A stretch of DNA of 64,000 nucleotides from contig NZ_FQYR01000002.1 in assembly GCF_900141815.1 (NCBI RefSeq), positions 907,091 to 971,090 on the forward strand, given 5' to 3'. Positions 1 through 64,000 of the stretch are shown piece after piece (within the stretch, counting starts at the first letter, position 1; every line of letters starts with the position of its first letter). The notes under the pieces are model-generated. The model searched no databases and had not been told where the DNA came from. It saw only the letters and a list, made by a program, of their open reading frames with translations. The stretch comes from Rubritalea squalenifaciens DSM 18772 (lineage in GTDB: Bacteria; Verrucomicrobiota; Verrucomicrobiia; Verrucomicrobiales; Akkermansiaceae). Both the position numbers and the translations under genes were made by a program.

Positions 1-2426
1 AGTGTCGGCTGATTGAGCGTGACGATGAGTTGATCGCCATCTTGTCTCCAGCTGCGGACATTCTGACCTTCCACAATCACATTACCCAGACCGTTTTTCT
101 CACTCAGTCCGGGTACGAGTATTTTCCATTCATTCATCGGTGAACCCACCACGAAGTAGTTGATCAGCACACTTCCGTAGACCATGGACTCGCGCAGGGA
201 GTAGAGGTGGAAGACGTCTGCCTGGATGCTCTGTGGGAGAGACTCCACAGTCATGGTGGCTTCCCAGTCGGCATCGCGCAGACGGAATGCCTGCTGCAGA
301 GCTGCGGAACGTTTAGGGAAAAAGGCGAGTGGGGTTTCTACGAGTTTCTTGATGTCCTTCGGGACGAGTCTCCAGCCGAGCGCGGCTTCGACTCCCAGAT
401 TGCCTCGTACGGATTTGGCCTGAGGGTAGTTGATCTTTACGAGTTTCCAGTCGCCGGCCTTGGTCGATTTGTTGAGGGAGAGATGAACGTGGATCAGCTG
501 ACGGCCGATGACTTCCTTGGAGAAATTAATTTTTAGGCTGCGCTCTCCGTTGGTCACGGTGCTGCCCACGATCATCTGGGCGACCTCGGCACCGGTGACG
601 CTGGCTACGGCGTAGTCGGCAGGGATACGCATTTCCCACTCACGGAGTGGTGCCTCGCGGATATCGAGCTCGATGTTAGCCAAGACCTCGCGATCGGCCT
701 CGGACAGCTTGTAGACGAGGACCTGGTTGACTCCCACCTCTGGCAGGATCTGGTCGGCCACGACTTCCCAGTCGCGCTGGGCAGAGGGAAAGCGGTAGAC
801 GAAGACCTGGCGCGGCTTGCTGGGGAGATTGGCTCCAGGGAATTGCTCTGGGGCCAGTTGCATCATGCCTTGCTGATTGGAGACACCTAGCCTAACAGCG
901 CCGTGGTTGCTGAGTCTGACGTGACCTGAATGACGCAGGGCATTTTCCGGGGTGATGCGGAGTGGTTTGACCTTGGCTGGGAACTGACCCAGAGGGTACT
1001 GGGTCTGGATGGTGATAGGGTTGATCACGTTACGTTCACCTGTGAAAGTGATTTCCAGCTGACGCTGGTCGCCTTCTCCAGAGACCTTCCAGTTGCCTAC
1101 CTGGTCACCGTGTACTGCAAGGATATCTCCGGGGCCGTCCAAGGTGAGGCGCATGGTACGCATTTTCCCCTGCATGATTTTCGTCTCGATGCGAGTGAGC
1201 TCTTTCAGCATGCCTGCACCGACCTGCACATCCACCAGTGCTTTGGTGGTAAAGAAGAGTTCTCCCTGGGCGTCGGCTTTCTGGTCTTTCCAGTAGACTT
1301 GGCAAATCCCCGTGGCTGGGAGGAAGCCAGTCCAGTTTCCGCTGGTGTCTTGTTGGGGGACGACGAGCGCATCCTGTTTGAAGCTATAGCCGGCAGGAAT
1401 ACCGGAGAGGGTGAGGGGGACGATGGCGCTGTGAGGGATGGAGAAGGTCAGGCCCTGCCAGCCCTGAGGTTCGTAGAGTGAGGCGGCGAAGACCATGTTG
1501 ATGGGGTATTCGCCAGCTTCGCTAAACTTGAGCGTGTAGCTGCTATTGAGTCCTTTGCCTCTGAGAATATCCAGTGAGTAGCCAGCGCCGTGAGGAAATT
1601 CTTTCAGGGCGAGCGGGCCGGTTAGGAGGGTGATTTCCCCGCCTTCAGAGGATCTCACAGAGGCGGTGCCACTCAGAGTGATAGTGGCGCTTTCCTTGTT
1701 CTCACTGAGAGTGGCATTCAGTTTGAGTTGCTGGAGATTGATCTTGCCGATAGTCGCACCGCTGGCACTGGTTCCGAGCACGATGGAGTTGTTTGCCGTC
1801 GAGAGTAGGGAAAGTTCGTAGGGATTGGAGGTGTTGACCTTGAGCGGCTGGCAGCCATTGGCCTGCTGGAGATTCACTTGAAGACCCGGCGACCAGCTGA
1901 TCTTGGTCTCCTGGCGGAATCCTGTCGCTTGTCCGGGGCTGAGGGTGGTGACTTGGAGTTCCTTATCCAGCTCGGTGGCATTTCTCAGGATCTTGGCGCT
2001 GATGGCTTTGGCCTTCGGGTCATTGGGAATGAGGTCGAGATAGGCTTCGTTGGTGCTGACATCGTGGCGCACCGACCAATGCTTGAGGTTCGGCCCCTGC
2101 ACGCTGAGGTTTCTGGTGTCCCCCGTGATCTCCAGGCTGAGCTTGTCTGCTTCCCCTTGCACGATGTTGAAATCCAGCGAAATCGTCTGTGTGACGGAGG
2201 ATGGCTGGATCTTGACCTCATTCAGGGCTTTGGCCGTGAAGAAGAGAGGAGCTTTAGGAGGCAAGCCTTCTGCAGTAAAGACGACCTTTCCGGAGCCTTC
2301 AGTGCTCGTGGAAGTATTGATCTGATTCTGGCCAATGGCCGCCAATGGGATAAGCCCAATGGCGGCACTGGCCACGAGAGTGGCAAGTCCGGTAGACTTG
2401 CGTTCGACACACAGAAATCGTTTCAT
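1..2426 (-). CDS. Large exported protein, partial (C-terminus outside window)
   Basis: The minus strand is open from the ATG at 2424-2426 to the window edge, giving at least 808 residues; I read codons at several places and found no stop. The start MKRFLCVERK is followed by a hydrophobic stretch (about residues 13-32, GLATLVASAAIGLIPLAAIG), a likely signal peptide. The rest reads as many short beta-strands with few charged helices (for example SYTLKFSEAGEYPINMVF), suggesting a chain of beta-sandwich domains. I do not recognise the family. It starts 69 bases after the stop of the vWA gene and is probably the last seen gene of an operon sigma factor - vWA protein - this protein, so it may be a partner or target of the vWA protein. 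The short plus-strand ORFs here are antisense shadows. Confidence 0.72.
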   Translation of the reverse strand, partial: MKRFLCVERKSTGLATLVASAAIGLIPLAAIGQNQINTSTSTEGSGKVVFTAEGLPPKAPLFFTAKALNEVKIQPSSVTQTISLDFNIVQGEADKLSLEITGDTRNLSVQGPNLKHWSVRHDVSTNEAYLDLIPNDPKAKAISAKILRNATELDKELQVTTLSPGQATGFRQETKISWSPGLQVNLQQANGCQPLKVNTSNPYELSLLSTANNSIVLGTSASGATIGKINLQQLKLNATLSENKESATITLSGTASVRSSEGGEITLLTGPLALKEFPHGAGYSLDILRGKGLNSSYTLKFSEAGEYPINMVFAASLYEPQGWQGLTFSIPHSAIVPLTLSGIPAGYSFKQDALVVPQQDTSGNWTGFLPATGICQVYWKDQKADAQGELFFTTKALVDVQVGAGMLKELTRIETKIMQGKMRTMRLTLDGPGDILAVHGDQVGNWKVSGEGDQRQLEITFTGERNVINPITIQTQYPLGQFPAKVKPLRITPENALRHSGHVRLSNHGAVRLGVSNQQGMMQLAPEQFPGANLPSKPRQVFVYRFPSAQRDWEVVADQILPEVGVNQVLVYKLSEADREVLANIELDIREAPLREWEMRIPADYAVASVTGAEVAQMIVGSTVTNGERSLKINFSKEVIGRQLIHVHLSLNKSTKAGDWKLVKINYPQAKSVRGNLGVEAALGWRLVPKDIKKLVETPLAFFPKRSAALQQAFRLRDADWEATMTVESLPQSIQADVFHLYSLRESMVYGSVLINYFVVGSPMNEWKILVPGLSEKNGLGNVIVEGQNVRSWRQDGDQLIVTLNQPT

Positions 2427-2495
2427 AGGGTAAATGGTAAAAGATGGATGTTAGAAGTTGTGTAAACAGCTTGTAAAAAAAACAGGGGGGTGTGC

Positions 2496-5400
2496 TTATT
2501 TGGTTTTTTCGCACATCTGGATCAGCTGCTGGACGCGCTGGTCACTGGGGAACTGGGCTCTCAGTGAGCCGAGGACTTTGTTGTACTGATTGAAATCCGT
2601 AGTGCCCGAGTCGGTGCCGTGCAGCTTGTCTGCCAGCAGACCTGCGGTGGCGGCCAGCTGCATGGAGGGCTTGGCCTCATTGAGATGGGTGGCGTCCTTT
2701 TGGTAGGGGATTGTCCAGCTGCGTTCGACCATCTGGCCGCTTTCCATGTCGCGGAAACGGACGAAGACTTCGCCGATGTCTCCCTGGCCCTCTGGATTAG
2801 GCTCGAACTGATAGAGTGCGCTTCCGCTTTCCTCCGCGGCCATTTCAGCCGCGTCTACTTTGTCGTTGCGGAAGTCTTCCGTCTTCAAGCGGTGCTTCTC
2901 AAAGCCCAGCAGGCGGTACTTGGAAACGCGGTCCGGATTGAAGATCACCTGCACCTTCACATTCTGGGCGGCTGGGCGGAGGGCTCCAGCTACCTGGCGG
3001 GCAAAGCCGGCATCCGCATCCTCTGCCCGGTTGATCAGGTAGTAGCGTCCGTCGCCTTTGCGGGTCAGGGCTTCCAGGATGCCGTCGTCCAGCCCCTCGG
3101 TGCCGATGCCACAGGCATCGAAGGCGATGCCATGCTCACGCATCTTCTCGATCATCGTGGTCAGCTTCTCCGGATCGGCATTGCCTAGATTGGCTGCGCC
3201 GTCTGTCAGGATGATGACTCGGCTGGAGCTATTCTCACGGCGTGAGCTGAGGGCGTGCTTGTGAGCCGCTTTGACGGCTTTCTCGAGATTGGTGCCGCCT
3301 TCACTTGGGATGCGGGAGACGAGCTCTACCAGCCCGGCTGCCTTGTCTCCAGTGATGCGGTCGGCGAGCAGGCGGGTATCCAGAGCAAAGCTCATCAGGG
3401 TAATGCGGTCATTCGGTCCCAGCTGCTTGCCGAGCACTTCCATGGCCTTGAGTACGGCGGCTTCACGGTCCTCGCGGTCCATGGACCCTGAGTTATCTAG
3501 CAGGATGGTGAGGTCCAGTGGTTGGTTACGCCCCTGCGCTGCGGTACTCATGGAGATGCGCATGAGGTTGCGCTGCTGACGGAAGGGATGCACGGATTGC
3601 TCGATGGCGCAGGAAACCTTTTCCTGCATGCTCGGTGTCGGGTCAGCGTAGTCGAAGGCATTGACGAATTCTTCAATCCGGACGCTCTCCGCTGCTGGCC
3701 AGGTGTTGCGCTCCAGCATGGCTGCCTGGGCCAGCTTGAAGGAGACATCACTGACGTTGAGGGAGAAGGTGGATTCAGGCTGCTCGGCAGCAGGAATTTC
3801 CTCGTTGAGAGGCGGAGCTTGTTTTTTCTCTTCCAACTTTTTTGTGGAGCTCTCGGAATCTGGAGTCTTGTCTGATTCTAGTGAAGGAAGCAGATGTGTT
3901 AGGTCGTTGTTGTTGACGCTTTGCTCTTCGCTCATCCAGTTGGCGAGCAAGTTTTCGTAGCTCTCGGACTTCTGTGCAGTGTCATTCGGGAGCTCCGGTG
4001 GCTCATACTCTGTTGGGTAGAGCAGAGTTGGAGGAACGTCTATTTCCCAAGCCTGATCCACCTGACGCAGCATTTCGGAGCGGGTGTGGTCATAAGCCGC
4101 GCGGTAGTAGTCGCTATTCAACTTGGCGATTTTCTCCAGGCCTCGGCGTGCGGCTTGGTTGTAACGGTCGCTGCGGAGCACTTCCTTGTATTTTTCCTCT
4201 GCTTCGTCGAAGCGACCCAGGTTGGTCAGCCCCTCTGCTTGATAGAGCCCCTTGCGGACTTCGTCGACTTGCTTGGCATGCTCATAGGTGAGCACTGGGC
4301 TCGTTTGAATAGGTGACTCCAGATAAGTGAGCTGTTGCTTTGCATCAGAATGGCTAGGATCTTTTTCCAAGACCTGCTGGAGTAGCTGTCGTGCTTCCTG
4401 ATAGCGGCCAGTGCGGCGGTACTGCTGGCTCAGTGCGATGTTTCCGTCATGCAGATGGTCCTGAAAAGCTTTGCGACGCTGTTCAGCAACAGGCCCTGCC
4501 GGTAGCATAGCCTCTGCTTTACGGTATTCAGCAATGGCCGTTTCGTAATCCTTTTCAGCATAGGCTTTGCGGCCTGCGAGGAAGGCTGCATCAGCTTCAT
4601 TGGTTCTACTGGCTCTCACGGCCACTTCTCGTTGGATGAGGTTACCCAGAATGACCTGACTGTCTGCGGTGTCTTCGGCATTGGAGCGGGTGATGTCAGC
4701 TGCAAGATCGTATTTCAAGCCACCCCTGACATCATTCACAGTAACGCCTGCACTGGTTTTTCCCACACTGCCCTTAGCCATCTGGCTGGATCCTGATCGA
4801 TAGGAGAATCTGGCGGTCGGGTCTTCTTGGGCTGTAGTTGACTTCTTTTTGGCCAAATCAGCTTTGCTAGATTCGTTGGATATTCCGTAGTCGTAGTTTG
4901 CTCCATACTCGACCCTTACTTCATCACTAAAAGCGTCTTCCTTCGCTATTCTTGCGAAATGTGAAGCTTCATTCTTTGCAAGTTGTCCATCAGCGTTGCC
5001 CCAGCCTCCGCCGAAGTCGTCACCATCGCCGAAGTCGATCGATGGTTGGTTTGTTTCCATTTGGGGTGCGGGTACAATGATGGGGGATTTTGTCTGTGAT
5101 GCGATGACCTCGGCCATGCTGGATGAGGGGGCGGAAGGCTTGCGCTCGACCTGATTGGCGACCTCTGGTTTCTCCTGGCTCATGTCGGCGTCACTTCCGG
5201 CCGAGAAGCTCATGATTTCAGGAGCTTCTTTGCTTGCTAGGGCCACTTGTCTATAGATCTCCTGATTGGGATTCATCACAGCGACGATGACCACCGTGAT
5301 GACGAGACAGGCCGCGATGCCTGTAGCACTTCGCCATTGATGCTTAAAGGTCTTGTAGGGGGAGGTGAGAGGTAAAGGTGTCGGGAGAGCCACCGTTTCG

Positions 5401-5669
5401 TCCTCGGATTTAGTGCCAAAGTGTTCTAGCAGTTCAGAGCGTCTCTTTGGGGGAAGCTTCCACTCGTCGTCCTGATCTGGTGCCGAGGCCAGAGCGATGT
5501 TCTCGTGCAGCGCGAGCATTTCATCGTGAAAGCGCTGCAGGGCGGGATCCTCCTGCATGAGGCGCTGGAGCTCGGCCTGCTCGAAATCGCTGGCCTCACC
5601 CATTACCATCGCGATGATGCGGGCTTCGACTTCCGGGTCATTCCAGGCTTCTATCTTATCATCACTCAT
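2496..5669 (-). CDS. Anti-sigma-like / TPR / von Willebrand A membrane protein (YfbK-like)
   Basis: A 1057-residue protein. Residues 1-65 resemble anti-sigma N-termini (EARIIAMVMGEASDFEQAEL), and a single membrane segment lies at about 114-132 (ATGIAACLVITVVIVAVM). Next come a low-complexity stretch, TPR-like helices at about 355-520, and then the YfbK arrangement: a vWF_A N-terminal region (about 635-700, FSLNVSDVSFKLAQAAM), a vWA domain with the metal-binding MIDAS motif LLDNSGSMD near 715-722, and a DUF3520-like C-terminus. It starts 40 bases after the ECF sigma gene, so it most likely both holds the sigma factor at the membrane and carries an outer sensing or scaffolding domain. The family is known; the link between vWA and sigma control is inferred. 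Confidence 0.88.
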   Translation of the reverse strand: MSDDKIEAWNDPEVEARIIAMVMGEASDFEQAELQRLMQEDPALQRFHDEMLALHENIALASAPDQDDEWKLPPKRRSELLEHFGTKSEDETVALPTPLPLTSPYKTFKHQWRSATGIAACLVITVVIVAVMNPNQEIYRQVALASKEAPEIMSFSAGSDADMSQEKPEVANQVERKPSAPSSSMAEVIASQTKSPIIVPAPQMETNQPSIDFGDGDDFGGGWGNADGQLAKNEASHFARIAKEDAFSDEVRVEYGANYDYGISNESSKADLAKKKSTTAQEDPTARFSYRSGSSQMAKGSVGKTSAGVTVNDVRGGLKYDLAADITRSNAEDTADSQVILGNLIQREVAVRASRTNEADAAFLAGRKAYAEKDYETAIAEYRKAEAMLPAGPVAEQRRKAFQDHLHDGNIALSQQYRRTGRYQEARQLLQQVLEKDPSHSDAKQQLTYLESPIQTSPVLTYEHAKQVDEVRKGLYQAEGLTNLGRFDEAEEKYKEVLRSDRYNQAARRGLEKIAKLNSDYYRAAYDHTRSEMLRQVDQAWEIDVPPTLLYPTEYEPPELPNDTAQKSESYENLLANWMSEEQSVNNNDLTHLLPSLESDKTPDSESSTKKLEEKKQAPPLNEEIPAAEQPESTFSLNVSDVSFKLAQAAMLERNTWPAAESVRIEEFVNAFDYADPTPSMQEKVSCAIEQSVHPFRQQRNLMRISMSTAAQGRNQPLDLTILLDNSGSMDREDREAAVLKAMEVLGKQLGPNDRITLMSFALDTRLLADRITGDKAAGLVELVSRIPSEGGTNLEKAVKAAHKHALSSRRENSSSRVIILTDGAANLGNADPEKLTTMIEKMREHGIAFDACGIGTEGLDDGILEALTRKGDGRYYLINRAEDADAGFARQVAGALRPAAQNVKVQVIFNPDRVSKYRLLGFEKHRLKTEDFRNDKVDAAEMAAEESGSALYQFEPNPEGQGDIGEVFVRFRDMESGQMVERSWTIPYQKDATHLNEAKPSMQLAATAGLLADKLHGTDSGTTDFNQYNKVLGSLRAQFPSDQRVQQLIQMCEKTK

Positions 5670-5709
5670 GACTGTGCTCCTTTACTTGTTAGCGTTGGGT
5701 GGGAGTGCA

Positions 5710-6282
5710 TTATCCTTTGCTCCCTTCTATGCCTGCCTGGCGCAGCGAATCGCCAAGCGTTTTGAGGACGTTGTGCAGGCGGTAGCCTACGTTCCCGATT
5801 CCGATGTTGAGTTTCTCACTGATGTGAGCGTAGGAGAGGTTTTCCTCGTACTTGAGGCGGAGTAGCTCGCGGTCATCTTGCTTCATCTCTGCCATCAGCA
5901 TGCGCACGTTGACCATGACTTCCATGCGGCTGGCCTGATCGTCCGGGCAGTCCTGCTCCGAGCTCTCGTCTTCTCTCTCCGTCAGGTCCTCGCGCTTGTG
6001 CTTGCGGAGGTGGTTGAGGGAAAGATTGCGCACGGCCCGGTAGAGCCAGGGTCTGGGCTGGTCGACTTCATGCCAGTGCTGATGCAAACGCATGAAGGCC
6101 TCCTGCACGACCTCTTCAGCCACTTCCCTGCGTTTGACGAGGGTGTAGGCGTAGCGCAGGAGTGGTGACTCCTCGTTCTGGAACCAATCCTCGATCGGTG
6201 CTTTATCGCTGGGCGATACCGGTACTGTGTCGCTTTCTGGTTCCATTACCTTTATTGGCGTGCATGCCTTCATTTGTGACAA
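5710..6282 (-). CDS. RNA polymerase sigma-70 factor, ECF subfamily
   Basis: A 190-residue protein with sigma region 2 at about residues 38-100 (LLRYAYTLVKRREVAEEVVQEAFMRL and the -10 recognition part RPWLYRAVRNLSLNHLRKHKR) and region 4 at about 125-180 (LLRLKYEENLSYAHISEKLNIGIGNVGYRLHNVLKTL, a helix-turn-helix). Its first ~25 residues are a poorly conserved extension, so the start could be the internal Met13. It lies directly ahead of a membrane protein with an anti-sigma-like N-terminus, the usual ECF sigma/anti-sigma pairing. It probably controls its own three-gene operon. About 100 bases separate it from the upstream FGE gene and would hold the promoter. Confidence 0.92.
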   Translation of the reverse strand: MSQMKACTPIKVMEPESDTVPVSPSDKAPIEDWFQNEESPLLRYAYTLVKRREVAEEVVQEAFMRLHQHWHEVDQPRPWLYRAVRNLSLNHLRKHKREDLTEREDESSEQDCPDDQASRMEVMVNVRMLMAEMKQDDRELLRLKYEENLSYAHISEKLNIGIGNVGYRLHNVLKTLGDSLRQAGIEGSKG

Positions 6283-6385
6283 AAGCCTTCCTATTAGTTA
6301 GGACACACCAAGAGAGGAGAACTTAGAAAAAAATAGACATTTTAGGAGTCTTTTTTCGCAAGTGGCACAGAATGAATGCGTAAAC

Positions 6386-7342
<957 letters not shown>

Positions 7343-7384
7343 GTTATTAAGTTACGCGTGCTACCTGACTTTGCCTATAGAAAA

Positions 7385-7414
7385 AGCCCGGCTAAGCAGT
7401 GTGCTAGCCGGGCT
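7385..7414 (-). terminator. Intrinsic terminator of the PEP-CTERM gene
   Basis: A perfect 10-bp stem (AGCCCGGCTA at 7385-7394 and its complement at 7405-7414) with a 10-base loop. Read on the minus strand it is followed by a run of five T, as expected for termination after the gene at 7435-8106. Confidence 0.8.
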
Positions 7415-7434
7415 GAGTGAGAAGTGGCGAGTGA

Positions 7435-8106
7435 TTACTTCCTGCGGCGAGCGATCAAGCCAAGACCGACCAAACCGATCATGGCCGAGGTGCTTGGTTC
7501 AGGAATCGCAGAGACCGTGAAATCCGCAGAAACTTCATCAATGCGAAAATTGGCCGTAGCGCTGTTGTGGGCAGACACGGTGAAGGTACTGACAGGAGAA
7601 GCGAGAGTCTCTGTGCCAGAGTTTGCTGTTAGGGCGCTGCCGTCTGCACCATCAAGTGAATAGAGCTTGGAGCCTCCACCGTTGTTGATTCCAAAGGCGG
7701 TGAAGCCATCAAAGTTAAGACTCGCAGCTGGGCCGGAGGTTTGGGTGATGTCTGACAGAGTAAAGGTGACATTACGTGTCTGGTTGTTATCAGAGCTCAT
7801 CACAATGCCTGCGCTGTTCCAGAACAGCCCGTCATTGCCATTGGTGGCTGTTGAGCCGGAGATGCCTACGAGGTTGATATGGGCGGTGAAGATGGCTCCA
7901 GTGTCTGCGCTATCATCAATGGTGACCAGATAGGTCAGAGCTTCAGTCTCTGTATCAAAGACCTCTCCGCTGACGGGAGCAGTCGCATTGACTAAATCTC
8001 CAGCCGTTGTGTCATCGATCGCTTGTGAGAGAGAAATCGTGGCTGCCTGGCTGACCACGATACCGAGGGTTGAGCTAACAAGTGTAGCTAGTATGGTTCG
8101 TTTCAT
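7435..8106 (-). CDS. PEP-CTERM sorting-signal protein
   Basis: A 223-residue exported protein. It has an N-terminal signal peptide (MKRTILATLVSSTLGIVVSQA) and a C-terminal PEP-CTERM signal: the motif IPEPST, a hydrophobic segment AMIGLVGLGLIA and the basic end RRRK. In known systems this signal is cut by exosortase (EpsH/XrtA type) and is linked to extracellular matrix. The middle (about 25-195) is rich in Ser, Thr and Gly, looks like a beta-sandwich, and matches no family I recognise. It sits between a sulfatase and an FGE, with its own terminator. No exosortase gene is in the window. Confidence 0.85.
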   Translation of the reverse strand: MKRTILATLVSSTLGIVVSQAATISLSQAIDDTTAGDLVNATAPVSGEVFDTETEALTYLVTIDDSADTGAIFTAHINLVGISGSTATNGNDGLFWNSAGIVMSSDNNQTRNVTFTLSDITQTSGPAASLNFDGFTAFGINNGGGSKLYSLDGADGSALTANSGTETLASPVSTFTVSAHNSATANFRIDEVSADFTVSAIPEPSTSAMIGLVGLGLIARRRK

Positions 8107-8222
8107 TTCAGTGTGTGTAATTGAGGTAGAGGCGACCCAACTCTAATGAGCTGAATACGCCTACCATTAGATGACCTGAAATGCGTTTGTATTACGCGAA
8201 GTGGGTTATTTTTTTGGAAAGC

Positions 8223-10715
8223 CTACTTCAGGGAAAGGGTACTTCCTGAAACTTGGAAATGATCTGAGAAATTTCCTGTGTTTTCGTCCATGTAGCGTAG
8301 GCGCCCTGAATTCCAGAGATCTTCGAAAGTAAGGCCAGTACTAGCGTCGGAGATGTCATCGGTCACCGTGAGCGTACCGTTGGAGCCTGTCTCGAAATTG
8401 ATGTAACCTAGCTTAGCCGAACTAAACTTGAGCAAGGCACAGGTGACATCACCGGCGCTTTCTTCCTCGAAGTTGATGATCGCTGTATCGGTGTGGTTGG
8501 ATGAATCGTGGAGGTAGATCTGGTTGCCTGAAACATCCACAGTGCCACCTGAGATGTTGAGTACCGAGTCGGTCCCCATGAAGACAAGTCCGGTAGATCC
8601 AGCTGAAGAGGATAGATCTAACAGTCCGCCTACGATGTTAAACTCGACGCTGCTGATGTTAGAGTTTTGGCCAAGACGGAGCACGTGAGAAGTGGTGCGT
8701 CTGAAGATGCCCCCGACCAGCGTGTATTTTGTGCTGCCATCGAAGGCTTGGGAACTGGCTGTGCCGCTGTTTATGAGAATGGTTCCTGCTAGTTGAGTGA
8801 TGACCTGTCCGTTGAGCCCGCCACCCATGGTTCCGCTGGTGATATCCAGCCCGATAGTGCCGGGTACTGCTGAGCTGGGCGCTCCATTTGACCAGTCTGC
8901 GCTGCTGGATCCAGAGATGTTGCCGCCCTCGATGAAGTCGGTCGATCCGGTGACCAGACTTTCCTCGGCTTTGACCCGGTAGAACATCTTAGGAATGCCC
9001 AGGAAGGTCAGGCTACCCAGATCGCCGATTTCAAAGTTCAAAAGATTGCCGTTGCCGTGTTTGGCGCTACCCACATCGGTCCAGGACCCGGAACTCATGT
9101 CGGGGGATTCCTGCATGGTGAAGAAGATACGGGACTGGGATTTCACCTGGAGGTAGTGTTTGCCATCATCTTTTTTGAGGATCTTGGAGTTAAGGTCTTC
9201 ATTGACGGTGGCAGTACTCGGATAGCTGCCGCTGGCCATGGGAGTGCCTTGTGCCGGGTAGTAGGTGTCGCCTGTCTCTGTGCGCCACTGATCGATGGTA
9301 TCTTCGAGGTCCGTCCGGATGGCTGCAAAGGAAGGGTTGTCTACCTGATTGGTGAGTTCATAGGGATCGTTATCCAGATCATAGAGTTCTCCCGTGTACA
9401 TCTCATTTGGCGTGACGTCACGATTCACCCTGAGGATAAGCTTGTAGGTCACTCCTCCGATTTTTTTGACGATACCTCGCCATCCGCTGGAATAGCCGTT
9501 GCCCTCGTTTTCCCCGTAGACGGGGGTATCGGGGATGGAGTTTCCATAAAGTAGTTGGGATTTGTCACTGCCAGATACAGAGTCGGGAATATCGAGCCCG
9601 CACATACCTAACAGAGTGGGCATGATGTCGGTGGAGCTGAAAGCCGTGTCACTGACCGCACTGGCTGGGACATGTTGAGGCCATCTTACGAGGAAGGGAA
9701 TGCGCCAGGATTCATCTTCCGGCTGACCTTTGCGGACGTAGCCGTGAGATCCCATCATTTCGCCGTGGTCCGAGGTGAAAACGACGATGGTGTCCTCGGT
9801 GAGTCCGAGGCTTTCCAAGTGATCTGAAAGGCGCTTGAACTCATAGTCGAGTGCGGTGCAGAGACCATAGTAGTTCGCCAGCGCAGACATGTTCGAGCTG
9901 TCTGTGTTGTTAGGGCGGGCGACGAGCGAAGTCGCATTGTAGGTATCGAACGGGGCCGGAGGGGTGAAAGGGTCGTGTGGGGGGCCGAAGTTGAGCCAGA
10001 TGAAGAAGTTCTCCCCGTCGTGGTTTGCTTGGTGGTCTGTCAGGTAGTCCATGACGAGATCCACCTGGCGGTGAGGCTCGAAATCCGCCAGTTGCTCATC
10101 CAGGGTGCCTGATGGGTTTGCGGTTGGGACGGGTATTTTGCTGCCGTCGTCATCCAGCATGAAGGATCCGTTGTAGTAGGAATGCCCGCGGTTCATGCCG
10201 TCCCATTGGTTAAGGCCACGGCGGCGCCAGTTCTTAGGTACCCATCCGGCAGCGGGGCTACCTGACGTGCCTTTACCACCTCCATCCATATGCCATTTTC
10301 CTACGTAGTAAGTGCGGTAGCCCGCATCATTGAAGACGTCGGACATGCAGGGGATGTCTGGCGGAAGCATGAGGTTGTTATTGAACATGCCCGTCTCGTG
10401 AGGGTACTGGCCGGTGATGATTGCCGAGCGGTTCGGTGTACAGACAGGTTTGGTGGCAAAGCAGCGATCAAGCCGCATGCCCGTCTCACCAAAGGACTTC
10501 AAGTGAGGGGTCTGCAGTAGCTGGGTAGTCTGGTAAGTGTTGTCATTGCTAGGACCCATTTCCAGTGCAGAGGCGCGCCATTGGTCGGCGACTACCAGCA
10601 CGACATTTGGCTTCGTCGAGCTGGAGGGTGAGTCATGGTTTGCCTTGGCTTTGGTAGAGAGAGCTGCCGCGCCAGAGGCTCCGAGATATTTGATGAAATC
10701 ACGTCTAGATGGCAT
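8223..10715 (-). CDS. Tat-exported sulfatase with C-terminal beta-helix-like region
   Basis: An 830-residue protein. The N-terminus carries a twin-arginine signal (SRRDFIKYLG, then a short hydrophobic stretch to about residue 25). The sulfatase domain spans about 35-475: metal-binding VVADQW, the formylglycine motif CTPNR with Cys92, GKWHMDG, and TSDHGEMMGSHG. It should remove sulfate esters from polysaccharides or glycans once Cys92 is modified by FGE. A linker with a choice-of-anchor or autosorting flavour follows (about 520-610), and then about 220 residues of Gly/Ser/Thr-rich repeats (ISGGTVDVSGNQIYL style) that look like the beta-helix of autotransporter passengers; it ends without a PEP-CTERM signal. 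Substrate unknown; the nearby uronate operon suggests sulfated uronate polymers. Confidence 0.9.
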   Translation of the reverse strand: MPSRRDFIKYLGASGAAALSTKAKANHDSPSSSTKPNVVLVVADQWRASALEMGPSNDNTYQTTQLLQTPHLKSFGETGMRLDRCFATKPVCTPNRSAIITGQYPHETGMFNNNLMLPPDIPCMSDVFNDAGYRTYYVGKWHMDGGGKGTSGSPAAGWVPKNWRRRGLNQWDGMNRGHSYYNGSFMLDDDGSKIPVPTANPSGTLDEQLADFEPHRQVDLVMDYLTDHQANHDGENFFIWLNFGPPHDPFTPPAPFDTYNATSLVARPNNTDSSNMSALANYYGLCTALDYEFKRLSDHLESLGLTEDTIVVFTSDHGEMMGSHGYVRKGQPEDESWRIPFLVRWPQHVPASAVSDTAFSSTDIMPTLLGMCGLDIPDSVSGSDKSQLLYGNSIPDTPVYGENEGNGYSSGWRGIVKKIGGVTYKLILRVNRDVTPNEMYTGELYDLDNDPYELTNQVDNPSFAAIRTDLEDTIDQWRTETGDTYYPAQGTPMASGSYPSTATVNEDLNSKILKKDDGKHYLQVKSQSRIFFTMQESPDMSSGSWTDVGSAKHGNGNLLNFEIGDLGSLTFLGIPKMFYRVKAEESLVTGSTDFIEGGNISGSSSADWSNGAPSSAVPGTIGLDITSGTMGGGLNGQVITQLAGTILINSGTASSQAFDGSTKYTLVGGIFRRTTSHVLRLGQNSNISSVEFNIVGGLLDLSSSAGSTGLVFMGTDSVLNISGGTVDVSGNQIYLHDSSNHTDTAIINFEEESAGDVTCALLKFSSAKLGYINFETGSNGTLTVTDDISDASTGLTFEDLWNSGRLRYMDENTGNFSDHFQVSGSTLSLK

Positions 10716-10798
10716 GAGAGTAGTGTGTGTTCTACCCTTTAAATGTATGTGATTTACTAAGTATTACAAAAATACGGCTTGGTCATGAATGGAGGTGA

Positions 10799-12187
10799 TC
10801 AGGCATTCGCCGGATCGAGCAGGGAATCGAGCTTCTCTTTGCTGATTCCTAGCTGGTTCAGGTTCTCCAGGCAAATGTCACGGACGGTACGCTTTTCCTG
10901 CATCGCTTGCTTGGCGATCTTTGACGCTTGATCGTAGCCGATAATCGGGGCGAGGGCGGTAACCATGGCCGTGGAGCGTTCGATCAGTTCGGCGCAGTGC
11001 TCTTTATTGGCCTGGATGCCTTGCAGGCATTTCTCCCTGAAAGCATGCATGGCGCTGGAGAGCAGGCTGGTCGATTCCAAGATGGTGTAGGCCATCAAGG
11101 GCATGAAGGTGTTCAGGTTGAGTTGCCCACCGGCATTGCAGTGCTCAACGGTGCTGTGATTGCCAAAGACCCTGGCACAGACCATGGTCAGGGATTCACA
11201 CATCACGGGGTTGACCTTGCCGGGCATGATTGAGGAGCCGGGCTGGGTGGCTGGCAGGGTGATTTCTCCAAGACCACAGCGTGGTCCTGAGGCCAGAAGT
11301 CGTAGGTCATTAGCCATTTTGAAGAGGGCGGTGGCTAGGGTATGCAGGGAGGCGTGGGCGTGCACCAGGTCATCCTTCGAGGATTGCGCCTCGAAATGAT
11401 TTAAGGCCTCGCGGAAAGGAAGCTTGGTGAGATCGACTATCTCCTCGGTCGCCATGCGGGCAAAGCCATGTGGGCAGTTGATTCCAGTCCCTACGGCGGT
11501 TCCTCCTAATGGAAGCTCATAGAGGCCGTGCATGGCTTCCTTGATCCGGTCGATGGCTTTTTCCAGCTGGCGGGCGTAGCCGGAGAATTCCTGACCAAGG
11601 CGCATTGGGGTGGCATCCATCAGGTGCGTGCGGCCAATTTTATAAACCTCGTGAAAAGCGTGGGCCTTCTCCAGTAGGGCACCGTGGAAATGGTGAAGCT
11701 CCGGCAGTAGCTGGTGCTGGAAGGCGAGGGCTACGGCGATGTGGATGGCAGTAGGAAAAGTGTCGTTGGAGGACTGCGATTGGTTGACGTGGTCGTTCGG
11801 GTGGATGGGCTTCTTAGAGCCAATTTGCTCTCCGGCGAGTTGGCTGCAGCGGTTTGCAATGACCTCATTCATGTTCATATTGGTCGAGGTGCCGGAGCCA
11901 GTCTGGAAAATGTCCACGGGGAACTGCGCCGCATGCTGGCCATCGATGATCTCATTAGCCGCCTGGCAGATGAGTTCCGCGTATTCCTGCGGAATGATAT
12001 CGAGCTTCTCATTCGCTTTGGCCGCAGCGAGCTTGATGATGGCAAAAGCTTGGATGATGTCAGGAGGTACAGGAGTGCCACTGATGGGGAAGTTTTCGAC
12101 GGCGCGTTGTGTAGAGGCTCCGTAGAGCGCTTCGGATGGGATGCGGACTTCGCCGAGTGAGTCGGATTCAATGCGTGTCTCTGACAT
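10799..12187 (-). CDS. fumC: Fumarate hydratase, class II
   Basis: A 462-residue protein that interconverts fumarate and L-malate in the TCA cycle; class II enzymes are iron-free cytoplasmic homotetramers. The family signature GSSIMPGKVNP lies near residue 318, and the substrate-site motifs GSGTSTNMNMNEVIANR, SQSSNDTFPTA and GRTHLMDATP are intact. Length is normal. It is transcribed away from the nitric oxide synthase gene, with only about 36 bases between the two starts. No unusual features. Confidence 0.97.
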   Translation of the reverse strand: MSETRIESDSLGEVRIPSEALYGASTQRAVENFPISGTPVPPDIIQAFAIIKLAAAKANEKLDIIPQEYAELICQAANEIIDGQHAAQFPVDIFQTGSGTSTNMNMNEVIANRCSQLAGEQIGSKKPIHPNDHVNQSQSSNDTFPTAIHIAVALAFQHQLLPELHHFHGALLEKAHAFHEVYKIGRTHLMDATPMRLGQEFSGYARQLEKAIDRIKEAMHGLYELPLGGTAVGTGINCPHGFARMATEEIVDLTKLPFREALNHFEAQSSKDDLVHAHASLHTLATALFKMANDLRLLASGPRCGLGEITLPATQPGSSIMPGKVNPVMCESLTMVCARVFGNHSTVEHCNAGGQLNLNTFMPLMAYTILESTSLLSSAMHAFREKCLQGIQANKEHCAELIERSTAMVTALAPIIGYDQASKIAKQAMQEKRTVRDICLENLNQLGISKEKLDSLLDPANA

Positions 12188-12223
12188 AGTAGGCTATTCT
12201 AACACGGCTTTGGGTGCGAGCGA

Positions 12224-13366
12224 ATGGAGAATTTCATGAATCTGGTATTGGTTGACGGGCTGCTTATGCCGTGGCTGTATGTGTGCGTGCAGCAGCGTGA
12301 CGCAGAACAGAGCCTGAGCGAGGCAGGAGCATTCTTGTGCCAGATGGCTCAGGAGGGGGGAGAGGTGTCTGCTTCACGTATGGATGATGTTAAGTCCCAG
12401 CTTAGTGAGCAGGGATGGTGGCGGATGAACCAGCAGGAGCTGGAGTGGGCAGGCAAGTGGGCCTGGCGCAACAGCGAGAAGTGCATCGGGCGTCTTTTCT
12501 GGGAAAAGCTGGAAGTGGTGGATGCTCAGGATGTCACCAGCGCCGCTGAGGTGTTTAAGGCCTGTATGCAGCATTTAAGGAAGTCGACCAACGGGGGGAA
12601 AATTATCCCGATGGTAACCTTCTTCCCGCCGAAAAGGGCAGACGGTTGGGAGATCAAGATTCACAGTCACCAGCTTGTGCGCTACGCGGGTTACCAGCTG
12701 GAAGACGGCTCAGTACTGGGCGATCCGGATCAGGTGAAGATGACCCAGTGGGCGATCGAGTTGGGATGGCAGCCGCCAGCAGATAAAAGCCAGTTCGATG
12801 TCCTGCCTCTGATCATCGAGTATCCCGGTGAGGGCGTGAAGTGCTTCCCTGTACCTCAGGATGCCGTGCTGGAGGTGCCGATCATTCACCGTGATTTTGA
12901 TTGGTTTGCTGAGCTAGGGCTCAAATGGCATGCCCTGCCGGCAGTTTCCAACCGGGTGCTGGATGCTGGGGGGATGCAGTTCACGGCGGCGCCTTTCAGT
13001 GGCTACTACATGGGCACGGAGATTGGTGCGCGTAACTTCGGGGACACCTACCGCTACAACATGCTCAAATCAGTGGCCAAGATGATGGGGCTGGATACCA
13101 GCAAGGGGGACAGTCTCTGGAAAGACCGGGCGATGATCGAGCTGAACTCGGCGGTGCTCTACTCATTCCGTCAGGCGGGGGTGACGATTGTTGATCACCA
13201 CACTGCTTCGCGCCAATTTTTACAGCATATCGATAACGAGGAAAAATGTGGGCGCACGGTGCCAGGTCAATGGAGCTGGATCGTTCCTCCTATTTCAGGG
13301 TCTGCTTGTCCCGTGTATCACCGGGGGTACAGTAAGGAGCGTCCAAAGCCTCGCTTTAGAGGATAG
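12224..13366 (+). CDS. nos: Nitric oxide synthase oxygenase (bacterial type)
   Basis: A 380-residue protein matching bacterial NOS oxygenase, which makes NO and citrulline from L-arginine using haem, O2 and a pterin or folate cofactor. The haem-ligand motif WRNSEKCIGR holds Cys87, YYMGTEIGARN holds the arginine-binding Glu266, and GLDTSKGDSLWKD, IVDHHTASRQF and GQWSWIVPPISGS are all family hallmarks. There is no fused reductase domain, as in Bacillus and Deinococcus, so electrons must come from another flavoprotein. A second ATG at 12236 has a GGAGA ribosome-binding site five bases ahead and could be the true start (376 residues). The gene is divergent from fumC with a very short gap and is followed 70 bases later by a GYF/CD225 protein. 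Confidence 0.95.
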   Translation: MENFMNLVLVDGLLMPWLYVCVQQRDAEQSLSEAGAFLCQMAQEGGEVSASRMDDVKSQLSEQGWWRMNQQELEWAGKWAWRNSEKCIGRLFWEKLEVVDAQDVTSAAEVFKACMQHLRKSTNGGKIIPMVTFFPPKRADGWEIKIHSHQLVRYAGYQLEDGSVLGDPDQVKMTQWAIELGWQPPADKSQFDVLPLIIEYPGEGVKCFPVPQDAVLEVPIIHRDFDWFAELGLKWHALPAVSNRVLDAGGMQFTAAPFSGYYMGTEIGARNFGDTYRYNMLKSVAKMMGLDTSKGDSLWKDRAMIELNSAVLYSFRQAGVTIVDHHTASRQFLQHIDNEEKCGRTVPGQWSWIVPPISGSACPVYHRGYSKERPKPRFRG

Positions 13367-13435
13367 ATGATGATAGGGCTGTAACTTGTTAGGGGAAGGT
13401 GCCTATTTAGTTCGTAAAAGGAATTTAGAAGTGTA

Positions 13436-14026
13436 GTGAATTCAATGATGTCGAGAGAGTGGTTTTATATGTCAGCAGGCCAGAAGCATGGGCCGTTTGA
13501 GGAGAGTGAGCTGAAGTCCAAGTTGGTCAGAGGCGATATACGCTTTGATGTGCTAGTGTGGAGCGAGGGGATGAGCGGCTGGAAGAAAGTGCAGGACATT
13601 CCTGACTTTAAGGATGTCGAACGCAGTCTCCCCAAGGCGGTGATCCCTGCTAAAAAGATTCCTCCGAAGCCCGTCGAGCAGGCAGCAGGCCCAGTCATGG
13701 GGAGTGCTACGGAGCCTCAGGAGAGTAGTCCGGGTGCCAGGATCCCAGAGAGACGGGAAAGCAGGAGGAGAAGCAAGCCTCAGACTGGTAGCCCTTATGT
13801 GCCAAACTATCTGGTGCATGCGATTTTTTGTACGATCTGTTGCTGCCTTCCTTTTGGGATTGCAGGGATCCTCTATGCTACGAAAGTGGAGACTTATGTT
13901 AGACTGGGGATGATGGACGCCGCCTGGGATGCATCCAACAAAGCCAGGATGTATTGTCTGACCTCGATCATCAGTTCGGTCGTCGTTTTTGCTCTCTATT
14001 TTTTGATCGGGTTTGCACAGCTATGA
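13436..14026 (+). CDS. GYF_2 domain and CD225/dispanin-like membrane protein
   Basis: A 196-residue protein. Residues 1-60 are a GYF_2 (DUF4339) domain (WFYMSAGQKHGPFEESEL ... VWSEGMSGWKKV), a peptide-binding-like module common at the N-termini of bacterial membrane proteins. A polar, basic linker runs to about 120. Residues 122-196 form a CD225/dispanin-type pair of membrane helices (IFCTICCCLPFGIAGILYATKV ... SSVVVFALYFLIGF) around the conserved loop. Function is unknown in bacteria. The next gene (DUF2752) starts 3 bases after the stop, so the two are co-transcribed; such pairs are common. The first codon may be GTG or ATG; the chosen start is GTG at 13436, with in-frame ATGs at 13445 and 13448. 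Confidence 0.8.
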   Translation: MNSMMSREWFYMSAGQKHGPFEESELKSKLVRGDIRFDVLVWSEGMSGWKKVQDIPDFKDVERSLPKAVIPAKKIPPKPVEQAAGPVMGSATEPQESSPGARIPERRESRRRSKPQTGSPYVPNYLVHAIFCTICCCLPFGIAGILYATKVETYVRLGMMDAAWDASNKARMYCLTSIISSVVVFALYFLIGFAQL

Positions 14027-14029
14027 TCT

Positions 14030-14440
14030 ATGTTGAAGGCGTTCCAAGTCCTGAGTGAGCATTGGAGGAAACTGTGCCTGGCGGTACTTCCGTTAGGCTG
14101 TGCTGTAGTCGCTTTTCTGGTGTACACCAAGAGTGTGCTATTGCCTCCTTGCTTGTTTAACCAGTGGACAGGTCTTCTCTGCCCGGGCTGCGGTATGACC
14201 AGAGCGTCTCATTCCCTTCTTCATGGCGAGATCGCAGCAGGTTTTGCCTATAATCCGCTGGGGGTCGTCTTATTGCCAGCGCTTTTATATGGCGTCGGGC
14301 AAGAGTTGATCGCGTGGGCTTGGGAAAAGCCTGAGTGGCGCTTACGGCTTGGGGCCAGGTTGCCACTCATCATGGCCATCCTCGTGGTAGGCTTCGGCAT
14401 TCTCAGGAATCTTCCTGGCTTTGATTTCCTGAGGCCGTGA
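14030..14440 (+). CDS. DUF2752 membrane protein
   Basis: A 136-residue small membrane protein with the DUF2752 signature LLCPGCGMTRASHSLLHGE (about residues 48-66), where the CPGCGxTR core is conserved. Likely membrane segments lie at about 14-34, 76-96 and 110-130. Biochemical role unknown. It follows the GYF/CD225 gene by three bases and ends five bases before the stop of a minus-strand gene, so transcription converges here without an obvious terminator. Confidence 0.85.
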   Translation: MLKAFQVLSEHWRKLCLAVLPLGCAVVAFLVYTKSVLLPPCLFNQWTGLLCPGCGMTRASHSLLHGEIAAGFAYNPLGVVLLPALLYGVGQELIAWAWEKPEWRLRLGARLPLIMAILVVGFGILRNLPGFDFLRP

Positions 14441-14444
14441 TAGA

Positions 14445-14956
14445 CTACTCAGCCTGTTGCGCCACTAGCTTGAAGTGGCAGGTGGCTTTGTAGAGATTGA
14501 GTAAGCCTTTGTCGTAGCTGTCTCTGTCAGGGTTTCTATTTTTTAGGAACTGATTGAATGCGTTCAATGCAGATTCATACTGACCAGACTGCATATTGGC
14601 CAAAGCCTGGTAGTAAAAGGACTTCGCATAAAAAGTGTTAGAGTGGGAGCGCTGCAAGTGGTGAACGAGGTATTGGCGAGTTCAGCGTAGTGCTGTTTTT
14701 TCTCGGCGTTAGCTACCTTGGAGAGTCTGAGCTCGCAGAATCCTTTGTTGTAGTGGATGATAGCTACTTGGTGATTCTTTCTGTTCTGCACGATGCCAGC
14801 CGCTTTCTCAAGTAGCACCTGAGCGTCACTCCACTCCTGCTTTTTCATGTGCTCGAATGACTTGAGGACCAGGTTGTCGAGGTTTTGGGCTTGGGTAGAG
14901 CACGCCATGCCGAAGACAGCTGCTGCGATAATGAAGAGGGTTTTGATCTTAGCCAT
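14445..14956 (-). pseudogene. Secreted TPR-like protein, frameshifted
   Basis: The N-terminal reading frame (from 14956) encodes a signal peptide (MAKIKTLFIIAAAVFGMACSTQAQ) and TPR-like helices (HMKKQEWSDAQVLLEKAAGI, HYNKGFCELRLSKVANAEKK). At about 14665-14680 the continuation shifts to another frame, where the repeat goes on as SNTFYAKSFYYQALANMQ and SGQYESALNAFNQFLKN, ending at 14445. The total length of 512 bases is one short of a multiple of three, so a single base loss would explain the break. After AELANTSF the first frame turns into unrelated sequence, which supports a true shift. It may be a real pseudogene or a sequencing error. Confidence 0.75.
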
Positions 14957-15000
14957 ATGGTAAGAACGGCTGCCACTACAGATCTCTTAGATCTGGGCAA

Positions 15001-15027
15001 AAAAATGGGCGGCTCAGGCCGCCCATT
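15001..15027 (-). terminator. Intrinsic terminator of the CigR-like gene
   Basis: A 10-bp perfect stem (AATGGGCGGC at 15004-15013 paired with 15018-15027) with a four-base loop, followed on the minus strand by a run of T. It lies just after the gene at 15042-15632. Confidence 0.82.
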
Positions 15028-15041
15028 GGAGAAAAGAGTGG

Positions 15042-15632
15042 TTAGTCCAGTAGTTCCGACAGTAAGACAGCTCCTAAAAGTGTTCTGTTGTCGGGGTGAA
15101 CTCTGACGATACGATCATTCAGAAGGTAGTAGCGGTATGGGTCGTCGCCGTATCTGATACGCTTGTTAAGGTCATCAGGCAGTGGTACAAGCTGTTTCCA
15201 AAGATTGTCTTCAAAGCGGTAGCCTGGAACTAACTTCTTCTGCCAGCCTGGAGGTAATTCACCACCGCGTGCTACCTTCTTGGCTAGTCCCGGAGGTAGT
15301 CCTTTCGTGGAACGGTAGGGACCAAAGTAGTCACGCAAGACCACGACATTGTCGTCGTCGAAGTGCTTAAAATGCTTGTGAGCTTTCTTGTCTCCGTGAT
15401 CATGTTTGCCTTTGCCGGCGTGGTCGGGCTTACCCTTGTCCTTGCCTTTGCCAGCGTGACTGGGCTTACCTTTGTCTTTACCTTTACCTGCATGGGAAGG
15501 CTTGCCTTTGCCTTCTTTGTTAGGTCCTTTTCCCTTGCCTGGTTTTGCATCTGCGAGGGGGGACGCAATGAATGAAGTTCCACAGAGTAATGCGATACCA
15601 GCGGCAAGCGGAGTCATAGTTGGGAATTTCAT
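15042..15632 (-). CDS. CigR/RcnB-like secreted protein with Gly-Lys-His repeats
   Basis: A 196-residue exported protein. A signal peptide (TPLAAGIALLCGTSFIASPLADA, about residues 7-29) is followed by a low-complexity stretch (30-90) made of the 12-residue unit GKPSHAGKGKDK and variants, very basic and with regular histidines, then a compact C-terminal domain (about 100-196: GLPPGLAKKVARGGELPPGWQKKL ... YYLLNDRIVRVHP) typical of CigR/RcnB-type periplasmic proteins. The His-rich repeats could bind metal or anionic polymer (inference). The gene has its own terminator. Confidence 0.75.
   Translation of the reverse strand: MKFPTMTPLAAGIALLCGTSFIASPLADAKPGKGKGPNKEGKGKPSHAGKGKDKGKPSHAGKGKDKGKPDHAGKGKHDHGDKKAHKHFKHFDDDNVVVLRDYFGPYRSTKGLPPGLAKKVARGGELPPGWQKKLVPGYRFEDNLWKQLVPLPDDLNKRIRYGDDPYRYYLLNDRIVRVHPDNRTLLGAVLLSELLD
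15415..15522 (-). repeat. 36-bp tandem repeat coding for GK-rich units
   Basis: About two and a half copies of a 36-base unit (15415-15450, 15451-15486, then a diverged partial copy) inside the CigR-like gene. Each copy encodes 12 residues of the Gly/Lys/His type. Copies differ mainly at silent positions, so the protein repeat is kept under selection or the duplication is old. Confidence 0.7.
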
Positions 15633-15677
15633 AACAACTTACTCTAGCATGCCGCCAGTTTGACGCAATGGAATTGT

Positions 15678-16439
15678 CTAGCGGGCCATCCAACCACCAT
15701 CGACTAAGAGGATCTCCCCATTGACATAATCGGAGGCCTGGGAGGCGAGGAAGACGGTAGGTCCCACGAAGTCCTCTGGCTTGCCCCAGCGTCCGGCCGG
15801 GATGCGGGAGAGAATTTGTTCGGAGCGAATCGGGTCGTGACGCAGTGCCTCCGTGTTGTCCGTGGCGATGTAGCCGGGGGCAATGGCATTCACATTGACC
15901 CCCTTGGAAGCCCATTCGTTAGCGAGAGCTTTGGTAAGCTGGCCAATGCCGCCTTTGGAGGCTGCGTAACCTGGAACGGTGATGCCACCTTGGAAGGTAA
16001 GCAGGGAAGCGGTGAAGATGATCTTGCCTGATCCACGCTTGATCATCTCAGCGCCAAACTCACGGGAGATGATGAATTGTGAGTTGAGGTTTACATCAAT
16101 CACCTTGTCCCAGTATTCATCTGAATGCTCTGCTGCGGGGGCACGCAGGATGGTGCCGGCATTGTTTACCAGGATGTCTGGGGCGTCGTGTTCATCGAGC
16201 ACGGTTTCAATAAATTTCTTTAAGCCATCTCTGTTAGAGAAGTCGCACTGGTAGGCGGTAAATTTTCTGCCAGCAGCGGTGACTGCTTTTTCCGCGTCAG
16301 AGCCTGAAGTTTCCAGAGAGGCGGATACGCCGATGACGTCTGCCCCCGCTTCGGCGAGGCCTTTAGCCATAGCGAGACCGATGCCGCGCTTGCAGCCAGT
16401 GACGAGAGCTGTTTTTCCTGATAGATCGAATAGTTTCAT
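15678..16439 (-). CDS. kduD: 2-dehydro-3-deoxy-D-gluconate 5-dehydrogenase (SDR)
   Basis: A 253-residue short-chain dehydrogenase. It reduces 2,5-diketo-3-deoxygluconate to 2-keto-3-deoxygluconate with NAD(P)H, the step after KduI. Visible are the nucleotide-binding motif TGCKRGIG (residues 14-21), NNAG, the catalytic serine in FTASLL, the YAASK catalytic pair, and the C-terminal VDGGWMAR. It is the last gene of the uronate operon, 20 bases after dctM. The SDR family is certain; the substrate is assigned from close match to the KduD pattern and its place beside kduI and kdgK. Confidence 0.93.
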   Translation of the reverse strand: MKLFDLSGKTALVTGCKRGIGLAMAKGLAEAGADVIGVSASLETSGSDAEKAVTAAGRKFTAYQCDFSNRDGLKKFIETVLDEHDAPDILVNNAGTILRAPAAEHSDEYWDKVIDVNLNSQFIISREFGAEMIKRGSGKIIFTASLLTFQGGITVPGYAASKGGIGQLTKALANEWASKGVNVNAIAPGYIATDNTEALRHDPIRSEQILSRIPAGRWGKPEDFVGPTVFLASQASDYVNGEILLVDGGWMAR

Positions 16440-16459
16440 AGATAGTAGATCGTTGCTGT

Positions 16460-17743
16460 TTACTCAAAAAGTGATGGGAGCCAGAGGGAGATGCTGGGAA
16501 TGTAAGTAATGGCTACTAATACCAGAATCATGGCGATGTAGAAAGGAAGCATCGCGCGGGATACCTCGGCGATCTTGGCTTTGCCCACTGAGCAACCGAC
16601 GAACAGGCAGGTGCCTACGGGTGGGGTGCAGAGGCCGATGGACAGGTTGGCAATGAGCAGGATGCCGAAGTGAATCGGGTCCATGCCGAGGTCGATCGCT
16701 ACCGGCAGGAAGATCGGGGTGAAAATCAGGATCGCTGGAGTGATGTCCATGAAGGTTCCTACTAACAGCAGGGCTATATTGATAATGAGCAGAATGACGA
16801 TGGGGTTGTCAGACAGAGAGAGTAAGGTGGCGGAGACAAGCTGAGGCACCTGCTCAGCGGTGAGGAGCTGGGACATGGCTGACGAGGCTGCCACCAGAAA
16901 GAGAACCACGCCTGTGGTGCGGGCCGAACGCGCGATGACCGCTGGTAGCTCTTTGAGAGAGATTTCCCGATAGCAAACGCAGGCGAGCAGCAGTGACCAG
17001 ACTACAGCGATGGCAGAAGCTTCTGTCGCTGTGAACCATCCTGCGAAGATTCCGCCGAGGACGATTACCACGAGCATCAGAGAAGGAAGTGCAGAGAGGA
17101 AGGCGGGAACAAACTCGACTGTCTGGCCCGTAGTGTCCTGCCCATAGCCTTTCTTCTTACAGACGATGAGGCAGGTCACCATCAGGACGAAACCGAGTAA
17201 GAGACCGGGAACAATGCCCGCGAGGAAGAGGGATGAGATAGAGACTCCAGATGCCACCACAGCATAAACGATCATCGAGTTGGATGGCGGGATGAGGAGA
17301 CCTGTGATGGAGCCGGCGGTGGTGACGGCCACGTTGAAGTCCTTGCCGTAGTTCTTCTTGTTCATTTCAGGAATGAGCGTGTTGCCGATGGAGGAGACGG
17401 CGGCAGCAGCGGAGCCCGAAATGGAGCCGAAGAGCATGCAAGTGAGAGTATTGACCAGTGAGAGACCGCCGGGAATACGGCCCACCAGGGCTGAGGCGAA
17501 GTTGATGAGCCTGCGTGCCAAACCACCAGCTCCCATCAAGTCACCAGCCAGAATGAAGAATGGAATCGCCAGCAGGGAGAAAGAGGAGACGGAGTTCGCC
17601 ATGTCACTGGCGATGTTTTGCAGGACATCCGTGTCCCCAAGCGAGATCGCAGCGAGCAGCGTGGCGATGCCCACGGCAAAGGCGATGGGGACTTCCAGCA
17701 GAAGGAGGCAGATGAAGGCGATGATGAGGATGGCGAGGAACAC
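16460..17743 (-). CDS. dctM: TRAP transporter large permease (DctM)
   Basis: A 427-residue integral membrane protein with about 12 hydrophobic segments, starting MFLAILIIAFICLLLLEVPIAFAVGIATLLA. Motifs typical of DctM are GSISGSAAAAVSSIGNTLIPEM, AGSITGLLIPPSNSMIVYAVVASGVS and NLSIGLCTPPVGTCLFVG. With DctQ and DctP it forms a sodium-driven, binding-protein-dependent importer of acidic sugars. Its place between kduI and kduD indicates import of unsaturated uronates or their keto forms. It starts 15 bases after the dctQ stop. Confidence 0.96.
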   Translation of the reverse strand: MFLAILIIAFICLLLLEVPIAFAVGIATLLAAISLGDTDVLQNIASDMANSVSSFSLLAIPFFILAGDLMGAGGLARRLINFASALVGRIPGGLSLVNTLTCMLFGSISGSAAAAVSSIGNTLIPEMNKKNYGKDFNVAVTTAGSITGLLIPPSNSMIVYAVVASGVSISSLFLAGIVPGLLLGFVLMVTCLIVCKKKGYGQDTTGQTVEFVPAFLSALPSLMLVVIVLGGIFAGWFTATEASAIAVVWSLLLACVCYREISLKELPAVIARSARTTGVVLFLVAASSAMSQLLTAEQVPQLVSATLLSLSDNPIVILLIINIALLLVGTFMDITPAILIFTPIFLPVAIDLGMDPIHFGILLIANLSIGLCTPPVGTCLFVGCSVGKAKIAEVSRAMLPFYIAMILVLVAITYIPSISLWLPSLFE

Positions 17744-17758
17744 AGTGAGGAATTCTTT

Positions 17759-18232
17759 TTAGGAGTTTTCCACGTCTGAGACCGTGGAGTGTGGCTGCGC
17801 TTTTCCATCTTTCTTGGGCAGAAGATTCGCAAGGGCAGATAGGCAGATGAAGACACCAGCGATAGGCAGTGAGAGATAGAGCCAGCCCTTGGAGATGCCG
17901 AGGGAGGGCATGAGTTGCCCCATAGAAAAGCGTTCTAACATGAGATTGGTCCCGCCGTAGAGGAGGACGGAGGCTGCAAAGACCAGGATCAGGAAATGGC
18001 TGATGAAGAGAGCCATTCTTCTGGTGGCGTCATCAAACTTCTCCACCAGAATGTCCAGTCCCAGGTGTGAGTTCTCCGCATAGGCGAGCGCCCCACCGAG
18101 CATGACTGTCCAGACCAGCATGAATTCGGAGAACTCCGAAGTCCAAGTGAAAAGCTTGAGAATGACCATCAAGACAGTCACGAGCAGGGAGGTCAAACAG
18201 ACCGCGCAGATGATACGGAGGAGCTTGAGCAT
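17759..18232 (-). CDS. dctQ: TRAP transporter small permease (DctQ)
   Basis: A 157-residue protein with four membrane helices (about 8-30, 43-60, 78-103, 120-143) and the DctQ signature EFSEFMLVWTVMLGGALAYAENSHLGLDIL. It is the small membrane subunit of the TRAP importer. Its start codon overlaps the dctP stop by one base (TAATG), implying translational coupling. Confidence 0.95.
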   Translation of the reverse strand: MLKLLRIICAVCLTSLLVTVLMVILKLFTWTSEFSEFMLVWTVMLGGALAYAENSHLGLDILVEKFDDATRRMALFISHFLILVFAASVLLYGGTNLMLERFSMGQLMPSLGISKGWLYLSLPIAGVFICLSALANLLPKKDGKAQPHSTVSDVENS

Positions 18233-19263
18233 TATTGGGTGGACTTGATTTGTTCTGCTAGAGTCTTCACCTCGCCTTTCATGAACTGAGAGGAGGTAGC
18301 GGACGCCGCCTTTTCAAATAGGGCAGGGTCAGGTCTGTGAATCGTGACTCCTTTCTCTTTCATCGCTTCAGTTGCGAGATCGGATTGTTCCTGCCAAAGT
18401 TGTCTCTGGAAGAGTGAGGACTCACGTGCGGCTGTTTTGATCCACTCTTTCTCCTGGTCTGTGAGCTTGTTCCAGGTCTTGGAGGACATGGAGAGGACGT
18501 CAGGAATACGGGAGTGATGATCGAAGGTGAAGTGCTTGCAGACCTCCCAGTGGCTGTCCTTCATGAAAGTGGGCGGGTTGTTCTCCGCGCCCTGGATATT
18601 ACCGCGCTGGAGGGCTGAGTAGATTTCGCCACCCGGCATAGGTTTGGGAGTAGAGCCAAAGGTTTCCATCATGGAAATGGCGACCGGGTCTTTCATCACA
18701 CGGATGGTCATGCCCTTGAGGTCTTCCGGTTTGGTGACAGGCTCTTTGGTGTAGAAGTTACGTGAGCCTGCGTCATAGAAGCAGATGCCTTGGATGCCAG
18801 AGGGTTTGCCTTCGCCTCGGTCGGAGAGCTTGTCGAGCATGCCTTGGCCCACTTCACCATCGAGTACTTTCCAGTAGTGCTCGCGGTCACGGAAGAGATA
18901 AGGGAGGGAGAAGACCTGCATGCGGGGAACGAAGTTGGCGATCGGGCCAGCAGATGTCTTGGCGATATCGATGGAGCCGGACTGAAGCTTTTCCAGGTAC
19001 TGGGTCTCTGAGCCCAGTTGGCCGGATGGATAAATGGTGCAGGTCATCTGGCCTCCGGAGAGGGCTTCCAGCCGCTTGGCGAAGCGCTCGATTCCCTGAT
19101 GAACCGGATGAGAGGTGGGCAGGGTATGGGCAATGCTGAGTTCTCTTTGCTGGCTGCTACCGGTAGAGCTGCTTGATAGCTGCTGTTTTCCCAGATAGGC
19201 GAATAAACCGGACGCAAGCAGCGCGCCCAGGAGGATTCCTAGGATGAGTTGGGATTTTTTCAT
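18232..19263 (-). CDS. dctP: TRAP transporter substrate-binding protein (DctP)
   Basis: A 343-residue periplasmic binding protein with an N-terminal membrane or signal segment (LILGILLGALLASGLFAYLG). Family features are LSIAHTLPTSHPVHQGIERFA, the arginine-containing LKGMTIRVMKDPVAISMMETFGSTPKPMPGGEIYSALQRGNIQGAENNP in the ligand-binding region, and HSRIPDVLSMSSKTWNKL. Arg in TIRVM is the carboxylate ligand in DctP proteins, consistent with an acidic sugar. It is preceded by a strong stem-loop after kduI. Confidence 0.95.
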   Translation of the reverse strand: MKKSQLILGILLGALLASGLFAYLGKQQLSSSSTGSSQQRELSIAHTLPTSHPVHQGIERFAKRLEALSGGQMTCTIYPSGQLGSETQYLEKLQSGSIDIAKTSAGPIANFVPRMQVFSLPYLFRDREHYWKVLDGEVGQGMLDKLSDRGEGKPSGIQGICFYDAGSRNFYTKEPVTKPEDLKGMTIRVMKDPVAISMMETFGSTPKPMPGGEIYSALQRGNIQGAENNPPTFMKDSHWEVCKHFTFDHHSRIPDVLSMSSKTWNKLTDQEKEWIKTAARESSLFQRQLWQEQSDLATEAMKEKGVTIHRPDPALFEKAASATSSQFMKGEVKTLAEQIKSTQ

Positions 19264-19309
19264 AGTGAGTGATAGAGGGTGGCCGGTGATAGACGGCCGG
19301 GTTGGGTTT

Positions 19310-19338
19310 GCACCCTTCCGATCCCGCTGGAAGGGTGC
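19310..19338 (-). other. Intercistronic stem-loop between kduI and dctP
   Basis: A perfect 10-bp inverted repeat (GCACCCTTCC at 19310-19319 and its complement at 19329-19338) with a nine-base loop, lying in the 90-base gap between kduI and dctP. No T-run follows on the minus strand, so a full terminator is unlikely. An RNA processing or stability element that raises dctP output is a reasonable inference. Confidence 0.6.
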
Positions 19339-19353
19339 TGAGAAAAGGGATGC

Positions 19354-20184
19354 TTAGCGCAGATCGGTGATAGGGAATCCGTCCATATCATCGAAGCGCT
19401 GGTTTTCACCGCCCATGCCCCAGACAAAGGCGTAGGAGTTGGTGCCCGCACCGCAGTGAATGGACCAGGATGGTGAGAGGGCGACGTGCTTCTCCTGCAT
19501 CCAGAGCACGCGAGTCTCCTGTGGTTCACCCATGAAATGGGCAACCTGGTGACCTTCTGCGATGTCGAAGTAGCAATAGACTTCGGAGCGGCGATCGTGA
19601 GTGTGCGGAGGCATGGTGTTCCATACGGAGCCGTTCTTGAGCACGGTGAATCCCATGACAAGCTGGCAGGAACGGATACCGTTCTCATGAATGTACTGGA
19701 AGAGGTGACGCTCGTTTGCATCCGCCTGTGATCCTAGCTCGAGCTTGTTGGCATCTTCGATCTTGGCGTGGGTGGTCGGGTAATCCGCATGCGCCGGGTA
19801 AGACAGCAGATAGAACTGAGCTGGGCTGCTGGCATCGTCTGATGAGAAACTGACTTCCTGGGAACCGCGGCCTATGTAGAGGCACTCGCGGTTTGCCATC
19901 GGGTAGCTAGTACCGTCTACAGTGATGGTACCGGCGGCGCCGAGATTGATGACGCCAAGCTCACGGCGTTGGCAGAAGAAGTCAGCACGGAGCTGGTCAC
20001 CTGCGGGTAGGGGTAGTGCAGAGTCAGTCGGTACAGCGGAGCCTACAATGGCGCGATCGAGATCGGTGTAGGTAAGCTGAAGCTCACCAGCTGTGAAGAG
20101 GTAATCGAGTACGTACGAGTCACGGAGATCCTCGGTACAGAAGTTTGGATAAGTCTCGATGGAAGATGTGCGATGGTTATTCAT
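19354..20184 (-). CDS. kduI: 5-dehydro-4-deoxy-D-glucuronate isomerase
   Basis: A 276-residue cupin-like zinc enzyme, usual length for KduI. It converts 5-keto-4-deoxyuronate, the product of unsaturated uronates, to 2,5-diketo-3-deoxygluconate. Zinc ligands are visible in MPPHTHDRRSEVYCYFDI (His-x-His and Glu) and the later SPSWSIHCGAGT (His). Family motifs FFCQRRELGVINLG and WGMGGENQRFDDMDG are intact. It lies 28 bases after kdgK in the uronate operon. Confidence 0.97.
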   Translation of the reverse strand: MNNHRTSSIETYPNFCTEDLRDSYVLDYLFTAGELQLTYTDLDRAIVGSAVPTDSALPLPAGDQLRADFFCQRRELGVINLGAAGTITVDGTSYPMANRECLYIGRGSQEVSFSSDDASSPAQFYLLSYPAHADYPTTHAKIEDANKLELGSQADANERHLFQYIHENGIRSCQLVMGFTVLKNGSVWNTMPPHTHDRRSEVYCYFDIAEGHQVAHFMGEPQETRVLWMQEKHVALSPSWSIHCGAGTNSYAFVWGMGGENQRFDDMDGFPITDLR

Positions 20185-20212
20185 AAGTGTTAGGACAGTC
20201 TATCAATAGAAG

Positions 20213-21238
20213 TTAGCGGAGTTCGTGTGAAGTAGAAGTTGCCGCGAGGGAGAGGATTTCCTTTTTTGAGCAGAGGGTAGAGTCACAGGGGGTGGACATG
20301 GTCAGCACGGCATTGGCGCAACCAATATTCGCTGCTTCATCAGGTGCTTTGCCGTGCATTAAACCATAAATCATGCCAGCACCAAAGGCATCTCCTGAGC
20401 CAATGCGGTCAAGAACCTGGGCATTCTTGTATTGGTCGGAGTGGTAAATCTCTCCGTTGTGCCAGACCTTGGCGCAGTAGTCGTGCATTGAGGCGGAATG
20501 AATGACCCGTGAGGAGGCTGCGATGGTCTTGACGCTCGGTAGCTGCGCAGCAGTATCTTCCATGAGGGAAATAAGCTCCCTGCATTCCAGCGGAGGGTGT
20601 GCCTCATGAAAAATCGGGGAGACTCCGAGGAGGACATCGGTGTGCTGAGCCATGGCCCGGTTCACTTCCGCTGCGGCCTTCGGGCCACCACGGCTCATCC
20701 AGAGTGATTCCCTGTAGTTTGGGTCGTAAGAGGTCGTGATGCCGTGTTTTCTGGCGCATTGGATGGCTTCCAGTGCGAGTTCAGAAGTGGACTCTGAAAG
20801 TCCAGCAAAGATGCCGCCGGTGTGGAACCAGGTGATGTCGCCAGAGGAGAAGAGGGTGTCCCAGTCAAAGTCACCGGGAGCCAGCTGAGCCGGTGCCGAA
20901 TGGCCGCGGTCCATGGTGGCTTTGGGTGAGCGGTAGCCGAAGCCGCGCTCTGCAAAGTAGAGCGGGTTGCGGCATTCGCGGCCAACGCCATCGAACTTCC
21001 TCCAGATGATGTTCGAGGTGTCTACCCCCGAAGAGAGGATCAAATGATGTACGAGGTGGCCGATTTCATTGTCGACCATGGCCGTGGCGATCCCGGTGGA
21101 TTCGCCAAAGGAGCGAGACAGGGAGCGAGCGATATTGTATTCGCCGCCACCTTCGCTGAAGTGAAACGTTTTGGCTGCTCGGAGCGGTAATTCGCCGGAG
21201 CAGAAACGAAGCATGATTTCGCCTAGTGAAAGAAACAT
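20213..21238 (-). CDS. kdgK: 2-dehydro-3-deoxygluconokinase (PfkB family)
   Basis: A 341-residue PfkB-type sugar kinase. It phosphorylates 2-keto-3-deoxygluconate to KDPG with ATP. The N-terminal LGEIMLRFCSG and the second PfkB signature with the catalytic aspartate in DRIGSGDAFGAGMIYGLM are present. The kdgK assignment rests on context between the KDPG aldolase and KduI genes. The gene begins 21 bases after the aldolase stop. Confidence 0.93.
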   Translation of the reverse strand: MFLSLGEIMLRFCSGELPLRAAKTFHFSEGGGEYNIARSLSRSFGESTGIATAMVDNEIGHLVHHLILSSGVDTSNIIWRKFDGVGRECRNPLYFAERGFGYRSPKATMDRGHSAPAQLAPGDFDWDTLFSSGDITWFHTGGIFAGLSESTSELALEAIQCARKHGITTSYDPNYRESLWMSRGGPKAAAEVNRAMAQHTDVLLGVSPIFHEAHPPLECRELISLMEDTAAQLPSVKTIAASSRVIHSASMHDYCAKVWHNGEIYHSDQYKNAQVLDRIGSGDAFGAGMIYGLMHGKAPDEAANIGCANAVLTMSTPCDSTLCSKKEILSLAATSTSHELR

Positions 21239-21259
21239 AAGTGTGGGAAGAATCTAAAA

Positions 21260-21877
21260 TTAAGTTGCTGAACTGAGGGTTGCGGCTTCGCGGACGAGGG
21301 CGCGGATTTCGTCGAACCTTTCCTGCTGGAGCAGATCCCTAGGGACCATCCAGGATCCTCCACAGGCTCTGACGCAGGGGAGGGAGAGGTACTCTCCGAC
21401 ATTGGCGGGAGTGATGCCGCCTGTGGGCATGATCCCGATTTCGGGATACACCGAGGTGATGGCCTTGAGCGCTGAGGCTCCGCCGAGTGCTTCAGCGGGG
21501 AAAAACTTCAGCAGATTCAGGCCGTATCTCATGGCTTGGGCGATTTCAGATGGCGTCGCGATTCCCGGAATCACTGGAACATCCGCCCTCTGGCAGTACT
21601 CGATCACCTCGCAGTGAAGGGCTGGAGACACAATAAACTTCGAGCCTGCATGGTAGGCAGCCTCGGCTTGCTCTTTGGTGATAGCTGTTCCGGCACCGAC
21701 TGTGAGGCCTTCCAGTCCGGCCATGATCTCCAGACTTTGTAGCGCCGCTGGTGTGCGCAGGGTAACCTCGGCTACTGGTAAATTCTCTTCGAGTAGAATT
21801 TCTCCCAGAGGTTTGGCTGTCTCTGGATTATCGATGATAATCACTGGGACGATTTTTGTTGGTAAATCAATGGTCAC
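21260..21877 (-). CDS. eda: KDPG / 4-hydroxy-2-oxoglutarate aldolase
   Basis: A 205-residue class I aldolase. It splits 2-keto-3-deoxy-6-phosphogluconate into pyruvate and glyceraldehyde-3-phosphate, the last step of the uronate route. The Schiff-base lysine lies in LLKFFPAEALGG, the catalytic glutamate in VAEVTLRTPAAL, and the phosphate-binding MPTGGI follows. It is the first gene of the seven-gene operon, facing the regulator at 22059 across a 180-base promoter region. Confidence 0.95.
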   Translation of the reverse strand: MTIDLPTKIVPVIIIDNPETAKPLGEILLEENLPVAEVTLRTPAALQSLEIMAGLEGLTVGAGTAITKEQAEAAYHAGSKFIVSPALHCEVIEYCQRADVPVIPGIATPSEIAQAMRYGLNLLKFFPAEALGGASALKAITSVYPEIGIMPTGGITPANVGEYLSLPCVRACGGSWMVPRDLLQQERFDEIRALVREAATLSSAT

Positions 21878-22004
21878 GGGATTGTCGGGTGGAAATCGGT
21901 GTTACAGGTTTTTGTGTAAACGAAGGTCTTGAAGATGTTAAGCATTTATTAATTCATAATACAGATTTTTGAAGGTTAGGCTATTTTTTGAGGGTAATTT
22001 TAAT

Positions 22005-22019
22005 AAATTGCGTCAATTT
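22005..22019. promoter_or_regulatory. Candidate operator in the eda/regulator divergent region
   Basis: The AT-rich interval 21878-22058 holds a perfect 6-bp inverted repeat, AAATTG-CGT-CAATTT, 40 bases before the regulator start. Position and symmetry suggest a binding site for the XylR-type regulator or another repressor. This is pattern only; no second copy was seen in the window. Confidence 0.4.
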
Positions 22020-22058
22020 TAGTAGATTTACTGCGTCGAATATGGCACAAATCATTTC

Positions 22059-23216
22059 ATGGATGAGAAAAAGCGCATCGCGATTATTTTTGAGAATTCC
22101 TATGAGAGGCCGTTCAAGCTGATCAACGGTATCCTCTCATTACCAGGACTTAGGGACAAATGTGCCTTCCGCAGTTTCCCGCTGTACCAAGTTCAGAAAG
22201 ACGATGTGTTTACGGACGAATGGCAACCGGATGGTATTCTCACGATGGTCAGTGAAGAAGATAATGATCCCAATGGATGGATCCAGCACTTGGATGTGCC
22301 GGTGGTAAACCTCATTCATACGCGCCACCATCTGCATCCTTCCATTGCAGCGGACTATTCAAGTATCGTTGATGCGGCGATGGATCACTTCGGCGCGATC
22401 GAATGTGAGGAAATTCTTTATGCCGGAACGAAGGGGGGACCACTACTTGGCCTTATTGATAAGCTGTTCAGGACACGAGCCGAAAAGAAAGGGATCCGCT
22501 ATCATATGCTGGAGTTTCCAGAGCAGCTGGATGCCTCAGATGCTGCTGATCTGGAAAGCATCGTGCCAGGTCTGCGTGAGTTGCTTGAGAACGCAACAGG
22601 GAAGATTGGGATCTACAGCACGCATGATCGCCGCGGTCGTGTGATCAATGACTATGTGATCAAGCAGGGCTACAGTGTCCCGAACCAAGTGGCGATTCTC
22701 GGATGCTTTGATTCTGTGGATGCCAAGCTTTGCGACCCACCACTTTCCAGTATCATGCTGCAGGATAAAGAGCAGGGATCCACTGCGATGGAAATGCTCT
22801 ACCGTCTGATTACCGGCCAAGAGCTTGAGGAGAGAAATGCGGTGATGCCCGTTCTGGGTGTCCGTGTCCGTGGCTCTACCGTGGGGGATGAGGCCAATGA
22901 TATCGAAGTCTTGAGGGCGAGAAACTTGATTCGCGAACGGGCTGCAGAAGGGGTTACCGTGGATCAGATCGTGGATGAACTGAATGTTTCCCGCAGTACC
23001 TTTGAGAAACGCTTTTCCGCCCTTACTGGAAGATCCCCAGCCCAGGAGATCCGCAAGGTCAGACTGGAACTGGCGAAAGAGCATTTGCTCACGACGGATC
23101 TACCTCTGACCCAGATCGCACCCAAAGTGGGCTTTATGGATAGACGTGCCTTCATGGTCTTCTTCAAGCGTGAAGCTGGTATGACTCCGGGTGCTTTCCG
23201 CGATGCCCACCGATAG
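22059..23216 (+). CDS. XylR-type AraC-family transcriptional regulator
   Basis: A 385-residue protein. Residues 1-270 form a LacI/periplasmic-binding-like sensor (KKRIAIIFENSYERPFKLINGI ... IGIYSTHDRRGRVINDYVIKQGYSVPNQVAILGCFDS), and residues 280-385 form an AraC DNA-binding domain with two helix-turn-helices (VDQIVDELNVSRSTFEKRFSALTG and LTQIAPKVGFMDRRAFMVFFKREAGMTPGAFR). This is the architecture of E. coli XylR and its many relatives in polysaccharide-using bacteria. Divergent transcription from the uronate operon makes it the likely inducer-responsive regulator; the ligand is probably a pathway intermediate (inference). Confidence 0.93.
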   Translation: MDEKKRIAIIFENSYERPFKLINGILSLPGLRDKCAFRSFPLYQVQKDDVFTDEWQPDGILTMVSEEDNDPNGWIQHLDVPVVNLIHTRHHLHPSIAADYSSIVDAAMDHFGAIECEEILYAGTKGGPLLGLIDKLFRTRAEKKGIRYHMLEFPEQLDASDAADLESIVPGLRELLENATGKIGIYSTHDRRGRVINDYVIKQGYSVPNQVAILGCFDSVDAKLCDPPLSSIMLQDKEQGSTAMEMLYRLITGQELEERNAVMPVLGVRVRGSTVGDEANDIEVLRARNLIRERAAEGVTVDQIVDELNVSRSTFEKRFSALTGRSPAQEIRKVRLELAKEHLLTTDLPLTQIAPKVGFMDRRAFMVFFKREAGMTPGAFRDAHR

Positions 23217-23220
23217 TAGA

Positions 23221-23637
23221 ATGTCTGCCGAGATTTCCAGTGAAGCCCGGATCATGGAGGTGGTTTGTGCCGTTCTCTTCGATCAGCAGGGGAAGGTTCT
23301 CGTTTGTCAGCGTCCTGAAGGTAAGATGCTGGCTGGAAAATGGGAATTTCCCGGTGGCAAGGTGGATGCTGGCGAGAGCTTTGAAGAGGCTTTACATCGT
23401 GAAATGCATGAGGAACTGGACTGTGAGGTGCTGATACGCAGAAAGTTATCTCCTGTCCTTCATGCTTACGAGTCACTGACGATCCGCTTGCATCCTTTCG
23501 TATGCAGTTTGGGTGAGGACCTGCCGAGAGCTTTGGAGCATGCTGCGATCTCTTGGGTGGAGTCATCGGAATTGAACAACCTGGACCTGGCCTGCGCAGA
23601 TCGGGAAATCGCCAATGAGTTGCTGCTATCCTCGTAA
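23221..23637 (+). CDS. mutT: MutT-like NUDIX hydrolase
   Basis: A protein of 138 residues from the ATG at 23221, four bases after the regulator stop; upstream in-frame starts lie inside the regulator gene and are less likely. The NUDIX box reads GKVDAGESFEEALHREMHEEL (G-x5-E-x7-REUxEE), and the flanks GKVLVCQRPEGKMLAGKWEFPGG match MutT/8-oxo-dGTP or CTP pyrophosphohydrolases. It probably cleans oxidised nucleotides. Co-transcription with the regulator looks incidental. Confidence 0.88.
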   Translation: MSAEISSEARIMEVVCAVLFDQQGKVLVCQRPEGKMLAGKWEFPGGKVDAGESFEEALHREMHEELDCEVLIRRKLSPVLHAYESLTIRLHPFVCSLGEDLPRALEHAAISWVESSELNNLDLACADREIANELLLSS

Positions 23638-23673
23638 CTTCCAGTATTAGAAAAATCTACAAATTTCCGCATT

Positions 23674-23700
23674 AGTGTAAAAAAGTTTGCACTGTTGACG
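23674..23700. promoter_or_regulatory. Candidate BlaI operator and promoter
   Basis: An imperfect inverted repeat AGTGTAAA-aaag-TTTGCACT (23674-23693, seven of eight positions paired) sits directly before a TTGACG (23695-23700) that would serve as a -35 box, with a TATTGA-like -10 about 18 bases on. The layout fits self-repression of the blaI-like gene starting at 23758. Pattern-based only. Confidence 0.45.
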
Positions 23701-23757
23701 TATATGAATTCTACTTGCTATTGAGAGATATCGCAGGTAACCCAATTTCAATCAGTT

Positions 23758-24153
23758 ATGAACCAGCCAGAGTTTGATCAACTAAGCCGTCGAGAAAGAG
23801 AAGTCATGTACTTGGTGCATGAACACGGAGAGGTCTGCGCGGAGACGGTGAAAAACGAGATTGAGACACCGATTTCTTATTCTGGTGCACGCCGCTATCT
23901 TTCCATTCTCGAGGAAAAAGGATTCCTCACCATGGAGAACAGAGGAAACAAGTACTTCTACAAACCTGTCGCGAACACGACAGAGGTGGGCTTGAAATTC
24001 ATGAAGAAGATCTTTGGGTCTTTCTTTGCCGGCTCTCCAACCCTTGGTATTGCTACTTTCATGCAGAAAGAAGGTGGTAAGCTTGATGACCAGGAACTTG
24101 CTTCTCTTGAAAAACTTCTTCAGGATGTTAGTTCTGAAGATGATCAAGCGTAG
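23758..24153 (+). CDS. BlaI/MecI-family transcriptional repressor
   Basis: A 131-residue protein with the Penicillinase-repressor winged helix (LSRREREVMYLVHEHGEVCAETVKNEI ... YSGARRYLSILEEKGFLTMENRGNKYFYKP, residues 8-72) and a helical dimerisation tail. BlaI proteins are removed from DNA by the protease of a partner M56 membrane protein. That partner is the next gene, starting eight bases after the stop. No beta-lactamase or PBP gene is nearby, so the target is probably something other than antibiotic resistance. Confidence 0.92.
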   Translation: MNQPEFDQLSRREREVMYLVHEHGEVCAETVKNEIETPISYSGARRYLSILEEKGFLTMENRGNKYFYKPVANTTEVGLKFMKKIFGSFFAGSPTLGIATFMQKEGGKLDDQELASLEKLLQDVSSEDDQA

Positions 24154-24161
24154 AATCCTAG

Positions 24162-25943
24162 GTGCCCAGTGACCCATACCATTGGCTGGTCCTGGTTGCC
24201 CTGAAAGCTCTCGTAATACTGCCGCTGGTATTACTAGCTGTCTGGGCCTCCAGACGTACATCAGCATCCGTCATAAGCCTGCTATTGGCTTGTGCAGTAA
24301 TCTATGTCCCCTTGAGCCCGTTTTTGGATGGGCTGCTGCCTCACATCACGCTGACTATCCCGTTTTTGAAGCACACGGGAGCCTTTCCTGATAATATTCC
24401 GGTACTGGAGGAATTCGAAAGGAACAACCCGATGCCAGCAAACCCGGCAGAGATCATCTTTCAGGGTGCCTCGTCGATTAATCCTGGTGATGTGATTCTG
24501 GCGATCTGGCTGCTTGGTGCCCTTGTGTTGTTGGTGACGAAATTATGGAGATCGATGAACACCAAGCTATGGTTCATCGGTTCGCGTCCTGTGGCAGATG
24601 GAGAGTGTACACTGCATTGCTTGAAGCGTTTGTGTTCCAAGATGGGCATTAAACGTGAACCGTGGTTGATGTATAACAGCCGTGTGCATGGAGCTCAGGC
24701 GGTGGGCATTCTGAGGCCGGTGATTTTGCTGCCTGAGGGGTTTTCTGCGATGCCCAAGGAGAGCCGTGAGATGGTACTTATCCATGAGCTAGAGCATATT
24801 AGAAGAAAGGATGTCTTTGGGCGCTTGTGTCTGGAATTAATCTCAGTTCTGTTTTGGTTTCATCCATGTTTTTGGATCACGCTGCGTCGTTATAATCAGA
24901 AGTCGGAAATGGCCTGTGATGATGCCGTGCTCAATGCAGGTTATTCTGCAGCACAGTATGGGGAAGTACTTTTGGCAGAAGGGAAGGCATTGGCCGGCAC
25001 TGAGGGTGGCGTACCGAAGGAGCTCAAACCCAGAGTGAAGTATCTGCTAAACAAGGCGACGGATAGGCACAGCTTGAGCAAAGCCGCTCGGATGAAGTTT
25101 TTTGCCTTGTTCATGTTAGCTCTGGTGCCGATGGGCTTGGTGTCCTTTTCTCCCTATGATGATGAATTGGGGTTTGAGACGATAGCTCCCACTGAAGGTC
25201 TGAAGGCAGTATGGCGACTCAACTTAGGCCGAGGCAATATCGTCGTGGATTCCAGTGGTGGAGGGCACCATGGAAGAATCAATGGTGCGAGCTGGGTGAA
25301 TGATCCAGAGCGCGGGGATTGTCTCTCACTGGATGGGGTTGATGATTTCATCACCTTCCGTGCACCTGATGCGGATTGGACCACAAAGGATTTCACCTTT
25401 TGTGTCTGGCTCAAGCCTGCTAGTGGAAGTGATGGCGGGGGGCTACTCTTGCGCGGTGAGTTTAACCAAATCTGGAGTAAGGGGATTGGCACGGAAAGAA
25501 CCGGCGCTATCAACTATGCCGAAAGGGAAATTATTCTAGCGGGGCCGCGTTATGGACCTAACAAATATTTTCTCTATGACCCAGGCTTGCTTCCCTCATT
25601 CAACTACTTCGGCATTGGGACTGCTAGATCCACTGTGGCTCTGCAAGAGGATGAGTGGATGCACTTGGCGATGGTCTGGAAGATCAAAGGTAATGAGGCA
25701 AGAACTGAGATGTATTTGAATGGAGAGCCTGTGGAAGTGAAGCATCTGCAGCGGCTCTTCGTCACGGATCTCTCCGATTGGCCTACCAAAACCTGGATGT
25801 TTGGTGTGAGTGACTCACCGATTGTCCGGGGGAATAACTATGAGGGCTGCGTGTCTGATCTTGCCATCTATCAGAAGGCTCTGAGCCAGGAGGAGGTCCA
25901 GATGGTGAAGAAGGGGAACTTCTCTCTGGAACAGCAGAATTAA
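24162..25943 (+). CDS. M56 (BlaR1/MecR1-like) protease with C-terminal LamG domain
   Basis: A 593-residue protein starting at GTG. The membrane part has segments at about 8-28, 35-55, 108-126 and 308-326. The M56 zinc motif HELEH is at about 207-211 (MVLIHELEHIRRKD), with the downstream AEGKAL region. After the last membrane helix, residues about 345-590 form a LamG/concanavalin-like domain (VWRLNLGRGNIVVDSSGGGHHGRINGASW ... FTFCVWLKPASG ... WMHLAMVWKI), typical of carbohydrate or ligand-binding outer domains. In BlaR1 this position is a beta-lactam sensor, so here the outer sensor has been replaced by LamG. It should signal to the BlaI repressor by proteolysis (inference). Confidence 0.9.
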   Translation: MPSDPYHWLVLVALKALVILPLVLLAVWASRRTSASVISLLLACAVIYVPLSPFLDGLLPHITLTIPFLKHTGAFPDNIPVLEEFERNNPMPANPAEIIFQGASSINPGDVILAIWLLGALVLLVTKLWRSMNTKLWFIGSRPVADGECTLHCLKRLCSKMGIKREPWLMYNSRVHGAQAVGILRPVILLPEGFSAMPKESREMVLIHELEHIRRKDVFGRLCLELISVLFWFHPCFWITLRRYNQKSEMACDDAVLNAGYSAAQYGEVLLAEGKALAGTEGGVPKELKPRVKYLLNKATDRHSLSKAARMKFFALFMLALVPMGLVSFSPYDDELGFETIAPTEGLKAVWRLNLGRGNIVVDSSGGGHHGRINGASWVNDPERGDCLSLDGVDDFITFRAPDADWTTKDFTFCVWLKPASGSDGGGLLLRGEFNQIWSKGIGTERTGAINYAEREIILAGPRYGPNKYFLYDPGLLPSFNYFGIGTARSTVALQEDEWMHLAMVWKIKGNEARTEMYLNGEPVEVKHLQRLFVTDLSDWPTKTWMFGVSDSPIVRGNNYEGCVSDLAIYQKALSQEEVQMVKKGNFSLEQQN

Positions 25944-25945
25944 AT

Positions 25946-26710
25946 TCATTCGGTAGCGTGGTGCTTGGTGAGCACTGATTTGAGCTCGCGGTACTCCTTC
26001 CAGTCGATGCTCTGGTCTGCATCCCTTTTTGCGGCGGCATCAATAAGAATGGCTGCGAGTCTGGTGTGGATCTGGGATGCATAGCTGTCTCCTGCTTCCG
26101 AGGAGATGTTTGCCTGTGCGGCATGTTCTTGAGCCAGTTTGATAAGATCGCCTTTAGGGTCATCTGTTATGTGTTTGGGATGTTCGTTGGCCTGTGAATT
26201 GAGGCTGGCCATCTTTGGGCTAATGAGTGTTGCCTTTTCTAACTGCTCTTTGAGCTGATTGTATTCCTCCCAGTTGAAATCGTCACCGGATACGGCGGCC
26301 TTAAGTTTGATCTGCGCCATCTTCGAATAGATTTGAGCTTTCCGGGTGTCGCCGGATTTCTTGGCTTGCGCGGCTTTTTTCTCGTACTCCTTGGCGGCAT
26401 TGATGAAGCCGTTTTCGGACTTTTTCGGCTTCTGCTTCCCTTTCTCCGGGCTGAGTCTAGCCTTGAGGGCGTAGTACTCTGTCCAGTCGTAGTCGCCTTG
26501 GCTGGTGGCTGCATCCCGTTTGATAGCTGCCAGTTTTCGGTAGATAGAAGCCGTCTCTTGGTTTCCATCTTTGCTAGCCTTTGTCGCGAGCTGTTCGTAT
26601 TCTGCCGCGGCAGCTAGAAATCCAGATTGGTCACCAGAGCTCTCTGTTGCACTGGAAGTATGGAGGCTCATGCTTGCCAATAAAAGCAGACATAGGAGTG
26701 GTATTTTCAT
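25946..26710 (-). CDS. Secreted protein with three helical repeats
   Basis: A 254-residue protein. A signal peptide (MKIPLLCLLLLASMSLHTSSA) is followed by three copies of a roughly 58-residue unit. In each, a helix like AAAEYEQLATKASKDGN leads to AxIYxKLAAIKxxAA, a short acidic linker, and the ending WxEYxxLKxxL (copies at about 32-90, 97-158 and 185-250). The copies differ clearly, so the repeat is ancient. I do not recognise the family; the helix pairs recall TPR-like or alpha-solenoid units. Its stop lies two bases from the stop of the convergent M56 gene. Confidence 0.75.
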   Translation of the reverse strand: MKIPLLCLLLLASMSLHTSSATESSGDQSGFLAAAAEYEQLATKASKDGNQETASIYRKLAAIKRDAATSQGDYDWTEYYALKARLSPEKGKQKPKKSENGFINAAKEYEKKAAQAKKSGDTRKAQIYSKMAQIKLKAAVSGDDFNWEEYNQLKEQLEKATLISPKMASLNSQANEHPKHITDDPKGDLIKLAQEHAAQANISSEAGDSYASQIHTRLAAILIDAAAKRDADQSIDWKEYRELKSVLTKHHATE

Positions 26711-26769
26711 GGGGAAATTTTGATTTAATGAGAGAAGAGAGATTTTGAGTGAGTAACTCTAGATAAGGT

Positions 26770-27408
26770 ATGATGAGCAGAAAGTTACAAGTGACTGTGT
26801 TGTTGGCTGGTGTGATGACACTGAGTGGTGCCGTGATCAGCTGTGGGGAGAACCGGAGTACTGCCGAGACGGAGCTGAGAGTGGAAGTGGGGCCCCAGCA
26901 GAAGAAGTTCGTGGATGCGGCTCTCTGGCAGATTGGAAAAACCACCTCATACAATCCGGCCTATGTCGGACTAGAATACCCGATGGGGGATATTCCTATT
27001 GAAAAGGGCGTCTGTACGGATGTGGTGATCAGGGCGATGCGCAAGGCCTGGGAGAAAGATCTTCAGGAGCTGGTGCACAAGGATATGAAGGCGAACTTCA
27101 GCAAGTACCCTAAGCGCTGGGGGCTCAAGAGCACTGACAAGAACATCGATCACCGCCGGGTGCCGAACTTGCGGACTTATTTCAAACGGCAGGGGTGGAG
27201 TCTCGCCGTGACGGACAAGAAAGAGAGCTTCAAGCCAGGTGACTTGGTGACCTGCACGGTAGCAGGCAACCGTCCTCACATCATGATCGTCAGTGACCGC
27301 ATGAATGAGGATGGAGTGCCCTATGTCATCCACAATATTGGAGGGGGCACCCAAGAAGAGGATTGCCTGTTTACCTACCCGCTCACCGGACACTATCGGG
27401 TGAAGTGA
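26770..27408 (+). CDS. DUF1287 lipoprotein
   Basis: A 212-residue protein with a lipoprotein signal (VLLAGVMTLSGAVISC, lipobox VISC). The body is DUF1287: YNPAYVGLEYPMGDIPIEKGVCTDVVIRAMRKA with a conserved Cys, NIDHRRVPNLRTYFKRQG, and FKPGDLVTCTVAGNRPHIMIVSD with a conserved His, the kind of Cys/His pattern seen in NlpC/P60-type peptidases. This suggests a cell-envelope amidase or peptidase (inference). It diverges from the repeat protein, with a 59-base gap. Confidence 0.88.
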   Translation: MMSRKLQVTVLLAGVMTLSGAVISCGENRSTAETELRVEVGPQQKKFVDAALWQIGKTTSYNPAYVGLEYPMGDIPIEKGVCTDVVIRAMRKAWEKDLQELVHKDMKANFSKYPKRWGLKSTDKNIDHRRVPNLRTYFKRQGWSLAVTDKKESFKPGDLVTCTVAGNRPHIMIVSDRMNEDGVPYVIHNIGGGTQEEDCLFTYPLTGHYRVK

Positions 27409-27420
27409 GGCATTTTAGGG

Positions 27421-28713
27421 TTGGACGCACAGAGCAGCCCACGTATCAAAGTCCTAGTGATTGACTGGAAATGCTATCTCGGCCTGTTAGCCATCGGGGT
27501 GCTGACGTCTTGTGGAAGTCTGCAGCCAAACCCGCATGCGGTACTGGGCAGCAAGGCTCCTGCCGTGCAAACGAAGGAGTTCAAGGAACAATTTGCCAAA
27601 GTGGGGAAATCCCAGTGGCTTGATGGAAATAAGGTAGAGACTCTCACGAACGGCAATAGCTTCTTCCCAAGAATGCTGGCGGCGGTGAAAGCGGCCAAGA
27701 AGACGATCGTCTTTGAGAGCTTTGTCGTCGTGGACAGCCAGGATACCTATGAACTGGTGATGGCTCTGTCTGAGCGTTCCAAAGCTGGGGTCAAGGTGCA
27801 TGTCATTCTGGATGCAGTGGGTTGCCGGAAGTTAGACAAGCGCTACATCCAGGCCATGCGTGAGGCGGGTGTGGAAGTGGAACTCTACAGGCCATTCAAC
27901 TATTTCAGACCATTGTGGTCGAACCACCGGGATCACCGCAAGATTCTCGTGGTGGATGGGAAAGTGGGTTTCACTGGAGGCGCGGGTCACGCACATGCCT
28001 GGCGAGGAGATGCCAGGAATGAGAGTGAATGGCGTGACACGCAATACGAGGTTAGAGGGCCGGTCGTCGCGGACTTGCAACGAGGGTTTATCAATAACTG
28101 GAAAGAACTGACAGGTAGGGAACTTTCAGGAGAGGCCTACTTCCCGAGACTCGGAAAGGCTGGCAGCATGGAGGCTGTCTCGATTCTCGGAGCTCCACTG
28201 GAGCAGGGGGATACCATTGGATCGACCTATTTGGCGGCGATCGATGCCGCGAAATCCTCTATTCTGATAGAGCATGCCTATTTCTTGCCGCCCAAGGATT
28301 TGCGGGAGGCCATGAAGCGTGCCTGTGCACGCGGTGTAGAGGTCGAAGTGATTCTGCCGGGCTATAAGATCGACGCGAAGTATGTCCTCATCGGCTCCAA
28401 GCTGATGTGGAAGGAGCTGCTGCGTGCCGGGGTGAAGATCTACATCTACGAGCCTAGCATGATGCACGGCAAGCTCATGGTGGTGGATGATAAGCTAAGT
28501 ATCATCGGTTCGGGGAATTTTGATCCCCGTTCCATGTTTACCAATGATGAGCTCAATCTCGCTGTGTTAGACAAGGCCTTCGCTCGCGAGCAGCGAGCCA
28601 TGTTTGAGAGCGATAAGCTGCGCTGTAAAAAAGCCATAGAAGAGGATGCTGAAGTGAGTTTCTGGGCTTTGCCTTGGCAGTGGTCTGCCTGGTTAGCCAT
28701 GCCCTTGTTGTAG
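27421..28713 (+). CDS. Phospholipase D-like / cardiolipin synthase-type protein
   Basis: A 430-residue protein with two HKD motifs: NHRDHRKILVVDGKVGFTGG (about 176-195) and MHGKLMVVDDKLSIIGSGNFD (about 349-369), the two halves of a PLD active site, as in bacterial cardiolipin synthases. The start TTG at 27421 gives an N-terminus with a hydrophobic stretch LGLLAIGVLTSCGSLQ that includes a lipobox-like TSC. In-frame GTG codons a little downstream are other possible starts. It probably acts on phospholipids in the envelope. A second such protein lies at 35720-37129. Confidence 0.87.
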   Translation: MDAQSSPRIKVLVIDWKCYLGLLAIGVLTSCGSLQPNPHAVLGSKAPAVQTKEFKEQFAKVGKSQWLDGNKVETLTNGNSFFPRMLAAVKAAKKTIVFESFVVVDSQDTYELVMALSERSKAGVKVHVILDAVGCRKLDKRYIQAMREAGVEVELYRPFNYFRPLWSNHRDHRKILVVDGKVGFTGGAGHAHAWRGDARNESEWRDTQYEVRGPVVADLQRGFINNWKELTGRELSGEAYFPRLGKAGSMEAVSILGAPLEQGDTIGSTYLAAIDAAKSSILIEHAYFLPPKDLREAMKRACARGVEVEVILPGYKIDAKYVLIGSKLMWKELLRAGVKIYIYEPSMMHGKLMVVDDKLSIIGSGNFDPRSMFTNDELNLAVLDKAFAREQRAMFESDKLRCKKAIEEDAEVSFWALPWQWSAWLAMPLL

Positions 28714-28754
28714 AAAGCTTGCAAGTTGAGGTGTGGAGTCCTTGTATAGTGAGC

Positions 28755-29906
28755 ATGAAATTCACACGCGTTCTGCTCTCATTTCTCTGTACCGTCGGTC
28801 TTGCCTCAGCTGGAGACAAGGTGACTACCAAGCCTCAGCAATTAGAGGGCTGGGTTGATCTGCTGGAGAAAGATCCTCAAGGCGATTTCGGCCTCAAGCA
28901 TTGGAAGATGGGCAACGTGGCGCCGAACACCTTTGCGTTCAAGAAGGACAAAGAGGGAGAAGAAGTGCTCGTGTGCACTGGCAAGCCGACAGGAGTGATC
29001 CGCACCGCGCAGGTTTATGAGAATTGCCTGATCGAGTTTGAGTGGCGCCACATGGAGCGCGAAGGCATGCGCGCCAATGCGGGCTTCTTCGTCTGGAGTG
29101 ATGCCTTGCCATCCGTCGCCATTCCCTTCAGCCGCAGTGTGGAAGTGCAGGTGTGTAACTTTGATAACAATACCGACTGGTACACCCGCCACGGTGACGT
29201 CTTTGCCATTCATGGTGCTACAATGACGCCGGACCCACGCTTTGGAATATGGGCGCGTGGCCAGCGCAGTGTGCCCTTAGATTTCAGAGCCAAGGATACC
29301 GGCGAGTGGAACCACTACCGCATTCTCTGTGTGGATGGCACCATCCAGCTGGAAGTGAATGGCAAGGTGGTCAGTGGTGGCTACCACATCAACCCGCGCA
29401 AAGGACACCTCATGATCGAGAGTGAAGGTGGCGAAGTGCATTTCAGAAACATGCGTGTGCTAGAGCTCAAATCTGATCCGAAAGGTCTCGATGCCAAGCA
29501 AGTCGCAGCGGTCCTCCCGGCCGAAGTGAATCTGACACCTCTCTATAACGGCCTCGATCTTGATGGGTGGGAACTCAGCGAGGGAGCTAAGTTCAGAGCT
29601 GCTGATTATCGCCTCATCGCTGCTGAGGGAGAGATCAGTCATGCTCTTGAGGCAAAAGAGGGCAAGCTCATGGTCGATTTCTTCACGGCTACAGAACTCC
29701 CAGCTCTTCCAGTGAAGTTGGAGGCAAAGGGGATGACTGGCAAAGTAGCCAAAGGTGGGCACAGACTGGAAATCGATCTGAAGACCGGCCAGTGGACTCT
29801 CGATGGTGCTGCCAAGGATAGTGTGCTGAAGCTGGAAAACGGAAAGCTTGTCCTGAGCGCACTTGGCGAGAAAGGCTACTACGCCAACGTGTTTTTGGTG
29901 AAGTAG
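28755..29906 (+). CDS. Secreted DUF1080 (3-keto-disaccharide hydrolase-like) protein
   Basis: Starting at the ATG at 28755 the protein has 383 residues and a signal peptide (MKFTRVLLSFLCTVGLASA). Residues 28-235 are a DUF1080 domain (LEGWVDLLEKDPQGDFGLKHWK ... FEWRHMEREGMRANAGFFVW ... GHLMIESEGGEVHFRNMRV), a concanavalin-like fold with glycoside hydrolase activity in some members. The rest begins like another DUF1080 (LTPLYNGLDLDGWEL) but is much shorter, so it is a degenerate second copy or an unrelated tail. The longer upstream reading frame overlaps the PLD gene and lacks a signal, so it is rejected. Such proteins are very common in this phylum. Confidence 0.87.
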   Translation: MKFTRVLLSFLCTVGLASAGDKVTTKPQQLEGWVDLLEKDPQGDFGLKHWKMGNVAPNTFAFKKDKEGEEVLVCTGKPTGVIRTAQVYENCLIEFEWRHMEREGMRANAGFFVWSDALPSVAIPFSRSVEVQVCNFDNNTDWYTRHGDVFAIHGATMTPDPRFGIWARGQRSVPLDFRAKDTGEWNHYRILCVDGTIQLEVNGKVVSGGYHINPRKGHLMIESEGGEVHFRNMRVLELKSDPKGLDAKQVAAVLPAEVNLTPLYNGLDLDGWELSEGAKFRAADYRLIAAEGEISHALEAKEGKLMVDFFTATELPALPVKLEAKGMTGKVAKGGHRLEIDLKTGQWTLDGAAKDSVLKLENGKLVLSALGEKGYYANVFLVK

Positions 29907-29975
29907 AGAGACTCCGGCTCGTCATCTTCTTTGAAGTCACTTGACGGCGGAGGATGACTCGTGGAGGGTGCGCGC

Positions 29976-30563
29976 ATGATTAGCGAGGACGTAAGATCTC
30001 TGATTGCCCAGCGCCGTAGTATCAAGCCGGCTCTCATGGAGCCTAGCCGTGAAGTGAGCGAGGAGCTGTGGCAGCAGCTCTTCGAGGCTGCCAACTGGGC
30101 ACCGACTCACGGCATGATCGAGCCATGGCGCTTCAAGGTCTATCGCGGTGAGGCCAGAGAGCTTCTCGCGAAGGGATTGCAGGAAGCTTATCGCGCAGAT
30201 ACTCCAGTTGAGGAGTATCGTCCTGAGAAATTTGAAAAGATGGGGAAGAACCCACTGCTTGCCCATGCCGTGGTGGCCGTCGTCATGCAGCCGGATCCCA
30301 AAGGCAAGGTGCCGGAGATCGAGGACGTGGAGGCCACTGCCTGTGCGGTGCAGAATCTCCACCTCGCTGCCAGCAGCATCGGGCTGGGGGTTTTCTGGTC
30401 CTCACCTGCTGCTTCCTACGGGGAGAGCTTCGCCAAGTTTCTTCAGCTCGAAGAGGGTGATAAATGCCTCGGCATGCTCTACGTCGGCTGGCCGAAAGAA
30501 GGCCTCGAGTGGCCGGTGAGCAAGCGTGGTGCCGCCATGGAGAAGGTGCACTTTGTGGGCTAA
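29976..30563 (+). CDS. Nitroreductase-family protein
   Basis: A 195-residue FMN flavoprotein starting at ATG 29976, chosen because GGAGGG (29963-29968) lies seven bases upstream; a GTG 15 bases earlier is possible. The N-terminal LIAQRRSIKPALM (FMN phosphate contact), the middle WAPTHGMIEPWRF and the C-terminal CAVQNLHLAASSIGLGVFWSSP are family signatures. It should reduce nitro or quinone-like compounds with NAD(P)H; the physiological substrate is unknown. Confidence 0.87.
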   Translation: MISEDVRSLIAQRRSIKPALMEPSREVSEELWQQLFEAANWAPTHGMIEPWRFKVYRGEARELLAKGLQEAYRADTPVEEYRPEKFEKMGKNPLLAHAVVAVVMQPDPKGKVPEIEDVEATACAVQNLHLAASSIGLGVFWSSPAASYGESFAKFLQLEEGDKCLGMLYVGWPKEGLEWPVSKRGAAMEKVHFVG

Positions 30564-30579
30564 AGCCAGGCCCAGAAAC

Positions 30580-30678
30580 AAAAAGTGCCAGGGGACTGCG
30601 GCAATAACGGACAAGCTACCGTTGCTCCGATTAAGGCCTGGCGGGATTCACCTGCCGTCACTCCACAGCCCCTGACGG
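30580..30678 (-). ncRNA. ffs: Signal recognition particle RNA (small bacterial type)
   Basis: Read on the minus strand, the 5' arm CAGGGGCUG pairs with the 3' arm CAGUCCCCUG (one bulge), GUGACGG pairs with CCGUUAU, and the apex carries the SRP landmark: GUGAAUCCCGCCAGG on one side and AGCAACGG on the other, flanking the CAGG/AGCA symmetric loop. The T-rich run after CUGGCAC marks the 3' end. The apical loop is UUAAUC between CC and GG, not the usual GGAA tetraloop. Ends are estimated to within about five bases. The rest of the gap, 30679-30917, has only a 7-bp inverted repeat (30706-30728), presumably near the promoter. Confidence 0.85.
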
Positions 30679-30917
30679 AGCTGGGTGTACGGCTGGAGCG
30701 GTGAAGTTTCAAGTTATTTCTTTGAAACGGCCGGGAGACTGTCTTCCGAGCCACCTGTCATCCTTAGGTCAAATAGGCCTTTCAAAAGGCATGGACTTAC
30801 TCCGTGCCAGTCTTTAGTGTTCATGGCATGAAACGTTTTTGCCTCCACTACTGCCTGATCACAAGGTCTTGTTGAAGATCTGTGGCAAGTGGGATTAAAT
30901 TAAATAATCAATCTAAA

Positions 30918-31370
30918 ATGTCCGACTGGAAACACGTTGAAGTACCCCGTATTTGTGAGCGACTGATAGGCTTTTCTGTGCCAGATGAACACGGTGAGCT
31001 TTTGGTGATTTCTTATGAGGGGATGCATCTCTTGAAATTGGGAGAGGAGATTAAGGTTACTCATGACAATAGATATTGTGAATACGATCTCTACGACCCA
31101 AACCGCGGAGTAGCGACTTACAATGATCGTTTATGGCCAATCATTGGATTGATGGGGGGCGATGCTTGTTGTCAGTCTCCACAGGGGGAAGAATTGAGAG
31201 TAGTGGAGTCTGAAAATCGTTTTGAAGTATATAAGGATGGAATCGAACTCTTCACCGATTCGTTCGAGAACTTCTCTGGCGACTGGGTAGCGGGAACTTT
31301 CTCAACTGATGGGAATTGGTTGATCATTGGGTTCCCTTACGATTTCGATATGATTATTATGAAGCGCTAA
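30918..31370 (+). CDS. Hypothetical protein, AT-rich
   Basis: A 150-residue protein starting at ATG 30918 (a GTG 36 bases upstream is in frame but in the SRP promoter region). The sequence MSDWKHVEVPRICERLIGF ... GMHLLKLGEEIKV ... TFSTDGNWLIIGFPYDFDMIIMKR reads as beta-strand repeats of about 40 residues, somewhat like a small beta-propeller fragment. I do not recognise it. Base composition is visibly more AT-rich than the neighbours, which hints at a recent arrival. No partner gene was identified. Confidence 0.55.
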   Translation: MSDWKHVEVPRICERLIGFSVPDEHGELLVISYEGMHLLKLGEEIKVTHDNRYCEYDLYDPNRGVATYNDRLWPIIGLMGGDACCQSPQGEELRVVESENRFEVYKDGIELFTDSFENFSGDWVAGTFSTDGNWLIIGFPYDFDMIIMKR

Positions 31371-31429
31371 TTTAAGTAACACTACTTAATTCACGAAGAC
31401 GTCCCACGGAAGAAAGTCACTACTGTACT

Positions 31430-31723
31430 ATGATTTTCGCCAAAATACATTATTCAAAACCTTATGAGGAGATGCACGATGGAATGCTATCCTTTCTCGA
31501 ATCGCGGTTTGATCGCGTGCAGGGAGGTCTCCAGTGTGACTCGTGGATATGGATTCATTTCGGACAAGATAAGGTAGCTGTAGACACATTCACTTCGATG
31601 AACCATGAAGTGAAGTCAGCGACTCATGGCAAGCATGTCGGTGAAGTGATGCGCGCCTTGCAAGAGAAGTATCAGGTGGAGGTATATCCAGAACCTGAGA
31701 CTGAGGCACATGAAGCCCTGTAA
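31430..31723 (+). CDS. Small hypothetical protein
   Basis: A 97-residue protein (MIFAKIHYSKPYEEMHDGML ... RFDRVQGGLQCDSWIWIHFGQDKVAVDTFTSMNHEVKSATHGKHVGEVMRALQEKYQVEVYPEPE). It looks like a compact alpha/beta protein with no signal peptide. No family is recognised. It ends 22 bases before the stop of the convergent parA gene. Together with the gene at 30918 it forms a small AT-richer patch. Confidence 0.55.
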   Translation: MIFAKIHYSKPYEEMHDGMLSFLESRFDRVQGGLQCDSWIWIHFGQDKVAVDTFTSMNHEVKSATHGKHVGEVMRALQEKYQVEVYPEPETEAHEAL

Positions 31724-31744
31724 GTTGATCTTACCAACGCTTGC

Positions 31745-32533
31745 TTACGCAATCGGCTCGCCGACGAAGGAGTGGCGGATGAGGAATTCCTCGGCCACGG
31801 CGCGGTAGGAGCGTGCGCCGGATCCGGTTGGGTCGTGCTCGAAGATGGTGATGCCGTGGGATGGGGCTTCACCGATGCGGATGGTGCGCGGGATGACGTT
31901 CTCGTAGAGTTGCTCAGGGAAGTAGTTAGAGACTTCTTCCACGACCTGGCGGGAAAGGTTGGTGCGGCCATCGAACATAGTCATGAGGATACCTTCAAGC
32001 TTGAGCTCAGGGGCGGCGCCAGATTCACGGATTTGCTCGATGACGTGGACGATCTTGGCCAGACCTTCCAGGCCGAACCACTCGCACTGGAGCGGGATGA
32101 GGATTTCATCCGCAGCGGCGAGCGCGGAGGTCATGAGCACTCCGAGTGAAGGTGGAGTGTCGAGGATCACGTAGTCGTAGGAGGCTTGCTCCTTCAGTTC
32201 ATTGAGAAGCTGGCGGAGAGCGGTCAGGTGGTCATCGCGGCGGGCGAGTTCGATCTCCACGCCGGCGAGGTCCATGCCAGAAGGCACGATGGAAAGGTTT
32301 TCCAGGCGGGTCGGGACGATTTTTTCCTGAATCGTCGCATCACCGAGAAGTGGGTAGTACATGGAGCCTTCTGAGTCTGGCTCGATGCCGATACCGGATG
32401 TCGCATTTGCCTGAGGATCCAAGTCCAGCAGAAGGATGCGCTGACCTTTTTCCGCTAGAGCTGCTGAAAGCGAGATAGCGGTGGTGGTTTTACCGACTCC
32501 TCCTTTTTGGTTGGCGATGGCTACGACAGTCAT
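31745..32533 (-). CDS. ParA/Soj-family chromosome-partitioning ATPase
   Basis: A 262-residue protein from the ATG at 32531-32533; the longer upstream frame has a Pro/Ser-rich non-conserved extension and is rejected. Visible are the deviant Walker A KGGVGKTTT (about 10-18), LLLDLDPQANAT, and VILDTPPSLGVL. Its ending SRQVVEEVSNYF ... IRIGEAPSHG is typical of chromosomal Soj/ParA, which acts with ParB at parS. No ParB gene is adjacent. It diverges from the SNF2 helicase gene. Confidence 0.9.
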   Translation of the reverse strand: MTVVAIANQKGGVGKTTTAISLSAALAEKGQRILLLDLDPQANATSGIGIEPDSEGSMYYPLLGDATIQEKIVPTRLENLSIVPSGMDLAGVEIELARRDDHLTALRQLLNELKEQASYDYVILDTPPSLGVLMTSALAAADEILIPLQCEWFGLEGLAKIVHVIEQIRESGAAPELKLEGILMTMFDGRTNLSRQVVEEVSNYFPEQLYENVIPRTIRIGEAPSHGITIFEHDPTGSGARSYRAVAEEFLIRHSFVGEPIA

Positions 32534-32654
32534 TATTTCAATGGTTTGTAGGGAATGTTTGCGTGCAAGCTGGTGAGGGGGAGAGAGGTTTGCTTTGCAG
32601 ACGATGCAGAGGTTTGCATAAATGTGTGCGGGCACGAAATAAAAAAGCGCGCAG

Positions 32655-35600
32655 TTGATGAATATTGATGAAAAATGGGTGGGGCAAGCCGCCGGATGGA
32701 AGGCTCTGAAGGGCGGAAGAGACCTGTTTAAGCGAGGCGTGGTGGTCAAAGCGGAGCAACGCGGACCCCTCGTGACCGGTGAAATCGCTGGTGGTGCCAA
32801 GCCTTTACGCGTGACCGTGCGCATTCTCAGTGAGACTGATGTAGAAACGGTCTGCCCAAGACCTGCCTGCCGCAGGACTGGCGTGATTTGTGAGCATGCC
32901 GTGGCGGTGATGCTGGGCGTGATTCATGGCGTGAGCGAAGCGAGCGAGAGCCCGGATAATGGGCGCCGTGGCTCAGCTACGAGCGAGAAAGCGCGTATAG
33001 AGAATGCTCTGGCCATCCAGGTGAATCTGCCACCTCAGTTTCCGAAAGGTCTGCCGGAGGGAGGCCTGAGCCTCAGGATGTCCAAGGTGGAGGAGGAGGC
33101 GAAAGCCTGGGATGGGCCGCTGACGGAGTGGGTGGAGCAGCAGGCTGGCGGGAAGGTGCCGCCGATGGCGGGCTTGCGCGGCAAGCAGGCGCTGGATTTC
33201 CTGAAAGTGCTGGACGGCCATCGCCGTGTCTTTGCGGGTGAGAACGAAGTGAGAATTTCGACCAGTGGGGTGCCGATTCCCATGCACATCGCGCTGGATG
33301 AGGACCGGGTGGAGCTGGGGATCTGCTCCAGCGTGCTGGAGCACGGCGAGGTGTGGTATGCCCATGGAGAGCTTTGGCTTTGGGATCGCGACCAGCATGT
33401 GATGGCTGTGGTGGATGTGAGCGGGGTGCTGGCAGACCGCCAGTGGCAGAGACTCGGGCAGGGCTTGCCTGTGTTTGTCCCGATGAAGAGTTTCATGAAG
33501 GAGCTGGCGCAGTGGTCCTCACTGGCGGTGTGGGATGACGATAGTGTGCTCGGTGCAGTACCAGTCAAAGTGGGGACTCCGGAGTTCCATCTGGTCTTGG
33601 ATGGCTCCACCCAGATGCTGCAGGCGAAGTTGACGGCAAAGTACGCGATGGGTGTCGAGCTACGTCTGGGCTTGTTCCAGGGAGAGGAAATGGCCTTTCC
33701 GGTGGAAGACCCGAAACGTGAAGGTCACTGGATCGAGCGCAACCGGGAGGCCGAAGATGAGGCTGCGGGGGTGCTGATGCGTTACGGGTTCCAGATTGTG
33801 GACAGCGAGGGAGGCTGGCAGCTCGGGGGAGATGATGCCGTCATCGATTTCCTGACCGATGCCCTGCCTAAGCTGGAGCAGGACTGGACGGTCAGGACGG
33901 GCGGCAAGCTGGGAGCTCTGAAGGGGAACCTGGTCCGTGTACGTCCGAATATTGAAGTCAGCGGAAGCGGGGAGGATTGGCTGGCCTTTGACTATGGATT
34001 CCAGACAGATGCAGGGCAGGAAATTCCTAAGGAAGCGATCCGCAAAATGCTGGCGGCAGGCAAGAAGTCAGCCCGCACCAAGAATGGCAAGCAGGTGGTG
34101 ATCTCTAGCTTTGACGCCGAGATGGTGGAGTCGGTACTGAGAGATACGGATCCTCGCCAGGAGGGCGGGAAGTTCTACGTGCCGCAGAATCAAGGAGCCT
34201 TCTTGCGTAGGGTCAGGGATTACTATCACAGTGAGCAAGCCCCGATGCCGGATCGCTCGGTGTTAGAAAATCTACCGGAGACCATCAGGCCTGTCCTGCG
34301 GGGCTATCAGGAGGATGGTATTGCCTGGCTGGCAGAGAGAGTGGAGCAAGAGGGGGCTGCCCTGCTGGCGGATGACATGGGTCTGGGTAAGACCTTGCAG
34401 ACTCTCTCCTTGCTGCATCTCAGAAAAGGAAAGCCCTCCTTGGTCGTGTGTCCTACCTCTCTCTTAGGGAACTGGGCGGATGAAGCTGCCAAGTGGATTC
34501 CCGGGATGAATGCACTCGTGATGCACGGGCCAGGCAGAAAGGATTACTTTGAGGTGATGCATAGCGCGGATATCATCATCACCAGCTATGCTCTGATTGC
34601 CCGAGACCTGAAAAAGTACCGTGAGCTCGAACTCGGTATTGTGGTGCTGGATGAGGCCAGCGTGATCCGCAATCCGGATACCCAGGCTGCGAAGGCGCTG
34701 CGTCAGCTTCAGTCCGACGCTCGTGTGGCACTCTCCGGTACGCCGGTAGAGAATGCTGTCAGGGACTTGTGGTCGCTCTATGCCTTCTTGCTGCCTGGTT
34801 ACCTCGGCAGCCGGGAGGATTTTAAAAACCGCTATGAAGGACCACTGTCGGGGAATCGACCAGATGAACACATCATGCGCAGGCTAAGGATGCGGGTGGA
34901 GCCTTTCATGATTCGCCGTACCAAGACACAGGTGGCGAAAGATCTTCCAGGCAAGATGGAACAGATACTTTGGTGCGAGCCTAGTGATATGCAGAAGAAG
35001 GCCTATCAGGAGGTACACCGTATGGGCGTCAGCCAGGTCGATGAACTGGAAGGTGGCCGCGCTCGCATGCAGATGCTGACCGTGCTGCTACGTCTCAGAC
35101 AGGCGAGCTGCGACTTGAGGCTGTTAGGCATGGACGGAGTGGAGGATAAGGCCCTGTCCGAAGTATCTTCCAAACTGGAAATGCTCGTCGAGCTACTGCA
35201 GGAAGCCAAGCGTGGCGGACACCGGGTCTTGGTCTTTAGTCAGTTCACCAAGATGCTCGGTCTGGCCAAGCAAGCCTTGGATGCCGAGGGGATCAGCTAT
35301 GCCTATCTGGATGGTTCCACACGTGACCGTGCCGGGGAGGTGAAGAAGTTCCAGCAAGAAGGTGGGCCAGACGCCTTCCTGATCAGTTTGAAAGCCGGTG
35401 GTTATGGTTTGAATCTCACCGCTGCAGATACGGTGGTGCATTTCGACCCATGGTGGAACCCGGCTGTGGAGGCCCAGGCTACTGACCGTGCCTACCGTAT
35501 CGGCCAGACAAGGCCGGTGACGGTATACAAGTTGATCGCCAAGGGAACGGTAGAGGAGAAAATCCTCAAACTTCAGCAGCGTAAGAAAGGTCTGATCGGT

Positions 35601-35675
35601 GCCGCCATCGGCGACGAAGAGCAACCGATGATGTCCGGCATCAGTGCTGAGGAGATGAGAGACTTGTTGGGGTGA
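32655..35675 (+). CDS. SWIM-SNF2 family helicase-like ATPase
   Basis: A 1006-residue protein. The N-terminus has a SWIM-like zinc motif (VCPRPACRRTGVICEHAV, residues about 73-90). The middle (90-540) is the SNF2-associated region. The motor has Walker A LLADDMGLGKTLQTLSLL (about 570-587), motif II LDEAS (about 663-667, DEAS where most relatives have DEAQ or DEAH), motif III ALSGTPVENAVRDLWSL, and the C-terminal helicase lobe with LISLKAGGYGLNLTAADTVVHFDPWWNPAVEAQATDRAYRIGQ. Such bacterial SNF2 enzymes bind and remodel nucleic-acid-protein complexes, often linked to RNA polymerase recycling or DNA repair; the specific role is unknown. Confidence 0.93.
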   Translation: MMNIDEKWVGQAAGWKALKGGRDLFKRGVVVKAEQRGPLVTGEIAGGAKPLRVTVRILSETDVETVCPRPACRRTGVICEHAVAVMLGVIHGVSEASESPDNGRRGSATSEKARIENALAIQVNLPPQFPKGLPEGGLSLRMSKVEEEAKAWDGPLTEWVEQQAGGKVPPMAGLRGKQALDFLKVLDGHRRVFAGENEVRISTSGVPIPMHIALDEDRVELGICSSVLEHGEVWYAHGELWLWDRDQHVMAVVDVSGVLADRQWQRLGQGLPVFVPMKSFMKELAQWSSLAVWDDDSVLGAVPVKVGTPEFHLVLDGSTQMLQAKLTAKYAMGVELRLGLFQGEEMAFPVEDPKREGHWIERNREAEDEAAGVLMRYGFQIVDSEGGWQLGGDDAVIDFLTDALPKLEQDWTVRTGGKLGALKGNLVRVRPNIEVSGSGEDWLAFDYGFQTDAGQEIPKEAIRKMLAAGKKSARTKNGKQVVISSFDAEMVESVLRDTDPRQEGGKFYVPQNQGAFLRRVRDYYHSEQAPMPDRSVLENLPETIRPVLRGYQEDGIAWLAERVEQEGAALLADDMGLGKTLQTLSLLHLRKGKPSLVVCPTSLLGNWADEAAKWIPGMNALVMHGPGRKDYFEVMHSADIIITSYALIARDLKKYRELELGIVVLDEASVIRNPDTQAAKALRQLQSDARVALSGTPVENAVRDLWSLYAFLLPGYLGSREDFKNRYEGPLSGNRPDEHIMRRLRMRVEPFMIRRTKTQVAKDLPGKMEQILWCEPSDMQKKAYQEVHRMGVSQVDELEGGRARMQMLTVLLRLRQASCDLRLLGMDGVEDKALSEVSSKLEMLVELLQEAKRGGHRVLVFSQFTKMLGLAKQALDAEGISYAYLDGSTRDRAGEVKKFQQEGGPDAFLISLKAGGYGLNLTAADTVVHFDPWWNPAVEAQATDRAYRIGQTRPVTVYKLIAKGTVEEKILKLQQRKKGLIGAAIGDEEQPMMSGISAEEMRDLLG

Positions 35676-35719
35676 TGGAGCGAGTTTCGATTGGTAATAT
35701 GAGAGAATGCTGTTAGTCT

Positions 35720-37129
35720 GTGAGGGTGCGATTACTTCATTTGTCACTACTATCCTGTGGGCTACTAGCATCCTGTAGTGTACCTGAGACGAAATTCTTC
35801 GATGAGCGTGATGCTCTGAAGACGGTCAGTGTGCCGGTGATGACGGTCAGCAAGGTGGTGGTACGGGGACATGCCGTCTCCATTCTGCGAAATCCAGTGA
35901 CCACCACTTCCAAGGGGGTGTCGATGGTGAAGAGTCGCTTTCAAATCGCGGCTGACCCGCTGCTCTCACAGATAGAGATGGATGAGGTCTATCGCAATTC
36001 GCACAGCATCGAGGATGCTCTTACCAAAATCGGAATGCCGGAGCCAATTCCGGGGAAGGTGGAGTACTTGATCGATGGAAAGGCGTTTTTCAATGATCTG
36101 GAGAGAACGGTCAAGGGGGCCAAGCGCAGTGTGGATACCCGGGTCTTCATCTATGACAATGATGATGTGGCTGTCTGGTATTCGGATTTGCTGAGATCCA
36201 AGGGGGACAAGGTGCGCTGCAGGGTGCTGATGGATGAGCTGGGTTCGATTGCAAGCTGGTGGACGCCACCAGCGACGAAAATGGATCATGGCTTCAAGTC
36301 TCCTGAGTCGATGTATCGCTACCTCACCGAGGGGAACAAGGTGGAGGTCAGGGAGTCCAAAAATCCCTTCCTCGTGACGGATCATTCCAAGCTTTTCATT
36401 GTCGACCAAGAGGTGGCTTATCTTGGGGGGATGAACGTGGGGCGTGAGTACCGCTATGAGTGGCACGATATGATGGTCAAGGTGCGCGGCCCGGTGGTCA
36501 CCGCCTTACAGAATGATTTTGATCGAGCCTGGATCTTGCAGGGTGGCTGGGGTGACTGGCAGTTGCCCTTCCATGATTATCATTCGTTCCGGGTCTATCC
36601 TCGAGGTGGTGAGTACCCGATCCGTATTCTCAAGACCGATGCCAAGTCCGCACAAATCAGGTCGGCGATTCTAGCCGCCATTCGCATGAGCAAGAAGCGG
36701 GTTTATATCCAGAATTCCTATTTTACTTCGGATGGTCTGGTGCGTGAGTTGAAGGATGCTCTGGCCAGAGGGGTGGATGTACGGATGGTCTTTCCGGAGG
36801 AGAATGATTCCAAGCTGCTGGATAAAGGAAACAGGGACGTGGCCAAGCAACTGATCGATGCTGGGGCGAAGGTCTATATGTACCCTGAGTTTACACACGT
36901 GAAGGCGGTCGTGGTGGATGATTGGGCCTGTGTGGGTTCTGCGAATTATGATGGCTTGAGCATGAGAATCAACGAGGAGATCAATATCTCGTATTCTAAC
37001 CGGAGAGCGGTGGATGCCTTGGTTTCTCAATTGTTTTACAAGGATTTCCGGGTCTCCAAACGGGTGACACCTCAAATGACCCAGGGGTGGAACAATCCTA
37101 TTCTTGAGAGTGTGGTAGACCAATTATGA
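35720..37129 (+). CDS. Phospholipase D-like lipoprotein
   Basis: A 469-residue protein with a lipoprotein signal (MRVRLLHLSLLSCGLLASCS, lipobox LASC), starting at GTG 35720; a GTG at 35726 is an alternative. The two HKD motifs are VTDHSKLFIVDQEVAYLGGMN (about 220-240) and FTHVKAVVVDDWACVGSANYD (about 391-412). It is a second, distinct PLD-type protein and lies in an operon with the glycosyltransferase-like gene, whose ATG overlaps its stop (ATGA). A role in phospholipid or envelope modification is likely. Confidence 0.87.
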   Translation: MRVRLLHLSLLSCGLLASCSVPETKFFDERDALKTVSVPVMTVSKVVVRGHAVSILRNPVTTTSKGVSMVKSRFQIAADPLLSQIEMDEVYRNSHSIEDALTKIGMPEPIPGKVEYLIDGKAFFNDLERTVKGAKRSVDTRVFIYDNDDVAVWYSDLLRSKGDKVRCRVLMDELGSIASWWTPPATKMDHGFKSPESMYRYLTEGNKVEVRESKNPFLVTDHSKLFIVDQEVAYLGGMNVGREYRYEWHDMMVKVRGPVVTALQNDFDRAWILQGGWGDWQLPFHDYHSFRVYPRGGEYPIRILKTDAKSAQIRSAILAAIRMSKKRVYIQNSYFTSDGLVRELKDALARGVDVRMVFPEENDSKLLDKGNRDVAKQLIDAGAKVYMYPEFTHVKAVVVDDWACVGSANYDGLSMRINEEINISYSNRRAVDALVSQLFYKDFRVSKRVTPQMTQGWNNPILESVVDQL

Positions 37130-37860
37130 TACGGGTTATCCAGTCCTTTAGAACGAGCGAGGTGCCCACTTGGATAGCTGATTGCATGGGTTCTGTTAGG
37201 TCCTGGGCTGACTCGAATGGATGGGAGTATTTCTTAGCGGATGATGATGCCTTGCTGGCTAGCTTGCCCGAGCATTTCAAGGAGAAGGTGGGCGAGCGTT
37301 GGCCGATGCTGGTGGATTTAGGGCGCTTAAAACTCTGCCAGCAAGCGATCCAGGATGGCTGCGAGAGGGTCATCTGGCTGGATGCCGATGTTCTGGTCAT
37401 CGAGCCGGAACGACTTCGGCTCCCTGAGAGCTTGGACTATGGATATGCCTTTGGCCGTGAAGTCTGGGTGGAGGAGAGCCGCAAGGTAAGACGAGGGATT
37501 CACAATGCCCTCTGTGTGTTTGAGCCTGGGAATGCCTTTCTGGATTTTTATGCCCACAGTTGTGAGAGGATTATTGAGGTGCACGAGGGTGATCAGCTGG
37601 CACCTCAGCTTCTTGGGCCCAAGCTTCTGAAGGCGCTGGATGCCTTTACCAAAATGCAGTTGATTGATGAGGTGGGCATGGCCAGCCCCTGGGTAGTCGA
37701 AGATATCGTGGCCGGTGGTGGCAAGCGCTTGGACTGCCTGAAGGAAGTGGTGGGAGAGATTCCTCCTGCACTCAATCTCTGTAGTTCGATGCTTTCAGAT
37801 GATCTTGGTAACTCACTCGTGGAGATGGTGAAAAGCGGAGCGTATCAGGACGTTTTGTAA
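37126..37860 (+). CDS. Glycosyltransferase-like protein (DXD motif)
   Basis: A 244-residue protein beginning MIRVIQSFRTSEVPTWIADCMGSVRSWADSNGWEY. LKLCQQAIQDGCERVIWLDADVLVIEPERL carries a DXD motif (WLDADV, about residues 84-89), and later NALCVFEPGNAFLDFYAHSCERI resembles capsular-polysaccharide synthesis glycosyltransferases of the GT32-like group. No signal peptide. Overlap with the preceding PLD gene by four bases indicates a shared transcript. Donor and acceptor are unknown. Confidence 0.75.
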   Translation: MIRVIQSFRTSEVPTWIADCMGSVRSWADSNGWEYFLADDDALLASLPEHFKEKVGERWPMLVDLGRLKLCQQAIQDGCERVIWLDADVLVIEPERLRLPESLDYGYAFGREVWVEESRKVRRGIHNALCVFEPGNAFLDFYAHSCERIIEVHEGDQLAPQLLGPKLLKALDAFTKMQLIDEVGMASPWVVEDIVAGGGKRLDCLKEVVGEIPPALNLCSSMLSDDLGNSLVEMVKSGAYQDVL

Positions 37861-37888
37861 ATTGTCATCTTTGCTTCACTAAGCTAAG

Positions 37889-38809
37889 ATGAAGCTTGGT
37901 ATGGTGAATACGATTCAAAGTGTCGAAGAGTTGGAAGAATCAAATGATCTTAATTTGATCGATGTGAGGCTGAGAGATGACTACGAGTGCGAGCATATCC
38001 CCGGGGCAATCAACCATTGCGTCTTTGAAGTGGTTTTTCTGGATGAGGTGAAAGCAAGCTTTCCTGACCTGGAGGCGCCGCTGTGTGTCTACGGTCATGG
38101 TAGGAAAAGCCTGGAGGCGGAAGTGGCGGCTGAGAAGTTGTCCAAAGCTGGTTACCGGAATGTCTATCAGTGGTTGGGCGGTATCAAGAAATGGAAGAAG
38201 GCAGGGAAAGAGACGATGGGAAGCAGTGAGACCTGTGAACCTGAAGTCTTTCTTGGGGATCAGATTCTCAAGGTGAACCTTGAGGAAAGCTCGGTGATCT
38301 GGACGGGGAGGAATCTGCTCAACAAGCACCGAGGTGAGGTGGCTATAGAAGCTGGATTGTTAGAGTTTGGTGGAGGCGAGCTGATCTCCGTCCAGTTCAA
38401 TCTGGATATGAATAAGATCACTTGCCATGATCTGGAAGGGGACAAGCTACATGATGTGCTGATAGATCACCTCAAGGGGGATGATTTTTTTGATTCCTTT
38501 AACCATCCGGAGAGCAAGTTTTTCAGCCGCCGCTGCAGGGTGCTGCGCGATGGTGTGCCGGGTGCTCCGAATATGGAGATTGAAGGGCAGCTGGAGATGC
38601 GTGGCGTGGTGGCTCCGGTAACCTTTGAGGCTGTGACCGGATTCACTGATGACGGCAAGCGGGTGGCCGCCCAGGCAAGTTTCTCTATCGACCGGACACG
38701 CTGGGGTGTCTACTACGGATCTGGCAAGTTATTCAACCGTCTCGCCGGGCATCTGGTTAATGATCTGATCGATCTGGAGGTGAAGATCGTCGCTGATCTT
38801 GAAGAATAA
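37889..38809 (+). CDS. Rhodanese-like / YceI-like fusion protein
   Basis: A 306-residue protein without a signal peptide. Residues 5-110 are a rhodanese fold (LNLIDVRLRDDYECEHIPGAINH ... KLSKAGYRNVYQWLGGIKKW), but the active-site loop reads VYGHGRKS where active enzymes have VYC-x-x-G-x-R-S, so the catalytic cysteine is replaced by Gly and the loop is one residue shorter. Residues about 115-300 are a YceI-type lipocalin-like domain (VIWTGRNLLNKHRGEVAIEAGLLEF ... FSIDRTRWGVYYGSG), a family that binds isoprenoid-like ligands. The Cys in LCVYG is two residues early and unlikely to substitute. Cytoplasmic function unknown. Confidence 0.85.
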   Translation: MKLGMVNTIQSVEELEESNDLNLIDVRLRDDYECEHIPGAINHCVFEVVFLDEVKASFPDLEAPLCVYGHGRKSLEAEVAAEKLSKAGYRNVYQWLGGIKKWKKAGKETMGSSETCEPEVFLGDQILKVNLEESSVIWTGRNLLNKHRGEVAIEAGLLEFGGGELISVQFNLDMNKITCHDLEGDKLHDVLIDHLKGDDFFDSFNHPESKFFSRRCRVLRDGVPGAPNMEIEGQLEMRGVVAPVTFEAVTGFTDDGKRVAAQASFSIDRTRWGVYYGSGKLFNRLAGHLVNDLIDLEVKIVADLEE

Positions 38810-38810
38810 A

Positions 38811-38838
38811 AAAGCACTCCCCGGCTGGAGAGTGCTTT
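38811..38838 (-). terminator. Intrinsic terminator of efp (possibly bidirectional)
   Basis: A stem AAAGCACTC (38811-38819) pairs with GAGTGCTTT (38830-38838). Followed on the minus strand by a T-run, it serves the efp gene; on the plus strand the run of T is weaker, so it may only partly stop the rhodanese-YceI transcript. Confidence 0.78.
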
Positions 38839-38862
38839 AGAAAATGTGTTCTGGGCAGCAGC

Positions 38863-39423
38863 TTAGGCGCGGCCGAGGTAGGAGCCGTCCTCTGTGTTGA
38901 TCTTGAGAACGTCACCTTGCTTGATGAAGAGAGGCACCTGAACGATCTTGCCTGTCTCAAGTGTGGCTGGCTTGGTCGGGTTGTTTGCAGTGTCGCCTTT
39001 GAGGCCTTCGGAGGACTCAGTCACTTCGAGCTCAACAGTAGCAGGAAGGGTAACCGTTACCGCATTGCCTTCGATGAAAAGTACTTCGACTTCGAGACCT
39101 TCCTTAAGGTAGTCCACGTGATCTTCCATCATGGTGGTTGGAAGCGTGATGGTCTCATAAGTGGTGAGATCCATGAAGTGGAAGCCTGCTGGGTCTGAGT
39201 AGGAGAACTCAAGCTTCTGGCGGTCAGTTTCCACGATGTCCACTTTTTCGGAAGAAGCGAAGCGGATGGTCTTGGTCTTACCTGTCTGGAAAGAACGGAT
39301 GGTGGCAGCGATGAGAGCGTTGCCTTTACCTGGAGTACGGTGCTCAAGGTTGAGAACTACACCAGTCTCACCTTCATACTTGATGCACTGACCTTTTTTG
39401 AGGTTGGTTGCTACGATAGCCAT
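38863..39423 (-). CDS. efp: Translation elongation factor P
   Basis: A 186-residue protein from the ATG at 39421-39423; longer in-frame upstream sequence (to 39618) has no EF-P similarity and is rejected. EF-P relieves ribosome stalling at polyproline. The functional loop HRTPGKGNALI carries a lysine (about residue 33) at the modified position, and the C-terminal domain ends IKQGDVLKINTEDGSYLGRA. Lysine indicates the EpmA-type lysylation or a similar route rather than arginine rhamnosylation. Confidence 0.96.
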   Translation of the reverse strand: MAIVATNLKKGQCIKYEGETGVVLNLEHRTPGKGNALIAATIRSFQTGKTKTIRFASSEKVDIVETDRQKLEFSYSDPAGFHFMDLTTYETITLPTTMMEDHVDYLKEGLEVEVLFIEGNAVTVTLPATVELEVTESSEGLKGDTANNPTKPATLETGKIVQVPLFIKQGDVLKINTEDGSYLGRA

Positions 39424-39603
39424 AATATTGAATGTTGGATATTGGATGAAATTGCCATGGGCCGCCTTTAAGCGACCCGTTGTGTTGCGTGGAGTTGGGG
39501 GCTTTGAGGGCCAAGTGTCAAGATTCAAGTTCGGTTGAAAATGCCAAGGGTAGAACGATTTGGCCATTTGAAAAATCTCAGTAGATGGGTAAGTATTAGG
39601 CTT

Positions 39604-40797
39604 ATGGAACGTCGACATTTTATCCAGTTATCCGCTCTCGGATCCGTTTTGGGCAGTTCGCTTGCCGTTAATGCCAAAGACGCCGAGAAGGCCGAAAAGC
39701 AGGCTCAGACTCTCGCTGTAGGGCATCCTGCTGTCATGGCTCCCCGGGAAGATGGCGTGGAGATTGTCTGGCGTGTGAGCGGCTTGGCCAAAGGCTACGT
39801 GGAATATGGGAAAACCAAGGATCTAGGGCAGGTACAGCGTGGTGACGACTGGGGCATTCGCCCTGCTGGCAAAGAGGTGATCAGGGTCCGCCTGGAGGGT
39901 TGTGAGCCGGGTACGGAGTATTACTACCGGGTGATCACAGAGAATTTTAACCACAAGGAACCTAAAAAGGAAGAAGGGGAGATCAGACGTTTCCGCACTC
40001 TCGATGGCAGCAAGGATTCGACCAACTTTGCGGTATGGAATGACACCCACAAGTGGGATGAGACCATCGCAAAGCTACAGGAGATGACTCCGGCTGGTGA
40101 TTTCCTGCTCTGGAACGGGGATACTAGCAACGACTGGTACAAGGAAGGAGAAGTCGCCGCCACTCTCATTACTCCGGGCAAAGGAGAAGATTTTACCGCC
40201 AAGCATCCGCTCGTGTTCCTTCGTGGTAACCATGATCTGCGTGGAACCCATGCGTATCAGGTGGAGGATTACGCCGCGACTGCCGAAGGACTTCCTTGGT
40301 GTGCCTTCCGCAGTGGTCCAGTGGCCGCCATCTGTCTGGATACGGGTGAAGACAAGGATGACGATAATCCTTATCTCTTCGGACGCGTGGCTTGTGAGCC
40401 GATGAGACAAGCCCAGGCGGAATGGCTGGAGAAAGTGATCCAACGACCTGAGATTAAGAATGCTCCCTACAAGGTGGTGTTCTGCCACATCCCGCTGCGC
40501 TGGATCGATGAGAGTACCGATCACGGCTATGACCACTTCAGCAGAAGAAGCCGTGAACTCTGGAATGATATCCTTGTCAAATGGGGGGTACAGATCGTGG
40601 TGTCTGGCCACACGCATCGCGAGGCACATATCAAGGCTGATGAGAAGTTCCCTTACGACCAGTTGGTCGGTGGTGGTCCACGCATGAAGCAGGCCCGTCT
40701 GATCACCGCGGGCGCCAACAAAGAGAGACTTCAGTTTGTCGTCAAAGACATGGACGGCAAGGTGACCCAAGAGGTCTCCCTCAAACCTTTGGTCTAA
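39604..40797 (+). CDS. Exported purple-acid-phosphatase-like metallophosphoesterase
   Basis: A 397-residue protein from the ATG at 39604, with a signal resembling a twin-arginine type (ERRHFIQLSALGSVLGSSLA). An N-terminal fibronectin-like domain (about 40-135: VEIVWRVSGLAKGYVEYGKT) precedes the calcineurin fold (about 140-385): NDTHKW, LLWNGDTSNDW, FLRGNHDLRGT, FCHIPLR and VVSGHTHREAH supply the two-metal site. It is a phosphatase or related hydrolase of the purple acid phosphatase type; the substrate is unknown. Confidence 0.9.
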   Translation: MERRHFIQLSALGSVLGSSLAVNAKDAEKAEKQAQTLAVGHPAVMAPREDGVEIVWRVSGLAKGYVEYGKTKDLGQVQRGDDWGIRPAGKEVIRVRLEGCEPGTEYYYRVITENFNHKEPKKEEGEIRRFRTLDGSKDSTNFAVWNDTHKWDETIAKLQEMTPAGDFLLWNGDTSNDWYKEGEVAATLITPGKGEDFTAKHPLVFLRGNHDLRGTHAYQVEDYAATAEGLPWCAFRSGPVAAICLDTGEDKDDDNPYLFGRVACEPMRQAQAEWLEKVIQRPEIKNAPYKVVFCHIPLRWIDESTDHGYDHFSRRSRELWNDILVKWGVQIVVSGHTHREAHIKADEKFPYDQLVGGGPRMKQARLITAGANKERLQFVVKDMDGKVTQEVSLKPLV

Positions 40798-40816
40798 TCG
40801 CGAGCTAGTTTAAATC

Positions 40817-40861
40817 TAGATAATCCGGCCAGAGCCTTGCAGCTCTGTGCCGGATTATCTA
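40817..40861. other. Long perfect inverted repeat (stem-loop)
   Basis: AGATAATCCGGC (40818-40829) is perfectly repeated in reverse at 40849-40860, and the inner CAGAGC (40830-40835) pairs with GCTCTG (40842-40847) across a single-base bulge and a six-base loop; one more T-A pair extends it outward. This gives about 19 paired bases. There is no T-run, so it is not a classic terminator. It sits between the phosphatase stop and the acetyltransferase start. Confidence 0.75.
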
Positions 40862-40873
40862 TATCATGGGATC

Positions 40874-41446
40874 ATGACCGAGAGAGAAAAGATGCTCCGT
40901 GGGGAGAGTTACAATTCCAGGGATGCGGAGTTGCTGGAGCTCTACTGGCAGAGTCGTCAGGTGATACAGGATTTTAATGCGGCTATCGCTGAGAAAGACC
41001 GCATGCGCTATCTGGAGCCATGCCTGCATGAGCTAGGAGCAGGTGTCTGGGTGGAAGCACCTTTCCACTGCGAGTATGGCGCGCATATCTCGATCGGTGA
41101 GCGGACGTATGTTGGCGCTCAGTGCTTTTTCCAGGATTCCAATTGGATCAAAATCGGATGCGATGGCTTGATAGGTGCCGGGTTGAGAATTTGCTGTGCG
41201 GACCATCCTGTTTCCTCCGGCGAGCGTGTGCTCAAGGAGGTGGCAGAGGGCCAAGCAAGCTATGTCACCAGTTCCAAGCCAGTCACCATCGGTGACCGGG
41301 TGTGGATAGGCGCCAGTGTGACCATCATTGGTGGTGTAACCATCGGTGACGATTGCGTGATCGGCGCGGGCAGTGTAGTGACGCGTGACATCCCCAGTGG
41401 ATCCACGGCTTATGGAGTCCCTTGCAGGGTGAGTGGTAAATCCTAG
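40874..41446 (+). CDS. Maltose/NodL-type O-acetyltransferase
   Basis: A 190-residue left-handed beta-helix hexapeptide-repeat acetyltransferase from the ATG at 40874; the longer GTG start lies in the stem-loop at 40817-40861 and is rejected. Motifs are TEREKMLRGESYNSRDAELLE (typical Maa/NodL N-terminus), CADHP with the catalytic histidine, and GDRVWIGASVTIIGGVTIGDDCVIGAGSVVTRDIP. It acetylates a sugar with acetyl-CoA. Its stop codon overlaps the convergent kdsD stop (41443-41446). Confidence 0.9.
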   Translation: MTEREKMLRGESYNSRDAELLELYWQSRQVIQDFNAAIAEKDRMRYLEPCLHELGAGVWVEAPFHCEYGAHISIGERTYVGAQCFFQDSNWIKIGCDGLIGAGLRICCADHPVSSGERVLKEVAEGQASYVTSSKPVTIGDRVWIGASVTIIGGVTIGDDCVIGAGSVVTRDIPSGSTAYGVPCRVSGKS

Positions 41447-42423
41447 ATCAGCTTCAGGCGAGCCAAGTCCTGGGAGTCTACCAGCCCGATGACATGTCCA
41501 TTGGGGCTGACCACGACCAGGTCATCGATCCGGTGATGGGAGAGGATATTCACGGCTTCAGCTGCCAGTGCATCTGACTTTACGGTGATTGGATTCTCCG
41601 TCATGAAGTTGCTAACAGGAAGCGAGCCGATGGCATTGTCTGACTGAAATGAGCGGGCGAAATCTCCATGAGTGAAGACGCCTGCTAGAGTCTCATCTGG
41701 ATGGACGACGACACAGGCACCGGAGCGGGCTGCGCTCATCGCATCAATGGCCTCGGTGATAGTGGCGGATGGCAGCACCTTGGCGAAATTGTCGCCACTG
41801 CGCATGATGTCTGCCACGGTTGTTAGAAGGGCGCGACCCAAGGATCCGCCTGGATGGAATTTGGCAAAATCACTTTCCGTGAATCCACGGGCATCTAGCA
41901 GAACCATGGCCAGAGCATCCCCCATGACCAGTGCGGCAGTGGAGGAGGAAGTGGGGGCCAGGTTCAGTGGGCATGCCTCGCGCTGGATCGGTGTGCAGAG
42001 GGTGACGTCCGAATGCTTCGCGAGGGTGGATTCTCGTGACTTGGTGATGGAGACGATCTTGACGTCAAAACGCTTTACGTGCGGCAGTAGCTCAAGGAGT
42101 TCTGCGGTCTCACCTGAGTAGGAAAGGGTAATGACGGCATCCCCGTCTGAAATGATTCCTAGATCACCATGCAAGGCATTCTGGGAATTGAGTACGACCG
42201 CCGTGGATCCTGTGGAGTTCAGCGTGGCGGCGATTTTGTGGCCGATGTTACCCGACTTGCCAATCCCGATGACGATGATTTTACCTCGGTTTTCCAGCGC
42301 ATGCTGAAGGAGTTGGATCGCTTCGGCAAAGTCGTCATCGAGGTGGTCGATGAGATTGAGGATCGCGTCGATTTCGATTTGGGCAACGCGTCTGGCCCGG
42401 TCTAGCATTTCAGATTTCGTCAC
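41443..42423 (-). CDS. kdsD: Arabinose-5-phosphate isomerase (KpsF/GutQ family)
   Basis: A 326-residue protein with an SIS domain (about 30-180: KIIVIGIGKSGNIGHKIAATLNSTGSTAVVLNSQNALHGDLG and the conserved TLSYSGETAELLELL) and two CBS domains (about 205-325: IMRSGDNFAKVLPSATITEAIDAMSA and ADEIL-like second copy). It isomerises ribulose-5-phosphate to arabinose-5-phosphate for KDO synthesis, so the organism makes lipopolysaccharide-type glycolipid. It is 51 bases downstream of the second FGE gene. Confidence 0.93.
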   Translation of the reverse strand: MTKSEMLDRARRVAQIEIDAILNLIDHLDDDFAEAIQLLQHALENRGKIIVIGIGKSGNIGHKIAATLNSTGSTAVVLNSQNALHGDLGIISDGDAVITLSYSGETAELLELLPHVKRFDVKIVSITKSRESTLAKHSDVTLCTPIQREACPLNLAPTSSSTAALVMGDALAMVLLDARGFTESDFAKFHPGGSLGRALLTTVADIMRSGDNFAKVLPSATITEAIDAMSAARSGACVVVHPDETLAGVFTHGDFARSFQSDNAIGSLPVSNFMTENPITVKSDALAAEAVNILSHHRIDDLVVVSPNGHVIGLVDSQDLARLKLI

Positions 42424-42474
42424 GGCGAGTGATTATTGAACGATTCTCGCCGTGCTTGCGATCTATAAATCGTG

Positions 42475-43683
42475 CTATTTCTTCACTGGGGCATCTTTCA
42501 CGCAGCGGAAGCCGGTGTGGTGAGATGGAGTCATCGGCTCGTGATAGTGGCGGGCACCCGGACGGAAGCGCAGGCAGTAGGAGAAATGGCAGAGAAAGGA
42601 GCCGCCTTTGGATACTCTGAGGTGGGTAAGCGGGTGAGCGCCAGGTGTAGGAGGTGGGCAGGTCCCTGTGGCATTAAATTGGTCAGCTTCGACTGAGGTA
42701 ATCGGGGATTCAGGCCCTTTCGGGTTCTCAGTTGTCTCGCCAACAAGTGTCTGAAAATAGGAAGGGCTGTAGTAGTCGCTGCAGATTTCCCAGACATTGC
42801 CAGCCATGTCATAGAGGCCGTAGTCATTCGGAGGGTAGCTCTTGACTGGAGCTCTGAAGGTGAAGCCGTCGTCAGCTTCGATCTTGTTCGGGAAGTCACC
42901 CTGGAAGCAGTTGGTCATCCATTTGCCGTCCTTTTTCACGCTGTCACCCCAGATGTACATGCGCTGCTCGTGGCCGCCTCTCGCGGCACGCTCCCACTCG
43001 GCTTCGGTGGGGAGGCGCTTGCCAGCCCATTTGGCGTAGGCCTGGGCATCATCATAATTCACGCAGACGACAGGATCATCCATTTTACCTTCGATACTTG
43101 AATCTGGACCTTCCGGGTGGCGCCAGTTAGCACCTGGAGTAAAGGCCCACCAGCGCCAAGCACTGCCTGGAGAACGCGGGTTGACCTCTTCTTGGGGCTT
43201 GGTAAAGACGTTTGAGCCGCCTTTAAGATCCTGCGGACGGGCTTTTGGAAACTCCTCCGCTGAAAGTCCTTTTTCAGCCAGGGTAACATAGCCAGTCTCT
43301 TCGACGAATTTGGCAAACTGGCGGTTGGTGACTTCTGTTTCATCCATGAAGAAACCATCCACCTTGACCTTGTGGACGGGTTTTTCTTCCGCGAAATGGT
43401 TTTCTGTGATCCTGGCGATGACCTCGGCTTTTCTCTCAGGATCTTGGATCTTTTCGGTTCCCTCGAGGAAGATCGAGAGATTGCCGGGATCCTTGTCGTT
43501 GCCCATGAGGAAGGTGCCACCTGGAATCCACACCATGCCTTCGGGTGCTTCTGTTGGACCTTTCGGGAGAGAGTTCTCCGTCGTTTCAGCCTGGTCTGAG
43601 GAAGCTTGCTGGTCTTGCTTGCAGGCGCTCAACGCTATGCAGGAGATAAGGGAGAATTTCAGGAGAGTGGGAAAAGCTTTCAT
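42475..43683 (-). CDS. Formylglycine-generating enzyme-like lipoprotein
   Basis: A 402-residue protein from the ATG at 43681-43683; the longer start (to 43740) adds non-signal sequence ahead of a clear lipoprotein signal MKAFPTLLKFSLISCIALSAC, so the shorter start is chosen. The SUMF1 domain begins PEGMVWIPGGTFLMGN and ends GGSFLCHFSYCLRFRPGAR ... TGFRCV, with both catalytic cysteines (Cys365 and Cys370). It would act outside the cytoplasm, unlike the FGE at 6386-7342. Possible substrates are exported, unfolded sulfatases, or it has another oxidative role. Confidence 0.9.
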   Translation of the reverse strand: MKAFPTLLKFSLISCIALSACKQDQQASSDQAETTENSLPKGPTEAPEGMVWIPGGTFLMGNDKDPGNLSIFLEGTEKIQDPERKAEVIARITENHFAEEKPVHKVKVDGFFMDETEVTNRQFAKFVEETGYVTLAEKGLSAEEFPKARPQDLKGGSNVFTKPQEEVNPRSPGSAWRWWAFTPGANWRHPEGPDSSIEGKMDDPVVCVNYDDAQAYAKWAGKRLPTEAEWERAARGGHEQRMYIWGDSVKKDGKWMTNCFQGDFPNKIEADDGFTFRAPVKSYPPNDYGLYDMAGNVWEICSDYYSPSYFQTLVGETTENPKGPESPITSVEADQFNATGTCPPPTPGAHPLTHLRVSKGGSFLCHFSYCLRFRPGARHYHEPMTPSHHTGFRCVKDAPVKK

Positions 43684-43758
43684 GGTGTTGGTGCTTGCGC
43701 TTTGTTCTGGAGTTGCTTCTGTGTGCTGAACACTAATCAATGACGGGCGCAGAAATCT

Positions 43759-44523
43759 ATGACGAAATTTAGACCATGTATTGACCTACACAATGGCCAA
43801 GTGAAACAAATTGTCGGCGGAACATTGTCTGATGATGGAGTTGGCTTGCGGGAAAATTTCGTAGCGGATGAGTCTGCGGCAGACTTTGCTATACGTTATC
43901 GAGAGGACAATCTTACAGGTGGGCATGTGATCCAGTTGGGCCCAGGAAACCGTGAAGCGGCACTGGCGGCGCTGGCGGCTTGGCCGGGTGGAATGCAGCT
44001 GGGTGGCGGTGTGACGATCGATAATGCTGCCGAGTGGCTGCAGGCTGGTGCCAGCCAGGTGATCGTGACCAGTTGGTTGTTCGATGCGGATGGAACCTTT
44101 AGTTGGGATCGCCTCAAGCAGCTGAGTCAAGAAATCGGCAGGGACAAGTTGGTGGTGGATCTGAGTTGCCGCAAGACCGCCCAAGGTTGGACTGTAGCGA
44201 TGAACCGCTGGCAGACCCTTACCCAGGTGGACGTGACCAAGGACTCTCTGGATGGTTTGGCCGAATACTGCACGGAGTACCTCATTCATGCGGCGGATGT
44301 GGAGGGACTATGTGGTGGAGTAGATCTGGAATTGGTGGGGCTGCTTGGTGACTGGGGCAAGATTCCCATGACTTACGCAGGAGGTGTAGGTCAAATGACT
44401 GACATTGAGGCCGTGGACAAACACAGCTCTGGCAAGGTGGACATTACGGTAGGCAGTGCTCTGGATATCTTTGGGGGCAGTGGTGTGAAGTATGCGGATT
44501 TGGTGAGCTGGAATGAACGATAG
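43759..44523 (+). CDS. hisA: HisA, eukaryotic type (ProFAR isomerase)
   Basis: A 254-residue TIM-barrel protein. The N-terminal MTKFRPCIDLHNGQVKQIVGGTL with the catalytic Asp, the NLTGGHVIQLGPGN segment, and the later LVVDLSCRKTAQGWTVAMNRWQT and GGVGQMTDI match the eukaryotic-type HisA (His6-like) rather than the common bacterial form. It isomerises N'-phosphoribosylformimino-AICAR-phosphate in histidine synthesis. No other his gene is adjacent. The next gene follows after three bases. Confidence 0.92.
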   Translation: MTKFRPCIDLHNGQVKQIVGGTLSDDGVGLRENFVADESAADFAIRYREDNLTGGHVIQLGPGNREAALAALAAWPGGMQLGGGVTIDNAAEWLQAGASQVIVTSWLFDADGTFSWDRLKQLSQEIGRDKLVVDLSCRKTAQGWTVAMNRWQTLTQVDVTKDSLDGLAEYCTEYLIHAADVEGLCGGVDLELVGLLGDWGKIPMTYAGGVGQMTDIEAVDKHSSGKVDITVGSALDIFGGSGVKYADLVSWNER

Positions 44524-44526
44524 AGT

Positions 44527-45342
44527 ATGCAAAAATTAGGCTATCTTCTGGTTCTGGTCGCGGTGATTGCTGCAGCCTTGCTGGCAGTTCGCTGGCTGAA
44601 TGGAAAGCGTGACCGAAGAAGGCTCTTGCTTCGTAAGCAACGCTTTGATGCCGAGACCAGAGCGCAGATTGCTGAAGATTTCGTTCTCTATGGCAGGCTG
44701 CCAGTAGCCACTCGTGATGAACTGGATGGGCTGATGCATGTCTTCATTTCCGAAAAGGGATTTGAGGCCTGTGGGGGGCTGGAGTCGGTGACGCCACATA
44801 TGCAACGCGTGATTGCGGCCCAGGCCTGCTTGCTGTTGCTCGGAATCAATCATAACTACTACGAAAAACTCAGGACCATTCTCCTTTATCCAGGTGCTTA
44901 TAAAGCGGAGGGGATGCATGGTGCGGAGGATGTTCGTCTCGGTGAAAGCTGGGGCACGGGTTCCGTGGTATTGTCTTGGAATAGTGTCGTGGCCGGAGGG
45001 CGGAATCCTGAAGACGGGCATGATGTCGCCATCCATGAGTTTGCCCACCAGCTTGACCAGAGAGACGGAGCTGGGGATGGTGTTCCCGTACTTTCTAGTA
45101 CCGGCTTATACCGCGAATGGGCGGCTGTCTTTAGGCCGGCTTTCGAGCAGTTGCAGGCCCGGGTGGAAAAAGGAAAACGTGGGGTCATGGATGACTATGG
45201 CGCGGAAAATCCTGCCGAGTTTTTTGCTGTAGCTACGGAAACATTTTATGAAAAGCCTGAGCAGCTAGCGAAAGCCTATCCGGATTTGTTTGAGCAACTG
45301 CGTAAGTACTATGGCGTTGATCCCCGTGAGTGGCTGGATTGA
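44527..45342 (+). CDS. mtfA: MtfA-like M90 zinc peptidase
   Basis: A 271-residue protein with an N-terminal membrane anchor (LGYLLVLVAVIAAALLAVRWL). The peptidase motif is VAIHEFAHQLDQRDG (about 175-189; HEFAH, with a further Glu in NPAEFFAVATETFY), matching the MtfA/M90 family. In E. coli MtfA is linked to glucose-PTS regulation by binding Mlc; here the target is unknown. It follows hisA by three bases. Confidence 0.9.
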   Translation: MQKLGYLLVLVAVIAAALLAVRWLNGKRDRRRLLLRKQRFDAETRAQIAEDFVLYGRLPVATRDELDGLMHVFISEKGFEACGGLESVTPHMQRVIAAQACLLLLGINHNYYEKLRTILLYPGAYKAEGMHGAEDVRLGESWGTGSVVLSWNSVVAGGRNPEDGHDVAIHEFAHQLDQRDGAGDGVPVLSSTGLYREWAAVFRPAFEQLQARVEKGKRGVMDDYGAENPAEFFAVATETFYEKPEQLAKAYPDLFEQLRKYYGVDPREWLD

Positions 45343-45354
45343 GGCCATAAAAAA

Positions 45355-45376
45355 CCCATCGGCTTGCGCGGATGGG
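45355..45376 (-). terminator. Intrinsic terminator after the small lipoprotein gene
   Basis: CCCATC (45355-45360) pairs with GATGGG (45371-45376) around a ten-base GC-rich loop, with a T-run following on the minus strand. It lies between the convergent mtfA and the gene at 45408, and may be bidirectional. Confidence 0.7.
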
Positions 45377-45407
45377 CTTTGAAAAAGGCTTTAAAAGCAG
45401 TCAGCGC

Positions 45408-45782
45408 CTATGGTTGACGAACGGACCACTTTTTGCGGGAGTCTCGGCGGAATTCCAGCAGGTTGGTGCCGGAAGTCGTAGTGAGACGCACGAGGTCAGC
45501 GGTGACCCAGTCAGTCTTTAGCTGGCCGAGCTGTCCAGGGATCGTGGCAGAGAGCTTTTGTGGGCTTCTGCTGTGTACGTCCACAAAGATGGCCTTCACC
45601 GTGGTAGTGCCTGCACCATTCTGTGTTTTGGAGAGGGCGAGTCTGGTCTCGGCCAGGTGTGGTTTGTGCTCCGCGGAATCTGGCCACACGTGAATTTCAC
45701 TGTGGAAACTATTGGATGTAGCGCAGGAGACGGTGAGTACAGCCATGAGGGGGAGTAGGGCTAGTTTTAGAGTGGTTCTCAT
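45408..45782 (-). CDS. Small hypothetical lipoprotein
   Basis: A 124-residue protein with a lipobox signal (MRTTLKLALLPLMAVLTVSCATS, LTVSC). The mature part (SEIHVWPDSAEHKPHLAETRLALSKTQNGAGTTTVKAIFVDVHSRSPQ) looks like a short beta-rich domain. Family not recognised. It starts 31 bases after sufT on the same strand and may be co-transcribed, then ends at a terminator. Confidence 0.65.
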   Translation of the reverse strand: MRTTLKLALLPLMAVLTVSCATSNSFHSEIHVWPDSAEHKPHLAETRLALSKTQNGAGTTTVKAIFVDVHSRSPQKLSATIPGQLGQLKTDWVTADLVRLTTTSGTNLLEFRRDSRKKWSVRQP

Positions 45783-45813
45783 CTGTACTGGTGTGGTTAG
45801 GGAATGGATCTGG

Positions 45814-46362
45814 TTAGATCATTCCGAGTTTCATTTTGCCCTCTTCAGTGATCATGTCTTGGTTCCAGACTGGATCCCAGACGAGGTCGACTTGGGCGTC
45901 TTCGATGCCGTCCAGAGCCATGATGCGGGACTGGGCGTCAGCTGCAATGACTGGGCCCATACCGCAGCCGGGAGCTGTCAGGGTCATCTTGACATTAACC
46001 TTGGTTTTGCCGGAATCAACTTCCTCTAGAGTGCAGTCATAGACAAGACCGAGGTTAACGATATCTACAGGGATCTCAGGATCGTAAACTTCCTTGAGTT
46101 GAGCCCATACCTGATCTTCTAGTGGAGCATCCTTGAGTGCCGCGGCAATTTCTTGCTTTTGGGCGTGCTCTTCTGGGTCGATCCCGAGTGCGTCCGCGTC
46201 CTTGGATGAGACACGAGCCAGGCCTGCCTGAGTAGCAACAGTGTAGGTGCCACCAAGTGTCTGGGTAATGACGACAGGGGTTCCTACTGGGAGAACGATG
46301 CTGTCACCGCTTGGGATCTGGATGGCTTCAACCTCGCGAGTTAAGGTAATTTCCTGATTCAT
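45814..46362 (-). CDS. sufT: Putative Fe-S cluster assembly protein SufT
   Basis: A 182-residue protein from the ATG at 46360-46362 (MNQEITLTREVEAIQIPSG); an upstream Met at 46398 is less likely. A SufT N-terminal domain (SIVLPVGTPVVITQTLGGTYTV) is joined to a MIP18/DUF59 domain with DPEIPVDIVNLGLVYD and TLTAPGCGMGPVI carrying the conserved cysteine. It helps mature iron-sulfur proteins. The divergent region (46363-46592) faces the UGPase gene. Confidence 0.93.
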   Translation of the reverse strand: MNQEITLTREVEAIQIPSGDSIVLPVGTPVVITQTLGGTYTVATQAGLARVSSKDADALGIDPEEHAQKQEIAAALKDAPLEDQVWAQLKEVYDPEIPVDIVNLGLVYDCTLEEVDSGKTKVNVKMTLTAPGCGMGPVIAADAQSRIMALDGIEDAQVDLVWDPVWNQDMITEEGKMKLGMI

Positions 46363-46531
46363 ATGAGCGGAGTCTTTCTCTGTATGAAGAAAAAGCAAGG
46401 GAGATTTGCTCTGATTGGACTTATATCGTTAAAAATTAGTGGGTAAAGCCTGGTTTGGTGGTGTTTTTTGTTGTAAGTGTCTCATTTAGAGCTGGTGCGA
46501 TTGGGTTCTGGTGCAGAAGAGGGCTGCTGGC

Positions 46532-46544
46532 AAAAATGTTACGA
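46532..46544 (+). promoter_or_regulatory. Candidate promoter element shared with 48108-48120
   Basis: The 13-mer AAAAATGTTACGA ends 48 bases before the ATG of the UGPase gene and is repeated exactly before the HAD gene. TGTTACGA resembles an extended -10 (TGnTAnnnT). Pattern-based proposal. Confidence 0.45.
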
Positions 46545-46592
46545 CTTAGTGACTGAGTTTATCCGTGACTTTCGTGGGTCTCTTAGTCATGG

Positions 46593-47996
46593 ATGGTGGC
46601 AAGTATGAGTGACTTTACCCCTTTTAGAGACAAGATGGAGCAAGCCGGAGTGAGTGAGCCTGCGATCCTTTCGTTCGAGCGCAACTACTCTATTCTTACC
46701 CATCGAGGAGCAACCTCAATTCCGGAGGATACGATCGATCCGGTGACTGGTCTTCCTGAGCTAGGTAGCCTCTCTGGAGATGGCGACTTTGATCCTGAGC
46801 TGCTGGCTCAGACCGTGGTGATCAAGCTGAATGGTGGTTTGGGGACTAGTATGGGGCTTCAGAAGGCGAAAAGTCTGCTCAAGGTGAAGGATGATCAGAC
46901 TTTCCTGGATATCATCGTGAACCAGATCACGCATCTGCGTGAAACCACAGGAGCTGCTGTGAAGTTCCTGCTGATGAATAGTTTCAGTACCTCTGAAGAT
47001 ACTCTCGCTCATCTCGAGCAGTACGAGGATAGAGGCTTGGCTAAGGCCGAAGAGGTGGAGCTTAGGCAAAACCAGATTCCAAAAGTGGACTGTGAGAGCC
47101 TACAGCCAATCGAGTGGCCCGCAAATCCAGACTTGGAATGGTGCCCTCCTGGTCACGGTGATTTGTATCCGGCGATTGCGGGTTCAGGATGGCTGGATCA
47201 GCTGCTTGAGCAGGGCGTGAAGTATGCTTTTGTCTCCAACTCGGATAATCTCGGTGCTGTTCTGGATGCAGGTATACTCAAGTATTTTGCCGATAGTGAG
47301 AAGCCATTCCTGATGGAGGCTACTCGCAGGACTGAGGCAGACAAAAAAGGAGGTCATCTCGCGGTTCGTAAGATTGATGATCAGCTGCTGCTGCGTGAAG
47401 TTGCCCAGTGCGAGGAGAAGGATCTTGAGGAGTTCCAGAACGTGGACAAACACAAGTATTTCAATACAAACAGCCTTTGGATTCGTCTGGATTACCTGAA
47501 GCAGGAGCTTGAAGACAAGGGGGGCGTACTGCCACTTCCGATGATCAAGAACGTCAAGACCGTTGACCCGCGTGACAAGGAGACTCCTAAGGTATATCAG
47601 CTGGAGACTGCCATGGGGGCGGCGATTGAATGCTTCAAGGGGGCTGGTGCCATCTGCGTGCCGAGATCTAGATTTGCTCCGGTTAAGACGACTGCTGACC
47701 TCTTCTCCCTGCGTTCCGATGCCTACGAGACCACTGAGGACGGCAGAATCGCTTTGGTGCCAGAGCGTAACGGCAAACCGCCCGTGGTGAATCTCAGTGA
47801 TGAATATAAGCTGGTGGATTCTCTGGAGGGGCTTGGGCAGCCGTCTCTCTTGGAGGCTAGCAAGCTGAGCATTCAGGGATCTGTTCGCTTTTCTGAGGGC
47901 GTTGTGATCAAAGGTGAGGTCTCCTTTACCAACGATAAAGACGAAACCCTTTGGATTGCATCAGGGGTCTATGAAAACGAGGACGTGGTTCTCTAG
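46593..47996 (+). CDS. UTP-glucose-1-phosphate uridylyltransferase, eukaryotic type
   Basis: A 467-residue UDPGP-family enzyme making UDP-glucose from UTP and glucose-1-phosphate. The nucleotide motif VIKLNGGLGTSMGLQKAKSLL (about 75-95) and VKFLLMNSFSTSEDT are those of the large eukaryotic UGPase, not the short bacterial GalU. Later motifs NSDNLGAVLD and NTNSLWI also fit. An ATG at 46605 is an alternative start. UDP-glucose supplies envelope and storage sugar synthesis. Confidence 0.93.
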   Translation: MVASMSDFTPFRDKMEQAGVSEPAILSFERNYSILTHRGATSIPEDTIDPVTGLPELGSLSGDGDFDPELLAQTVVIKLNGGLGTSMGLQKAKSLLKVKDDQTFLDIIVNQITHLRETTGAAVKFLLMNSFSTSEDTLAHLEQYEDRGLAKAEEVELRQNQIPKVDCESLQPIEWPANPDLEWCPPGHGDLYPAIAGSGWLDQLLEQGVKYAFVSNSDNLGAVLDAGILKYFADSEKPFLMEATRRTEADKKGGHLAVRKIDDQLLLREVAQCEEKDLEEFQNVDKHKYFNTNSLWIRLDYLKQELEDKGGVLPLPMIKNVKTVDPRDKETPKVYQLETAMGAAIECFKGAGAICVPRSRFAPVKTTADLFSLRSDAYETTEDGRIALVPERNGKPPVVNLSDEYKLVDSLEGLGQPSLLEASKLSIQGSVRFSEGVVIKGEVSFTNDKDETLWIASGVYENEDVVL

Positions 47997-48008
47997 TCAG
48001 TAGGATCC

Positions 48009-48029
48009 AAGTCTCGGCGGGGCTTTTTT
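48009..48029 (+). terminator. Probable terminator of the UGPase gene
   Basis: AAGTCTC (48009-48015) can pair with GGGGCTT (48019-48025), using G-U pairs, and six T follow. A weak but well-placed hairpin 13 bases after the stop. Confidence 0.5.
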
Positions 48030-48107
48030 CAATGAGCCTTGTTCATGGAAGAGATGAATCGTCATTCTTGGAGATTTGGAGGCTTAAGATAATCAAACAC
48101 TTGTGAA

Positions 48108-48120
48108 AAAAATGTTACGA
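48108..48120 (+). promoter_or_regulatory. Candidate promoter element shared with 46532-46544
   Basis: The same 13-mer AAAAATGTTACGA occurs 57 bases before the HAD gene start at 48177, here followed by T, giving TGTTACGAT, close to an extended -10 box. Confidence 0.45.
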
Positions 48121-48176
48121 TAAGGGCGTTTTCCACGCTTGCATCTTCGTGAGGAACAAGGCACTAAACCTGCGCA

Positions 48177-48794
48177 ATGGAACGATTTGGCTCACTCAAT
48201 ATCCCAAAGGAAGGTTACAAGGCTGTGATCTTCGATCTCGACGGAACCCTGGTAGATTCAATGCCAGCACACTTTGATGCCTGGTGCGAAGCACTGGCAA
48301 AGCACGGTGCTCCAAAGCATGTATTTCCTGAGGATGTTTTCTACTCCATGGGTGGTCGTCCTACCGTGGATATTGTGAAAGAGATCAACGGGGAATTTAA
48401 CCTGCAGCTTGATCCTGAGGCCATTGCCTACGCCAAGCGCAATGCCTTCTTGGAGAAGCTGGACAAAGTCACAGTCATTCCTGACGTGGTGGAGTTCGCC
48501 AAAAAGATCCGTGGTAAAATGCCAATGGGGATCGCCACAGGTGGCGGACGCATTGTCGTGGAAAAAACACTGAAACTCACAGGCTTGAGTGATCTCTTTG
48601 ACGAGGTCGTGACTGCTGATGACGTGAAGTGCGGCAAGCCGGCTCCAGATGTCTTCCTTGAAGTTGCCGAGAGGCTTGAAGTGGATCCAAAGGACTGCCT
48701 GGTTCTTGAGGATGCCCCAGCTGGTATCATGGCTGCCCAGTGCGCCGGCATGAAGGTGGTGACAGTTCCTGCTCCACTGCGTATCGTTCAGTAA
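48177..48794 (+). CDS. HAD-superfamily phosphatase (YqaB/beta-PGM-like)
   Basis: A 205-residue HAD hydrolase. Motif I AVIFDLDGTLVDSM (Asp20/Asp22 nucleophile pair), motif II GIATGGG, and motifs III/IV KCGKPAPDVF and CLVLEDAPAGIMAAQ are intact, with a cap domain of beta-phosphoglucomutase/YqaB type. A sugar phosphate phosphatase or mutase is likely; fructose-1-phosphate is the substrate of E. coli YqaB, but the actual substrate here is not known. Confidence 0.9.
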   Translation: MERFGSLNIPKEGYKAVIFDLDGTLVDSMPAHFDAWCEALAKHGAPKHVFPEDVFYSMGGRPTVDIVKEINGEFNLQLDPEAIAYAKRNAFLEKLDKVTVIPDVVEFAKKIRGKMPMGIATGGGRIVVEKTLKLTGLSDLFDEVVTADDVKCGKPAPDVFLEVAERLEVDPKDCLVLEDAPAGIMAAQCAGMKVVTVPAPLRIVQ

Positions 48795-48814
48795 GCAACA
48801 CTTTTAATCGTATA

Positions 48815-48852
48815 AAAAATGGCACCGTACATCTGAGTACGGTGCCATTTTT
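48815..48852. terminator. Bidirectional terminator
   Basis: A perfect 16-bp inverted repeat AAAAATGGCACCGTAC (48815-48830) and its complement (48837-48852) with a six-base loop, giving A-rich and T-rich flanks on both strands. It separates the convergent HAD gene and the acidic-tail gene. Confidence 0.9.
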
Positions 48853-48880
48853 GTTTAAAGGGTAAATCGGATTAGGTGGC

Positions 48881-49576
48881 TTATTCCTCCTCGTCTGATG
48901 AGGCCGTTTCGTCTGAGTCACTTTCCTCAGAGTTGCTTTCTGCACTCTCGGTTTGTGCTTCTTCCGTCTCGCTGGTAGCCTCTGCGGCTTCTTTGGTTTG
49001 TTCGTCGGAGGTTTCTTCGCTCTTTGTCCCTTCGGAACTCGCTGTCTGCTCCTCTGCTCTTGGGCGGTTGCCATCCAGCAGTTCGGCTACTTCTGATTGC
49101 ACGGATTCGATCTGATCCAGAGGGATATTCGGATCTCTGACGATGTAGACGTCGCCATTTTTCTTGTGCTCATAGATGCGCAGGATGCCATTCGGTGTGT
49201 GCTGGTTGTCTGTCTCCACGAGCAGCTTTTGGCGCTCAAGCATCACGGCCAGGATGTAGCGGGCATTCTCCGTATGAGGCTCGTCTTCTTCAATCAGGCG
49301 AGAGAGCAGTTCTTCCGCGGATTCCTTGGCTACCACACTGGCTTTTTCATCGCTTACCGGTGGTTCGTAATGGCTGCGCCAGAATGAAAAAGGCTGCTCA
49401 GCATCTGCAGGGCGGTCATTCCAGGCTTCTAGGCAGAAGTCGCGCCTGATGTAGCCGCTGGACTCTGGGTCGGGGAAAATAGCGGTGTAAAAGGGCTCGT
49501 CCTTTTCAAAATGGCGGTCAGTGACCGAGCAGCGGTGGCTGCGTGATTTGATGGACCATGATTCTGGAAGTGCCAT
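48881..49576 (-). CDS. Conserved hypothetical protein with acidic tail
   Basis: A 231-residue protein. The N-terminal ~100 residues (SWSIKSRSHRCSVTDRHFEKDEPFYTAIF ... YIRRDFCLEAWNDRP) have two conserved-looking cysteines and a basic start, giving a metal-finger-like feel; residues 100-180 are helical (RYILAVMLERQKLLVETD). The last ~55 residues are a Glu/Ser/Thr-rich tail (EETSDEQTKEAAEATSE style), probably disordered. I recognise it only as a protein type often seen in Verrucomicrobia; function unknown. Confidence 0.7.
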   Translation of the reverse strand: MALPESWSIKSRSHRCSVTDRHFEKDEPFYTAIFPDPESSGYIRRDFCLEAWNDRPADAEQPFSFWRSHYEPPVSDEKASVVAKESAEELLSRLIEEDEPHTENARYILAVMLERQKLLVETDNQHTPNGILRIYEHKKNGDVYIVRDPNIPLDQIESVQSEVAELLDGNRPRAEEQTASSEGTKSEETSDEQTKEAAEATSETEEAQTESAESNSEESDSDETASSDEEE

Positions 49577-49620
49577 AAGTGCTTGTTCGGTTGATGTTGG
49601 TGGATCCTGAGAACATTCGG

Positions 49621-50973
49621 CTATCGTTCCGAAGCTAGGAAGTTCATGACGGCCTGGTAAATTGGCTGGCCGGTCATGCGGCGGTAGAATAGCACCAGCG
49701 CGACGCAGGTGAATAGAATATTGGTTGCCCAGGCTGCCCAGAATGGAGATAGGTGGCCTGACTCGCCCAGGGTTGGGAAAACCGTGGAGCAGAAGATCAT
49801 CCCGGCACAGAGGAAGATGGCCACGGCAATGCCGCCGCCAATTCCGCGACGGGTGAAGACGATGCCGAGCGGGGCGGCCAGCAGGATAGTAATCAGGCAG
49901 ATGAATGGTTGGGCAAAACGGTAATGCCAGTGGGTGAGGTAGGAGCGTTTGTCCGAGAGTGGGTGCTCTTGGTGATTGGCGAGCCAGCTATTAAGGCCGG
50001 GAATACCCAGATATGGGGGCTTGAGGCCAGGCTTGATGATTTGCCAGGGAGTTTCTTTCCACTTGGTGATCATTGGTTCCTCCAATTTCTTGATTGTGGG
50101 CATGGGGCTCACAGTGAGATCATAGATGACCGGGTTCACAAGGGTCCAGGTTTTATCCTGGCGAGACCAGGTTGCGGTAGAGGCGTGAATGCGGCGTATG
50201 ATGTGGTTATCCTCATCTATTTCGGTGATGGATATATCCTCCAAAGGAGCTCCGTCTGAGTGGCGGTAGGGAAAGCTGCCAACAAACCATTGCCGGGTGT
50301 TGCTGTGGTTTTGGTATGCCACGTTATTGGCTTCTGCGGTGATGTCGCCTTTGGCTGCTTGTAGAATAGTGCGCTCCTGGCCGTCCGCGTATGGAGCCCA
50401 GTGGTAGTTGAAGATAATGCATATCACGGCTGCCAGTACCCCGAAGCCAATCAACGGGGCTACGATGCGGGTCACGCCCCTGCCAGTCTGGATCATAGAA
50501 ACGATTTCTTGGCTGCGCGACATCTTGCCCAGGCACCAGAGCAGGGAGAGCATCAGTGAGTAGGGCAGGATGAAGACGATCAGGGAAGGGAGTTTGACCA
50601 GATAATGCTTGGCCATCAGTGCTGCTGCATCGCTACTTTCTTTAAAGTCTGAAACGTTGTCTTGAAGATCCTCCAGCATCATCAGCGAGAAGAGGGCTCC
50701 GAAGCAGATGGAAAAAGCGGTGAGGAACTGGCGCATCGTATAGCGGTCCAGCGTGCCAGAGAGGGAGTAGGCCAAGCTGGTGATGAACGGCAGGAAGCAG
50801 AGCAGTCCCAAAAGCCACGGCCGGAGACTGTGGGCTTTCAGGTCCGAGTTCGGGTATCCAATCATCTGTTCTTGGACAGCGTGGCTCTCGGCGCTGCAAC
50901 CATAGTAAGCTGCGATGCTTCCTAGAAGGAGGAACACCGCTGGCCAGATGAATCTCTGCAGCTTGAAGGGCAT
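49621..50973 (-). CDS. LptF/LptG-family permease (YjgP/YjgQ)
   Basis: A 450-residue membrane protein with hydrophobic segments at about 8-24, 50-70, 83-105, 127-150, 170-190 and three near the C-terminus (about 355-445). Family parts are LDRYTMRQFLTAFSICFGALFSLMMLEDLQD and the large periplasmic jellyroll (WSRQDKTWTLVNPVIYDLTV). LptF/G form the inner membrane part of the LPS exporter with LptB. Only one such gene is here; the partner must be elsewhere. Confidence 0.9.
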   Translation of the reverse strand: MPFKLQRFIWPAVFLLLGSIAAYYGCSAESHAVQEQMIGYPNSDLKAHSLRPWLLGLLCFLPFITSLAYSLSGTLDRYTMRQFLTAFSICFGALFSLMMLEDLQDNVSDFKESSDAAALMAKHYLVKLPSLIVFILPYSLMLSLLWCLGKMSRSQEIVSMIQTGRGVTRIVAPLIGFGVLAAVICIIFNYHWAPYADGQERTILQAAKGDITAEANNVAYQNHSNTRQWFVGSFPYRHSDGAPLEDISITEIDEDNHIIRRIHASTATWSRQDKTWTLVNPVIYDLTVSPMPTIKKLEEPMITKWKETPWQIIKPGLKPPYLGIPGLNSWLANHQEHPLSDKRSYLTHWHYRFAQPFICLITILLAAPLGIVFTRRGIGGGIAVAIFLCAGMIFCSTVFPTLGESGHLSPFWAAWATNILFTCVALVLFYRRMTGQPIYQAVMNFLASER

Positions 50974-51084
50974 GTGGGAGATTGTGACTAGTGCGGCTAT
51001 TTTTCAAGCCTGAGGTTGAGGGAAAAAGCTGTTGTGATTTGCGGAGGGCTGTTGGGCGTGGTATGCATCAGAGAGAAACACGAC

Positions 51085-51930
51085 ATGCAGCAACACTACT
51101 ACGGAAACGGGAATACCATGCGGCAGCCATCCAAGTTTGAAGGCGCTCAGGCGTGCAAGTGGCTTTTGATTATCAATATCGTAGTGTTTTTCCTGGATGC
51201 CGCAGGGGTGGAGCGGGGCACTATTGGACGCTTTAAAGAGTTCGGAGGGTACACTACGGATGGCTTTCTAGCGGGCCAGATCTGGAGAGTCGTAAGCTTC
51301 CAGTTTCTTCATTTTGGAGGCTGGCATTTGTTGGGGAACATGCTTGCGGTTTTCTTCTTTGGGCCTTTTGTAGAACGCTTCTGGGGTACCAAGAAATTTG
51401 TGGCCTATTATCTGATCTGCGGGGCCGCTGGAGCTCTGTTTTACAGTATCTTGGGGATTTTAGGGGTGGTGGAGAGCTATGGCCTGCTCTGTGGAGCTTC
51501 GGCGGGTATTTTCGGTATTATCGTGGCCCTGATTATCATCGCGCCAGACATGCGGGTGATGCTGCTGTTTCCGCCCATTCCCATGAAGATGAGGACGCTG
51601 GGAATTGTTTTTCTGGTCATTGCTGTCTACGTGGTTTTGACCGGGGGGCAGAATGACGGAGGTGAGGCGGGTCATCTTGGTGGAGCGATTATGGGCTTTG
51701 TGCTCATGAAATTTCCCGGCTTGCTTGGCTTTTTGGATCCAAAAGGTGCCAGAGGCGCCAAGAGACCAAAGGTGGTGCGCGAGGCAAAGATACGTCCGCG
51801 TACCGTGGTGAATCTCCAAGGTGACGAGGTTGACCGTATTTTGGACAAGATCAGTGAACAGGGATTTCAGAGCCTGACAGATGAAGAAAAACAAATTCTG
51901 AGTGATGCTGCAAAAAGAGAAGATGACTGA
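51085..51930 (+). CDS. Rhomboid-family intramembrane serine protease
   Basis: A 281-residue protein from the ATG at 51085; the longer TTG frame upstream adds unlikely sequence. It has about six membrane helices. The family motif HFGGWHLLGNMLAVFFFGPFVERFWG, the catalytic serine in CGASAGIFGI, and the catalytic histidine in GEAGHLGGAIMGF are present. A soluble tail (about 225-281, DRILDKISEQGFQSLTDEEKQIL) is often found in such proteins. The substrate is unknown. It overlaps mazG by eight bases. Confidence 0.93.
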   Translation: MQQHYYGNGNTMRQPSKFEGAQACKWLLIINIVVFFLDAAGVERGTIGRFKEFGGYTTDGFLAGQIWRVVSFQFLHFGGWHLLGNMLAVFFFGPFVERFWGTKKFVAYYLICGAAGALFYSILGILGVVESYGLLCGASAGIFGIIVALIIIAPDMRVMLLFPPIPMKMRTLGIVFLVIAVYVVLTGGQNDGGEAGHLGGAIMGFVLMKFPGLLGFLDPKGARGAKRPKVVREAKIRPRTVVNLQGDEVDRILDKISEQGFQSLTDEEKQILSDAAKREDD

Positions 51931-52750
51931 TGCGGAGATGATTGAGTGCCCGGAAGACGGGAAGCAGCTAGAGCGCCTCAGGGCGATCATGCACCGTTTG
52001 CGCTCACCCGGTGGCTGCCCCTGGGATGCGGAGCAAACCCACCGGAGTCTGGTACCTCACATGATTGAGGAAACCTATGAGACGGTGGATACCATTCAAC
52101 GAGAGGATTGGGAGCATCTCAAGGAGGAGTTAGGTGACTTGCTGCTGCAGGTGGTGTTTCACAGCGAAATCGCCGAAGGTGATGGCCGCTTCAACTTGGA
52201 TGACGTAGCCAGAGGAATTTCAGACAAGCTGGTCCGTAGGCATCCACATGTCTACGGCGATAGTCAAGTCGATGGTGCTGACGGGGTGCTTAGTCAGTGG
52301 GATGAGATCAAGCGGCAAGAAAAGGGAGCCGAAGAAAAGCCATACCTCCATGGGGTGGGCAAAGGTCTCCCTGGTATGCTTAAGGCGGCCAAGCTACAGA
52401 AGAAAGTTTCCAAAGTAGGCTTTGATTGGCCGGACGCCAGATCGATATTGGATAAAGTCCGTGAGGAGTTGGACGAGGTGGAAGAGGCCTTTGATGCTTA
52501 TCAAGAAGGGGGAGAGGTGCCAGATGCTTTACAGGCGGAAATCGGTGACCTTCTCTTTGTCGTGGTGAATGTGGCCCGGAAGTTAGGCGTGAATCCCGAG
52601 GTGGCCATTGAGCGTACGAACCTAAAGTTTGAAGAGCGTTTTCAGCGCTTGGAGACAAGTTTGCGTGAGCGTGGAATTTCACTGGCGGAGGCGACCTCTG
52701 AGGAGATGGAGAGAGAGTGGGTGAATGCCAAGGCGCACGACAGGCGCTAA
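51923..52750 (+). CDS. mazG: MazG nucleoside triphosphate pyrophosphohydrolase
   Basis: A 275-residue protein from the ATG at 51923, overlapping the rhomboid stop. Two MazG domains are visible: LRSPGGCPWDAEQTHRSLVPHMIEETYETVDTI with ELGDLLLQVVFHSEIA (metal-binding EExxE/ExxD), and VREELDEVEEAF with EIGDLLFVVVNVARKLG. It hydrolyses non-canonical or excess NTPs. Usual length for the E. coli-type enzyme. Confidence 0.94.
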   Translation: MTDAEMIECPEDGKQLERLRAIMHRLRSPGGCPWDAEQTHRSLVPHMIEETYETVDTIQREDWEHLKEELGDLLLQVVFHSEIAEGDGRFNLDDVARGISDKLVRRHPHVYGDSQVDGADGVLSQWDEIKRQEKGAEEKPYLHGVGKGLPGMLKAAKLQKKVSKVGFDWPDARSILDKVREELDEVEEAFDAYQEGGEVPDALQAEIGDLLFVVVNVARKLGVNPEVAIERTNLKFEERFQRLETSLRERGISLAEATSEEMEREWVNAKAHDRR

Positions 52751-52825
52751 ATACTAAGAAATACGTCGATCTTATCCGATAGAGGTTGATTCTTTGGGCA
52801 CAGTTCGTTTTACTGATCTTTACGA

Positions 52826-54421
52826 ATGGAAATGACCTTCCAAGATACGCTAAACTTGGTCCTCAAGGCTTCTAACGAAGGAGTGTGGGACTGGTATGTA
52901 GGAAGTGATGAGGTGTATTACTCCGACAGGGTACGCGACTTCATGGGCTGGAAGTCTGGTGAGGAGATCAATATCTTCAAGGAGCCGGAAAAGATTTTGT
53001 TTAAGCCGGATGTAGCCTACTTCAGTAATATCTTGGAGATGACGCTGGCTGATTCGGATGAAGAACTCTTTGCGATTGATTGCCGCATCGTCTGCCCTAA
53101 CGGCAGGAAACGATGGCTCCGCATTCGTGGGATTGTTACCTGGCAGGATGAGAAGCCTATCAGGTTGACCGGGTCAATGATTGACATTTCCAAGCGCAAG
53201 CGTGCAGAAGCAGCTCTGGAGGAAGAGCGCTCCATGCTGCGGCTGGTAATTGACCACGTTCCTGTTCAGGTTTTCTTTAAGGACACGGAATCGCGTTATG
53301 TGATGGTGAACCAGCGCCAGTGCGATTGGATCGGAGCCAAGAACCCTGAAGAGATTTTGGGGAAAACTCCTGAAGACTACTTTACTGAGAATCACTGGAA
53401 TATTTCCCGCTCCAATGACCTGAAAATCATGGAGACTGGCGAGTCTATCGTGGATCAGATTGTCTGCGAGCGTTGGAAAAACCGCCCTGATACCTATGTG
53501 CAGATTGTAAAGCGCCCATGGTGGGATAGCCGTGGCAAGCTGAAGGGGACTTTTGGTATTTCCACGGATGTAACCAAGCTGATCTCAGCAAAGGAAAAGC
53601 TGGAGCAGATGGCTCTCAATCTTCAAATGAGGAACCGGGCTTACATGGAGGAACTTCAGCTGGCTCGTGAGGTGCAGCAGGCCTTGTTGCCTGGTAGGCA
53701 AGGTGTCTGGGAGGAGCATATCGCGCCTATGGTTGGTAAGGCAGACATTGCCCAGCGCTATATTCCAGCCACCGAATTGGCAGGTGACTATTATGATGTG
53801 ATGCCGCTGGAGGACGGTAAAGTGGGTATCTTCATTGCTGATGTGATGGGTCACGGGGTTCGATCTGCTCTCGTTGTCGGTATGATCAAGGGGGTGATGG
53901 AGAAAGCTAGCAGCTACGCCAGCCAACCCGCGGAGTTTATGTCTCGTCTCAACCAGGGGCTGACACGTATTTTAGGGCGGTCTAAGATCGATATGTTTAC
54001 GACGGCCTGCTACGTGGTGTTGGACTTTGAGCGTGATCATATGTGCATAGTGAGTGCTGGTCATGATTACCCACTTTTCAAGTGGCGTGGCGAAAGTAAG
54101 ATTACTGGGCATGAGAGCAAGGGGCCCGCACTTGGTCTCTTCATGCAGGCTGAGTACCATTCAGTCTGCTGTTCTATCAGTGACGTGGATACGATGCTGA
54201 TGTACACCGATGGAATCTATGAGTCATCTAACATCAACGGTGATGAGTGGGGGATAGAGCGTCTGGAGAAAGCATATCGTGAGGGGGGCTGTGAAAGCAT
54301 GGAGGCGCTGCTAGACTACATTGACCAGAGAGCGATGGCCTGGATGGGGGAAAAGGGATTTGATGATGACGTTTGTCTCATTGGTGTTAGGATGAAAGGT
54401 GCCAATGGGCTGGGGCTGTAG
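52826..54421 (+). CDS. PAS-PAS-SpoIIE (PP2C) serine phosphatase
   Basis: A 531-residue protein. PAS domain 1 (about 5-125: ASNEGVWDWYVGSDEVYYSDRVRDFMGW ... GSMIDISKRKRAE), PAS domain 2 (about 135-265: LRLVIDHVPVQVFFKDTESRYVMVNQRQ), a coiled linker with LQLAREVQQALLPG, and a PP2C/SpoIIE domain (about 300-525: ATELAGDYYDVM ... GIFIADVMGHGVRSALVVGMI ... LMYTDGIYES ... GFDDDVCLIGVR) with the metal-binding Asp residues. It should remove phosphate from an anti-sigma-factor antagonist in response to a PAS-sensed signal. It is followed by a close paralogue. Confidence 0.93.
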   Translation: MEMTFQDTLNLVLKASNEGVWDWYVGSDEVYYSDRVRDFMGWKSGEEINIFKEPEKILFKPDVAYFSNILEMTLADSDEELFAIDCRIVCPNGRKRWLRIRGIVTWQDEKPIRLTGSMIDISKRKRAEAALEEERSMLRLVIDHVPVQVFFKDTESRYVMVNQRQCDWIGAKNPEEILGKTPEDYFTENHWNISRSNDLKIMETGESIVDQIVCERWKNRPDTYVQIVKRPWWDSRGKLKGTFGISTDVTKLISAKEKLEQMALNLQMRNRAYMEELQLAREVQQALLPGRQGVWEEHIAPMVGKADIAQRYIPATELAGDYYDVMPLEDGKVGIFIADVMGHGVRSALVVGMIKGVMEKASSYASQPAEFMSRLNQGLTRILGRSKIDMFTTACYVVLDFERDHMCIVSAGHDYPLFKWRGESKITGHESKGPALGLFMQAEYHSVCCSISDVDTMLMYTDGIYESSNINGDEWGIERLEKAYREGGCESMEALLDYIDQRAMAWMGEKGFDDDVCLIGVRMKGANGLGL

Positions 54422-54434
54422 AGTGGATAAAGAA

Positions 54435-56024
54435 ATGATACCTCCTGAAGAAGATAGACTGGAACTTGCCTTGCGGGCCTCGAATGAGGGGATCTGGCAG
54501 TGGCGCGTGAGTGATCATAGTGTGCAGTATTCTGACAGGGTCCTGGGGTTTCTAGACTGTAGTTCTGATAATGCCCCCAATATATTTACAGATATCGACC
54601 GATGTTTTCATGAGAATGACCGGGAGCACTTCAAAAGAGTACTGGAAGGAGTGCTCAAGCAGGATGGTAAAGAGCTGTTTGGGGTGGATATCAGATTTCT
54701 GAAGGACAGCGGTTCCATTAGCTGGCTGAGGATCCGTGGGGCTTGTGTGCGTGATGATGAAGGTTATCCCCTCATGATTGCTGGATCCATCATCGACATC
54801 TCACGGCGCAAGGAGGCTGAGTTGGCTCTTGAGGAAGAACGGCATTTGATCAGAATGCTGATCGAGAACATTCCTAACAATGTTTATTTCAAGGATATGG
54901 ATAGCCGCTTTGTCATGGCTAACCAGGCCACTGCTGAAAAGATGGGGCTGAAGAATAGTGCTGAACTTATCGGGAAGACGGATCATGATTTCTTCACCGC
55001 TCAGCATGCCGACAAATCTCGCCGTGATGAGCTGGAGATCATGCTCTCTGGCCATCCACAGGAATCTACGGTGGAGCGTGAGACATGGGTGGGGCAGGAA
55101 GATTCCTATGTGATTACCACAAAAATTCCGTGGTATGACCGTAGAGGCAATGTCAAGGGAACCTTTGGGGTTACCAGTGATGTCTCGGCTCTCGTGACCA
55201 CCCAGTTGAGGCTCTCCAAAGTGGCGGAGGAGCTTCGTATCAGGAATAGAATTTATGAGGAAGAGCTTCAGCTCGCTCACGATATCCAGCGTGCCGTTCT
55301 CGATGACGAAATTCCGGATATTTCTATCCAGGGCGGCCATCAGCTCTCATTTGCCACAAAGTACATTCCCGCCAGTGAAATGGCTGGAGACTTCTATGAG
55401 GTGATTCCTATCTCGAAGACTGAGGTTGGGCTACTGATTTGTGATGTGATGGGGCATGGAGTCCGCTCTGCCCTGATTGTTTCCATGTTGCGTGGTTTGT
55501 TAGAGCGAGAGAGAGATTCCGCCAGATTGCCTGAGTGGCTACTCTATGGGCTGAATGATGGTTTGTACCGTATCTTGAATAAGTCAGGAATCACGATGTT
55601 CGCCACAGCCTTGTATATGGTATTTGATCTAGAAGCGGGGCGGATTAATTACTCTAGCGCCGGACATCCTATGCCTATGCTCAAGAAGGACGGTAAAGTT
55701 TCCTTCCTTAAAAGTGATCAAGAGGTGGTCGGGCCTGCGCTTGGTCTACTGCCTGAGACTCCCTATTGTGGGGACTCTCTGTCTTTCGATGCTTTTAACC
55801 AACTCTATCTATATACCGATGGCATTTATGAGGCTGAAAATGCCCATGGTGAGCAGTTCGGCCGCGAAGGGGTTAGTGACTTTATCGCGGAATTAGAGGA
55901 TGATATGCCGGTCCAAGAGGTGATTGATCACCTGACGGAAATGGTCGGTGAATACTGTGGTGGTAACGGCTACGGCGATGATGTCTGCATGCTGGGTGTC
56001 GAGCTTGCAGGGGTCCGTGGTTGA
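54435..56024 (+). CDS. PAS-PAS-SpoIIE (PP2C) serine phosphatase, paralogue
   Basis: A 529-residue protein from ATG 54435 (GTG 54423 is also possible), 13 bases after the previous stop. Same order as its neighbour: PAS 1 (ASNEGIWQWRVSDHSVQYSDRVLGFL), PAS 2 (IRMLIENIPNNVYFKDMDSRFVMANQATAEKMG), the linker YEEELQLAHDIQRAVLDD, and the PP2C domain (EMAGDFYEVIPISKTEVGLLICDVMGHGVRSALIVSMLRGLL ... LYLYTDGIYEAEN). The two are clearly a tandem duplication that has diverged, so they may read different signals. Confidence 0.92.
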   Translation: MIPPEEDRLELALRASNEGIWQWRVSDHSVQYSDRVLGFLDCSSDNAPNIFTDIDRCFHENDREHFKRVLEGVLKQDGKELFGVDIRFLKDSGSISWLRIRGACVRDDEGYPLMIAGSIIDISRRKEAELALEEERHLIRMLIENIPNNVYFKDMDSRFVMANQATAEKMGLKNSAELIGKTDHDFFTAQHADKSRRDELEIMLSGHPQESTVERETWVGQEDSYVITTKIPWYDRRGNVKGTFGVTSDVSALVTTQLRLSKVAEELRIRNRIYEEELQLAHDIQRAVLDDEIPDISIQGGHQLSFATKYIPASEMAGDFYEVIPISKTEVGLLICDVMGHGVRSALIVSMLRGLLERERDSARLPEWLLYGLNDGLYRILNKSGITMFATALYMVFDLEAGRINYSSAGHPMPMLKKDGKVSFLKSDQEVVGPALGLLPETPYCGDSLSFDAFNQLYLYTDGIYEAENAHGEQFGREGVSDFIAELEDDMPVQEVIDHLTEMVGEYCGGNGYGDDVCMLGVELAGVRG

Positions 56025-56198
56025 TTGATCATCAGCTTGTTGGGGTGTGGTGGTTCCCGTGGGGATCCAGTAAGTTGCTGGGTAATGGCGTGTTTTTATA
56101 TTGTAATGACATCTAGTGTGAGTCATCTTAGCTGTAATACTGGTGTGTGATGGCATCATTTACTGTTAATACACGCTATTTGAATAACATTTAAAGAT

Positions 56199-59100
56199 AT
56201 GTATTTCATGAAAACTCGAAATTCCCAGACCTGCTATCGTACAGATAGGGTTTGCCGACGAGGATTTGCCTTGGTGAGTACGATTACGGTGATGGTGCTT
56301 CTGGTGACAATCGGATTGGGTGTGGTGGCGCTTTCTACGCGCGAATCTAAAATCAGTAGTCTCAGTAGTGCAGAGGTGACGGCGCGTTCAAATGCGAGAA
56401 TGGCGCTGATGATGGCTTTGGGGCGTCTGCAAGAGTGGGCCGGACCTGACCAAAGGGTGACGGCGCGTGCGGATATTCGGGAGGATGCTCACGCTGATAA
56501 GAAGTATTGGACAGGCTTTTGGGATACCCGCCAATGGGGGCCAGACCCGAACAATAGTAACCACAAAAAGATCTTGCTGGGCTATGGGGCATCAGGGGCT
56601 CCTGTGGGCGATACAGGGGATTCGATCTCGGATGAGCTGACAGGTGATTTGGTTACCTTGGTCGGGGAGGGCTCTGTTTTGAATCCGCAGCAGCAGGTTT
56701 CCGTGAATGAAATTCCAATCTTAAACAACAATCAAGTTGAGGGGAGTTATGGGTGGTGGATCGGTGATGAAGGGGTCAAGGCCAGCTACTATGCACCTGA
56801 ATTAGGGGATGATTCCTGGAACAAGGCTGGTGTGTTGGGCACGGCCGCCAAGACGGGTGTCACCGCATTGAGTATAGATGGCTATGAGCAGACCGAGTCA
56901 AAAGACTTGGAGAAGTCATCATTGACGAGATCATCCATCGCCTTGCCATTCAGTGAGCCAGACTTACCCAAGCAGTATTATCATGATCTGACGACCACTT
57001 CCGTATCCTTGCTCACTGATGTGAGAACTGGTGGAGTGCAGTCAGACTTGTCCACGGCCTTTGAACTGCCACGGGAAGAGTTTAATAGCATTGCAGAGTT
57101 CCATGCCGCAGGAGAGCAGAACAATACGAACTTCTATGACGAATTGGGTACGGTGTATAATGACCCTAGGTTTTATCATTCCTCTTCTTCTCCCGAATTG
57201 GGATATGTCTGTGAGATTCCCTACGATAAAGGCTTTGTCAGAGGTGCTTCATGGGATCTGTTGAGGAATCACTACAGGTTCTACAAGCGTGAACTAGAGC
57301 GAGATCCTTGGTCGCGCGCGATGTCAGGTGTAGATGATGAGAACTTTGCTGCCAGAGGATCCTATCCACACAGTTACTCTGGGAATAAAGGCGGGGCTAA
57401 TGACAAAGGAGGGGACGACTTCGGATATCACATCAGTGAGGGGCATCTCTACAGTAAAGCTTCATTTGGCACCTACGGTAACTATAGACCCTTAAGTAAG
57501 CCGAGAGGGGGGATCGCTAGTGCTAATCAAAACGGCTTGACCATCGCCCGCTCACCTAAGTTGACGCCTGTAGTGGTGCGACTGTCTATCGCCATTGGGA
57601 TGGTGAAGCGTCCACTGGCGAATAGTCAGGACTGGAGTCTCGCACTCTCGTTCGACCCTTACTTGACCGTGATGAATCCCTATAACGTGCCGATTTCCTT
57701 TGAATCCATCGGGATCTGGTGCACCAAGTTCAACCCCTTGCAGGTTGAGATCGAATACACTGATCAAGGCGGAGCTAGGCGCCGAGTAAATGCAGATAAA
57801 TATTTCTCAGGAAACTACTACTCCTTTGGTACCTTTAATATGATCATGGATCCTGCGGCGGGGCCATTCACGCTGAAGCCAGGGGAAACCCGGGTGCTTT
57901 CGCCTGAAAAACTGGATACAGGGAAGCAGGTTTCTTACAGCTATATCTCTACCATGAGAGGTGGGTTCTCTTATTCTGAGGACTCTGGATTTTACATGGC
58001 TAACAATACCTCGGTGAGGCCTAAAACGGGAACCTCGGTCAAGGTGAAACTGAAGGGGCGTCGATCTAACTGGGGTGCTACAGACCGTTATGTTGTCTAC
58101 TTATATCATCCCAAGGGACACAATGGTTCTGCTAGAAACTTGTTTACGCATGTTCCGCCAAGAAATATGTTTGGTGACGAGGATATCCTGGATCAGCCGA
58201 TCATTGCTAATATCGGTGCGAGTGCAAATGATGGAAAGACGCAGCCTAACTTTTTAGTAGAGCGTGCAGTGGGTACGAGTCAAATCCCTCAGCCGGGTGA
58301 CAGTGGGTTGTATCTCGGGGTATTGGATCTGAAGATGAAGACGACGAAAGAGGATTTTCCGAGTTTGACGGTGAATCCAAGAGGTGGGGCGTATGATACT
58401 CGTGATTGGGATGGAGGTGACAGAACGAATCCTCAGTGGGCTTATGATTTGACTGCTGTCGATGATTTGTCACAGCTGCAATTGGTTGCCGGTCCAGATG
58501 GTCAAAGTTTCTGGGGAGAAGGGCGTACCGTGGCTGATGGTTCTGAGAGTACAGTGCTCTATGAGGTGCCTGAGCTGCCGATGACCTCTCTGGCTCAGTT
58601 CCAGCATGTTAATACAGGGGTGACGGGGTCATCTGGCTCCTTGCAAATAGGAAACTCATTTCCGCACCCAGGCTTGGCTGATCTGGCCAGCATCTCAGGG
58701 GAGCGAAGCACTGTTTCAGGCAGCTATTCTAGCGTCCGATCACAAGTTCTTTCTGACATGGCTTGGGCTTCTAATGATAGATTATGGGACAGATACTTTT
58801 TGTCAGGAATTAACTGGGGGGCCGCCCGTGCTGCTCGTCTGGATGCCAAGCAAGAATATGTGAGTCATGATGCGGCAATCCAGGCTCTTCTGGAGGGGGA
58901 TCGCTCCAGGTCATGGCCGCTCCAAAATCCGCGAATGGATCTCTTTTCAAGAGACCTGACGAAGGAACAGCAGAATGAGCTAAAGGAGTATGACAAGATT
59001 GCAAAGTATCTAGCTATATTCGGAGGTTTCAACGTGAACTCCACCTCGGTGAGTGCTTGGAAGGCCCTCTTCTCAAGCATGAGAGATGCGGAAGTCACCT

Positions 59101-59834
59101 ATGTGAAAAATGGGGCCAAGGTTTCCAGGAAAGTACAGGGTGGCTTCAGCCGCTTCACGGTGCCCAGCTCTGATCCGGGAGAGGTCTTTGGGGCTTTGAG
59201 GGAGTTGAGTGAAAATGAGATCGAAGCGTTGGCTGAAGCGATGGTCAAACAAGTTAAACTACGTGGCCCTTTCATGGGGCTTGGTGAATTCGTTAATCGA
59301 TCAATTACAGATGAGAACCGTGATGGTACTGATTTGGGGGCGGTTGGAGCCTTACAGGCTGCGATTGAATCCGTTGGGCTGAACGATAGTCTTACCCAGA
59401 AGCCTGTTACACAGAATATTGAGAATGTGAGCTATTCGGTTGATGGGAAAACTCGTGATATCAGTAACTACGCAGGTGCATCCGGATATCTCACTCAGGC
59501 GGATGTGCTCAGTGCGGTGGGAGGTGTGCTCAGAGCGCGCTCGGATACTTTTGTCATCCGTGCCTATGGATCTGCGAAAGATAAAAATGGAAAAGTTCTT
59601 GCCGAAGCCTGGTGTGAAGCTGTCGTCCAGAGAACTCCGGAATGGTGCGAGCCTACAGATGAAAAGGCCTATCAGCAGAGGTCATCTTACCCGCAGCAAA
59701 TTACTGACGAGGACAAGGAGAATTTCGTGATGCAACAGTTCGAAGCAAATGACAAGTTGTCCCCGATCAATGAAAAGTTGGGGCGCAAATTTAAGATCAA
59801 GTCCTTCAAGTGGCTGAACTCAGATGAAGTTTAA
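56199..59834 (+). CDS. Giant pilin-like protein (Verru_Chthon cassette A-like)
   Basis: A 1211-residue protein. The start carries a prepilin-type signal, CRRGFALVSTITVMVLLVTIGLGVVALS (about residues 25-50), with the G|F cut site and a long hydrophobic helix; the fifth residue is Ser instead of Glu. A helix follows (ARSNARMALMMALGRLQEWAG), then more than 1000 residues of mixed structure with many Gly, Asn and Ser, ending in a helix-rich region (about 960-1100, FGALRELSENEIEALAEAMV). Large proteins of this kind are typical of Verrucomicrobia (Verru_Chthon cassette type). An ATG at 56208 is an alternative start. Confidence 0.75.
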   Translation: MYFMKTRNSQTCYRTDRVCRRGFALVSTITVMVLLVTIGLGVVALSTRESKISSLSSAEVTARSNARMALMMALGRLQEWAGPDQRVTARADIREDAHADKKYWTGFWDTRQWGPDPNNSNHKKILLGYGASGAPVGDTGDSISDELTGDLVTLVGEGSVLNPQQQVSVNEIPILNNNQVEGSYGWWIGDEGVKASYYAPELGDDSWNKAGVLGTAAKTGVTALSIDGYEQTESKDLEKSSLTRSSIALPFSEPDLPKQYYHDLTTTSVSLLTDVRTGGVQSDLSTAFELPREEFNSIAEFHAAGEQNNTNFYDELGTVYNDPRFYHSSSSPELGYVCEIPYDKGFVRGASWDLLRNHYRFYKRELERDPWSRAMSGVDDENFAARGSYPHSYSGNKGGANDKGGDDFGYHISEGHLYSKASFGTYGNYRPLSKPRGGIASANQNGLTIARSPKLTPVVVRLSIAIGMVKRPLANSQDWSLALSFDPYLTVMNPYNVPISFESIGIWCTKFNPLQVEIEYTDQGGARRRVNADKYFSGNYYSFGTFNMIMDPAAGPFTLKPGETRVLSPEKLDTGKQVSYSYISTMRGGFSYSEDSGFYMANNTSVRPKTGTSVKVKLKGRRSNWGATDRYVVYLYHPKGHNGSARNLFTHVPPRNMFGDEDILDQPIIANIGASANDGKTQPNFLVERAVGTSQIPQPGDSGLYLGVLDLKMKTTKEDFPSLTVNPRGGAYDTRDWDGGDRTNPQWAYDLTAVDDLSQLQLVAGPDGQSFWGEGRTVADGSESTVLYEVPELPMTSLAQFQHVNTGVTGSSGSLQIGNSFPHPGLADLASISGERSTVSGSYSSVRSQVLSDMAWASNDRLWDRYFLSGINWGAARAARLDAKQEYVSHDAAIQALLEGDRSRSWPLQNPRMDLFSRDLTKEQQNELKEYDKIAKYLAIFGGFNVNSTSVSAWKALFSSMRDAEVTYVKNGAKVSRKVQGGFSRFTVPSSDPGEVFGALRELSENEIEALAEAMVKQVKLRGPFMGLGEFVNRSITDENRDGTDLGAVGALQAAIESVGLNDSLTQKPVTQNIENVSYSVDGKTRDISNYAGASGYLTQADVLSAVGGVLRARSDTFVIRAYGSAKDKNGKVLAEAWCEAVVQRTPEWCEPTDEKAYQQRSSYPQQITDEDKENFVMQQFEANDKLSPINEKLGRKFKIKSFKWLNSDEV

Positions 59835-59867
59835 TAGCGCCTACAGTATAATTGTAAATTTAAGATC

Positions 59868-60578
59868 ATGAGGAATATATTGATGACGCTGCTTTTGACG
59901 GTGCTTCCGTTGCTAGGACAGGAATCTGAAGTAAACCCTGCTGAAGGAGGTATGCCTCGTAGTGGGAAATTCTATAAAGTCTCTTGTTTTGGAGACTGGA
60001 AGTTAGGAGAGGTTTTTGTGCAGAAAGGGCGCACCCAAGAGGATGTCGTGGAACTTGAAATTATGAATATGGGGTATTCCGCAAAGATGCCCTACAAGTT
60101 GGATAAGCCTGTTCGTTTTTTACAAAAAACGGAGGATGAGAAAAATCCTTACAAAGTATTGTTAGAGGTGAAGATTCCAGCTGAATACAAGCAGCCTTTG
60201 ATACTCCTAGTGCCGGAGGGTAAGAAGCTGAAGTATAAGATATTTGAAATCGATCCATCAGTGTTTCCTTACGGTGCTTGTCAGCTGGTCAACTTCTCCG
60301 GGCTCAAATTACAGGTCGCCCTGAACAAAGATAACCGCAACCTGTCCCCCGGGGGTGCTCAGATGTTTGCTCCGATTGATCAAAATAGAGAGAAGGCTTG
60401 GCTGCGCATCGGAGATGTCGGTACTAAGAAGTTGATCTTCTCAAGCATGATGATGAGGCGACAACAAAAGCGTATGCTCGTTTTTCTGCTGAATGATAAA
60501 GACCAGAAAGGCGTAAATCGGGTGAAAACCAGAATGCTTATTGATTTCAAGCCGGCTAAGAAGAAAGCCATTCAATAA
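59868..60578 (+). CDS. Secreted hypothetical protein, partner of the pilin-like gene
   Basis: A 236-residue exported protein (MRNILMTLLLTVLPLLGQESE signal) starting 33 bases after the giant pilin-like gene. The body has beta-rich stretches (SAKMPYKLDKPVRFLQKTED, VLLEVKIPAEYKQPLILLVPEGKK, FPYGACQLVNFSGLKLQVAL) and a basic C-terminus. Family not recognised. Its place suggests it helps assemble or display the pilin-like protein. Confidence 0.65.
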   Translation: MRNILMTLLLTVLPLLGQESEVNPAEGGMPRSGKFYKVSCFGDWKLGEVFVQKGRTQEDVVELEIMNMGYSAKMPYKLDKPVRFLQKTEDEKNPYKVLLEVKIPAEYKQPLILLVPEGKKLKYKIFEIDPSVFPYGACQLVNFSGLKLQVALNKDNRNLSPGGAQMFAPIDQNREKAWLRIGDVGTKKLIFSSMMMRRQQKRMLVFLLNDKDQKGVNRVKTRMLIDFKPAKKKAIQ

Positions 60579-60603
60579 TGCTCTCTTGGCTTGAAGCAAA
60601 AAA

Positions 60604-60630
60604 TGTCCTGTAGACAGGGTCTACAGGACA
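60604..60630 (-). terminator. Intrinsic terminator of the discoidin/PEP-CTERM gene
   Basis: A perfect 12-bp stem TGTCCTGTAGAC (60604-60615) and complement (60619-60630) with a three-base loop, followed on the minus strand by six T. It ends the gene at 60676-61332. Confidence 0.85.
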
Positions 60631-60675
60631 AGGATTACCAATGTTGTTTTTTCTGTAACTGGGTACGGAAAATTT

Positions 60676-61332
60676 CTATCGACGACGGCGGGCAAGTAAG
60701 CTGATGCCTGCCAGTCCAAGCAGTGCTGTGGAGGAAGGCTCAGGGACGGAGACAAACTTGACTTCTCCGAGACCGACTCGGTCGCCGCCGCTGCCTACAC
60801 CAAAGTAGTTATCGGTAATGGTAATGCGGACGGAGTCCGCATTGATCGCGGAGAAGTTCACGGTCTCAGGTGTGCCTGCGCCTAGAGCCGTCGTTTGGGA
60901 GAAGTTTACTGCATTGCCGTAGGCTCCGCCACCTACGGAGAATTCGATGGTAAAGTCTTTGGCTTCGTTGCCGGTTCCGCCGTTAGAGTAGCCCCAGTAG
61001 ACGAAATCGGTGAGAGTGTATTCACCGCCGAGGTCGAAAGTGAGGACTGGATTGCCTGGCCCGTCGGCAAAGTAGTCGCCTCCACCTGGGGCTGGGTCTG
61101 CCGTTACCCAGCCAAGTGAGTCATTGCTGGTATTGCTATGGGTGATGGTGGTGTAGTTGGCGAAGTCCGCAGACCCGCTGAGCCCTGCATTGTCTATGAG
61201 GCCAACTGTTGCCTTGTAGGTGTCTGTCGCATCTGTGTCAGAGACTACGCTAATAGGAGTGATCAGGACGGCACCGTGGGATAGGGAGGCTAGCGTGAGT
61301 GTCGCCAGAGCTCCGAGTGTTGTGTGTTTCAT
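60676..61332 (-). CDS. PEP-CTERM protein with discoidin-like domain
   Basis: A 218-residue protein with a signal peptide (MKHTTLGALATLTLASLSHGA), a beta-sandwich region resembling an F5/8 type C or discoidin fold (VLTFDLGGEYTLTDFVYWGYSNGGTG ... VNFSAINADSVRITITDNYFGVG), and the PEP-CTERM end (VPEPSSTALLGLAGISLLARRRR). Such folds bind sugars or membranes. It lies 100 bases downstream of the FecR-like gene and ends at its own terminator. It is a likely target of the ECF sigma factor two genes upstream (inference). Confidence 0.83.
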   Translation of the reverse strand: MKHTTLGALATLTLASLSHGAVLITPISVVSDTDATDTYKATVGLIDNAGLSGSADFANYTTITHSNTSNDSLGWVTADPAPGGGDYFADGPGNPVLTFDLGGEYTLTDFVYWGYSNGGTGNEAKDFTIEFSVGGGAYGNAVNFSQTTALGAGTPETVNFSAINADSVRITITDNYFGVGSGGDRVGLGEVKFVSVPEPSSTALLGLAGISLLARRRR

Positions 61333-61432
61333 GGTATAGTCAGAGTTGATGTTTTCTCCTCAAAGAAAATGAGGAATCGATAACTATACCAATGCCGGTG
61401 ATAAACTGACAATGATGGCAGAGAAAATGAAA

Positions 61433-62923
61433 CTATTCTACTCTGTAACCGTTTCGGTAGGGCTGATTGAGGAAGATGAGTTCTTTTCCATCCCTTAGTT
61501 GGTGTTTCTCGATGATGTTGGCCTGTTTCCCTTTGATTGTTCGTGGGATCGTCAGAGTAAGGATACCATCCGTGACTTCCCAACTAGCACCTGCGAAATC
61601 CGGCGTTTGCCGTCCATTGATGCTATAGGTGGCTGTTCGGTCGGCATGGAAGGTGCGGCGGTGGATGTCCTCATTGTGGCGGTATTCCCAAGTGCCGACA
61701 AAGGCCTCAGCGTCTGACATCAAAGACTGCGTATCTTCAAACAAGAGTGTCCCCGTTGAGTCTGGACTAAAATGGCCAACTTTATCGTCGCCGCGGTTAT
61801 CGGCGATCACCAAAAGATGAAGTGTCCAGGTGTCGTTCCGATTTGGTCGCTCATTGATGTGGAACTTGTAGGTGTTGTTCTCGCTGCGGGCGATGAGGCC
61901 TGTCATTCCCATATGGTTGTCTTGGGTGATCGTGACGCCGTTTTTTCGTAACTCAGCATTCTGGATGACGAGTGCATCCCTTCCGTGCATCCACTTGACA
62001 ATGGCTTGGTAGTCACCCGCTTTCCAGACTAGGTGAGAGACATCGAATACCAATTCGCTAAGCTCAGTGGTGGGAGTCTCGGGGAGGGTCCATGGAAATT
62101 CTCTGCTCGGCAGTTCACGGATGAATTCGGTGCGGTCGAAGGGGATGGAGGAAAAGTGCTCGCCGTTAGATCCGCCGTACTTAATGGCATGGTTCTCAAG
62201 CACCTTCATCGGGGTGTGACCGTTTTTTGCATGTACCTCCACTTCTCCTCGAAAGACGCCGACTTCGACAGGTCTGTGATCTCCCGGGATGTGTAGAGCG
62301 AATTCGGTGCCGAGATCGATGACTTTGCCTTCTGTGTAGTTGATGGTGAAGCCCTCCGCCCCATCGGGTACGTCGGCTACCACGCGGCCTTGGTTCATGT
62401 AGGCTTCGTTGTCGCCAGTGACTTTGAAGCTGGCAGGTCCCTCTATCAGCGCCCGAACTCCGCTTTGGAAAGTGATCTCCACGAGTCCCGAGTCGATGGT
62501 GATGGGCCTGCTCTCGTTAGTCAGGTCAATGCTTTCCGGGGCGGAGCCGTTCCAAGTGACACCTATCAGGCTAGTGATGGAGGCTTTGGCATTGCTTGTG
62601 CTGGGCTGATCATTGAGTGCAACCGCTGGAGTGGGTGATTCGTTGAATAAAAGTTTTCCGGTGATGAGCCCGGTGCCGAAGAGGAGGACGGCTGCTGCTG
62701 CGTACCTTGGCCATAGCTTGACTTTCCTCGGCTGTTTTTGGAATGGTGCGACCTCATTGGAGCTCAGATGTGGAAGATTGGCTTCCACTGCTGTCAATTG
62801 CAGGTAGTAATCGAGGTTGGAATCGTTTTCTAACAATTCCTCGAGTCTTGCCATTTCGACTCTGGTAAGAGACTTGGAAAGGCTTTTGCTGGTGAGGTTG
62901 ATTAATTCGACAGACGGTTTCAC
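61433..62923 (-). CDS. FecR-like anti-sigma/sensor protein
   Basis: A 496-residue protein. Residues 1-65 are an anti-sigma-like helical start (LEELLENDSNLDYYLQLTAVEANL), a membrane helix lies at about 74-92 (YAAAAVLLFGTGLITGKLL), and a FecR domain follows (about 130-250: GLVEITFQSGVRALIEGPASFKV ... GTEFALHI ... VGVFRGEVEVHAKNG). The C-terminal ~90 residues (FVGTWEYRHNEDIHRRTFHADRTATYSINGR) resemble a small lipocalin-like domain. It starts 14 bases after the sigma gene, the usual ECF/FecR arrangement, and likely gates the sigma factor at the membrane. Confidence 0.88.
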   Translation of the reverse strand: MKPSVELINLTSKSLSKSLTRVEMARLEELLENDSNLDYYLQLTAVEANLPHLSSNEVAPFQKQPRKVKLWPRYAAAAVLLFGTGLITGKLLFNESPTPAVALNDQPSTSNAKASITSLIGVTWNGSAPESIDLTNESRPITIDSGLVEITFQSGVRALIEGPASFKVTGDNEAYMNQGRVVADVPDGAEGFTINYTEGKVIDLGTEFALHIPGDHRPVEVGVFRGEVEVHAKNGHTPMKVLENHAIKYGGSNGEHFSSIPFDRTEFIRELPSREFPWTLPETPTTELSELVFDVSHLVWKAGDYQAIVKWMHGRDALVIQNAELRKNGVTITQDNHMGMTGLIARSENNTYKFHINERPNRNDTWTLHLLVIADNRGDDKVGHFSPDSTGTLLFEDTQSLMSDAEAFVGTWEYRHNEDIHRRTFHADRTATYSINGRQTPDFAGASWEVTDGILTLTIPRTIKGKQANIIEKHQLRDGKELIFLNQPYRNGYRVE

Positions 62924-62937
62924 GATAAAAAACTACT

Positions 62938-63489
62938 CTACTTGTTAAGCTGCTCCTTGATGCAGTGTGCGAGTTTGACTCGAACTCGGGAAATGGACTT
63001 ATGGATGGAATCTGCTGACTTGCCGATTTCCTTGGCAAATTCCTTGAGCGAGCGTTGCTTGATGTATTTTTCAGAAATGATGCTTTGCTCTTCTTGCTTA
63101 AGCAGAGAGACACAGTGTCTCAGAGCTGTGAGCGTATCATTCTGTTGGCTGAAAGTTTCTTCCGCCCTGGAGGCGATTCTTTGGAAGATGGCTTCATCGA
63201 AGACGACTTCCCCCCTGCGGATGCGATCCCGACGGTGGGCCATGGTCTTGAAGTAGGCTACTCTAAATGCCCAGGCCTTGAAGCTAGTGCCGGGCTTGAA
63301 TTCACTGTGCCTCTGCCAGAGGAAGATATTCGTTTCCTGGATAATATCCTCGATATCCTCCCCCGTACCATTGATTGAGATGATGTACGCCCTGACGTCC
63401 GGTTGGATATCCGCAATCCACTGCTCGACCTGCTCGGAGGAGGCGCTGGGTGTGGTTTGACGATGTTTCGGATGCAATTCCATGGCCAT
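62938..63489 (-). CDS. RNA polymerase sigma-70 factor, ECF (Rhodopirellula/Verrucomicrobium type)
   Basis: A 183-residue sigma factor. Region 2 (about 25-95: QPDVRAYIISINGTGEDIEDIIQETNIFLWQR ... FKAWAFRVAYFKTMAHRRDRIRRGE) and region 4 (about 125-180: LKQEEQSIISEKYIKQRSLKEFAKEIGKSADSIHKSISRVRVKLAHCI). This pattern is typical of the ECF group expanded in Planctomycetes and Verrucomicrobia. It is followed by the FecR-like gene. Confidence 0.92.
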   Translation of the reverse strand: MAMELHPKHRQTTPSASSEQVEQWIADIQPDVRAYIISINGTGEDIEDIIQETNIFLWQRHSEFKPGTSFKAWAFRVAYFKTMAHRRDRIRRGEVVFDEAIFQRIASRAEETFSQQNDTLTALRHCVSLLKQEEQSIISEKYIKQRSLKEFAKEIGKSADSIHKSISRVRVKLAHCIKEQLNK

Positions 63490-63561
63490 ATTCGGGCGAG
63501 ATCTAAGAACTATACCGTATTGTGGCCAAAACTGACAAAGAACATTTCTTTAGGAAATAAA

Positions 63562-63590
63562 ACACCCCGACCAAAAATTGATCGAGGTGG
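63562..63590 (-). terminator. Intrinsic terminator of the outer-membrane protein gene
   Basis: Reading on the minus strand, CACCTCGATC pairs with GGTCGGGGTG (G-U pairs allowed) around a seven-base loop and is followed by TTTTATTT. Confidence 0.75.
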
Positions 63591-63616
63591 GAAGTAAGAG
63601 CGAATAGTTGAGAGGC

Positions 63617-64000
63617 TTAGCGTATTTCGTTTCCTTTGCCGAAGTCGAACTGGAATTGAAGCCAGATGCTGTCCTCACCACCGAATTCAGATGAATGGTC
63701 GTGATTGTACTGGAGACGTGCATGGCCGCCTGCGTAATCGTTGAATTCGAAGCTGCGGGTCAGAGCCAGGGAGGCGCGATGGCGCTCGGGTAGTTCTTCT
63801 ACGTGGTCTACGCCTTCAATGTAGCCATAACGAGCACCCAGTTCCCAGTTGTCCATGAAGCCATATCCAATGTGGGTGTGAATGCCCCATTCCTCAGCAG
63901 AGCCGCTGACATCGCCATCCTCGGATGCGAAATCAAATTCACGATATACTGCTTCTACAAGAGTGCGAATGTGCTTACCGCCAGGTTCTAGGCCGTTCTC
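63617..64000 (-). CDS. Outer-membrane beta-barrel protein, partial (N-terminus outside window)
   Basis: The frame is open from the window edge to the stop at 63617, at least 127 residues; an internal Met at 63856 is not the start, because the coding pattern continues upstream (KHIRTLVEAVYREFDFASEDGD, then EEWGIHTHIGYGFMDNW). Alternating aromatic/polar strands such as ELGARYGYIEGV, RASLALTRSFEFNDY, HARLQYNHD and SIWLQFQFDFG indicate a membrane barrel, and the end is near the usual barrel closing strand. The family (porin or similar) is not resolved. Confidence 0.75.
   Translation of the reverse strand, partial: ENGLEPGGKHIRTLVEAVYREFDFASEDGDVSGSAEEWGIHTHIGYGFMDNWELGARYGYIEGVDHVEELPERHRASLALTRSFEFNDYAGGHARLQYNHDHSSEFGGEDSIWLQFQFDFGKGNEIR

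Follow-up and report, generated by a model that had tools for sequence, protein, structure and literature searches.

The window analysed here, the whole stretch of 64,000 nucleotides from Rubritalea squalenifaciens DSM 18772, contains a gene whose product, judged from its sequence, is a real, ordinary and probably working type I bacterial nitric oxide synthase (NOS). NOS is a frequent accessory gene in the Akkermansiaceae outside one genus-level group, labelled g2 in our samples. Three features of these enzymes are new and merit follow-up: a valine at the position that governs NO release, N-terminally short forms, and two gene neighbourhoods that associate NOS with H-NOX.

The gene, its divergent neighbour and the elements discussed below have the following positions in the window:

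10799..12187, minus strand: divergent fumC-like gene of the class II fumarase/aspartase superfamily (open reading frame, NCBIfam and Pfam), 36 bases from the NOS gene
12224..13366, plus strand: NOS oxygenase coding sequence, 380 amino acids (PF02898), with an alternative start ATG at 12236
12226..12229, plus strand: GGAG (by eye), which may be the ribosome-binding site of the ATG at 12236
12305..12418, plus strand: N-terminal segment, approximately residues 28-65, absent from most NOS of the family (segment profile and starts of the Pfam matches)
12482..12484, plus strand: codon of the haem ligand Cys87 (alignment; C in 84 of 84 covered genomes)
12944..12946, plus strand: codon of Val241, in a column that holds Val in eNOS and Ile in the Bacillus and Geobacillus NOS
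13019..13021, plus strand: codon of the arginine-binding Glu266 (alignment; E in 84 of 84 covered genomes)
13271..13279, plus strand: pterin-site motif W350-S351-W352 (alignment; each W present in all 84 covered genomes)

The 380-codon open reading frame has a single Pfam match, PF02898 (NO_synthase), which scores 477.4 bits against a cut-off of 22.7 and is full-length: it covers residues 28-378 of the protein and positions 3-354 of the 362 of the profile. None of the NCBIfam models matched. The closest solved relatives are the NOS of Geobacillus (2flq, E-value 4e-109) and bovine eNOS (1e-108); identity over aligned columns is 47% to each of them, and 45% to the NOS of B. subtilis. Cys87, Glu266 and W350-S351-W352 are present, and Trp81 and Arg270 also align with the solved enzymes; from known NOS structures, we take these residues to be the haem-thiolate cysteine and its stacking tryptophan, the arginine-binding glutamate, and the arginine and tryptophan of the pterin site. 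The original prediction of a complete, stand-alone oxygenase is thus borne out: the catalytic residues are where it had read them, Pfam detects no fused second domain, and no reductase gene adjoins. The enzyme is expected to be active. Its true start may lie 12 bases later, at the in-frame ATG in position 12236, since a GGAG, spotted by eye, precedes that codon by six bases. The gene is present in one copy in its own assembly (4,322,488 bases in 17 contigs, 96.7% complete). Predicted structures had a mean pLDDT of 42.6 for this protein and of 44.2 for a short NOS of 328 amino acids (locus L020), too low for use.

In order to compare the active sites, we aligned one NOS from each of 86 NOS-bearing verrucomicrobial genomes of the phylum and family samples with 10 plasmid NOS and 3 solved enzymes. 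Residues W81, C87, E266, R270, W350 and W352 are invariant in all 84 genomes that cover each position, the two gaps being contig-cut or split frames; at position 82, arginine is found in 82 genomes and lysine in 2. Position 241, which we presume to correspond to Val338 of eNOS, behaves differently: it is isoleucine in the Bacillus and Geobacillus enzymes, valine in eNOS and in the window NOS, and, over the 84 covered verrucomicrobial genomes, valine in 40, isoleucine in 24, leucine in 19 and methionine in 1. The ten plasmid NOS are evenly split, with five valines and five isoleucines. A passage of PMC6104048 states that isoleucine at the NO-release position occurs in all bacterial NOS, a mark of type I enzymes in whose place the window NOS has Val241. 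Because the verrucomicrobial counts contradict it, we take this generalisation to be wrong, and the window NOS to be, on its sequence, still a type I member; the rule fails in about half of the verrucomicrobial NOS examined. Val241 is predicted to give a quicker release of NO than in the Bacillus enzyme, and the natural variation between valine and isoleucine offers direct tests of what sets NO release.

The original prediction described bacterial NOS as known mainly from Firmicutes, Deinococcus and a few others. Such rarity is outdated in view of the counts in the window's family, where 73 of 260 genomes, belonging to 7 of 16 genera, have a match to PF02898, and of a freshwater study of 2017, which reported a NOS gene in an Opitutae MAG as “common to other reconstructed MAGs” (PMC5673642). 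Because of that report, NOS in Verrucomicrobia is no longer novel in itself; the passage reports the gene, and contains no analysis of residues, tree or partners. In the phylum sample, the family matches 18 of 387 genomes and 16 of 198 genera, and NOS is present in 2 of the 12 genomes of the window's genus. The large family group g2, which we infer to be Akkermansia itself, had no match among the genomes listed. Fourteen plasmid records match PF02898, nine of them annotated as nitric oxide synthase oxygenase (hosts Nostoc, Rhodococcus, Natribaculum, Rhizobium, Deinococcus, Staphylococcus, Micromonospora, Novosphingobium and Jannaschia), and NOS matches two phage records, both of Staphylococcus.

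Does a verrucomicrobial clade of NOS exist, a point that the original prediction proposed to check? In the sample used, a largely verrucomicrobial one does. The tree has 62 rows, 49 verrucomicrobial and 13 others, and thus takes in 49 of the 86 genomes: 35 genomes without an extracted locus were left out, as were G160 and G357 (fragments or split frames), and G601 was lost with the removal of its duplicate L020. A branch with 97/94 support has 48 of the 49 verrucomicrobial rows on the same side; the exception is L003 (G204), which sits beside Rhizobium. The window NOS pairs with that of G558, of the same genus, with support 100/99. Since the other phyla are represented by plasmid genes and three solved enzymes only, and no root was inferred, a single verrucomicrobial origin is suggested and no more. 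Within the verrucomicrobial part, the NOS of the window's family are scattered over several distant places, which points to transfer or old duplication in the history of the family.

Many of these proteins differ from the window NOS at their N-terminus. A profile of the segment corresponding roughly to window residues 28-65, built from ten verrucomicrobial and two solved proteins, was run on the region ahead of the haem motif in 82 of the 86 genomes, the other four being without the anchor motif. Thirteen sequences scored with an E-value below 1e-10, ten of them by construction since they are in the profile, five scored between 3e-5 and 2e-3, and 64 had no score. The segment is present in 8 of the 70 NOS examined in the window's family; likewise, the Pfam match begins no later than profile position 10 for 8 of the 73 family NOS. 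Inspection by eye indicates that many segment-lacking NOS begin about 15-20 residues before the haem motif, and that other short ones have an unrelated N-terminus with a CP[FYHV]...RRW stretch, for example L061, L087 and L160. L071 and L076 likewise start with CPFH, and KatG contains a similar CPFH stretch. The tree places three segment-bearing NOS, those of the window, of G558 and of G517, outside a group of 25 rows from family members, and we therefore read the short form in this group as derived. That many family members live with a NOS without this segment makes them a test of which parts of the fold a bacterial NOS can do without.

We consider it likely that the window enzyme works as type I bacterial NOS do, turning L-arginine into N-hydroxyarginine, and this into citrulline and NO, while reductases encoded elsewhere supply the electrons. 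It would be a haem-thiolate oxygenase, presumably a dimer, with tetrahydrofolate or tetrahydrobiopterin as its putative pterin. Electrons would be supplied in trans, the candidate donors being two stand-alone CysJ-type diflavin reductases, and NO would be removed by a flavohaemoglobin-like protein of the same genome. As a default guess, by analogy with Firmicutes, its role may be cytoprotection or the tuning of respiration.

CysJ and the animal NOS reductase have their domains in the order Flavodoxin_1, FAD_binding_1, NAD_binding_1. The genome of the window encodes two Flavodoxin_1 proteins, both with FAD_binding_1 and NAD_binding_1 domains. Relatives at 45-75% identity are found in members of the genus that do not have NOS; because these reductases are not specific to NOS-bearing genomes, a CysJ-type donor, chosen from a search for flavodoxin domains, is a guess out of several possibilities, which include ferredoxins and ferredoxin reductases. 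Bacterial NOS are described, in the relevant passages of PMC6104048 and PMC3701330, as using non-specific cellular reductases and probably tetrahydrofolate. The window's genome contains a GTP cyclohydrolase of the FolE2 type and a PTPS-family protein, and a FolE-type enzyme was not found in it. A 405-amino-acid protein with globin, FAD and NAD domains fits a flavohaemoglobin.

A conserved flavodoxin or ferredoxin-reductase partner, which the original prediction suggested looking for, did not emerge either from the clustering of proteins of 41 NOS loci or from the families listed for the neighbours. Besides NOS itself, the widest cluster spans 7 of the 41 loci, and consists of LuxR-type response regulators at varying distances. 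We also compared 153 nearest neighbours of NOS with 103 control genes four positions off, genes being called crudely as longest open reading frames: the 25 Pfam families listed for each set include no redox family. Flavodoxin (PF00258) is found in 47 of 48 NOS-bearing and in 71 of 130 NOS-lacking family genomes at least 90% complete. We rejected this co-occurrence as evidence for a partner, because g2 is without NOS and mostly without flavodoxin, and because most of the listed matches are CysJ-like frames of about 600 amino acids.

The genes near the window NOS are, according to Pfam, the fumC-like gene, a GYF/CD225 membrane protein gene, a DUF2752 gene and a sulfatase gene. The GYF_2/CD225 membrane protein gene and the DUF2752 gene (13436-14440) follow NOS on the same strand after a gap of 69 bases, and it is possible that NOS transcription reads through into them. 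Further on, at 15678-18232, a KduD-like dehydrogenase gene adjoins two genes for membrane proteins that resemble, by eye, subunits of a TRAP transporter, which suggests uronate use.

Could these neighbours reveal a more specialised function? The 36-base gap and the divergent orientation of fumC had been correctly predicted; the identity of the gene is likely but not certain, since its best match, the fumC model TIGR00979, reaches 599 bits, below its curated cut-off of 664.75, while an aspartase subfamily model, at 579 bits, is above its own cut-off of 510. With fumC so close to NOS, and with argG lying back to back with a CysJ-type reductase gene, one of the two in the same genome (L135, G000:C4, around 522-525 kb, G000 being the window's genome), one may imagine a local citrulline-NO cycle in which NOS and fumC, together with argG and argH, would recycle both citrulline and fumarate. 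Neither adjacency recurs, however: no fumC-like gene was found near NOS in the other 85 genomes, in flanks from under 1 to about 9 kb, argG does not adjoin the reductase in any of 18 such regions from other genomes, and only 2 of the 12 genomes of the genus have a strong match to the window fumC. A functional link between fumC and NOS is therefore not supported; we rejected the cycle as deduced from these adjacencies, and regard it as very improbable. We give equally little credence to a NOS-like enzyme that serves a biosynthetic pathway, by nitration or N-oxidation, instead of making free NO. Some plasmid NOS do lie in apparent biosynthetic clusters, in Novosphingobium, Jannaschia and Nostoc: SDR and aminotransferase genes are found near the Nostoc gene, and a radical SAM gene is directly upstream of NOS in the plasmids of Novosphingobium (L099:1412-4212) and Jannaschia (L100:1346-4173), the two genes perhaps being a biosynthetic pair in these alphaproteobacteria. 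However, there is no biosynthetic gene among the four kinds beside the window NOS.

A third alternative is that the NOS of the family are mainly dedicated sources of NO for an H-NOX or two-component signalling loop. The arguments for it come from two genomes. In G450 (L051:6641-12904), an H-NOX gene (143 bits) comes about 80 bases after NOS, and next to it a kinase gene whose product combines HNOBA, HisKA, HATPase and receiver domains; kinase and response-regulator genes precede NOS, and the response regulator, NOS, H-NOX and the kinase that follows are on one strand. In G457 (L145:5968-12153), NOS and an H-NOX gene are about 3.3 kb apart, and a regulator gene occupies part of the interval. 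Two such cases in 86 genomes compare with about 0.04 expected in the flanks examined (P about 0.0008), a rough figure, calculated after the fact on the assumptions of uniform placement and 4-Mb genomes. We found no published report of a NOS/H-NOX gene pair in what was searched, chiefly non-subscription literature and including parts of PMC6195638, PMC8738867 and PMC9500659. Against this alternative, the window's genome has no match to H-NOX (PF07700), and in the family, where 29 of 178 genomes have one, the two genes do not co-occur beyond expectation: H-NOX is found in 8 of 48 genomes that have NOS and in 21 of 130 that lack it. Nor is there a clear excess of response regulators around NOS: Response_reg is found in 5 to 7 of the 153 nearest neighbours (4 in the first 76, 1 to 3 in the other 77), versus 2 of 103 controls; the Fisher test assumed 6 of 153. 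HATPase_c, found in 4 of 77 near neighbours of the second half and at least one of the first, versus 4 of 103 controls, shows no clear excess either. We thus hold a mainly signalling role to be unlikely, and have the same doubts about a broader picture, in which the Akkermansiaceae would hold a lineage of fast NO-releasing NOS with a valine gate, partly shortened at the N-terminus and in some members wired to H-NOX phosphorelays. Were it true, it would be a bacterial counterpart of the animal pair of NOS and guanylate cyclase, with one cell making and sensing NO as a signal; the two neighbourhoods allow a test of whether bacteria signal with NO of their own making.

Other signalling genes were observed near NOS. 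Three genomes of genus group g204 (L063, L064, L086) share an arrangement in which genes for a GAF/PAS histidine kinase and for a LuxR-type response regulator lie downstream of NOS, on its strand. In G464 (L153:78-3102), NOS comes after a small gene that carries a histidine-phosphotransfer motif, and a response regulator gene points away from this small gene in divergent orientation. This motif, searched as such and not with Pfam, is convincing just upstream of NOS in G450 and G464 only.

An ordinary type I enzyme is thus the reading that we retain. With the type I NOS of Bacillus, Geobacillus and Staphylococcus, the window NOS shares the single oxygenase domain, 45-47% identity over aligned columns, and the residues of the haem, arginine and pterin sites; it departs from those of Bacillus and Geobacillus by having valine instead of isoleucine at the NO-release position, and its PPISGS..PVYH stretch is nearer to eNOS. 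The oxygenase domain of animal eNOS has 47% identity with it, and has in common the valine at position 241 and the PPISGS motif, but the window protein, an oxygenase domain only, is without the N-terminal zinc hook, the calmodulin site and the reductase. Finally, the self-sufficient NOS of Sorangium type is described, in a passage of PMC3701330, as having an N-terminal 2Fe2S-FAD-NAD module; the window NOS has the oxygenase domain in common with it, and does not have this module. A fusion like that of Sorangium does exist in Verrucomicrobiota, with added cyclic-nucleotide-binding domains: in G160 (L081:3-2648, minus strand, with L082), two such domains, Fer2_BFD and FAD_binding_6 precede a NOS domain that is cut by the end of the contig.
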